Virus record (IMG/VR): IMGVR_UViG_3300022540_000277
Coordinates: 1-31,334 of that record
Reading direction: 5' to 3' (one strand)
Length of the DNA stretch: 31,334 nucleotides
Origin: a virus
The notes under the pieces are model-generated. The model was not told the origin of the DNA, made no database searches, and was given only the letters and a program-made list of their open reading frames with translations. Shown here piece after piece: positions 1 through 31,334 of this stretch. Position numbers and translations under genes: made by a program. Positions within the stretch are counted from its first letter, which is position 1, and each line of letters starts with the position of its first letter.

Positions 1-55
1 GACTTAGTTCAAATGGTGCTGAAGTATTAAGTGTTGGTAAGAGTAGTTTTGAAGC
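1..55 (+). repeat. Terminal direct repeat, left copy (55 bp)
   Basis: Bases 1-55 are identical to 31280-31334. A short exact end overlap is the usual sign of a circular (or terminally redundant/permuted) genome assembled by a k-mer assembler. The same motif, with one mismatch over most of its length, also occurs at 298-352 inside the fibre repeats, so a repeat-induced join is possible. Confidence 0.95.
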
Positions 56-1799
56 ATGGGCTGCGGCTTGGTCAGCTTTTCAACTTGGCGGCAATGCAAA
101 TTTATTCGCTCAACAGGGTGAAGGAGCAAGTAACCAATTTAATATTTTACAAAACGCATATTTTGATGGTAGTTATAAATACATTTCAACTGACGAAGCA
201 AGTTATGCTCAACAATCAAATGGCGACCATAAATGGTATTCAGCAGCAAGTGGAACAGCAGGAAATGCTATTACTTGGACTGAAACAATGCGAACTGGTA
301 TTAGTTCAAACGGTGCTGAAGTATTAAGTGTTGGTAAGAGTAGTTTTGAAGCGTGGTCAACAACTTATTCAGCATTACAGGTTGGTGGTAACTCATCAAT
401 TATGACTACAGCAGCAGAGCAAGCGAACACAAACTTAATAATTGTAAACAACGCTTATAACGATGGTGGTTGGAAATATATTTCAACCGATGAAGCAAGT
501 TACACAGACCAAACTGGTGGGGCTCATAAATTCTTGAGTACGGCAAGTGGAACAGCAGGAAATGCTATTACTTGGACTGAAACAATGCGAACAGGACTTA
601 GTTCAAATGGTGCAGAAGTATTGAGTGTTGGTAATACAAGTATTGAAGCATGGGGAGCTGGTAGACAAACATTACAGCTTGGTAGTACGTCAGCCATCAT
701 GGAAAGTTATATCTTACAAAATGCATTATTTGATGGAAGTGCTTGGAAATATAGAGCAACAAATTCTGCGAGTTATGAAATACAGAGTGCTGGTACTCAT
801 CAATGGAATAGTGCGCCAAGTGGAACAGCAGGTACAAATATTTCTTGGACTGAAACAATGCGAACAGGACTTAGTTCAAATGGCGCTGAAGTATTGAGTG
901 TTGGTAAGAGTACAATTGAAAATTTTGGGAATGGTTGGTCAGTATTACAAGTTGGTGGCACTGGTAGCATATTCTCGCAAAATACTGAAGTAGCAGGTCG
1001 CGCTCTTCACGTCGCACAGAATGCTTATTTTGATGGTTCAAATTACAAATATATTTTAACTGATGAAGCGTCAGATTACTATCAAGTTGCCGGCAATCAT
1101 GTTTGGCAAACCGCAGCAAGTGGAACAGCGGATACAGCGATTTCTTGGACTGAAAGCATGCGAATTGATACGAGTGGTGATGTGTTGGTTGGTAAGACAA
1201 CCTCCAACTTTGCAGTGGCTGGTATTGAATTAAAAGGCACTGGGGGAACTGAATTAACTCGTGATGGGAACACTGTCTTGCATATCAACCGATTAACAAA
1301 TGATGGAACTTTAGTATCTTTTTACCAGGCAGGGTCATCCGAGGGTTCAATCTCTGTATCTGGCACAACCATTACATACGGTACTTTTTGTGGTGGTCAC
1401 AATAGTCAACTATCAGATTTATCTGTTCCTAATCTTGAAAAAGGTACGGTTGTTGAAACAATTGATGAAATGTGTGAATGGACTCTTGAAGATGGATCAG
1501 CTAAAGACAATGATCAATTAGTTAAGTTTAAAGTATCCGATACAGTAAAATCAAAACGTGTTTATGGTATTTTTAGTAATCTACACGAAAATGGAGACGC
1601 GAACATACATGCACTTGGTGCAACTGTAATACGTGTTACTGGAGCTTGTGCAGGTGGTGATTTGTTAGAATCAAATGGAGACGGCACAGCTAAAGTCCAA
1701 GCAGACGATATTATTCGTAGCTCGACAATAGGTAAAGTAACAAAAGGCGACGCTGATGTTGCAGTAACGTTAGTCACTTGCGTTCTTTATTGTGGGTAA
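1..1799 (+). CDS. Tail fibre protein, C-terminal part (5' end lies at the right end of the window)
   Basis: The reading frame is open from the first complete codon at base 3 to TAA at 1797-1799 (598 residues) and is in frame with the gene starting at 29776 when the 55-base end overlap is joined, giving about 1100 residues. The first 390 residues are four tandem units of 91-99 residues. Each unit starts with LSSNGAEVLSVG, has a variable centre containing KYI.TDEASY-like blocks, and ends ASGTAGN.I(T/S)WTETMRTG. The array decays into MRIDTSGDVLVGKTT, a phrase frequent in phage fibres. The last ~150 residues (VYGIFS, GDLLESNGDGTAKVQ, RSSTIGKV) resemble a C-terminal fibre domain seen in many environmental phages. 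It is inferred to be a trimeric receptor-binding fibre. The Met at base 288 is internal, not a start. Confidence 0.85.
   Translation, partial: LSSNGAEVLSVGKSSFEAWAAAWSAFQLGGNANLFAQQGEGASNQFNILQNAYFDGSYKYISTDEASYAQQSNGDHKWYSAASGTAGNAITWTETMRTGISSNGAEVLSVGKSSFEAWSTTYSALQVGGNSSIMTTAAEQANTNLIIVNNAYNDGGWKYISTDEASYTDQTGGAHKFLSTASGTAGNAITWTETMRTGLSSNGAEVLSVGNTSIEAWGAGRQTLQLGSTSAIMESYILQNALFDGSAWKYRATNSASYEIQSAGTHQWNSAPSGTAGTNISWTETMRTGLSSNGAEVLSVGKSTIENFGNGWSVLQVGGTGSIFSQNTEVAGRALHVAQNAYFDGSNYKYILTDEASDYYQVAGNHVWQTAASGTADTAISWTESMRIDTSGDVLVGKTTSNFAVAGIELKGTGGTELTRDGNTVLHINRLTNDGTLVSFYQAGSSEGSISVSGTTITYGTFCGGHNSQLSDLSVPNLEKGTVVETIDEMCEWTLEDGSAKDNDQLVKFKVSDTVKSKRVYGIFSNLHENGDANIHALGATVIRVTGACAGGDLLESNGDGTAKVQADDIIRSSTIGKVTKGDADVAVTLVTCVLYCG
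3..1166 (+). repeat. Tandem coding repeats in tail fibre gene, units 2-5
   Basis: Units begin at 3, 300, 597 and 870 (periods 297, 297, 273 and about 297 bases) and continue the unit that starts at 30982. Conservation is highest at unit borders (SSNGAEVLSVG and ASGTAGN..W(T)ET/SMR) at both DNA and protein level, while the centres differ in sequence and length. Confidence 0.9.
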
Positions 1800-1800
1800 T

Positions 1801-2052
1801 ATGATGAGAAAACCAAACTTCTTAGACCGTTTACCAAAAGATAAATTGCTCCACTTCGCAATTGGGACAGTAGTAATGGCAGCGTGTATGTTGGTTTTAT
1901 CAATCAACCACTCACTTGCCATTACAGCACTAGTTGGAATAGGAATTGAAATTTATCAAAAAGTAACAAACACTGGCAACTTTGAATTAATGGACGCATT
2001 CGCAGTTATACTAGGTGGATTAGTTGTCGCATCAACAGGAATTCAATTATGA
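1801..2052 (+). CDS. Small two-helix membrane protein, possible lysis protein
   Basis: This encodes 83 residues. An upstream GTG (1792) is in frame and would overlap the fibre stop, but ATG at 1801 (or 1804) directly after that stop is the simpler start. After a polar N-terminus (RKPNFLDRLPKDKLLHF) there are two hydrophobic stretches, about residues 16-36 and 60-80, separated by EIYQKVTNTGNFELMDA. The KLLHF..G ... (D)A.A...GG pattern is common in small phage inner-membrane proteins of unknown role next to holins. It overlaps the next small membrane gene by 4 bases (ATGA), so the two are probably translationally coupled and act together. A holin or holin-partner role is an inference from size, topology and position after the fibre gene. 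Confidence 0.6.
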   Translation: MMRKPNFLDRLPKDKLLHFAIGTVVMAACMLVLSINHSLAITALVGIGIEIYQKVTNTGNFELMDAFAVILGGLVVASTGIQL

Positions 2053-2228
2053 AAGACCAGCTAAATAGAATAGAAGTCAAGCTCGATAAGGTGTTAGAGA
2101 CTTCGGTTGAAAGTAAAACTAAACTAAAATCTCATGCAACATTATTCAAAGGTGTAGGGTATTTAACAGTATTTGTGCTAACAATGCACGCAACTGATGC
2201 AATAGCTTACTTATCAAAATTTACATAA
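2049..2228 (+). CDS. Holin-like small membrane protein (XhlA-type layout)
   Basis: This 59-residue ORF starts at the ATG overlapping the previous stop (ATGA). Residues 1-30 (MKDQLNRIEVKLDKVLET...) have a heptad-like coiled-coil pattern, followed by one hydrophobic stretch (about residues 34-54, FKGVGYLTVFVLTMHATDAIAY). An N-terminal coiled coil plus a single C-terminal membrane helix in under 90 residues is the layout of the XhlA/haemolysin-type holin-associated family. The pairing with the preceding membrane protein suggests a two-protein lysis cassette. I cannot see a recognisable endolysin beside it. Family membership is inferred from architecture, not from a clear motif. Confidence 0.6.
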   Translation: MKDQLNRIEVKLDKVLETSVESKTKLKSHATLFKGVGYLTVFVLTMHATDAIAYLSKFT

Positions 2229-2238
2229 AGGAAATAAT

Positions 2239-2487
2239 ATGAAAATGAAACACAAAAAAGAAATGAAAGATGACATGTTAGCTAAAGTACTCTCATCTAT
2301 TATCGACAGCACTGGTGATACTACAGAAGATAGAATGAAGAAGAAAGGTATTAAGGTCATTGAATTAAATATACACGATCTTAATATGGATGAAGACGAA
2401 GAACATGACAATTATGACGAAGAAGGTATCGAATCAGATGACTTACTTGGAAAATTAAAAAAGAAAGCAAGAAATAAAAAGGGGTAA
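2239..2487 (+). CDS. Small highly charged hypothetical protein
   Basis: This encodes 82 residues, preceded by AAGGAAATAAT. The N-terminus is basic (MKMKHKKEMKDDM), the middle is strongly acidic (LNMDEDEEHDNYDEEGIESDD) and the C-terminus is basic again (KLKKKARNKKG). There is no hydrophobic segment and no recognised domain. It sits between the putative lysis pair and the virion connector gene and is probably co-transcribed with both. Candidate roles include an assembly chaperone or scaffold-like helper, but the sequence alone does not decide this. Confidence 0.7.
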   Translation: MKMKHKKEMKDDMLAKVLSSIIDSTGDTTEDRMKKKGIKVIELNIHDLNMDEDEEHDNYDEEGIESDDLLGKLKKKARNKKG

Positions 2488-2490
2488 TTT

Positions 2491-3399
2491 ATGAGTAATC
2501 ATTACACAACTACCGATTTAGTTAATAGCTTAAAACGTAGGATTTCAATACCTACCTCGCAAGCAACATACACAGATCAAGAACTGGTAGACTTTTTAAA
2601 CGATGAGTTTGAAGGCACCATTGTTCCTTTAATATCAAGTATTAGAGAAGATTTCTTTATCAGCTCAACAGACTTTACGGTTACAAATTCAACATCATCA
2701 TTTGCTATTCCTTCAAATGCGGTTGGTCAACGATTACGCGATATTGTATTAGTTGATAATGCAGGTGGTAATGAACATTTAACAAACCTGCCTCGATTGA
2801 GCTTAGAACAAATATCATCAGTTAGTGGTATTGGCGTATCTGGTTTTTATCTAGAAGGTAACACAGTTAAACTTTACCCAGTTGAAGGATGGGATGATAC
2901 ATTGCGTATGTATTATTTCAAACGACCAAACAAATTAGTACTTGTAAATAAAACGGGTAAAATATCATCAATTGCTGGTGATGTTGTCACATTAGAAAGT
3001 GTGCCTAGCAGTTGGACAACTGCGACTATTGTAAATGTCATCACACCAGATCAACCATTTTCAGCTACAGAAAACTTAACAATTTCACTAATTAGTGGTA
3101 ATGATGTCACTTTAAGTTCAACAACTGGCTTAGCTGCCGGTGACTATGTAGCTGTTCAAGGTGAATCACCTATTGCACAAATGCCAAGTGAGGCCAATCA
3201 ATTATTAATGCAGGCAGTTAAGGTTGAAGTATCAGATGCTATGGGCGACGAAGAAATGATTATTTCAGCAAAAGCTAAATATAAACAATTGCAAATTCAT
3301 TTAATGAAAGCACTTACACCTAGAGTAGACGGACAAGTTAAAAAAGTAGTAAGTAGAAATAACGTATTCTCACAAGGACTTAATAGAGGGCATTACTAA
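2491..3399 (+). CDS. Head-tail connector / adaptor-like virion protein
   Basis: This encodes 302 residues with ribosome site AAAAAGGGG upstream. The N-terminus (YTTTDLVNSLKRRISIPTSQATYTDQELVDFLNDEF) matches the helical start typical of phage adaptor proteins that dock under the portal. It is followed by a beta-rich region (IPSNAVGQRLRDIVLV, GFYLEGNTVKLYPVEGW, MYYFKRP). Residues ~150-230 hold an extra beta-rich module (VVTLESVPSSW, NDVTLSSTTGLAAGDYV). The C-terminal helices (EANQLLMQAVKVEVSDAMGDEE) complete the adaptor-like layout. It lies directly before the stabilisation/tail gene, whose start codon shares one base with this stop. The family is recognised from layout and context; the exact equivalent (P22 gp4-like or other) is not certain. 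Confidence 0.65.
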   Translation: MSNHYTTTDLVNSLKRRISIPTSQATYTDQELVDFLNDEFEGTIVPLISSIREDFFISSTDFTVTNSTSSFAIPSNAVGQRLRDIVLVDNAGGNEHLTNLPRLSLEQISSVSGIGVSGFYLEGNTVKLYPVEGWDDTLRMYYFKRPNKLVLVNKTGKISSIAGDVVTLESVPSSWTTATIVNVITPDQPFSATENLTISLISGNDVTLSSTTGLAAGDYVAVQGESPIAQMPSEANQLLMQAVKVEVSDAMGDEEMIISAKAKYKQLQIHLMKALTPRVDGQVKKVVSRNNVFSQGLNRGHY

Positions 3400-6143
3400 T
3401 GGCACAAACTCTTAATTTAAAAATTAGTGGTTTGTATACTCACCCAAACCCGTTCTCCGAAGTACCAGAAGGAGCATTATCTGTTGCTGACAATGTTGTA
3501 ATTGACAAAGATTCAACTATTGAGACACGCAGAGGTCAAAAACAGTACGGCGATCAAATCATAACATCATCAACTACAGTAGATCGCATGTTTGAGTATC
3601 AAAACACATTAATAGCACACCACGATTCAACATTGAAATATGACAGTGATGGCGCTGGCACATGGTCAAATTATACTGGCACTTTTGCACACCCAGACTC
3701 AGATTATTTAATGCGAAGTTTTCAACACAAGAAGAATTTTTATTTTACAACCGCAGCAGGTGTAAAAGTTCTTGATTTAATAACTAATGATCCAGTACCA
3801 GCAGGAGCTTATAAAGCACTAGGTGGCGTTGGAGTCACAACTGGGGCAACTGGATTCATGACAGATGATACCGCTATTGCATACAGAATTGTGTGGGGCA
3901 GAGTAGATGTAAATGATAATCTAGTACTAGGAACACCTAGTCAGCGAGTAATAGTAACTAATAGCTCTGGTGGAACACGAAACGGTAGTTTAACATTCGA
4001 TATACCAGATGGTGTTACAACCAATTGGAAGTATCAAGTTTATAGAAGTGGTGAAAGCGCAACTGCTGCAACAACCCCAGACGATGAATTACAACTGGTT
4101 TATGAAAATAATCCAACAGCAGGTGAGATAACAGCTCAATCATTAACGGTTACAGACACAACACCAGACAGTTTAAAAGGTGCTGCATTATACACGAACC
4201 AGACTCAACAAACAATATTACAAACGAATGATGAGCCACCATTTTGTAAAGACATGACCGAATATAAAGGTTACACATTATACGCTAACACAAAAACAAA
4301 ACACAGATACACACTGGATATGATAGCAGTCGGTGCAACTGAAGGTGTCCAAATAGATGACACGATTACAGTAGATGGCAACATATATACAGGTAAAGGG
4401 ATTCGAACATTTGCGTTCATTGATGGCGATGTAACTGTCGGTACTGATATAATTGCAGAAACAGCACATGGAATGACAACCGGGTTAGAAATTCAGTTAA
4501 CTACCACTGGAACATTACCGGCAGGTTTAGCGTTATCAACTAATTACTACATTATTAAAGTTGATGATGACAGTATTAAATTAGCAGCTTCTTATGCAGA
4601 TGCAGTAGCAGGAACACCAGCAGTAGATATCACAGCAGCAGCAAGTGGTGGTACACATACTGTAACTGCAACAACCGGTGAGAATGCGTTAGCAAATGAG
4701 TTTTATGTAGACGAAACAGGTACACCAGCACAGAATATTGATGCAACCACATTATCACTAATTAAAATAGTCAATCAAGATATATTGAACACAACCGTTT
4801 ATGCATATTACTTAAGTGGGTTTGAAGACGCACCGGGTAAAATATTGTTTGAAGAAAAAGCAATTGGTGGCTCGTCGTTCCCTGTTATATCAAGTAGAAG
4901 TACTTGTTGGATACCTAGATTACCGTCAAGCGGCACTACTGAGAGTTCTGTAAACGATGAATTTGCAAACAGGATTTATGTAAGTAAAGTTGATCAACCA
5001 GAAGCAGTCCCATTGTTAAATTATTTCTCACTTGGGTCAGCTAACTCACCGATTCAGCGCATAGTTGCATTACGTGATTCAGTAATAGTCTTTAAAGAAG
5101 ATGGTATATTTCGTGTCACTGGACAGAGCTATCCGTTTAACTCATTCCCATTTAATAATAGTATTAGATTGCAAGGTAAAGAATCAGCAGTAGTACTCGA
5201 CAATAGAATTTATGCGATGAGTGACCAGGGTGTAGTTGCAGTACATGACTCGGGTATTGAGGTTATTAGTAGACCTGTTGAGGCTTCTTTAGTTGAACTA
5301 TTAGGTGACGATTATACTCATTTTAAATCAACAGCGTTTGCAGTTGGTTATGAAAGTGACAGGCGTTACATTTTATACACTGTAACTGAAACAACAGATA
5401 CAGCGCCAACACAAGCTTGGGCATATAACACGATTACACGAAGTTGGACTCGTTGGACAACACCTCGTTCAGCAGGTATAGTGAAGATAAATGATGATAA
5501 ATTATACACAGCTCACTCAACTAGTGATTATGTTTATAAAGAGAGAAAGAATTTTAACACCACAGATTACGCGGATGAACAGTATCCAATTAATATCGTA
5601 AGTTATGCAGCTACCGTAATAACTCTTACAACATCAGCTAATGTAGTAGTTGGTCACACAATTACACAAGGCACTATTAACGGACTGGTTACAGCGATTA
5701 GCGGCAATGATGTAACTGTGAATATAACACATACATGGGCAAGTGGTGCAGCAACCACAAATAACCCGATTGTTAACACAGTTGAATGGGTGGAAGAAAC
5801 AGGTGGCAATATTGGATTAACTAAGCAATTTCAAGAGTGTACGTTTGTTTTTAGAAAGACAGGTTTTGAAGAAATTACGGCATTGTTTAGCGGTAACTTC
5901 ATTGATAATGAAACAGTCACTCTAGTACCACTAGGTCGTGGAGCTACTTGGGGTGGTGATACATGGGGCGCATTTACTTGGGGTGAGAATGTTCGAGCAA
6001 CTTTAATTAGAACTTTTGTCCCTAGAAACGCTCAACGAAGTAACTGGTTAAAGATAAAATTAACATTAAACGAATCATACACAAGTTTTTCACTAGCTGG
6101 TGTTTCTATAATGTTTCGTGAAATAGATTCAAAATTTAAATAA
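3399..6143 (+). CDS. Packaged-DNA stabilisation / tail tubular-type protein (P22 gp10-like)
   Basis: This 914-residue, beta-rich protein begins like tail stabilisation proteins (NPFSEVPEGALSVADNVVIDKDSTIETRRGQ). It carries the diagnostic central phrase IVALRDSVIVFKEDGIFRVTG (about residues 560-580), then DNRIYAMSDQGVVAVHDSGIEVIS and a YNTITRSWTRW repeat, consistent with the propeller-like fold of P22 gp10/T7 gp12-type proteins. About residues 327-435 contain an inserted beta module (TAHGMTTGLEIQLTTTGTLPAGL...ITAAASGGTHTV) that recurs in unrelated phage tail proteins. The C-terminus (SNWLKIKLT...FSLAGVSIMFREID) is typical of the family. It is inferred to close the portal channel and connect the neck to the fibre. 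It overlaps the previous stop by one base. Confidence 0.8.
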   Translation: MAQTLNLKISGLYTHPNPFSEVPEGALSVADNVVIDKDSTIETRRGQKQYGDQIITSSTTVDRMFEYQNTLIAHHDSTLKYDSDGAGTWSNYTGTFAHPDSDYLMRSFQHKKNFYFTTAAGVKVLDLITNDPVPAGAYKALGGVGVTTGATGFMTDDTAIAYRIVWGRVDVNDNLVLGTPSQRVIVTNSSGGTRNGSLTFDIPDGVTTNWKYQVYRSGESATAATTPDDELQLVYENNPTAGEITAQSLTVTDTTPDSLKGAALYTNQTQQTILQTNDEPPFCKDMTEYKGYTLYANTKTKHRYTLDMIAVGATEGVQIDDTITVDGNIYTGKGIRTFAFIDGDVTVGTDIIAETAHGMTTGLEIQLTTTGTLPAGLALSTNYYIIKVDDDSIKLAASYADAVAGTPAVDITAAASGGTHTVTATTGENALANEFYVDETGTPAQNIDATTLSLIKIVNQDILNTTVYAYYLSGFEDAPGKILFEEKAIGGSSFPVISSRSTCWIPRLPSSGTTESSVNDEFANRIYVSKVDQPEAVPLLNYFSLGSANSPIQRIVALRDSVIVFKEDGIFRVTGQSYPFNSFPFNNSIRLQGKESAVVLDNRIYAMSDQGVVAVHDSGIEVISRPVEASLVELLGDDYTHFKSTAFAVGYESDRRYILYTVTETTDTAPTQAWAYNTITRSWTRWTTPRSAGIVKINDDKLYTAHSTSDYVYKERKNFNTTDYADEQYPINIVSYAATVITLTTSANVVVGHTITQGTINGLVTAISGNDVTVNITHTWASGAATTNNPIVNTVEWVEETGGNIGLTKQFQECTFVFRKTGFEEITALFSGNFIDNETVTLVPLGRGATWGGDTWGAFTWGENVRATLIRTFVPRNAQRSNWLKIKLTLNESYTSFSLAGVSIMFREIDSKFK

Positions 6144-6154
6144 GGATAATCAAG

Positions 6155-6577
6155 ATGGCAAGTAAGGTACCGATTAGACGCATATATTTTCAAGATGTTA
6201 TCGATGAAGAAGGTAATGTAAATGCTGAGAAGCTATTATACCCTGTTAATACATTTATGGAATCAGTTTATCAATTGTTTGAAGGTAACATTGAGTTTGG
6301 TGTGAATATTAAAAGCCAAACAAAAACTTTAACATTTACAACAGAATCAGATTATACAAGCGCACAAAACTTCGTCCCGATTAAGTTCATAAATAGTTTA
6401 AATACTGTAGTGACAGGGGTCACGATGTTAAGAATTTTTAAAACACAAGATATTGAAGCGGTTATTACAAGCGCGGTAAGTATACAATGGAGTCCCAAAC
6501 AAAACGACGTGAGTTTAAATTATGTTAGCGGTCTCGCAGATTCAACACAATACACAATCGTATTGTTTATACTATAA
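6155..6577 (+). CDS. Hypothetical virion-associated protein
   Basis: This encodes 140 residues, preceded by TAAGGATAATCAAG. It starts MASKVPIRRIYFQDVIDEEGNVNAEKLLYPVNTFMESVYQLFEGNIEF, followed by alternating beta strands to the C-terminus (STQYTIVLFIL). Small proteins with a similar start are frequent directly after the gp10-like gene in related phage maps, which suggests a minor tail or neck component. No catalytic motif or membrane segment is visible. Function is unknown. Confidence 0.7.
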   Translation: MASKVPIRRIYFQDVIDEEGNVNAEKLLYPVNTFMESVYQLFEGNIEFGVNIKSQTKTLTFTTESDYTSAQNFVPIKFINSLNTVVTGVTMLRIFKTQDIEAVITSAVSIQWSPKQNDVSLNYVSGLADSTQYTIVLFIL

Positions 6578-6587
6578 GGAGTAAGCA

Positions 6588-8084
6588 ATGGCTTATGTAG
6601 TTAAAAAGAAAGATAAAGATTTAGAAAACGGCCAGGATCAAGTATCGCTATCAAATGTGGTAACCCCTGAAAGCGATTCAGCTGGTGGTGGTCAAGTCAA
6701 GAAGAAAGCAAAAGCAAACTATGTGAGTGGGGATCAATACGCAAAAGCAAATAAACCTCAAGTCACTAAATGGGGGGAAGAGTTAGCCGCCGATGTAGAT
6801 GAAACAGTTACAACCGGTTTAGATAGTGTTTCTAGTAGTGAAGACACATATGCTACTGGGCAAGAAGACCAAATAATATCAGATGATCCAGATTTAATCA
6901 CTACTGTTTTAGCTGACCCGACAGACTTATCTACCGGGGATACAGCTACAGTCAAACGATTGTTAGCCGGTGAGTACACACCGGGCACTCCAGAATACGA
7001 TGAAGCTATTAAAATTCAGGCAGGCATTGAAACTTTAGGTGAATTATATAAATCTGAAGAAGGGATTGCATCAACAATAGAAGCAGAAGGTGGTCGTTAT
7101 ACAGCCGGGATGAGAAAGTTTGACGCTATGATGCTCAGACAAAAACCAGAAACGGCAGCATTATTAGAGGGGCAAGGTGAAAAAGCAGCAGCTATTAGTG
7201 GTGCTATAGATGAAAGTGTAATATCTGCTGCGGCTTTAGATGATTTGATAGCCGCAGAAAATGCAGCTATCGGGGAGAAAAATCGCAAGTTGTTTGGTGA
7301 TGCTATAACTACAAATGAAGCTGAACGAGATAGATTACTTAAAGATAAAGCAGTTACTACTTTTGCTAAACAAACACAAGAAAGAGTAAAAACAATGGCA
7401 GATTTAACACCTCAAGAGCTTAGCTTGTTAGGATTAACCCCTGAACAGTATGATAACTGGAGAAATACAGTAACTACTAATAAGGCAACTAATGAAGCGA
7501 CAACTGCAATCGCGTTAGGTGAGTTAGATAGCCAAATTAACGCATTGTCAGACGCAATTGGACTTGCTGATGTTGCTGGCTCAGTAATTAGCCCGCCAGC
7601 GTGGGAAGCGGAGCTTGCAGCATTAACTTTAACAAGAGATAAGTTTGCAAATAAAGGCGAGTTAACGCAAGAAGAATTGCAGCTTATTAAAATGTCGCAA
7701 GCTCAGTACGATGATTATAGAAATAGACCAACATTTTCACAAATGCAATACAATGAATTACAAGCAAATGACCCTAGTAAGTTTGCAGATGTAGAAAGTA
7801 AATATGCGGCGTTAACTGCATTAATGGGAGCTGAAGGTGCAGCAGTACCGGATTATTCAACCTTAGATACATTAAGCGGTTATAATTTCGGTGATGTAGT
7901 ACAATACCCTAAAGAAATACTAGATATGTTAGCTTGGGAACAGGGCGGTGATGCGTACAATCCAATATTTGACAGTGTGCAACAATATACTCAGCCACTA
8001 GATGAAGTTGTGGAGCCAATTATTCAACCAGAAGAAGTTGCTGCTCCTAAAAAAATACCAATCAAAATTAACACTGGTTATTAA
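6588..8084 (+). CDS. Hypothetical virion protein, probable ejection/internal protein
   Basis: This encodes 498 residues with a strong ribosome site (AAGGAG, 6577-6582). The first ~110 residues are polar and low in complexity (KKKDKDLENG, SDSAGGGQVKKKAKAN), followed by alpha-helical Ala/Glu-rich sequence. An internal repeat is visible: DLTPQELSLLGLTPEQYDNWRN (from about residue 271) and ELTQEELQLIKMSQAQYDDYRN (from about 358). The C-terminus ends in a Pro/Val-rich tail (EPIIQPEEVAAPKKIPIKI). It is the first of four consecutive helical proteins in the position where P22-like phages keep DNA-ejection proteins. The role is inferred from position and composition only. Confidence 0.65.
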   Translation: MAYVVKKKDKDLENGQDQVSLSNVVTPESDSAGGGQVKKKAKANYVSGDQYAKANKPQVTKWGEELAADVDETVTTGLDSVSSSEDTYATGQEDQIISDDPDLITTVLADPTDLSTGDTATVKRLLAGEYTPGTPEYDEAIKIQAGIETLGELYKSEEGIASTIEAEGGRYTAGMRKFDAMMLRQKPETAALLEGQGEKAAAISGAIDESVISAAALDDLIAAENAAIGEKNRKLFGDAITTNEAERDRLLKDKAVTTFAKQTQERVKTMADLTPQELSLLGLTPEQYDNWRNTVTTNKATNEATTAIALGELDSQINALSDAIGLADVAGSVISPPAWEAELAALTLTRDKFANKGELTQEELQLIKMSQAQYDDYRNRPTFSQMQYNELQANDPSKFADVESKYAALTALMGAEGAAVPDYSTLDTLSGYNFGDVVQYPKEILDMLAWEQGGDAYNPIFDSVQQYTQPLDEVVEPIIQPEEVAAPKKIPIKINTGY

Positions 8085-8096
8085 GGAGAATAAAAT

Positions 8097-9116
8097 ATGG
8101 CATGGCAAGCAATAGCTGCACCAATAGCAGGTGCATTAATTGGCGGGTTTATGGGAATGAAAGGTGCAGAAGCGCAAGCAGACGCACAACGAGAAGCAAC
8201 AGCATTCACAAAAGAGCAATTTGAAAGAGGAATTGGGTTTTTTGAAGCTGTTGATATCCCCACAATGGAAGAATTAAAAACGGTTTTTACACCACTTGAA
8301 CTTTCGGATTTCTTAGCGAACCCAGTTGACTATTCAACAGAACAGTTTAAACGCGGACCGACGGCAATGGAAGGGATTGAAATATCGCCAGAGGTGTTAG
8401 CAGCACAACGAGACACTCTTAATACAATGGAAGAAGTATCTCGTGAAGGTTATACAGCTCAAGAAAAAGCAGATATGACTCGTGGTAAAATGGACATTGC
8501 AACAACCGAACAAGGCCAGCGCCAAGCGATTATGCAGCAAATGCAACAGCGTGGAATGGGTGGTAGCGGCGCTGAATTAGCTTCAAAACTACTTGCTCAA
8601 CAAGGCGGCGCAAATAGAATGGCTCAGCGTGGTATGGATGTTCAAGCACTAGGTAAAGCTCGTGCGTTACAAGCATTGCAAGCAAAAGGTCAATTAGCTG
8701 GACAAATGCGAGGACAAGAATTTGGTGAGAAGAGAGCTGTTGCTACTGCTCAAGATGCTATTGGTGCATTTAACCAGGGTATGGCATTAGATACATACTT
8801 AGCTAATAAAGAGCGTTTAGAAAAAGCTGAAACTAAGAAACAATCGTACACTGATGTTAACATTCTCGATAGACGAACTAAAGACTTACAGGAAAAAGAC
8901 GATAAGAAATGGATAACAACACAAGGTATGACTCAAGCTGCTGGTATGGCCGGTGTTGGTCAGTCAATTGCTCCATCTATTGCTTCTTCTATTGCTCAAG
9001 AAGGTGCTAATCAATCTAGACTGATGGCCGGTATCGGCGAAACTGTTGTTCGTGGCGGGGAAGCAATCGGTAAATATTACGACGATGAAGAAAAGAAAAA
9101 GAAAGGAATTATATAA
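8097..9116 (+). CDS. DNA-ejection / internal virion-type protein (P22 gp7-like or T7 gp14-like layout)
   Basis: This encodes 339 residues with an AAGGAGAATAAAAT leader. The N-terminus holds a glycine-zipper-like hydrophobic helix (AIAAPIAGALIGGFMGMKGAEAQADAQ), then long Gln/Ala/Met-rich helices (QQMQQRGMGGSGAELASKLLAQQGGANR, ALQALQAKGQLAGQMRGQE). This composition is typical of phage ejection proteins that leave the capsid and build a conduit across the cell envelope. A second mildly hydrophobic stretch (TQAAGMAGVGQSIAPSIASSIAQ) precedes a basic, Lys-rich C-terminus. It overlaps the next gene by one base. The assignment rests on composition and neighbours. Confidence 0.65.
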   Translation: MAWQAIAAPIAGALIGGFMGMKGAEAQADAQREATAFTKEQFERGIGFFEAVDIPTMEELKTVFTPLELSDFLANPVDYSTEQFKRGPTAMEGIEISPEVLAAQRDTLNTMEEVSREGYTAQEKADMTRGKMDIATTEQGQRQAIMQQMQQRGMGGSGAELASKLLAQQGGANRMAQRGMDVQALGKARALQALQAKGQLAGQMRGQEFGEKRAVATAQDAIGAFNQGMALDTYLANKERLEKAETKKQSYTDVNILDRRTKDLQEKDDKKWITTQGMTQAAGMAGVGQSIAPSIASSIAQEGANQSRLMAGIGETVVRGGEAIGKYYDDEEKKKKGII

Positions 9117-10471
9117 TGACAGACGAAGAATACTTTAAATTGAACCCACAAGATGATTCACCGAGCGGTAAACTCAATCCTGGATCAGTAGTTGAGCGAT
9201 TTGATTTCATAAAGCCAGAAATAGCAGAAGGTTTGTTAACAGAAGCTAGGGCATTAATGCCGGACGCAGAAGATGAACATGTAATTGATTTTTTGGAGCA
9301 ACAGAAACATAAGAACCCAGAAACACCAGAAGATTATTATAAAGTACCAACTGACAAACCAAAAATTGAATCAGCGATTAATGCGGCTAAGGCAAAAGGC
9401 ATCCCAGCAGGTCGTGGCGTACTCGGCACTATTATGAGCGGATTGTTAATGGCTACTGGCGGTGGCTCTGTTAAAGATGTTCAACAAGTATTTGCAGCTG
9501 AAGATCAGCGTAAAATGGCAGGTCGTAAAGAAGCTCGTGAGCAAGAATTGTACGATAGAGGTACTGCCGCACACGAGAAACAAATGACATATGAAGAAGC
9601 TATTGCAGATCCAGAATCAGATATTTCTAAGCAGGCAGTTGAAATTGCTAGGTTTAAACTTAAAGGTCTTCCTGGTATCGCAGCTCGTATAACACCGGGC
9701 ATGTCGGCTAAAGCAGTTAGCAGAATTGTGAACGCTTTTGCACCAGAAATGGCAGCACAATTAGAAAATACAATGAAATTGGCTTATGAAGAATCTAGCC
9801 CGTTAATTAAAGAGAAGCGCGAAGCTAAAGAGAAAGACAGAGCATCCGTTATAAAAGCCGCACGTATTAAAGCAACAGGTGCTGTTACGGCTGCTGGGAT
9901 AAAAGCAAAAGCAGCAATCAGTAAAGAAGAAAAAAAGAAAACCATTGATGTTAACATAGACAGGTTTGAAAGCCTTAACGAAAGTAAAACTGCTAGGGAT
10001 TCTGGTATTAAGAAAGCCAAAGAATTTTTAGAACGTATAGAGTCTGGGAAACAAGCATCTGGTGCATTACGGAAGTCACTTGAATATGTGCCCGGTGTTT
10101 ATACTGAACAAGGGCAGTGGGATGAAGAGTTTAATGCTTTTGCTGAAATAGCTGCACGACAAGCTCTTAAAGCAAGCGGAGAAATTCGACCTACTGATGC
10201 TGATGTTACAGGTATGAAGAAAGCTATGTTTGGTGTTGGCAGAGATGAAAAAACCAATGTTAAATTACTTACAGATTATATCGCAGATCAAGAACGAGAA
10301 TCAGCTGAATATGACGCGATGGTAGCAGGTAAAACAAGCGGTGTTTATTCTGAAGAACTTGTAACAGCTGACGAAGATATGGTACCTCCTGTTAATGAAG
10401 TTACAAGAATGGTAAACGGAAGGGCTGCAATATTTAACGCAGACACAAAAACATTTATAAGGTGGAAATAA
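9116..10471 (+). CDS. Hypothetical internal virion / ejection-type protein
   Basis: This encodes 451 residues; the ATG shares one base with the previous stop and AAAGGAATT lies upstream. It is mostly alpha-helical. A small hydrophobic segment (RGVLGTIMSGLLMATGGGS, about residues 99-117) is followed by charged helices rich in Lys, Ala and Glu (KEKDRASVIKAARIKATGAVTAAGIKAKAAISKEEKKK). The C-terminal third contains GQWDEEFNAFAEIAARQALKASGEIRPTDADV, which resembles a phrase in putative ejection proteins of other phages. There are no catalytic residues that I recognise. The order between two other helical proteins supports an internal virion role. Confidence 0.6.
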   Translation: MTDEEYFKLNPQDDSPSGKLNPGSVVERFDFIKPEIAEGLLTEARALMPDAEDEHVIDFLEQQKHKNPETPEDYYKVPTDKPKIESAINAAKAKGIPAGRGVLGTIMSGLLMATGGGSVKDVQQVFAAEDQRKMAGRKEAREQELYDRGTAAHEKQMTYEEAIADPESDISKQAVEIARFKLKGLPGIAARITPGMSAKAVSRIVNAFAPEMAAQLENTMKLAYEESSPLIKEKREAKEKDRASVIKAARIKATGAVTAAGIKAKAAISKEEKKKTIDVNIDRFESLNESKTARDSGIKKAKEFLERIESGKQASGALRKSLEYVPGVYTEQGQWDEEFNAFAEIAARQALKASGEIRPTDADVTGMKKAMFGVGRDEKTNVKLLTDYIADQERESAEYDAMVAGKTSGVYSEELVTADEDMVPPVNEVTRMVNGRAAIFNADTKTFIRWK

Positions 10472-10472
10472 T

Positions 10473-11237
10473 ATGGCAGATCCAACATGGGATGAATCAA
10501 CACCTGTTGCTGACCAAACCGAAACTGTTCCTACTTGGGAAGAATCTTCCGAGCTAGAAGATAGCCCTGTTGCAGCATTTGCTTCGGGTGCCGCCGAAGC
10601 AGCTACTTTTGGTTTAGCTCCGGAAATTGAAGCTGGCGCTAAAACTGCGTGGCGGGCATTAACTAATGCAAAAGAGTACGACACTGAAGGTAAGGTGCCT
10701 GCTAAATCACCTACTTACGAACAAGAATTAGAAACTGTAGAAAATCGTTATAAAGGTTTAGAAGAAAGTAATCCAAGAGCTTATGATGCTGGTGAGATTG
10801 CCCCTTTAGCTATTCCAGGAGCATTAATTGCTAAAGCAAGTGTTAAAGGTCTTAAAAAACTACCTGGTAAGATTAAACAAAAAATGGCAAAGAAAGACAC
10901 AAAAAAAGCTGAGGAAGTTTTTAAAACTGATATGGAAGAAGTTAGAAAAACCGGCAAACCTGGACCACTTGGTGATGTTCCATCAGAATGGGCTAAAAAA
11001 GGTGGGGAAATGACAACAGACTTAGCTAAGAAACAAAAAACAACAGAAGCTGTTGTTGATACAGCAGTAAAAGCAGCTAGTTATATTGCACCAGGTGGTG
11101 CATTCCGCGCTGGGCGTGACTTACTATCAGAAGCTAAAAAAGGTGCTTTATCTAAGATTGCTGGTAAAGGTAAAAAGATTACAGCTAAGAATAATGATGT
11201 TGCGTTTAAACCAGTTACACGGACACCACCTGAATAA
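10473..11237 (+). CDS. Hypothetical internal virion / ejection-type protein
   Basis: This encodes 254 residues and begins one base after the preceding stop, with GGTGGAAATAAT upstream. An acidic start (PTWDESTPVADQTETVPTWEESSELED) leads into an Ala/Gly-rich segment (VAAFASGAAEAATFGLAPEIEAG). The phrase ENRYKGLEESNPRAYDAGEIAPLAIPGALIAKA follows, a pattern I associate with putative lytic/ejection proteins of podoviruses. The C-terminal half is very basic (KKLPGKIKQKMAKKDTKK). A role in DNA delivery is an inference from position at the end of the ejection cluster. Confidence 0.6.
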   Translation: MADPTWDESTPVADQTETVPTWEESSELEDSPVAAFASGAAEAATFGLAPEIEAGAKTAWRALTNAKEYDTEGKVPAKSPTYEQELETVENRYKGLEESNPRAYDAGEIAPLAIPGALIAKASVKGLKKLPGKIKQKMAKKDTKKAEEVFKTDMEEVRKTGKPGPLGDVPSEWAKKGGEMTTDLAKKQKTTEAVVDTAVKAASYIAPGGAFRAGRDLLSEAKKGALSKIAGKGKKITAKNNDVAFKPVTRTPPE

Positions 11238-11401
11238 TGAACCGTATACTAGAAATGTTAGAAAATATTACTATTAAATTGATTGACAAGATGAGCATAC
11301 CACTCATCTTGTTGATTTTGCTTGTTCTTGGTGTAATGAATATCGAAGAAGTGAGTGCTTTAATTACTCTGTTTGGCTCGGTATTACCCGTTCCTAATTA
11401 A
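11237..11401 (+). CDS. Small membrane ORF at the end of the rightward arm
   Basis: This 54-residue ORF starts at an ATG that shares one base with the previous stop, so it is probably coupled to it. The sequence has a central hydrophobic segment (IPLILLILLVLGVMNIEEVSALITLFGSVLPV), consistent with one membrane helix. It is the last gene of the rightward arm and its stop overlaps by 8 bases the stop of the leftward gene at 11394. An internal perfect inverted repeat (11287-11311) overlaps the codons of the membrane helix. Function is unknown; a late lysis-accessory role is possible. Confidence 0.5.
   Translation: MNRILEMLENITIKLIDKMSIPLILLILLVLGVMNIEEVSALITLFGSVLPVPN
11285..11318. terminator. 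Hairpin near the meeting point of the two transcription arms, possible terminator
   Basis: CAAGATGAG (11287-11295) and CTCATCTTG (11303-11311) form a perfect 9-bp stem with a 7-base loop, extendable by A-U and G-U pairs. On the plus strand it is followed by TTGATTTTG, a broken T tract, so intrinsic termination is only moderately supported. It lies inside the 54-residue ORF. Confidence 0.4.
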
Positions 11402-11798
11402 ATATTGCGGTTCCTACTACTGCTACTAATAGTACGATTGCTACATACCAAAGGATAAAATCGACTCTTTTTACTCTTGTTGCTTCTTCAGCATCTAGAA
11501 TGTTTGATTTTGCTTTACTAACTAGAGATTTATGTTTTTTGACTTCAAAGGTTGCTTCTGGGTTTTTAGTGTAGTGTATATGGAGCAGCTTACTATATTC
11601 ATCTGCAAGTTGATCATCGCATTTCTCACCAAAACCAGTTATTAACTTTTTGTATTTGTCTTGTTCTGCTTTCTCTTCGGATAATGCGCTATTAAGTGCT
11701 ATTCCACCAAAAATCAGTATTAGTAATAGTAATGGCGGGAACATAATACATAACCCGATTGCAGCTAACCAAATAACCCATGTTATAAAAGTAATCAT
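11394..11798 (-). CDS. Membrane protein with its own promoter (moron-like)
   Basis: This encodes 134 residues with a clear ribosome site on the minus strand (CTAGGAGAAACAC before ATG). The N-terminal hydrophobic region, about residues 3-37 (FITWVIWLAAIGLCIMFPPLLLLILIFGGIAL), could form one long or two short helices. A charged cytoplasmic-type domain follows (SEEKAEQDKYKKL...RVKRVDF), then a C-terminal helix (ILWYVAIVLLVAVVGTAIF). A near-consensus sigma70 promoter lies immediately upstream (11823-11850), so it can be expressed without the rest of the leftward operon. That arrangement, at the end of the arm, resembles accessory (moron) genes such as superinfection-exclusion proteins. No specific family is recognised. 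Confidence 0.75.
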   Translation of the reverse strand: MITFITWVIWLAAIGLCIMFPPLLLLILIFGGIALNSALSEEKAEQDKYKKLITGFGEKCDDQLADEYSKLLHIHYTKNPEATFEVKKHKSLVSKAKSNILDAEEATRVKRVDFILWYVAIVLLVAVVGTAIFN

Positions 11799-11822
11799 GT
11801 GTTTCTCCTAGTGTGTGTTTAT

Positions 11823-11850
11823 ATTATACTATTAGTTATGAAAAAGTCAA
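11823..11850 (-). promoter_or_regulatory. Sigma70 promoter TTGACT-N16-TATAAT for the membrane gene
   Basis: On the minus strand TTGACT (11850-11845) is followed after 16 bases by a perfect TATAAT (11828-11823). Transcription would start near 11815, about 16 bases before the ATG at 11798, leaving just enough room for the AGGAG site. Confidence 0.75.
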
Positions 11851-11971
11851 GACTACCGAGCAGTAACTATACACAATCTACTCCTTTAAAAGAGCAAACA
11901 TAGCTAACTCGTTGATTTTGTTGAGAAGTTTATTTTTAGGGTGATTTAGTAATTCTACTAGAATCAATGAC

Positions 11972-12232
11972 TTATAATGGTCTGGACATTCCAGCTTTTA
12001 TCTCTTTCATCGCTTGGGCTTGATTTTTCATGTCATCGGTTGCATCTGGGTCTGCTAGTATTGAGTCAATTAATTCTAATTCTTCTTTCAAGGCGATACT
12101 ATCCCACCCTATTATTGAATCTATTCTCTGTTTAGCAGCTTGAACTGATATTGGGTTTTCAGCCTCTAATTCTGCTTCCTTAATTCCGGCTAGGTCTTTG
12201 TCTGATTTTGTTGGTGATATTCGGTCAATCAT
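11972..12232 (-). CDS. Small acidic helical hypothetical protein
   Basis: This encodes 86 residues, preceded by GGGAGAAATAA. The sequence is predicted to be helical and rich in Glu, Asp, Ala and Lys (DLAGIKEAELEAENPISVQAAKQRIDSIIGWDS...DATDDMKNQAQAMKEIKAGM), with no membrane segment and no catalytic motif. Its ATG lies directly next to the TAA of the preceding leftward gene, so the two are probably co-transcribed and coupled. About 170 bases separate its stop from the next gene, and that gap contains a separate promoter. Function is unknown. Confidence 0.65.
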   Translation of the reverse strand: MIDRISPTKSDKDLAGIKEAELEAENPISVQAAKQRIDSIIGWDSIALKEELELIDSILADPDATDDMKNQAQAMKEIKAGMSRPL

Positions 12233-12481
12233 TTATTTCTCCCTGCTATCGTTTTTAATAATATGCCATGAGTGACATATGCCGCATTGTGTTATTGCTG
12301 TCATTGCATAGTTTTTACTTGATGCCTTTACTACTATATTTGCTGAGTTGTATGTCTTGAACTTTTTCTTCTTGCATTTCTGGTTAGTAGTAAATAACTT
12401 TTGTTTTTCAGACCGTGAAAGATCGCTAAACTGTTCACTAATGAATTCACCTATTCTGCTCTGACTACTATATTTGTTCAT
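12233..12481 (-). CDS. Small basic hypothetical protein with CxxC-x3-H motif
   Basis: This encodes 82 residues with a strong ribosome site (TAGGAGAATTAA). The centre is very basic (KQKLFTTNQKCKKKKFKTYNS). The C-terminal part contains QCGICHSWHII, with CxxC followed by His residues that could bind a metal ion, together with the earlier Cys in QKCKKKK. Small zinc-ribbon-like phage proteins often bind nucleic acid or inhibit host enzymes, but this is inference. It lies between two other tiny leftward genes. Confidence 0.65.
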   Translation of the reverse strand: MNKYSSQSRIGEFISEQFSDLSRSEKQKLFTTNQKCKKKKFKTYNSANIVVKASSKNYAMTAITQCGICHSWHIIKNDSREK

Positions 12482-12493
12482 TTAATTCTCCTA

Positions 12494-12718
12494 TTATGCT
12501 TTTTTACATGTAGCACTTAAACGACCGACTACAATTTTTGTATCTTTTAAAGTGAGCTCTAAATTGCCGGATTTACAATCCACATCAAACTCCTCAATAA
12601 ATGTTTTATCAGAAAGGCAAAAACTTACTTCGCAGTTTTTGGGGCAAATTTGTGGGTTAAAGAGTAGGGCATGGATTAAAATTAAACATTTTGTCATAAC
12701 AATATTTATGCATTGCAA
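12494..12718 (-). CDS. Small Cys-containing protein with hydrophobic N-terminus (possibly exported)
   Basis: The frame gives 74 residues from the first ATG (12718), or 67 from a second ATG at 12697 (MTKCLILIHALLFNPQICPKNCEV). The short basic-hydrophobic start looks like a signal peptide or membrane anchor. The mature part has several Cys residues (C25, C29, C34, C48, C71 counted from the first Met), consistent with disulphides in the periplasm. Neither ATG has a strong ribosome site. The opposite strand also has an open frame here (12552-12755), but the leftward neighbours and the following genes favour the minus strand. Coding status is moderately supported. Confidence 0.45.
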   Translation of the reverse strand: MQCINIVMTKCLILIHALLFNPQICPKNCEVSFCLSDKTFIEEFDVDCKSGNLELTLKDTKIVVGRLSATCKKA

Positions 12719-12738
12719 TTCTCAACAAGGGTTAAGGG

Positions 12739-12770
12739 ATGCAACTAGGTGTTGACGCACCTAGTTGCAT
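12739..12770. repeat. Perfect 13-bp inverted repeat with 6-base centre
   Basis: ATGCAACTAGGTG (12739-12751) and CACCTAGTTGCAT (12758-12770) are exact reverse complements around TTGACG. No T tract follows on either strand, so an operator or recombination-type site is as likely as a terminator. It lies in the gap between divergent genes (12718 leftward, 12845 rightward). Confidence 0.7.
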
Positions 12771-12772
12771 AT

Positions 12773-12795
12773 CACTGTTAAAGATAGTAACAGTG
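12773..12795. repeat. Second inverted repeat (8 bp) beside the 13-bp one
   Basis: CACTGTTA (12773-12780) pairs with TAACAGTG (12788-12795) across a 7-base loop, only two bases after the previous inverted repeat. The two tandem hairpins sit upstream of the lone rightward gene at 12845. Confidence 0.6.
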
Positions 12796-12798
12796 CGT

Positions 12799-12827
12799 TT
12801 GCATACTTTTATTTATACCAATAATAT
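12799..12827 (+). promoter_or_regulatory. Weak sigma70-like promoter candidate for the gene at 12845
   Basis: TTGCAT (12799-12804), a 17-base spacer and TAATAT (12822-12827) match the consensus at 3 of 6 and 4 of 6 positions. The start would fall near 12834, giving an almost leaderless transcript. Confidence 0.3.
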
Positions 12828-12844
12828 TCGTACTAAATAATATT

Positions 12845-13174
12845 ATGAAAAGTGAACTTCAATTAAAAATAGAGAGTGTGGTTGAAAACATGTCAAAGAC
12901 CAGTCCAGTACTCGTTTATAATTTACCAAAAGGCACAGTTAAAGGCATATTCGGTACTAAGCGATTTAGACAAAAAGCTCAAGACGAGGAGGATGCAATG
13001 CGTAAAACTCGTAAGCGGGTTAAACCACTTTATAAAATTGAAGGGCGATTATATTACAGTTTACCTGAAGCAGCGGAAGCTTATAATCTCGAACACAAAT
13101 ATACGGTTGTGAACAGAGTACGAGCTACAGCTGTCAGATGGGTTGACTGGGTTTACGCTAAAGATCAAGATTAG
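12845..13174 (+). CDS. Small NUMOD-like DNA-binding protein, lone plus-strand gene in the leftward arm
   Basis: This encodes 109 residues. The N-terminus is polar and basic (MSKTSPVLVYNLPKGTVKGIFGTKRFRQKAQDEEDAMRKTRKRV). The C-terminal half (residues ~60-105, YKIEGRLYYSLPEAAEAYNLEHKYTVVNRVRATAVRWVDWVY) has the I.G..Y.S..EAA.A(Y/F).(L)....V.NR.R pattern of NUMOD/homing-endonuclease DNA-binding modules, here without a nuclease domain. It is encoded opposite to its neighbours, between two inverted repeats upstream and a convergent 45-residue ORF downstream. No Shine-Dalgarno sequence precedes the ATG, but a GTACTAAATA motif lies 15 bases before it, as at 19261. A regulator of its own region or a partner for the nearby GIY-YIG nuclease are both plausible. 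Confidence 0.65.
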   Translation: MKSELQLKIESVVENMSKTSPVLVYNLPKGTVKGIFGTKRFRQKAQDEEDAMRKTRKRVKPLYKIEGRLYYSLPEAAEAYNLEHKYTVVNRVRATAVRWVDWVYAKDQD

Positions 13175-13178
13175 TAAC

Positions 13179-13316
13179 TTATCCTGCGAGCAAATCCAAT
13201 AATATTTTATCAGCTCGTTCTTTAAACTTAATATCACCAGTTTGTTTATACTTTGCTAGCCATATTGCATGTAGTACGCCTGTGCTTGATAGATTATCTT
13301 TGCCGTAAGTTTTCAT
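13179..13316 (-). CDS. 45-residue ORF with perfect ribosome site
   Basis: On the minus strand ATAAGGAGCAACAA precedes an ATG at 13316. The ORF reads MKTYGKDNLSSTGVLHAIWL then AKYKQTGDIKFKERADKILLDLLAG and stops at TAA (13181-13179). It is amphipathic and probably two helices. It follows the 115-residue gene at a distance of about 60 bases and ends 4 bases from the stop of the convergent plus-strand gene. No family is recognised. The exact SD and consistent strand make it a credible last gene of the replication operon. Confidence 0.6.
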   Translation of the reverse strand: MKTYGKDNLSSTGVLHAIWLAKYKQTGDIKFKERADKILLDLLAG

Positions 13317-13377
13317 TTGTTGCTCCTTATACATTTATTTATCGTTTCTTGGTAAAAAGTGGTGTTTAGCGCATCTT

Positions 13378-13725
13378 TTACCATGAATAATTGTCCCAAC
13401 GTGATAAGCAATATTCAAGCTCGGTTTGATTGAGCGTGAATTGCAGTACTTTATTACTGTTGTATTCTACCACATCATCTTTCAGCTTTTTCAACCATCC
13501 GTACTCCGACAGGTACTCCCCGTCATCTGTAAGTCTTACACAATCGTTTGTTGGCTTGTAATTGCTTAATCTCGGTAGTACTGCTGCTATATAATTTTTA
13601 ATGTGTTCTTGTTTGTTGACCACTGAATTGACCTCTTTACCGTTAGTGAAGTTTAACAGCTTAGCCATATCGGACTTCTGTTTTAGCATGTATCTTAATT
13701 TGTTACTTGCTTCTATGTGATTCAT
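13378..13725 (-). CDS. Hypothetical protein of the replication operon
   Basis: This encodes 115 residues; the ATG overlaps the TGA-type end of the GIY-YIG gene (4-base overlap), so it is translationally coupled. The sequence is mixed helix and strand (MNHIEASNKLRYMLKQKSDMAKLLNF...VRLTDDGEYLSEYGWLKKLKDDVVEYNSNKVLQFTLNQTELEYCLSRWDNYSW) with no membrane segment. No domain is recognised. Coupling to a putative homing-type nuclease suggests it may be part of the same mobile cassette or an unrelated early protein; the sequence does not decide. Confidence 0.65.
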   Translation of the reverse strand: MNHIEASNKLRYMLKQKSDMAKLLNFTNGKEVNSVVNKQEHIKNYIAAVLPRLSNYKPTNDCVRLTDDGEYLSEYGWLKKLKDDVVEYNSNKVLQFTLNQTELEYCLSRWDNYSW

Positions 13726-14165
13726 TTTAATTTACTCGATGTTAGTGCTTTTCTAAAATCTGCTGCTAATTGATTTATTTCTTGTTGCTCCATATCGATT
13801 TCTTCTATTTTCATTTTAGCTTTAATTTTTTTACGCCTGTTAGTGGCTCGTTTGCGCTCTAAGGTCTTTAAGTCACCCCCTTTCATGTTTGAAAGATCGA
13901 CACCTTGTTGTACTAACATAATCATGTGCGTGTATTCTTGGCTGTTGTAAATTTCATATTTAAGCACCTCAACTAAATCCCACTTAAGCTGTTTTGCTTC
14001 AATGGCTCTGATAAATTTATATACATCTGTATTTTTTCTCCATTTTGCAGAGTTGTGAGCTCTTTTACGCTGTGCTAAATTGCCTGTTGCGCCAACATAG
14101 AAAGGGATTACTTCCCCTGCTGATGTTGTGTATTCTAGTTGGTATACATATCCGTTATCTTTCAT
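13722..14165 (-). CDS. GIY-YIG nuclease, probable homing-type endonuclease
   Basis: This encodes 147 residues from the ATG at 14165, chosen because AAGGAGAAGTAAA lies directly before it; an in-frame ATG further upstream (14186) precedes that ribosome site. The N-terminal domain shows GYVYQLEY (residues 5-12, GIY element), FYVGATGNLAQRKRAH (22-37, YIG element with the following basic residues) and a candidate metal-binding Glu in NSQEYTHM (E77). The C-terminus is a highly basic region (KTLERKRATNRRKKIKAKMK) that could contact DNA. The family makes single- or double-strand cuts and includes free-standing homing endonucleases in phages. It sits just downstream of the polymerase gene, a common place for such elements. 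Confidence 0.75.
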   Translation of the reverse strand: MKDNGYVYQLEYTTSAGEVIPFYVGATGNLAQRKRAHNSAKWRKNTDVYKFIRAIEAKQLKWDLVEVLKYEIYNSQEYTHMIMLVQQGVDLSNMKGGDLKTLERKRATNRRKKIKAKMKIEEIDMEQQEINQLAADFRKALTSSKLK

Positions 14166-14446
14166 TTTACTTCTCCTTTCAACCATTGTTTAACTTTAAA
14201 AAGATCTGGGTTGTTTACAGCTTCGTCAATTAATTTAGTTTGTAATCGACAGTATTTTTTATCTTTTTTATCCCATTCTTTAAATCTACGTTTGTATTCG
14301 TCGTCCCAATCAAAGTCATCGTTCCAGAAGCATGAATCATCTATTTTATAAAGTTCGGACCACATAGCTCTAAGTTTTGATAACTTTTTGTATTCCTTAC
14401 TCTCCTCAACGACTAACTCTATTTCTAATCTAGTCTTCCAAATCAT
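14162..14446 (-). CDS. Small charged helical protein between polymerase and nuclease
   Basis: This encodes 94 residues. The start overlaps the end of the polymerase gene by 17 bases, with TGGAGATG placed about 8 bases before the ATG, and its stop overlaps the nuclease start by 4 bases (ATGA). The sequence is rich in Lys, Glu, Asp and Trp (LVVEESKEYKKLSKLRAMWSEL, WNDDFDWDDEYKRRFKEWDKKDKKY) and probably forms long helices. There is no recognised family. Tight coupling suggests a replication or nucleic-acid related function, but nothing in the sequence proves it. Confidence 0.65.
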   Translation of the reverse strand: MIWKTRLEIELVVEESKEYKKLSKLRAMWSELYKIDDSCFWNDDFDWDDEYKRRFKEWDKKDKKYCRLQTKLIDEAVNNPDLFKVKQWLKGEVK

Positions 14447-16259
14447 CTAAGACATCTCCACACTCGCTTACCATATCCCAAATTGTTTGGTCGTTTGTAT
14501 CCCACTTATCTGGCGTATAACCTTTTTCGTTTGTATAAACTTTCGTATCACTTCTAACATCAATACCAATCATACCTAAACCAGTGAATTTCATAACAGC
14601 TTCTATTACCTCTATATCTGATTGTTCTTTACTTACAGTAGAGTTAAAATAAAATGCATCGTGTTGTGAGCATAGCACAGGTCCGACTTCCCCAGCTTGC
14701 CACAAATCATAAAAAGCAAATGTCGCTAGCCGCATCATAACCGCTCCATGTGATTGGCTAGGGAAGTTTAATAATTGAGTTCGTCTGGAGTTTTTACCCA
14801 CCCAGCAAACCCAGTTATCCGAAGTCTCAACCCAACCTTTAATTTTCGCTTGTTTTACTTCATTGTTAATCCAGTCCCAGTAAACTTTGAAATATTGTTT
14901 ATGCCAGTGATAAACTTCTTTTGCTTGAACACTAGCTTCTATAAGACTCCAGCCGTCTGATTTAAGTAAATTATAAAAGTCCCTACTCAAACTTTTTAAA
15001 CCTTTACCGTAAGCTAGAGCTAGCTGAAGAGTTTTAAACATATCTCTTTCACGCGGGTGTGTTTTCTTAGTACCGTCTTCAGGTATAGCACCAGACATTT
15101 TACCTAATGCTAAATAAACATCACCTGACTTATAAGCTGCTTCTAAACGTTTATCACCGCTTAAAAACGCTGCGATTGCGATCTCTTGTTGGCTCCAGTC
15201 GGACCCGATCATAATTTCTCCTGTGTGTGGAGTTATAGATTTACGCATCCAGCTAGGTAGGTTCAAAAGATACCCTCGTTTTGGCGCTAATCCGTTACGC
15301 CCAGTTTTTGCAGCATATCCAAAAGTTGTAGGTTTTATATATCCGTTAACAATGTCTTTACTCATGTCTTTACTGTTAAGCGTAGCAAGACTTTTAATAG
15401 CTCTCCTTAAAGGCTCAACCCTTGGATAGTCTAATTCTAATTTTTTTAAGTAGTCACTTTTTAAACACGGTGCTCCTGTTTCTGTTAACAACCATTTAGA
15501 CCATTTATTCTTTTTGATAACATCTAAGACTAAATTTCTTTTTAAAGACCATTTACCTCGTTTATTTTTAACATAACAGAATCTCCAAACTGGTGGTAAA
15601 GCTTTAACGATAGATGTTTTTACTTCTTCTTTATGCTTATAAATGTTTAGCAACTTGTCTTTGGCAACTGGGAATCCTTTACTAGCAAAATCCATCTCAG
15701 TAGCTTTACGCATGAAGTTACCTCTGTGTAAAGCATGAGCCATTTTAAAAGGGTGTTTCTCTTCTTTATGTATAGCTACAATCTTTTTAAACAGTGCTGG
15801 TAAATCCTCTAAATCACTTTCGCAGTATGTAGCAATCTCCAGCCATTCATCCTCAGTCCATATTTCGTTATCTAGGATTAAATCTCTCATTGCGTCTTTA
15901 TGCGCTTTTGTTTCTGTAACCTTCTTTTTCAATAATGCTCTTACAGAATCTAACATACTACCGCTAGGTGCAAAATAATCATCGTGTGACATAGTAATCA
16001 TTTTACATTCAGCCATTAAGTCCACACATTTAATGTTTCTTACATCAATACCTAAACGTAATAAAGAATTAATTTCAGCTGCTATAGCGTAAGACACAAA
16101 GATTTCACTTTCGTTTTGTTTAATATAGTCTGCCATTTTTTGTGTGTCAATATCATCTCTAAAGTCAAAATAACTGAGTTCTTTTTCTGTTTTAGTTACT
16201 TTACGCGCCATGCACATAAGCACTTGTCTGTCATTGTACTCAAAATCAAAATAAATCAT
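14430..16259 (-). CDS. Family A DNA polymerase with proofreading domain
   Basis: This encodes 609 residues. The N-terminus carries a 3'-5' exonuclease-type domain: MIYFDFEYN gives the DxE motif (D5, E7) and YCESDLEDL the Y-x3-D motif. The polymerase motifs follow: motif A SDWSQQEIAI (Asp354, Glu359), motif B R405-xxx-K409-xxx-L413-xxx-YG, and motif C QHDAFYF (His533-Asp534). The fingers position equivalent to E. coli Phe762 is Leu413, and the Glu usually following the motif C Asp is Ala535. It replicates the phage genome and lies in an operon with an SF3 helicase and a clamp-loader-like ATPase. Its start abuts the helicase stop by sharing one base. Length is typical of short phage Pol A proteins. 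Confidence 0.93.
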   Translation of the reverse strand: MIYFDFEYNDRQVLMCMARKVTKTEKELSYFDFRDDIDTQKMADYIKQNESEIFVSYAIAAEINSLLRLGIDVRNIKCVDLMAECKMITMSHDDYFAPSGSMLDSVRALLKKKVTETKAHKDAMRDLILDNEIWTEDEWLEIATYCESDLEDLPALFKKIVAIHKEEKHPFKMAHALHRGNFMRKATEMDFASKGFPVAKDKLLNIYKHKEEVKTSIVKALPPVWRFCYVKNKRGKWSLKRNLVLDVIKKNKWSKWLLTETGAPCLKSDYLKKLELDYPRVEPLRRAIKSLATLNSKDMSKDIVNGYIKPTTFGYAAKTGRNGLAPKRGYLLNLPSWMRKSITPHTGEIMIGSDWSQQEIAIAAFLSGDKRLEAAYKSGDVYLALGKMSGAIPEDGTKKTHPRERDMFKTLQLALAYGKGLKSLSRDFYNLLKSDGWSLIEASVQAKEVYHWHKQYFKVYWDWINNEVKQAKIKGWVETSDNWVCWVGKNSRRTQLLNFPSQSHGAVMMRLATFAFYDLWQAGEVGPVLCSQHDAFYFNSTVSKEQSDIEVIEAVMKFTGLGMIGIDVRSDTKVYTNEKGYTPDKWDTNDQTIWDMVSECGDVLDDLED

Positions 16260-17932
16260 TAAAAAAGCTCCTCGTCAAAATCGTCGTCATCACTGTCGTC
16301 TTCTTGTACAGTGTCTCCTGTCATCGCTTTTAATTTAACACCGTGGTAGTAGTTTCTGTGTTGTTTTTCATTTCTCACTACTTCAACACCTTGTATTTTA
16401 AGTAACCACGCTAACCAAGCATCTAAGTCTTTAGTATTTGTTAAAGTCTCGTCTAAACTCAAAACAGTTTTGATTTTGCTTATCTGCATTTTTTCTGTTG
16501 GGTCTAGTGTAAAGTATTCGTCGAATATTTCTTGGAAAACCACTTTCGCTTGTTTAGATAATAATCTAACTTTTTTCTTTGTAGAATCTTTTAGAATTAT
16601 TTCTTCATGGTCTTTACACAAGCTCTCGTAACAGGCTTTAGCGTATGTTAAGAAACCTGGTAGTTCAGTTAGGTAGTCATCAGCAATGTTCGGGTCTTTA
16701 TCTCCCTCGAACGGTTCAATATAAGATAAAGCTAATCTGCTTAAGTACCAGTTATCGTCTAAAACAGCTGGCTCGAAGTTAGATAAAACAACAGCTCTAG
16801 CTTCAATGACAACAGATTCAGTAGCTTGAAATTTCTCTTCAGATGGTGTAACGTCTCTACCTCCGCCCGATAACATTTTAAACATTTCAGTTTCTAACAC
16901 TCTAGGGTTGTTACAATCTGGGAACACTACTAGTCTAGCCCCTACAAAAGAAGATGCTGTAAACTGGTTACCACCCCCTATTTGTTTTGAAGTGATTGCT
17001 TTAAAACCTTTATCAATCCCAAATAACTCATCACCTAAAAATTTTAACAAAAAGGATTTACCTTCCTCACCCTCTTTACCGCAGATCCAAAAGACTTGAC
17101 GTCCTTTATACTGCCTGCTATAAATACCCCATATATACGCTGCAAAAGCGTCACCCTCGGACATTCTGTCAAATACTGATTTCATTTTAGGGAACGGTAC
17201 TTCAGTGTCTGGTTCGTGTTGAGACCAGTGTAAAGCCCATACTTCTTTTCGAGAAGGGGCTAAGTCTATAATAACTGGGTTGTTATCGCTATCAACACCC
17301 GGTAAAGCCTCGTCCACAATCCCGTAATCTAAACCTAACTGGTCAGTGGAGAAGCGCCATCTTTTATATAACTCTTCTAAAATACCTGGTGGGCAACTAG
17401 AGTTACCTCTCTTTAAATTTTGAGCCATTGTTGCTAGCATTTCGTTTTTAACAGCTGATTCGTTACCTTTTCTTCGTTCTATGATCTTATTAACAGGGTC
17501 TATTAAACGGAACAGATCCGCATTAGCTTTCTTTATATACCATTCTAATTTACCCATACGGTGAGACATATCGCCTAAAGTCAGTGCAACAGATGCTTTT
17601 ATGTCTTCTGGTACACGAGGTATTTTATCTGGACCGTCTGCTTTATTCCATTCAGAGAAATCAAAGTTAAAAGAATTTTTATTAACTGTTGTTTTTGGCA
17701 CTGGTTTCATTTTCTTTGGTGGTGGATTTTCTAAGATTTTAATTAATCCGTCTGAATAACCTCTATATGTCTTTCTATCTATGCATTCGTCTAAAAGATC
17801 AGCAGTTACTTCTAAACCCTCACCCCAGTAATACTGGATAATATCTAGTAAGTCTTTTGGTTCTTTAATGTCAGCTAACACAGTAGTTATTTCTGTTTTT
17901 AAAGTTTCTTTTTGTTTTTTAGTTAGTTTCAT
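16259..17932 (-). CDS. SF3-type replicative helicase (D5-like)
   Basis: This encodes 557 residues. The ATPase core shows Walker A GKEGEEGKS (residues 285-293), Walker B RLVVFPDCNN (Asp339) and the SF3 motif C ARAVVLSNFEP (Asn385). MLSGGGRDVTPSEEKFQA between B and C is characteristic of D5-like helicases. The N-terminal ~250 residues contain a D5N-like region (DYGIVDEALPGVDSD) but no clear primase motif, so priming may come from the host or another protein. The C-terminus ends in a strongly acidic tail (QEDDSDDDDFDEELF), which could recruit partners. It overlaps the ATPase gene upstream by 4 bases. SF3 helicases usually melt and load at an origin, fitting the repeats at 18905-19059. Confidence 0.9.
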   Translation of the reverse strand: MKLTKKQKETLKTEITTVLADIKEPKDLLDIIQYYWGEGLEVTADLLDECIDRKTYRGYSDGLIKILENPPPKKMKPVPKTTVNKNSFNFDFSEWNKADGPDKIPRVPEDIKASVALTLGDMSHRMGKLEWYIKKANADLFRLIDPVNKIIERRKGNESAVKNEMLATMAQNLKRGNSSCPPGILEELYKRWRFSTDQLGLDYGIVDEALPGVDSDNNPVIIDLAPSRKEVWALHWSQHEPDTEVPFPKMKSVFDRMSEGDAFAAYIWGIYSRQYKGRQVFWICGKEGEEGKSFLLKFLGDELFGIDKGFKAITSKQIGGGNQFTASSFVGARLVVFPDCNNPRVLETEMFKMLSGGGRDVTPSEEKFQATESVVIEARAVVLSNFEPAVLDDNWYLSRLALSYIEPFEGDKDPNIADDYLTELPGFLTYAKACYESLCKDHEEIILKDSTKKKVRLLSKQAKVVFQEIFDEYFTLDPTEKMQISKIKTVLSLDETLTNTKDLDAWLAWLLKIQGVEVVRNEKQHRNYYHGVKLKAMTGDTVQEDDSDDDDFDEELF

Positions 17933-18600
17933 TTGATTAAACCTCCTTGTATTGCCGCATCTAGCGTTTGTAGTGTCTTACGAATAGATGGGAAGTTTCG
18001 AGCAATTATTTTAGTAACCTTATCAGTTAGCTCGATATTTTCATTTTTTAATATAGTTTCGAAATATTCTATAAACTCAGCTTGATCTAAATCCTCGTAG
18101 TCAATAGCTAATACTCGGTTGCTATCAAACAATTGAGGGTTCTCTAGCTTTAATTTAGGTAAATTATTGTCAGTAAAGATAAAGAAAGTGTTGTGATTAT
18201 ACTTGTCAATTACACCCCTTAAAGCTTCTCTAGCTTGTTTACCAGTTACTGAAATTTCATTACCGATTACTAGTCTATACGAAGTAGTTAAGTGCCCTAA
18301 AGGGTCGTGTAAATCGTCGCTAAGTTGTTTTATTTTTGCTAAGCCCTCGCCTGCTGAATCTATTTCAAATACTTTATAGTAATTAAAAAGAGATTTTAGA
18401 AGGTTAATAAATTGAGTTTTACCGGTACCGCCTGTGTCACTGTGTAGCAATACTCCGTAATATGGAAACTGCCCAGAGTTTAAAAGCTCTTTAAGAATCT
18501 TTCTAGCTGCTGTTTTTCTTGGTAGTAAGATGGTGTCTTCTGTTGGTTTGTATTTGTCAATAAGTCTAGTGCCTATTGAGTTAGTTGATATAGTTTTCAT
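17929..18600 (-). CDS. Clamp-loader-like AAA+ ATPase (T4 gp44/RFC-like)
   Basis: This encodes 223 residues and is the first gene of the replication operon. Walker A is HSDTGGTGKTQF (Gly57-Thr62). The Walker B position is YRLVIGNEIS, with Asn114-Glu115 where the family has Asp-Glu. Then AREALRGVIDKYNHNTFFIFTDNN gives sensor 1 (about residues 139-146), and LFDSNRVLAIDYEDLDQAEF (about 157-176) aligns with the SRC arginine-finger region and start of the lid domain. The order and spacing match clamp loader small subunits rather than helicase loaders, although a helicase-loader role for the adjacent SF3 enzyme is an alternative. No sliding clamp or second loader subunit is recognisable in the window. 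Confidence 0.75.
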   Translation of the reverse strand: MKTISTNSIGTRLIDKYKPTEDTILLPRKTAARKILKELLNSGQFPYYGVLLHSDTGGTGKTQFINLLKSLFNYYKVFEIDSAGEGLAKIKQLSDDLHDPLGHLTTSYRLVIGNEISVTGKQAREALRGVIDKYNHNTFFIFTDNNLPKLKLENPQLFDSNRVLAIDYEDLDQAEFIEYFETILKNENIELTDKVTKIIARNFPSIRKTLQTLDAAIQGGLIK

Positions 18601-18612
18601 GTTGTGATGTTT

Positions 18613-18690
18613 GCACCAAAAATGGTGCCCTATAGTTTGAAAAAACTGGTAGTAAAATAATTAGAAGCGAGAACAGTCCGACTATAGGGC
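18613..18690 (-). promoter_or_regulatory. Structured leader of the replication operon
   Basis: Downstream of the promoter at 18801-18829 the leftward RNA has a ~195-base leader. It contains GCCCTATAGT (18627-18636) and its exact reverse complement ACTATAGGGC (18681-18690), a 10-bp stem closing 44 bases, and then GCACCA/TGGTGC (18613-18618, 18623-18628), a 6-bp stem with a four-U loop next to the start codon. The two stems share two bases and could be mutually exclusive. A short ORF (ATG at 18725, 31 codons) ends inside the upstream stem. Regulatory function is inferred. Confidence 0.5.
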
Positions 18691-18800
18691 GTAAAAGGTT
18701 TCTTGTTATTTTTATCTACTATCATTTATTACTGCGTTTTTCTGGCGCGTACGTAATATTGATTTCTCTTTGTAACATATTTATTTATGCTAAGTTAACT

Positions 18801-18829
18801 ATTATAATATATGTAGTTAATAATGTCAA
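18801..18829 (-). promoter_or_regulatory. Perfect sigma70 consensus promoter for the replication operon
   Basis: On the minus strand TTGACA (18829-18824), 17 bases and TATAAT (18806-18801) match both hexamers exactly with optimal spacing. Transcription should start near 18794 and read leftward into the clamp-loader-like gene. This shows early expression by host RNA polymerase. Confidence 0.9.
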
Positions 18830-18904
18830 CAATAAACTTAACCTGTTACATAGTTTATTTACCATAAAGATAGAAAAACCAAAGAAAACAGGTGGATTTA
18901 TAGC

Positions 18905-19059
18905 TGCGCAAACGGTGCGCAAACGGTGCGCAAACGGTGCGCAAACCGAGAAGTTGCGCAATTATTTTGAGCTATTTCATAAGTTTTACTTATGACCGCT
19001 CATAAGTTTTATCTATGTTTAGACTAAGTATAAGAAATCTGCTCAAAATAATTGCGCAA
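18905..19059. other. Probable replication origin with iterons and 19-bp inverted repeat
   Basis: Four head-to-tail 11-base repeats TGCGCAAACGG occupy 18905-18948 (the last ends ACCG). Directly after lies TTGCGCAATTATTTTGAGC (18954-18972), whose exact reverse complement is at 19041-19059. The 68-base interval between arms holds a small hairpin (CATAAG/CTTATG, 18978-18994) and a repeat of CATAAGTTTTA (18978-18988, 19001-19011). The palindrome TTGCGCAA occurs at 18954, 19052 and 19222. An 11-base period places repeats on one face of the helix. The region is AT-rich otherwise, non-coding, between divergent operons and adjacent to replication genes, all typical of an origin bound by an initiator. 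Confidence 0.65.
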
Positions 19060-19160
19060 AAAAAGTGCTGATTTTTTAATATTTTGTAAAACCGTCATTT
19101 AAACGCCTTTAGAGCTATAAACTCTATTTAACTTTGTAAGAACAATAATAACGTAGTAAC

Positions 19161-19205
19161 TATAATAAATAAAAAAAATAAATAATATACAGTACTAGTA
19201 CTGTA
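19161..19205 (+). promoter_or_regulatory. Candidate early promoter -10 element and 18-bp palindromic operator
   Basis: A perfect TATAAT lies at 19161-19166, but the best -35-like hexamer (TTGTAA, 19134-19139) is 21 bases away, so the promoter is only tentative. TACAGTACTAGTACTGTA (19188-19205) is an exact 18-base palindrome placed 22-39 bases downstream of that element, a typical repressor position. Together with 18601-19260 it makes up the 660-base gene-free region, in which I see no convincing gene. Confidence 0.45.
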
Positions 19206-19245
19206 GTAGTATGCTACTGTTTTGCGCAATTTGTGTTTTAAACCA

Positions 19246-19260
19246 GTACTAAATATAAAC
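19246..19260 (+). promoter_or_regulatory. GTACTAAATA start-site motif (also at 12830-12839)
   Basis: The 10-base motif begins exactly 15 bases before the ATG at 19261; the same motif begins exactly 15 bases before the ATG at 12845. Neither start has a Shine-Dalgarno sequence. TAAATA could serve as a -10 element of a leaderless transcript. Confidence 0.4.
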
Positions 19261-19413
19261 ATGGACGACAAAGACAAACAGCTCTTAGCTAAAATAAAAA
19301 CAAAAATAGAAGCTCAAGAAGTTGAAGGTAAAGAAGCCACAGCCAAAATAAATCAAATAAGTAAAGCAAAAGCAATTTACAAATATGTAAATAACCAGAT
19401 CAAAAACAAATAA
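19261..19413 (+). CDS. Small helical early protein (paralogue of 19598-19789)
   Basis: This encodes 50 residues from ATG at 19261 (MDDKDKQLLAKIKTKIEA). An upstream in-frame codon at 19222 exists, but the shared MDD.DK start with the gene at 19598 favours this ATG. The sequence is Lys/Glu-rich and ends KAKAIYKYVNNQIKNK, which aligns with KKKLYWLYVNTDTQIKLN of the paralogue. It is the first gene of the rightward early cluster next to the origin. There is no Shine-Dalgarno site. Function is unknown; such tiny early phage proteins often act on host factors. Confidence 0.55.
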   Translation: MDDKDKQLLAKIKTKIEAQEVEGKEATAKINQISKAKAIYKYVNNQIKNK

Positions 19414-19470
19414 TCCAAATCCAAGATTTTTACTCTTTTTGGTAAATAAAACTACAAACAGGAGAAAGTC

Positions 19471-19614
19471 ATGTTATCACCAGCAATGAAACGAATTGAA
19501 GCAACACAGAAAGAAATTGAAGTACTGCTACAACATCTCAAAGATTTAAACAAAAATGTAGAACACAACATCGAACTACTTAAGGAGACAATTGAAAATG
19601 GACGACAACGATAA
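19471..19614 (+). CDS. 47-residue coiled-coil early protein
   Basis: The ATG at 19471 follows a good ribosome site (CAGGAGAAAGTC). The sequence MLSPAMKRIEATQKEIEVLL then QHLKDLNKNVEHNIELLKETIENGRQR has a heptad pattern of Ile/Leu, so it is probably a coiled coil. It overlaps the next gene by 17 bases, indicating translational coupling. No family is recognised. Confidence 0.6.
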   Translation: MLSPAMKRIEATQKEIEVLLQHLKDLNKNVEHNIELLKETIENGRQR

Positions 19615-19789
19615 AATGCTAGATAATCTAGTTACCCTATTAAAAGCCAGAACACTTATTAGAAAAACATGGAACGAACTAGATGCAATCGAATTTCAAA
19701 GTATTGACGACAGAATCAATGCAATGACACTAAAGAAGAAACTATACTGGTTATACGTGAATACAGATACTCAAATCAAATTAAATTAA
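19598..19789 (+). CDS. Small helical early protein (paralogue of 19261-19413)
   Basis: This encodes 63 residues from ATG at 19598; TAAGGAG lies 10 bases upstream, and the in-frame TTG at 19592 would be too close to it. The sequence MDDNDKMLDNLVTLLKARTL...RINAMTLKKKLYWLYVNTDTQIKLN shares its start and its C-terminal block with the gene at 19261, suggesting a duplication. It is charged and helical with no recognised domain. Confidence 0.65.
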   Translation: MDDNDKMLDNLVTLLKARTLIRKTWNELDAIEFQSIDDRINAMTLKKKLYWLYVNTDTQIKLN

Positions 19790-19798
19790 GGAATTACT

Positions 19799-19984
19799 AT
19801 GGACGATTACAAAAAATATATTATTTACTTTTACAGCGTTAAGCAAGAGCTGAGAGAATATAAAAACTACAGAGCATACAGAATGGATAGCAAGAGCAAC
19901 AAACTCACTATCGAAAAATACAATTACTACTCAGGTAACTGCTTAACTGAAGTTGAATATTGGAACGCAGGCTGCAAAGCATGA
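19799..19984 (+). CDS. Small Tyr-rich early protein
   Basis: This encodes 61 residues with AAGGAATTACT before the ATG. The sequence MDDYKKYIIYFYSVKQELRE...YNYYSGNCLTEVEYWNAGCKA is unusually rich in Tyr, Asn and Lys, and again begins MDD like its two neighbours. No domain is recognised. It overlaps the next start by 4 bases. Confidence 0.65.
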   Translation: MDDYKKYIIYFYSVKQELREYKNYRAYRMDSKSNKLTIEKYNYYSGNCLTEVEYWNAGCKA

Positions 19985-20121
19985 AGAAACCATCAAAACT
20001 TATAGCAAAGTATAAAGAGTACCAAAAAAAGTACTTAGAGACTGAAGATATTAAGTGGTTAGCAAAAGCAACAGGTGTTCAGATCAAAATTCACAAACTA
20101 ATCAAGGAAAGAAGTGAATAA
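19981..20121 (+). CDS. 46-residue basic early protein, possible small DNA-binding helix
   Basis: It starts at the ATG overlapping the previous TGA (ATGA). The product MKKPSKLIAKYKEYQKKYLE then TEDIKWLAKATGVQIKIHKLIKERSE contains an IKWLAKATGVQIKIHKLIKE segment that looks like a helix-turn-helix (DIxxLAxxTGVxxxxxxxxI). A small DNA-binding regulator is plausible, not proven. It is the last gene before a 204-base gap. Confidence 0.55.
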   Translation: MKKPSKLIAKYKEYQKKYLETEDIKWLAKATGVQIKIHKLIKERSE

Positions 20122-20160
20122 GGCGGCCTCAACCCATATAAATTCTTATCACCTTTAAAA

Positions 20161-20203
20161 ACCACCGCTAAGAGCTACTGTATATAACGGTCTTAGCGGT
20201 GGT
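20161..20203. terminator. Strong 13-bp hairpin in the early-gene gap
   Basis: ACCACCGCTAAGA (20161-20173) and TCTTAGCGGTGGT (20191-20203) pair perfectly across a 17-base loop. Read leftward, the stem is followed by TTTTT, so it looks like an intrinsic terminator on the minus strand. Read rightward, it is followed by AAAATGCATTTT. The repeat CACCTTTAAAA flanks it at 20150-20160 and 20255-20265. No gene is seen in 20122-20325. Confidence 0.55.
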
Positions 20204-20325
20204 AAAATGCATTTTCACTTCTTTTAGCCCTACCATGTACGTTAGCATTCAAAGCACCTTTAAAAGTCATTTAAACAACTTTTAACACCATCGCAAAACA
20301 ACTAAATAAAACTAAAGAGGATATT

Positions 20326-20592
20326 ATGAGAAGCAAAGATAGCAACAAATACAAAGAATTAATTGAAGAACTTAAAAACACCACAACCTCAACGAAGTAC
20401 ACTGAAATTACTGTTCAGATTGTTATGCCTGTTGATATAACGGAGTTTATGATATCGGATCCACAATTAACAAAAGAACAAAAGAATCAATACAATGCCG
20501 AAATGACTGAGCTGCTCTTACTAGGCATATCAAACGCATTTACTAGACCTCCAAAAGCTAAAACTTGGAACACACCAGACGATTGGGATTAA
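20326..20592 (+). CDS. Hypothetical early protein
   Basis: This encodes 88 residues; AGAGGATATT precedes the ATG. The sequence begins with a helix (SNKYKELIEELKNTTTSTKYTEITVQIVMPVDITEFM) and ends AFTRPPKAKTWNTPDDWD with a Trp-containing acidic tail. No domain is recognised. A TAAATAAAAC motif lies just upstream (20303-20312), as at 19443 and 27361. Confidence 0.65.
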   Translation: MRSKDSNKYKELIEELKNTTTSTKYTEITVQIVMPVDITEFMISDPQLTKEQKNQYNAEMTELLLLGISNAFTRPPKAKTWNTPDDWD

Positions 20593-20594
20593 CT

Positions 20595-20750
20595 ATGAAA
20601 AAGCTAAGATCAGTAAACTTAAACGATGATCCAGTGTTAAACATGCGAAAAATACAAAAATTAATGAATAAACCGGACTTACCGACTAAGATCATACTAA
20701 GTGGCCGGGTATTAACGGCGAAAGATCGCGATTCATTGAATAATATGTAA
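20595..20750 (+). CDS. 51-residue basic hypothetical protein
   Basis: ATG at 20595 lies two bases after the previous stop, which is a better choice than an upstream in-frame ATG inside the previous gene (20565). The product starts MKKLRSVNLNDDPVLNMRKI and ends ILSGRVLTAKDRDSLNNM. It is basic with no recognised domain. Only a weak GGGA ribosome site is present, so coupling to the previous gene is likely. Confidence 0.5.
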   Translation: MKKLRSVNLNDDPVLNMRKIQKLMNKPDLPTKIILSGRVLTAKDRDSLNNM

Positions 20751-20878
20751 TTAAATTACATATTTTGGTCCCGAAAATACTACGAGATGAATTTTAAAGC
20801 ATAAATAACAATAGCTACCCAGTAACTGGATGCATAACTTAACAGAGCTACCACAAGATGCTCAAAAGGATAAACAAA

Positions 20879-21205
20879 ATGGCAAAATCACCTTACATCG
20901 CTCTCCCCTTTGATTACGAATCAGCAAAATTAATATGGTTAGAAACACACAAAGCCTTAAATGGTTTTGATGCAACTTGGCGTCATCAGCACAATATACC
21001 AATGAAGGGTAAAACTGTTGATCTTTTCAATGAAAAAACACTTTCATTCGCACTGGTTAAAGCTCCAGGTGGTTGGCGTGTTGCAAGTATCACAACTCAA
21101 AGTGATAAAGTAATAAAACAAGAATTCACAGAAATAGAATATAAGAACTTTGCACTCGAACGCATGATCAGTATGATCTCAAATAAATTAATGGAAGAAG
21201 AATAA
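20879..21205 (+). CDS. Hypothetical early protein
   Basis: This encodes 108 residues from ATG at 20879 (MAKSPYIALPFDYESAKL), which has AAAAGGATAAACAAA upstream; the ATG at 20858 precedes that site. A mixed fold is suggested (HKALNGFDATWRHQHNIPMKGKTVDLFNEKTLSFALVKAPGGWRVASI), followed by a C-terminal helix. No family is recognised. Its stop shares one base with the next ATG. Confidence 0.65.
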   Translation: MAKSPYIALPFDYESAKLIWLETHKALNGFDATWRHQHNIPMKGKTVDLFNEKTLSFALVKAPGGWRVASITTQSDKVIKQEFTEIEYKNFALERMISMISNKLMEEE

Positions 21206-21327
21206 TGAAAGATGTAAAACAAATAGGAACTTTACGCGGAACGAATATCTATGTTGACAGCGACGCAACTGATAAACAGATAAAACAAATCGCCCAAATG
21301 ATTTCATCATGTGTAACTACAAAATAA
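21205..21327 (+). CDS. 40-residue hypothetical ORF
   Basis: It starts at an ATG sharing a base with the previous TAA. The product is MKDVKQIGTLRGTNIYVDSD then ATDKQIKQIAQMISSCVTTK. It is short, soluble and unrecognised; support is the coupled start and the consistent strand. Confidence 0.5.
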   Translation: MKDVKQIGTLRGTNIYVDSDATDKQIKQIAQMISSCVTTK

Positions 21328-21337
21328 GCTGTAACTA

Positions 21338-21481
21338 ATGATTAACGATAAAGACCTAGCTAAACCTAAACAATTAACTGATAAAGAGCGTGCAGAAGTT
21401 AAAAAAGCAGTAGCTGAAGCAGTTCCGATAACGCCAGATGAATTAGCAGCCGAACTAGCGGAGATTTTAGGTTTTAAATGA
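21338..21481 (+). CDS. 47-residue acidic helical ORF
   Basis: ATG at 21338; the product MINDKDLAKPKQLTDKERAE then VKKAVAEAVPITPDELAAELAEILGFK is strongly helical, with ITPDELAAELAEIL a clear amphipathic helix. The ribosome site is weak. No family is recognised. Confidence 0.5.
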   Translation: MINDKDLAKPKQLTDKERAEVKKAVAEAVPITPDELAAELAEILGFK

Positions 21482-21518
21482 TCAATAATAAAGCAACTAA
21501 CATAAAAAGGAAAGAATA

Positions 21519-21719
21519 ATGAACGAAGAAACTAAAGAACACAAGTTAGAAATAGAAGATTTACTAGTATTACGAAACATGATGAAAGTAGCATGTGACC
21601 GTGGCGCATTCAAAGCTGAAGAGTTTGTTGATGTTGGAACAGCATTTGCCAAACTCAATAATTATTGTGTGGCGATTGCAGTCAAGCAAAAGGAAGCTGA
21701 AGATGTTAAGACTTCTTAA
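21519..21719 (+). CDS. Small acidic hypothetical protein
   Basis: This encodes 66 residues with AAAAAGGAAAGAATA before the ATG. The pattern LEIEDLLVLRNMMKVACDRGAFKAEEFVDVGTAFAKLNNYC is typical of small helical proteins found next to terminase genes in many phages. It overlaps the following gene by 17 bases. Function is unknown. Confidence 0.65.
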   Translation: MNEETKEHKLEIEDLLVLRNMMKVACDRGAFKAEEFVDVGTAFAKLNNYCVAIAVKQKEAEDVKTS

Positions 21720-22086
21720 GTTCTTACGTGTTACTGATGATGACAACAACCTAAGTATCACAAACCTAATTATCATGGCGATTATGGTAAACATGGGGAT
21801 TGGTACTGGTATTGGCGAAACCGAATTAATGGGAATGGTAGCGGCTCTAATGCAGTACGGCCACAAACGACATGTTACAGTGAATAAAGACAACCTAAAC
21901 ACTAAAGCCGAAGAAGAGTTGGCCAAGTTTAAAGAGCAGATTGTTCTAGACGCTGAAAGTAAAATTAATGAACTTAAATCATTAGTTGAAGATAACATTA
22001 AAGATCAAGTTAACAAATTAGCAACACACGATGACATGATTGATAAACTCAAAGTACAAGCTGGTTTTAAGAAAATAGGAAATTAA
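21703..22086 (+). CDS. Membrane-anchored coiled-coil protein
   Basis: This encodes 127 residues from ATG at 21703, preceded by AAGGAAGCTGAAG; the longer frame from 21595 would run through most of the previous gene. A hydrophobic stretch (LSITNLIIMAIMVNMGIGTGIG, about residues 17-38) is followed by a long charged helix with heptads (KAEEELAKFKEQIVLDAESKINELKSLVEDNIKDQVNKL). The layout suggests one membrane helix and a coiled-coil tail. No family is recognised. Confidence 0.65.
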   Translation: MLRLLKFLRVTDDDNNLSITNLIIMAIMVNMGIGTGIGETELMGMVAALMQYGHKRHVTVNKDNLNTKAEEELAKFKEQIVLDAESKINELKSLVEDNIKDQVNKLATHDDMIDKLKVQAGFKKIGN

Positions 22087-22087
22087 T

Positions 22088-22435
22088 ATGGAAGACATTA
22101 AGTCAAATTTACGAAATTGGGAACAGAAAGTGGGAGATGTTGACTTTTACTTTGAAGAGAAAGGTTCACAAGACCCACTTTACCTTTACAGTTTTGTAGC
22201 GACAATGGGTGCTGCCCAATTAGCTGGCCATGTATTCAAGGATGAGATAGTATATTCTCAGATTAGTGTTTCAATTACAACCGAAGATCCAGCAACGAGC
22301 ACGATGATATTTGTTGAGATGTTAGCAACTGTGACACAAACCTTAACTCAGACTACAGAGACATACATAAAGACTATTGAAACAGAAACTAAAAAGCGTA
22401 AGGACCGTAAAAAAGCATATCAGGAGAAGCACTAA
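22088..22435 (+). CDS. Hypothetical protein upstream of terminase
   Basis: This encodes 115 residues with TAGGAAATTAAT before the ATG. The N-terminal part (WEQKVGDVDFYFEEKGSQDPLYLYSFVATMGAAQLAGHVF) is mixed helix and strand and the C-terminus is a basic helix (IKTIETETKKRKDRKKAYQEKH). Its stop shares a base with the start of the small terminase gene. No domain is recognised; a packaging accessory role is possible from position. Confidence 0.65.
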   Translation: MEDIKSNLRNWEQKVGDVDFYFEEKGSQDPLYLYSFVATMGAAQLAGHVFKDEIVYSQISVSITTEDPATSTMIFVEMLATVTQTLTQTTETYIKTIETETKKRKDRKKAYQEKH

Positions 22436-22902
22436 TGGCCAAGAAGCCAGTGAAGCCACCAAATCAAGTTGTGGTACCAGCTCGAAAAGAGTATGACCCA
22501 ACTAAAACGATAACATCAGAATGCGGCAAATATGTCGGATCATTTGTTTTACATTTTAAAGAGATTAATACAGATATGATATTCGCATTAGCTCAACAAG
22601 GTGTACCAAAAGACGACATTGCCAAAATATGTGGAATATCCATTCACGCTCTTAATAAGAAATATGGTGATATCATATTAGCTGGTAATGAGAACACTAA
22701 AGCCAAATTGCGTAACAGAATGATATCAGGAGCATTAGAAGGTGACACACAGTTATTACTATTCTTAGCTCGCACATGGTTGAAGATGAATGATAAGCAA
22801 GTGATTGAGATATCCAACCCACGTGATGAACTTAAAGAAGTCTCGTCAGACGATCTAATTGAAATTGTTCGGAATGCTGATGGCCCGAAAAAAGAAAGTT
22901 AA
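22435..22902 (+). CDS. Terminase small subunit (probable)
   Basis: This encodes 155 residues. The central part MIFALAQQGVPKDDIAKICGISIHALNKKYGDIILAG is a helix-turn-helix of the kind that recognises packaging sites (two helices around the turn ICGIS). It is followed by helices ENTKAKLRNRMISGALEGDTQLLLFLARTWLKMND that resemble the oligomerisation region of small terminases. The position directly before, and overlapping, the large terminase gene supports the call. It would select phage DNA and start packaging. Confidence 0.75.
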   Translation: MAKKPVKPPNQVVVPARKEYDPTKTITSECGKYVGSFVLHFKEINTDMIFALAQQGVPKDDIAKICGISIHALNKKYGDIILAGNENTKAKLRNRMISGALEGDTQLLLFLARTWLKMNDKQVIEISNPRDELKEVSSDDLIEIVRNADGPKKES

Positions 22903-24322
22903 TAAGGTAAGTACAACAAGAGGAAATGTCACGGCAGAATTATGGCACCGTGGCGTCTTATCATGGTTGTTGTATGATCACCAAATGCCAGTTTACACAG
23001 CATTGCGTCAAGCGATGAAGAATGAAGATATCAAACATGTATTAAATTGCAGTAGACGATTCGGCAAAACAACCATTCTAGTTTTAATAGCTCTAGAAGA
23101 AGCGTTACGAGCGCCAAATAAACATGTTCGGTTTGCGAGCTGTACTGGTAAAGAAGTGCGTAATGCTGTTCATCCAATAATGCAGATATTGTTAGAGACT
23201 TGTCCACAAGACTTAAAACCAAAATGGAATAGCATGGACGGTGCTTACACTTTCGCTAATGGATCAGCAATACACATGGCAGGAGTTAATAACTGTCACG
23301 AGGATGATTTGCGTGGAGCCAACTCACATTTGAACATTGTAGATGAAGCGGGCATGATAGATAGACTAGAATACCTAATCCAATCTGTATTAGTGCCAAT
23401 GACACTTACAACTAGAGCGATCACAATTATAGCAAGCACACCATCAGCAACTTCGGATCATGATTACAAAATATATTACGATGAAGCTCATGCTGCTAAC
23501 AAACTTTCAGAGTTTGATGTGTATGCGAATAAGAGTCTGTCAGAAAAAGATATTAACCGCTTAATGGAAGACAACGGTGGTGCGAACAGTACGACATGGT
23601 TACGAGAGTTTATGTGTAAATGGGTTGTCTCAGAAGAATTAGAAATTATCAGAGAATGGGATGATAAGTATATACAAGAAGTGGAGCGTGATGAGTATTA
23701 CATGTATTATCACAAATATGCTTGTATGGATCTAGGTGTTAAGGATAAGACAGCCATTATATACGGATATTACGATTTCTTACAAGGTAAACTCGTTATA
23801 CAAGCCGAAGATATGATTAACGGTTATGATATGACCACAGCCAAAGTTGCTGAATTAGTAAGTGACACAGAAGAAGAATTGTGGGACAGTCAAAAACCAC
23901 ATAAGCGGATTGCAGATAATAATAATCCGCTAATGCTACAAGATTTATCTATTACACACGGTTTATACTTTAGTCCAACAAATAAAGACAGTTTGGATGC
24001 GATGATAAACAAAGTAAGATTATTTATAAATGACGGAAGACTTATTGTGCATCCAGACTGCTTACAACTTATCGGTTGTTTGAAATATGCAATATGGAAA
24101 AACAAACCAGGCACAGGAAGAGAGTTTGCAAGGTCATCAGCATACGGCCATTACGACGCCTTAGCTTCATTAGTTTACCTAATTCGGAACTTAGATGATC
24201 ACATAAATACTATACCGGCGATGAATGATATGAGTTATGCAACACACCATGTTAACCGTGGGTTTGAAGATAGTAACAATAACGACAGCTTAGCAGCTCT
24301 TAAAAAGATATATAGGAAATAA
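22880..24322 (+). CDS. Terminase large subunit
   Basis: This encodes 480 residues if the ATG at 22880 (MARKKKVNK) is used; ATG at 22874 and TTG at 22859 are alternatives. Walker A is NCSRRFGKTT (Lys63, Thr64 in this numbering), Walker B LNIVDEAG (Asp155-Glu156) and the coupling motif IIASTPSATSDHD. The nuclease domain shows YACMDLGVKDKTAIIYG, RIADNNNPL and AYGHYDALASLVYL, supplying the Asp cluster of the RNase H-like headful nuclease. It drives ATP-dependent packaging and cuts the concatemer. The start overlaps the small subunit by 23 bases. Confidence 0.93.
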   Translation: MARKKKVNKVSTTRGNVTAELWHRGVLSWLLYDHQMPVYTALRQAMKNEDIKHVLNCSRRFGKTTILVLIALEEALRAPNKHVRFASCTGKEVRNAVHPIMQILLETCPQDLKPKWNSMDGAYTFANGSAIHMAGVNNCHEDDLRGANSHLNIVDEAGMIDRLEYLIQSVLVPMTLTTRAITIIASTPSATSDHDYKIYYDEAHAANKLSEFDVYANKSLSEKDINRLMEDNGGANSTTWLREFMCKWVVSEELEIIREWDDKYIQEVERDEYYMYYHKYACMDLGVKDKTAIIYGYYDFLQGKLVIQAEDMINGYDMTTAKVAELVSDTEEELWDSQKPHKRIADNNNPLMLQDLSITHGLYFSPTNKDSLDAMINKVRLFINDGRLIVHPDCLQLIGCLKYAIWKNKPGTGREFARSSAYGHYDALASLVYLIRNLDDHINTIPAMNDMSYATHHVNRGFEDSNNNDSLAALKKIYRK

Positions 24323-24323
24323 C

Positions 24324-26408
24324 ATGAAAGATAATATTCGAAGTGATGTTCATTTTGCTACACTCGATACCGACGAGATAGGTAACGAACTTATGGCACG
24401 ATTGGATATGTATTACAACAACGTTCGACAGTCAGGTTTACTGGAACTATGGGCTAACGCAAATACAATGTATTACGCAGGGATGTCACACAAAGGCAAA
24501 TTAATTGCAAATGGAGAACAAGGTGAATTTACTAATTTGAATGTAAATCACTTTCGCTCACTATTACAACATAAAGTCTCGTTAACAGTAAAGTCTAGAC
24601 CAACTTTTGAGCCACGCGCATCAAACACTGATTACACATCACAAGCCCAAACTATTTTAGCAAGAGGGTTACTTGATTACTACTTACGCGAGAAACGATT
24701 AGAGCGCAATATTAAACAAGCGGTTGAGTTTGCATTACGCTACGGTGAAGGTTATATAAAAACAGAATGGGACTCAGCGATGGGTGACATTTACCATATT
24801 GATCCAGATACCGGCGAAGAAGTAGCAGAAGGTGACATTCGATATGACGCACTTGCACCAATTGATGTAATACGAGATGTTACTAAAGAGAATGCAGATG
24901 ATTCAGATTGGCTTATTACACGAACCTTTCGAAACAAGTTTGATTTAATTGCCAAATTTGCCAGTGCAGAAGGCGTTGATCCAGAAGACGAGGAATTGTT
25001 AACTGAGATTACAGAAATGGAAGAGAAGATCATGGCTGTGAATACTAAAGACCAGATATCGAGAGATATGCGTGTTAGAAGTTATGAACAAGCCAAAACA
25101 GATGATGTCCCAGTATATGAATTTTACCATAAGCCAACACCGTCATTACCGGATGGCAGAATGGTTATGTTCTTAGACGCTGATACAATATTAGTTGATA
25201 TGGAATTACCATATGATAATATCCCAGTATACAATATTACACCAAACCCAATTGACGGCACACCTTTTGGCTATTCAGTAGCATATGACTTAATGCCGTT
25301 GCAAGAAGCTGTTAACGGACTTCATAGTGCGGTAATCACAAATCAGAAAACATTTGCGGTACAGTTAATAGGATTACCAACTGGTAGCAATATTAATGAA
25401 GCAAGTTTAGGTGAAGGTTTAAGTGTTGTTTTTTACGATCCAAAAAATATACCAGGTGGCGGTAAACCAGAAGCAATTAATTTATTGTCAACGCCAGCAG
25501 AAGTGTTTAATTACATACGCCAATTAGAACAGCTTATGGAAACATTGAGCGGTATTAACAGTGTGACACGCGGCAATCCAGAAGCAAGTTTAAAGTCAGG
25601 TGCGGCATTGGCATTAGTACAATCCATGGCTATTGAATTTAGTGCAGGATTACAACAAGCATATGTCTCTTTACTTGAAGATGTTGGAACGGCAACTATA
25701 AACATATTGAAGCGATACGCTAATACTAAACGGGTAGCGAGCATTGTTGGTAAAAGTAACAGAGCAATGATTAGATCGTTTACGGGCGAAGACCTAAGTG
25801 AAATAAACAGAGTTACGATTGATGTGGGTTCAGCGTTAAGTAGAACCACAGCTGGTAAATTAAGCATATTAGAAAACTTGATCAGTGCAGGCTTAATCAA
25901 AACTCAAGAACAATATTTGCAAGTATTACAAACAGGTACACTGGAACCAGCCATTGAAGGTGAGACAGCGGAACTTATGTTAATACGAGCAGAGAATGAG
26001 AACTTATCAGAAGGCTCTGTAGATGTGCAAGCAGTAGCAACTGATAGTCACAAATTACATATTATGGAACACAAGACAGTACTTGCATCACCAGAGGCAC
26101 GGAGCAATGTTGATATTGTAACAGCCACATTGGCACACATGCAAGAACACATAAATTTACTCAAGTCGACTGACCCAGCATTGTTAGGAATGTTAGGACA
26201 AGAGGCTTTACCACCTGGACCAAACCAAAGTACGCCATCCGCTCAAGGACCAACAGCGCCCCCAGGTGTAACTGCAAATGCAGGAGCAGTAATGAACGCG
26301 GAAGATCCACTTTTAGCAATGGCTGAAAATGTGAATCAACCAAACTTACCCACTAACCCATTAACGGGCGAACAGTATGAACCAGGTGTTGAACCACCTA
26401 TACAATAA
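24324..26408 (+). CDS. Portal protein (P22 gp1-like)
   Basis: This encodes 694 residues with ATAGGAAATAAC upstream. The layout matches the long P22-type portals: an N-terminal wing (LMARLDMYYNNVRQSGLLELWANANTMYYAGM), NVNHFRSLLQHKVSLTVKSRPTFEPRA, RYGEGYIKTEWD, and the conserved stem/crown helix region with SGINSVTRGNPEASLKSGAALALVQSMA. The C-terminal ~60 residues are Pro/Ala/Gly-rich (PPGPNQSTPSAQGPTAPPGVTANAGA). The portal forms the dodecameric ring for DNA entry, nucleates the scaffold-capsid shell and docks the terminase. Confidence 0.88.
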   Translation: MKDNIRSDVHFATLDTDEIGNELMARLDMYYNNVRQSGLLELWANANTMYYAGMSHKGKLIANGEQGEFTNLNVNHFRSLLQHKVSLTVKSRPTFEPRASNTDYTSQAQTILARGLLDYYLREKRLERNIKQAVEFALRYGEGYIKTEWDSAMGDIYHIDPDTGEEVAEGDIRYDALAPIDVIRDVTKENADDSDWLITRTFRNKFDLIAKFASAEGVDPEDEELLTEITEMEEKIMAVNTKDQISRDMRVRSYEQAKTDDVPVYEFYHKPTPSLPDGRMVMFLDADTILVDMELPYDNIPVYNITPNPIDGTPFGYSVAYDLMPLQEAVNGLHSAVITNQKTFAVQLIGLPTGSNINEASLGEGLSVVFYDPKNIPGGGKPEAINLLSTPAEVFNYIRQLEQLMETLSGINSVTRGNPEASLKSGAALALVQSMAIEFSAGLQQAYVSLLEDVGTATINILKRYANTKRVASIVGKSNRAMIRSFTGEDLSEINRVTIDVGSALSRTTAGKLSILENLISAGLIKTQEQYLQVLQTGTLEPAIEGETAELMLIRAENENLSEGSVDVQAVATDSHKLHIMEHKTVLASPEARSNVDIVTATLAHMQEHINLLKSTDPALLGMLGQEALPPGPNQSTPSAQGPTAPPGVTANAGAVMNAEDPLLAMAENVNQPNLPTNPLTGEQYEPGVEPPIQ

Positions 26409-26420
26409 GGAGAAGTTTCG

Positions 26421-27350
26421 ATGAGTATTAGTAACGAAGAGCTAATTGCCGGATTCGATGACGAAGAAGTATACGAAGAAGTTGCAGAAAAAGAATATGA
26501 AGAAGACGATGATGTAGAAGAAGGTATGGTTGACGGTGAAGACCTAGAACGCGACCAAGAAGATGAAGATGACCGGGACAATGAAGACCAGGAAGAAGTT
26601 GACGAAGCAAGTGAAGACATGTTTGCTATTAAAGTTAACGGCGAAGAAATGGAAGTGTCGGAGTCAGAACTTATTAAAGGTTACTCAACTAATAAGGCGT
26701 CTCAGGCTAAGTTTGCAGAAGCCAGTACCATGCGTAAAGAAGCTGAAACTTTGTTAACAATGTTGCGAGATGATCCAACAGTCGTGTTAGAACGATTGGG
26801 GTTTGATGTGTCAGCATTAGCACAAGATTATCTAGGACAGAAACTTGAACTTGATAATATGTCAGAAGAACAGCGTGAATTATACGATACTAAACGAAAG
26901 TTGGCTGGTATTGAAACTCAGAATAAGCAACGCTACGAAAAAGAATTAGAAGAACAAACTGAGACGGCGCGAGTAGACTATTTGGCACGCATTGAATCAG
27001 CATTAACAGTAAATGAATTACCAACAAACGATTTTACAACAAAACGAATGGCATATTACTTGAAAGAAGTACTAACTAGCGATGACAAGTCAGTTAGAGC
27101 ATTGTCAGACGCAGATATTGTTGAATTAGTTGAAGAAGATTACATAGCAGAGCTAAAAACATTCAATCCAGATAAAATTGAAGCGATGTTAGGTAAAGAT
27201 GTAGCAAATAAAATACGAAAGAACGATATTAAGAAAGTTCGTTCAGCGCGTATTAAGAGACGACCAGCAAATACGGCACCAGTAGCTAAGAAGAAGGCGG
27301 CACCGATGAGTTGGGATGAATATCAGAGCTATTTAGATAATATTAAATAA
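26421..27350 (+). CDS. Scaffolding protein (probable)
   Basis: This encodes 309 residues with a strong AAGGAGAAGTTTCG leader. The first ~75 residues are extremely acidic (EVYEEVAEKEYEEDDD, ERDQEDEDDRDNEDQEE), then a helical core (ASTMRKEAETLLTMLRDDPTVVLERLGFDVSALAQDYLGQKLE; QRELYDTKRKLAGIETQNKQRYEKELEE) and a basic C-terminus (KKVRSARIKRRPANTAPVAKKKAAPMSWDEYQSYL). The acidic start, coiled core and basic helix-loop-type end between portal and capsid genes are the marks of P22/T7-style scaffolds. It would direct procapsid assembly and leave before maturation. Confidence 0.8.
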   Translation: MSISNEELIAGFDDEEVYEEVAEKEYEEDDDVEEGMVDGEDLERDQEDEDDRDNEDQEEVDEASEDMFAIKVNGEEMEVSESELIKGYSTNKASQAKFAEASTMRKEAETLLTMLRDDPTVVLERLGFDVSALAQDYLGQKLELDNMSEEQRELYDTKRKLAGIETQNKQRYEKELEEQTETARVDYLARIESALTVNELPTNDFTTKRMAYYLKEVLTSDDKSVRALSDADIVELVEEDYIAELKTFNPDKIEAMLGKDVANKIRKNDIKKVRSARIKRRPANTAPVAKKKAAPMSWDEYQSYLDNIK

Positions 27351-27356
27351 TTTTTA

Positions 27357-27385
27357 TTGATAAATAAAACGAATAAGGTTATATA
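27357..27385 (+). promoter_or_regulatory. Sigma70-like promoter candidate for the capsid gene
   Basis: TTGATA (27357-27362), 17 bases and TATATA (27380-27385) match consensus at 5 of 6 and 4 of 6 positions. The start would lie near 27392, inside the small ORF and upstream of the capsid gene. A TAAATAAAAC motif (27361-27370) overlaps. Confidence 0.4.
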
Positions 27386-27498
27386 TGGACGCAAAAAGCT
27401 ATCCTTTAACCTTTTTAAAACAAATAAGAGGCGATGCTTTAGCTACCAAATCCGAAATGTTACGTAAAATACAATTATTGTCACTTAAATGTGATTAA
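27385..27498 (+). CDS. 37-residue ORF between scaffold and capsid genes
   Basis: ATG at 27385 with AATAAGG about 7 bases upstream; the product MDAKSYPLTFLKQIRGDALA then TKSEMLRKIQLLSLKCD is basic and amphipathic. It fills most of the 172-base gap between scaffold and capsid. There is no recognised family, and the overlapping promoter candidate means it may simply be leader sequence. Confidence 0.4.
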   Translation: MDAKSYPLTFLKQIRGDALATKSEMLRKIQLLSLKCD

Positions 27499-27522
27499 AA
27501 ACATAACTTAGGAGCCTCAAAC

Positions 27523-28800
27523 ATGGCCACGAACACAGATGTAAATCAATTGAACGGAATGTTCAAATCAGTATATGCAGCTAAAGAAGAAAACTTAATT
27601 CCAGATGTAGCTGTTCTTTCAAAATTGATTCCTTTTAACGAATCAACAAAAATTGGTGATAATTACAATCAACCAGTTAAATTAACAGCATCACAAGGTG
27701 TAACATACGCCGCAGCTGATGCAGGTGCTTTCGCATTGAACACACCTATTGCACTAACTTCAAAGAATGCCGTTGTACAAGGTACTCAAATGTTGTTACG
27801 TGATCGAATCTCTTATGACGCGGCTGCTAAAGCAAGTCACGGTGGTAAGAAGTCTTTCGTAGAAGCAACTCGTTTTGTAGTTGATTGCATGCTTGAAACA
27901 ATGACTAAGCGTCTTGAAATTAGCATGTTATATGGTGGAAGTGGTATGGCTAACTGTGCTACAAGCTCAAATGTTAGTTCAACAACTACCACTATTACAT
28001 TAACAACTGCAGATTTTGCTGTTGGTATATGGTCTGGTTTAGAAAATGCTGTAATTAACTTTTACACTTCTAACACAACTTTAGTATCATCAGGCGCAGA
28101 TGCTGATTTCGTAGTAACAACTATTGACGTTGATGCCCGAACAGTATTGGTAACAGGTACTTCAACCGGTATTACAGCACTTGATTCAGCAATAAGTTCA
28201 AATGCAGATGATGTTGCAGTTTATTTTAAATCAGCTTTCGGTAACGAAATGTCTGGTATTAATAAAATTATAACTAACACTGGTACATTGTTTAACATTT
28301 CAGCTGCTACTTATAACTTGTGGAAAGGTAACACTCACACAGTTACAGGTCAATTAACTCTTAATAAGATTTTTGCTGCAACTGCTAAAGCTGTTGGACG
28401 CGGATTGAACGAAGATGTTATTTGTTTAGTAAGCCCAGTAACATGGAAAGATTTAGCAACTGATCTAGCTGCAATGCGCAGACTTGATAGTTCTTACAAA
28501 TCAGGTAAAAATGAAGTTGGGCAAGAAGCTATTACTTACTACGGTCAGAATGGTAAAATCGATATAATTTCACATAACTGTGTTAAAGAAGGCGATGCAT
28601 TCATTCTACCACCTAAGCGTATTAAGCGTATTGGTGCAAGTGACATTCGATTTAAGCCTTTAGGTGATTCAACACAAGAGCGTTTCTTCCTAGAATTGTC
28701 TGACAATGCTGGTTATGAACTACGTACTTACACAGATCAAGCTGTTTTCATTGAAAGCCCAGCGCGAACTGTTAAGATCACTGGTTTTACTAACTCGTAA
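27523..28800 (+). CDS. Major capsid protein
   Basis: This encodes 425 residues with TTAGGAGCCTCAAAC before the ATG. Features of P22/HK97-fold coat proteins of this type include an N-terminal arm (MFKSVYAAKEENLIPDVAVLSKLIPFNESTKIGDNYNQPVKLTASQGVTYAAADA), a long spine helix region (GGKKSFVEATRFVVDCMLETMTKRLEISMLYGG), an inserted beta module (about residues 150-240), VSPVTWKDLATDLAAMRRLDSSY and a C-terminal beta domain ending SPARTVKITGF. Location after the scaffold, a nearby promoter candidate and an intrinsic terminator at 28814-28844 fit high-level late expression. Confidence 0.9.
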   Translation: MATNTDVNQLNGMFKSVYAAKEENLIPDVAVLSKLIPFNESTKIGDNYNQPVKLTASQGVTYAAADAGAFALNTPIALTSKNAVVQGTQMLLRDRISYDAAAKASHGGKKSFVEATRFVVDCMLETMTKRLEISMLYGGSGMANCATSSNVSSTTTTITLTTADFAVGIWSGLENAVINFYTSNTTLVSSGADADFVVTTIDVDARTVLVTGTSTGITALDSAISSNADDVAVYFKSAFGNEMSGINKIITNTGTLFNISAATYNLWKGNTHTVTGQLTLNKIFAATAKAVGRGLNEDVICLVSPVTWKDLATDLAAMRRLDSSYKSGKNEVGQEAITYYGQNGKIDIISHNCVKEGDAFILPPKRIKRIGASDIRFKPLGDSTQERFFLELSDNAGYELRTYTDQAVFIESPARTVKITGFTNS

Positions 28801-28813
28801 GTCAAACTAATTG

Positions 28814-28844
28814 TGTAGCTATCTTAATCGGTAGCTACATTTTT
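28814..28844 (+). terminator. Intrinsic terminator after the capsid gene
   Basis: A 10-bp stem (28814-28823 with 28830-28839, one G-U pair) around a 6-base loop is followed by five T bases (28840-28844). It would end or attenuate transcription 14 bases after the capsid stop. Confidence 0.8.
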
Positions 28845-28863
28845 CTAAATAAGGAGATATGAA

Positions 28864-29394
28864 ATGGCTAAATCAGTTTTAATTATAACGCACGAAGAAA
28901 CAAGCTTAAGTTTCCGTGACATGATGGACTTTAATGCTAATGATCGTAAAAGAAATGTTCAAAACCTTGCTAATTGGATGGACGGCGTTGCTAATGGTGC
29001 TCGTGGTAATATTACTGTTATCGCTAATATGGGTGAAACAGCAGCTACAGCGACTATAACATCAACCGGCAGTGCAGCAAACGATGAAACAATGGTAGTT
29101 AATGGTGTAACATTTACAGGTAAAACTTCGGGCGCAAGTGGCGACCAGTTTAACATTAGTGGTACAGTGGCAACACAAGCTACTAACATTGCAGCAGCTA
29201 TTAATGCTAGCTCAAGTGCAGGCGTTGCAAGTGTAACAGCAACTTCGGCATTAGGCGTTGTAACATTAACAGCAGATGTACCGGGCGTAGTAGGTAATGC
29301 AATGACATTATCAGAAGCGTTAGCTAACGTAGTAGTTAGTGGTGCAAACTTTACAGGCGGTGCTTCAGACGAAGACATTACTTGGTCTGCATGA
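28864..29394 (+). CDS. Putative head decoration / structural protein
   Basis: This encodes 176 residues with AAGGAGATATGAA upstream. The N-terminal third is helical (THEETSLSFRDMMDFNANDRKRNVQNLANWMDGVANGARG). The rest (MVVNGVTFTGKTSGASGDQFNISGTVATQATNIAAAINASSSAGVASVTATSALGVVTLTA) is a beta module that recurs in many phage virion proteins with the ..VNGVTFTA..SGA.G.QFN...T.A..A.NLA.AIN pattern. Location directly after the capsid gene supports a decoration or minor head role. The assignment is from module and context. Confidence 0.65.
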   Translation: MAKSVLIITHEETSLSFRDMMDFNANDRKRNVQNLANWMDGVANGARGNITVIANMGETAATATITSTGSAANDETMVVNGVTFTGKTSGASGDQFNISGTVATQATNIAAAINASSSAGVASVTATSALGVVTLTADVPGVVGNAMTLSEALANVVVSGANFTGGASDEDITWSA

Positions 29395-29403
29395 TACAAA
29401 TAT

Positions 29404-29429
29404 AATAATGGTGCATCGCACCATTATTT
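29404..29429. terminator. Hairpin between structural genes, possible bidirectional terminator
   Basis: AATAATGGTGC (29404-29414) and GCACCATTATT (29418-29428) form a perfect 11-bp stem with a 3-base loop. Only three T bases end the plus-strand stem, so termination is likely but not strong; a processing or stabilising hairpin is an alternative. Confidence 0.55.
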
Positions 29430-29444
29430 CAATAAGGAAATAAT

Positions 29445-29774
29445 ATGTCTAATATAGCAGTATCAAATCAATCAATATTAAGCGTAACGGGAAAAACTAC
29501 AGACCAGACTTCAAGCGTTATAGATTTACGTAATGCTAAAGGTTTTGCAATAATGGCTGTTGTGACTGAAACTACTCCAACAGCGGGTGGTTCAATACAA
29601 GTTCAGATGTCAGTAGATGGCGTTACTTATTTTACTATATCATCAACTTCAATTTCAGGTACTACATCAGTTGGTGTTAACACATCAGATGTTATGTATG
29701 ACTATGCGAGAGTATTTTTTGATATAACAGGTGGGACAGTCTCGATAGATTGTAATGCATCAGTAGGAGCATAA
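29445..29774 (+). CDS. Small beta-rich virion protein
   Basis: This encodes 109 residues with AAGGAAATAAT before the ATG. It consists almost entirely of predicted strands (SNIAVSNQSILSVTGKTTDQTSSVIDLRNAKGFAIMAVV..., QMSVDGVTYFTISSTSIS, YDYARVFFDITGGTVSIDC). The pattern resembles small phage proteins next to fibres that form beta sandwiches on the capsid or neck. It ends one base before the fibre start. Function is inferred from position only. Confidence 0.65.
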   Translation: MSNIAVSNQSILSVTGKTTDQTSSVIDLRNAKGFAIMAVVTETTPTAGGSIQVQMSVDGVTYFTISSTSISGTTSVGVNTSDVMYDYARVFFDITGGTVSIDCNASVGA

Positions 29775-29775
29775 G

Positions 29776-31334
29776 ATGAGTACAACTTTAACAATTAACG
29801 GTGTTGGATATCCTTATCCAACAGACGGTGATCCAGCAGGTTGGGGCGATGACGCAACTAACTGGGCAACTGCGATTACAAATGGCGTATTACAAACAAC
29901 CGGCGGAACACTAACAGGTGACCTTTCGATTACTGGTAATTTAGAAATAGATTACACAGCATTAGCTAACGGTGACCACGGTATTCATTTATCGGTAGAC
30001 TCATCAACATTTTCTCAAGTCAATGCATTTGAAATAGATTATATTACTGGTGTAATGGGCGCCGGTATAGAACAAAATGCTATCGCAATCAACATTGACC
30101 AATTACTTGCAACTGATGGTGAAATATTTGGATTGCAAGTAACATCCACTGAAGGGTCAGCAGATGCTTACGGAATGAAAGTAGGTATTGGTGTAGGTCC
30201 AGTTCATCAAACAACAGGTACATTCGCTAATCCAACAACAGGTACGAATAACACAACTGCAACCGATGTCCCAGCAATGATTGATGGTAGCGCTGGCACA
30301 ACAACAAGTATAATGGTAGCTGATAATGATTATATTATTATTGGAGCAGCAGCCGCATTTACAGAATTAGAAATAGTATTAGATACTGTTGCAAGTGGAG
30401 CTGGAGCCGCACCTACATTTTGGTATTCGATTACTGGCACACATCAATTCACACAATTCTTCCCAACAGACGGCACAGATGGATTCACTCATACTGGTAT
30501 TATAAGCTGGGATGCTGATGATTTGGTTAGTCATGTAGCTGATGGAGTTACTGGCACATTTGATATTAAGATTATACGAACAAGAAATACATTAACAACA
30601 ACTCCAATTTTAGATTATGCAAAAACAGCAGCAACATTAGTTTGTCTTTGGGATGAGAACGGTGATATTGAAGTAAGAAATCTACGTTCAGGCTTCAATG
30701 CTACGATTGGCAGAAACGATTATGAAACTTGGCACGGAGATTACTCATATATCCAACTTGGTGGCAACGCAGCATTTGCAGCAACTAAAACAAGTGGTGC
30801 TGGTAATATATTGTATAATATGCAAAATGTGTATATCAATGCAGCAGGCAGCTTTGAGTTTCAGGAAAGTGATGAAGCAAGTTACAGCTATCAATCATCT
30901 GGTTTGCATATCCAAAGAAGTATTGCAGCAGGGACAGCAGGGAATACAGCTGGCTCATTTAATTTTATTACAGTAGCAGGCTTGAGTAGTAACGGCGCTG
31001 AAGTTTTAAGTGTTGGTAAGTCAAGTTTAGTAGCACATGGCGGTAATTATTCAGCGGTGCAAGTAGGTGGCAATTCAAACTTAATATCAAGTCAAGCAAC
31101 TGGTGCCAGTAAAGAATTTGATATTGCTCAAAATACTTACTGGGATGGTAGTGCTTGGAAATATATTTCGACCGACCAGGCAGGTTATTTGCGATTATCC
31201 GACGGAGATTATCTATTCAGAAGTGCTGCAAGTGGGACAGCAGGAAATAATGTTTCTTGGACAGATGTAGTGAAATTAGGACTTAGTTCAAATGGTGCTG
31301 AAGTATTAAGTGTTGGTAAGAGTAGTTTTGAAGC
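29776..31334 (+). CDS. Tail fibre protein, N-terminal part (continues at base 1)
   Basis: The ATG at 29776 begins STTLTINGVGYPYPTDGDPAGWGDDATNWATAITN, a start found in many environmental phage fibres (a virion-attachment segment with .P..GD..WGD.AT.WA). It is followed by LQTTGGTLTGDLSITGNLEI. A jelly-roll-like central region spans about residues 150-290 (AAAAFTELEIVLDTVASGAGAAPTFWYSITG). From residue ~300 there is a degenerate repeat unit, then a full 100-residue unit (30982-31281). The frame remains open to the end of the window, and codon phase agrees with base 3 of the left end. The junction makes the complete product about 1100 residues. Confidence 0.85.
   Translation, partial: MSTTLTINGVGYPYPTDGDPAGWGDDATNWATAITNGVLQTTGGTLTGDLSITGNLEIDYTALANGDHGIHLSVDSSTFSQVNAFEIDYITGVMGAGIEQNAIAINIDQLLATDGEIFGLQVTSTEGSADAYGMKVGIGVGPVHQTTGTFANPTTGTNNTTATDVPAMIDGSAGTTTSIMVADNDYIIIGAAAAFTELEIVLDTVASGAGAAPTFWYSITGTHQFTQFFPTDGTDGFTHTGIISWDADDLVSHVADGVTGTFDIKIIRTRNTLTTTPILDYAKTAATLVCLWDENGDIEVRNLRSGFNATIGRNDYETWHGDYSYIQLGGNAAFAATKTSGAGNILYNMQNVYINAAGSFEFQESDEASYSYQSSGLHIQRSIAAGTAGNTAGSFNFITVAGLSSNGAEVLSVGKSSLVAHGGNYSAVQVGGNSNLISSQATGASKEFDIAQNTYWDGSAWKYISTDQAGYLRLSDGDYLFRSAASGTAGNNVSWTDVVKLGLSSNGAEVLSVGKSSFE
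30982..31334 (+). repeat. Tandem coding repeat, unit 1 and start of unit 2
   Basis: The unit at 30982-31281 (100 codons) begins LSSNGAEVLSVG and ends AASGTAGNNVSWTDVVKLG. The next unit starts at 31282 and equals the unit starting at base 3. The region before 30982 holds a more divergent unit. Confidence 0.85.
31280..31334 (+). repeat. Terminal direct repeat, right copy (55 bp)
   Basis: Exact copy of bases 1-55. See the left copy for interpretation. Confidence 0.95.

Follow-up and report, generated by a model that had tools for sequence, protein, structure and literature searches.

Can a clamp-loader AAA+ module have a use of its own once it is bare of everything that joins such subunits together, and how does a 31-kb phage that carries this module run a replisome of SF3 helicase and family-A DNA polymerase (PolA)? 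Clamp loaders are described as conserved across life, with five collar-joined subunits serving a ring clamp; the collar is the domain that joins the subunits into a pentamer. The window (the whole stretch of DNA analysed here, a virus record of 31,334 bp) encodes at 17929..18600 (-) a gp44/RFC-type AAA+ ATPase of 223 aa that has no collar. With no recognisable clamp and with residue changes that are intolerable in T4, this natural collarless subunit, known from a single uncultivated sequence on which the case rests, offers a test case for the repurposing of clamp-loader ATPases, and makes the first of the two questions a testable one. Our preferred, tentative reading is that a clamp-loader ATPase has been repurposed as a collarless, ATP-controlled factor for replisome or origin assembly; somewhat more doubtful is the specific form of this reading, in which the protein would be a stand-alone, ATP-switched assembly factor for the SF3 helicase and PolA at an iteron origin, acting without collar, clasp or clamp.

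The ATPase gene is an intact open reading frame that occupies exactly 17929-18600 on the minus strand, and profile and fold matches place its product in the gp44/RFC-type AAA+ family, in agreement with the sequence-only reading. The PHROG_168 profile ('clamp loader of DNA polymerase') matches residues 13-220 (E=2.8e-23), and in a sequence search T4 gp44 is the best PDB match (E=1.2e-7), below which only RFC subunits are found until a chance match at E=0.89. Pfam Gp44_lid (PF21328) matches the C-terminal part at E=8.6e-6 with 26.3 bits against a cut-off of 27, and clears the cut-off in the whole-record search (28.8 bits); the top NCBIfam ranks are taken by RFC small subunit and DnaX models. Among cultured phages, 1,403 records match the ATPase, each at <60% identity and at ~21-30% among the matches listed. 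Where the cultured relatives among the matches listed carry an annotation, they are T4-like or jumbo phages, most with genomes well above 100 kb, and the short records appear to be partial sequences of T4-like or jumbo phages. Identity to the T4-like and jumbo homologues is 24-32% across residues 4-222. No close homologue was found in the IMG/VR, cultured-phage and plasmid sequences searched (the query for relatives among viral contigs being a two-row gp44 alignment), which makes the ATPase an orphan. Its descent from the phage gp44/RFC clamp-loader lineage, with far-reaching divergence, is well supported by these comparisons.

An AlphaFold2 model of the ATPase, built on a 26-row alignment (pLDDT 84.6, pTM 0.79), has its best Foldseek matches among RFC and T4 clamp-loader subunits (E about 1e-12), and VIA-align scores human RFC chain C at Z 19.7 and T4 gp44 at Z 18.3; as gp44 relatives went into building the model, its fold supports the family without being evidence separate from the sequence. 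Residues 10-223 of the model superpose on residues 8-221 (of 320) of T4 gp44, that is, on domains 1-2 only. RFC small subunits (RFC3/RFC5 and archaeal RFCS), which rank highest among the structural matches (Z up to 19.7), differ from the ATPase in that they carry a collar and act with PCNA. The archaeal RFC structure 2chg (223 aa, TM 0.70 to the model) is of near-equal length to the ATPase, but it is a piece of RFC, titled domains 1 and 2, and no natural whole protein. The viral matches listed from BFVD are longer than the ATPase, with the exception of F2Y2Y6 (198 aa, unnamed).

The ATPase ends where the AAA+ lid ends: it can be aligned to its homologues up to residue 222 only, and the C-terminal collar columns are empty in the alignments. 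A profile search of the fetched loci returned 87 homologous ORFs, including the window's own ATPase gene; one of these (L119) is cut by the contig end and another (L097) lacks the N-terminus, and the remaining ~84 full-length homologues are at least 304 aa long and all have a collar. When all ORFs of the window were searched with a collar-only profile, no collar was found (best E=0.29); on the fetched loci the same profile recovered 86 collars as a control. The 3' end of the gene is not ragged, given that the helicase Shine-Dalgarno sequence (AAGGAGG, 17942..17948 (-), read directly) lies within the last ATPase codons and that the TGA and ATG of the two genes overlap as ATGA. As a source of the missing domain, other ORFs of the window, including the helicase N-terminus, were rejected on finding no match to the collar profile; the helicase of contig L006 also has an N-terminal region, yet no clamp-loader gene adjoins it. 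The abstracts and passages covered by our literature search contain no description of a collarless phage clamp loader. Both the loss of the collar and the loss of Gln118 (see below) had been overlooked in the sequence-only reading.

Residues of the active site were counted in 25 relatives, and the figures depend on the single MAFFT alignment used. Walker A, sensor 1 and the finger region follow one another in clamp-loader order, as had been noted from the letters of the sequence, and are found here as HSDTGGTGKT, FTDNN and NRV. In Walker A (DTGGTGKT, residues 55-62; 18415..18438 (-)), G58, G60, K61 and T62 are identical in 25/25 relatives, and Asn145 of sensor 1 (TDNN; 18163..18174 (-)), equivalent to T4 Asn139, is conserved in all 25. 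Arg162 of the arginine-finger motif NRV (N161-R162-V163; 18112..18120 (-)) corresponds to T4 Arg151 and is Arg in 25/25 relatives. The 'SNR' finger described earlier falls on the SRC motif in this alignment: the Ser of SRC, present in 23 of the 25 relatives, is replaced by Asn161. A HMMER pairwise alignment with gp44 sets the N161-R162-V163 stretch in a different register. Domain 1 of the clamp-loader-clade AAA+ type is present, as is a lid (PF21328, Gp44_lid) with a sensor 2 Arg (Arg207 in FPSIRKT; 17974..17994 (-)), again Arg in every relative (25/25).

In Walker B (RLVIGNE, residues 109-115; 18256..18276 (-)), Asp107 is replaced by Asn114, and Glu108 is kept as Glu115. The unusual Asn-Glu of VIGNE is real: the relatives have Asp at the Asp107 position (25/25), Glu at the Glu108 position (25/25) and Asp at the Asp110 position (24/25). 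Just past Walker B, Asp110 is replaced by Ser117, and the motif reads NExS (NEIS) as against DExD. Invariance of the Walker-B Asp is not complete: BF and GAP32, two jumbo phages, carry Glu-Glu at this site. Arg124 (18229..18231 (-)) occupies the position of T4 Gln118, the central coupler, which is Gln in 23/25 relatives. In T4 gp44, both Walker-B acidic residues tolerate zero substitutions, Asp110 tolerates only Asp or Glu, and His is the sole substitution tolerated at Gln118 (PMC8121543). In two collar-bearing gp44 homologues, L042 (868-1812) and L070 (8886-9818), the Gln118 position holds Leu or Met; Gln118 is therefore not invariant among phage clamp loaders. At the position of Phe97, a clamp contact in T4, the ATPase has Leu. 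This pattern of kept and changed residues suggests that the parts for ATP binding and inter-subunit sensing have been retained, and that the parts coupling ATP to clamp loading have changed. Overall divergence is high: at columns that are ≥85% conserved in the other sequences, the ATPase departs at 23 of 52, versus 11 for the worst other sequence, and in a maximum-likelihood tree of the AAA+ module, in which its placement is unsure, its end branch is 4.86 versus a median of 0.25 (~20x).

Profiles for gp45 (52 members), PCNA, the beta C-terminal domain and DNA_PPF gave zero matches among the window ORFs, which bears out the earlier observation that no sliding clamp is visible, although a divergent clamp could escape such searches: PF02916 also misses a 252-aa ORF near gp44 in contig L108 that is likely to be the clamp of that contig. 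Between 11.3 and 22.4 kb, there is no ORF >165 aa besides the ATPase, helicase and PolA; RB69 gp45 (gene 2393-3079) is 228 aa by comparison. A gp62 clasp was likewise not detected among the window ORFs using a 53-member profile. The ORF at 20858-21205 gave 10 bits (E=0.0054) over only 38 residues, and its homologue in contig L004 scores 0.8 bits; this ORF was therefore rejected as a chance match to gp62. With respect to the completeness of the record, an exact 55-bp terminal repeat (1-55 and 31280-31334) and a tail-fibre ORF that runs across the join suggest a circular, near-complete record; against this, the repeat belongs to a recurrent fibre motif, and the record may fall short of the full genome.

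A rival explanation is that the ATPase is still a clamp loader, which opens a clamp for PolA, be it the beta clamp of the host or a phage clamp that escaped recognition, with a collar supplied in trans or with none. Clamp-loader ancestry and the lid are consistent with this explanation, as are the Leu at the Phe97 position, which is tolerated in T4, and the capacity of profiles to miss divergent clamps (as PF02916 does in contig L108). However, neither collar, clasp nor clamp was detected, the replication region has no ORF >165 aa besides the three operon genes, and the loss of the Walker-B Asp and of Gln118 is intolerable in T4 (PMC8121543); we consider continued clamp loading unlikely. The ATPase is probably no longer a working pentameric clamp loader. 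A working clamp loader, as entertained in the sequence-only reading, does not agree with the missing collar, the undetected gp62 clasp and the lost Asp107 and Gln118; because collar, Walker B and Gln118 depart from the type, we do not file the protein as a clamp loader. This makes a clamp loader proper less likely, while some action resembling that of clamp loaders may persist.

The ATPase is encoded in a replication operon with the minus-strand order ATPase, SF3 helicase, PolA, 94-aa ORF, GIY-YIG ORF and 115-aa ORF, the ends of which overlap. The tight arrangement of the first three genes was correctly recognised from the sequence alone: the ATPase and helicase genes overlap by 4 bp (ATGA), and the helicase and PolA genes by 1 bp. 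The helicase (557 aa; 16259..17932 (-)) is of the P4 type (PF19263, E=5e-8; TIGR01613, E=2.4e-11); its ~220 N-terminal residues gave no match to primase or origin-binding domains of known type, the ORFs tested include no recognisable primase, and the structure model of the helicase (pLDDT 52) is too poor for use. PolA (609 aa; 14430..16259 (-)) matches PF00476 (E=2.3e-15) and has its relatives in contigs L005-L020, which make up the PolA family in IMG/VR. The remaining three ORFs span 13378..14446 (-), with the GIY-YIG endonuclease-like ORF at 13722-14186 (-) inside the operon. Judging from the overlap and the Shine-Dalgarno sequence, the ATPase gene is translationally coupled to the helicase gene. 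As the first gene of the operon, it is preceded by ~200 nt by a putative sigma-70 promoter (TTGACA-17-TATAAT, 18801..18829 (-)), a 12/12 match to consensus only.

Adjoining the promoter is a cluster of TGCGCAA iterons (18905..19229, strand not applicable), a candidate origin. Its elements are four tandem 11-bp copies of the TGCGCAAACGG iteron at 18905-18946, the palindrome TTGCGCAA three times over, and a perfect inverted repeat with 19-bp arms (18954-18972/19041-19059). The genome has 10 TGCGCAA sites, all of which fall within 325 bp, compared to at most four per 325-bp span in 500 dinucleotide shuffles. This region is a likely origin or regulatory region and may be a site of protein binding.

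According to the preferred reading, a gp44/RFC-type ATPase would have lost its collar and been reduced to a two-domain AAA+ module (domain 1 and lid). ATP would be bound via the kept Walker A, sensor 1 and sensor 2, and the kept arginine finger would permit transient association without a permanent collar ring. At the neighbouring iteron origin or on primed DNA, the ATPase may help to position or retain the SF3 helicase and/or PolA with which it is co-translated, after which slow hydrolysis (with the catalytic Glu kept and the Mg-binding Asp changed to Asn) would release the ATPase. The open frame, the good fold, the five ATP-site elements kept, the coupling to the helicase, the promoter and the adjoining iteron cluster all point to some function being retained; orphan status and the lack of the ATPase in phages with the same SF3-PolA pair weigh against the repurposing reading. 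Helicase loading, put forward as one option in the sequence-only reading, may be its role; SF3-PolA relatives do without the ATPase.

Related phages with an SF3 helicase and a polymerase of the same family (L005-L018, and Silvanigrella phage CP017838, which is also alike in portal, capsid, TerL and tail genes) differ from the phage studied here with respect to this gene: the clamp-loader-like ATPase is absent from the records of all 19 SF3-PolA relatives searched (0/19), and no other small P-loop ORF was found in them. In L006 and L007, the helicase and polymerase genes are adjacent as they are here, without a clamp-loader gene. The ATPase would thus have been added in this particular lineage to a helicase-polymerase pair that functions elsewhere without it, and the SF3-PolA pair needs no such factor in general. 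The close relatives recovered via TerL, helicase and PolA are two partial contigs, L004 and L005, neither of which reaches the ATPase position: L005, the closest by PolA (52%), has its helicase cut off at the contig start, which leaves that position uncovered, and the fetched stretch of L004 excludes the replication operon.

The absence of the ATPase from related SF3-PolA phages, the loss of the collar and of otherwise invariant residues, and the very long branch would all be expected of a decaying fragment of a captured clamp loader with little or no present function. Decay is nonetheless improbable in our view, as the frame is intact, the fold confident and the five ATP-site elements correctly placed, and the gene is coupled exactly to the helicase start with a perfect sigma-70 promoter match in front.

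The same promoter match makes the ATPase, as first gene behind it, probably early, as might suit a protein for host takeover or regulation, which would bring host replication to a halt by binding to the clamp, clamp loader or helicase loader of the host. A collarless subunit could serve as a dominant-negative decoy, and a precedent exists in phage proteins that block the AAA+ helicase loader DnaI (PMC4887207). However, translational coupling to the phage helicase points to a role in phage replication, and the ancestry is that of RFC/gp44 and not of bacterial DnaX, so that an interaction with bacterial partners would have to be a new property; there is only a slim chance of such a role.

DnaC/IstB/DnaI-type proteins are small collarless AAA+ proteins that adjoin the enzyme they serve, and DnaC-type loaders resemble the ATPase in size and in lacking a collar. 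They are AAA+ partners of helicases or transposases (see also PMC8213410; PMC11208146). That the ATPase, the gene of which adjoins a helicase gene, belongs to this or another AAA+ family is highly improbable, since the DnaC/IstB/DnaI type is of a different AAA+ clade, sequence profiles and Foldseek put only clamp-loader subunits on top (RFC and T4 gp44), and the C-terminal part matches Gp44_lid. DnaC/IstB-like chains, which may occur further down, are absent from the 50 best Foldseek and VIA-align matches and from the PDB sequence hits.

T4 gp44 and its T4-like and jumbo homologues (PHROG_168) share with the ATPase the AAA+ domain and lid, the order and spacing of motifs, the Arg finger and FPxxRKT; by contrast, the ATPase is without a collar, has NExS versus DExD and Arg for Gln118, and is found without detected gp62 or gp45 in a 31-kb genome with an SF3 helicase and PolA. 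If true, the stand-alone assembly-factor reading would represent a new functional class within the clamp-loader AAA+ clade.

By structural genes, the closest relative of the phage is L004 (IMGVR 3300022542_000099), with identities of 87% for MCP, 74% for portal and 70% for TerL. A distant relative, the Silvanigrella phage L003 (CP017838.1, a partial record), has portal, TerL, capsid, tail proteins and PolA in common with it at 22-30% identity. The operon leader (18605-18700), in which no clear Shine-Dalgarno sequence for the ATPase was found, holds a GCCCTATAGT/ACTATAGGGC inverted pair and, just ahead of the ATPase start codon, the hairpin GCACCAAAAATGGTGC (18613-18628).
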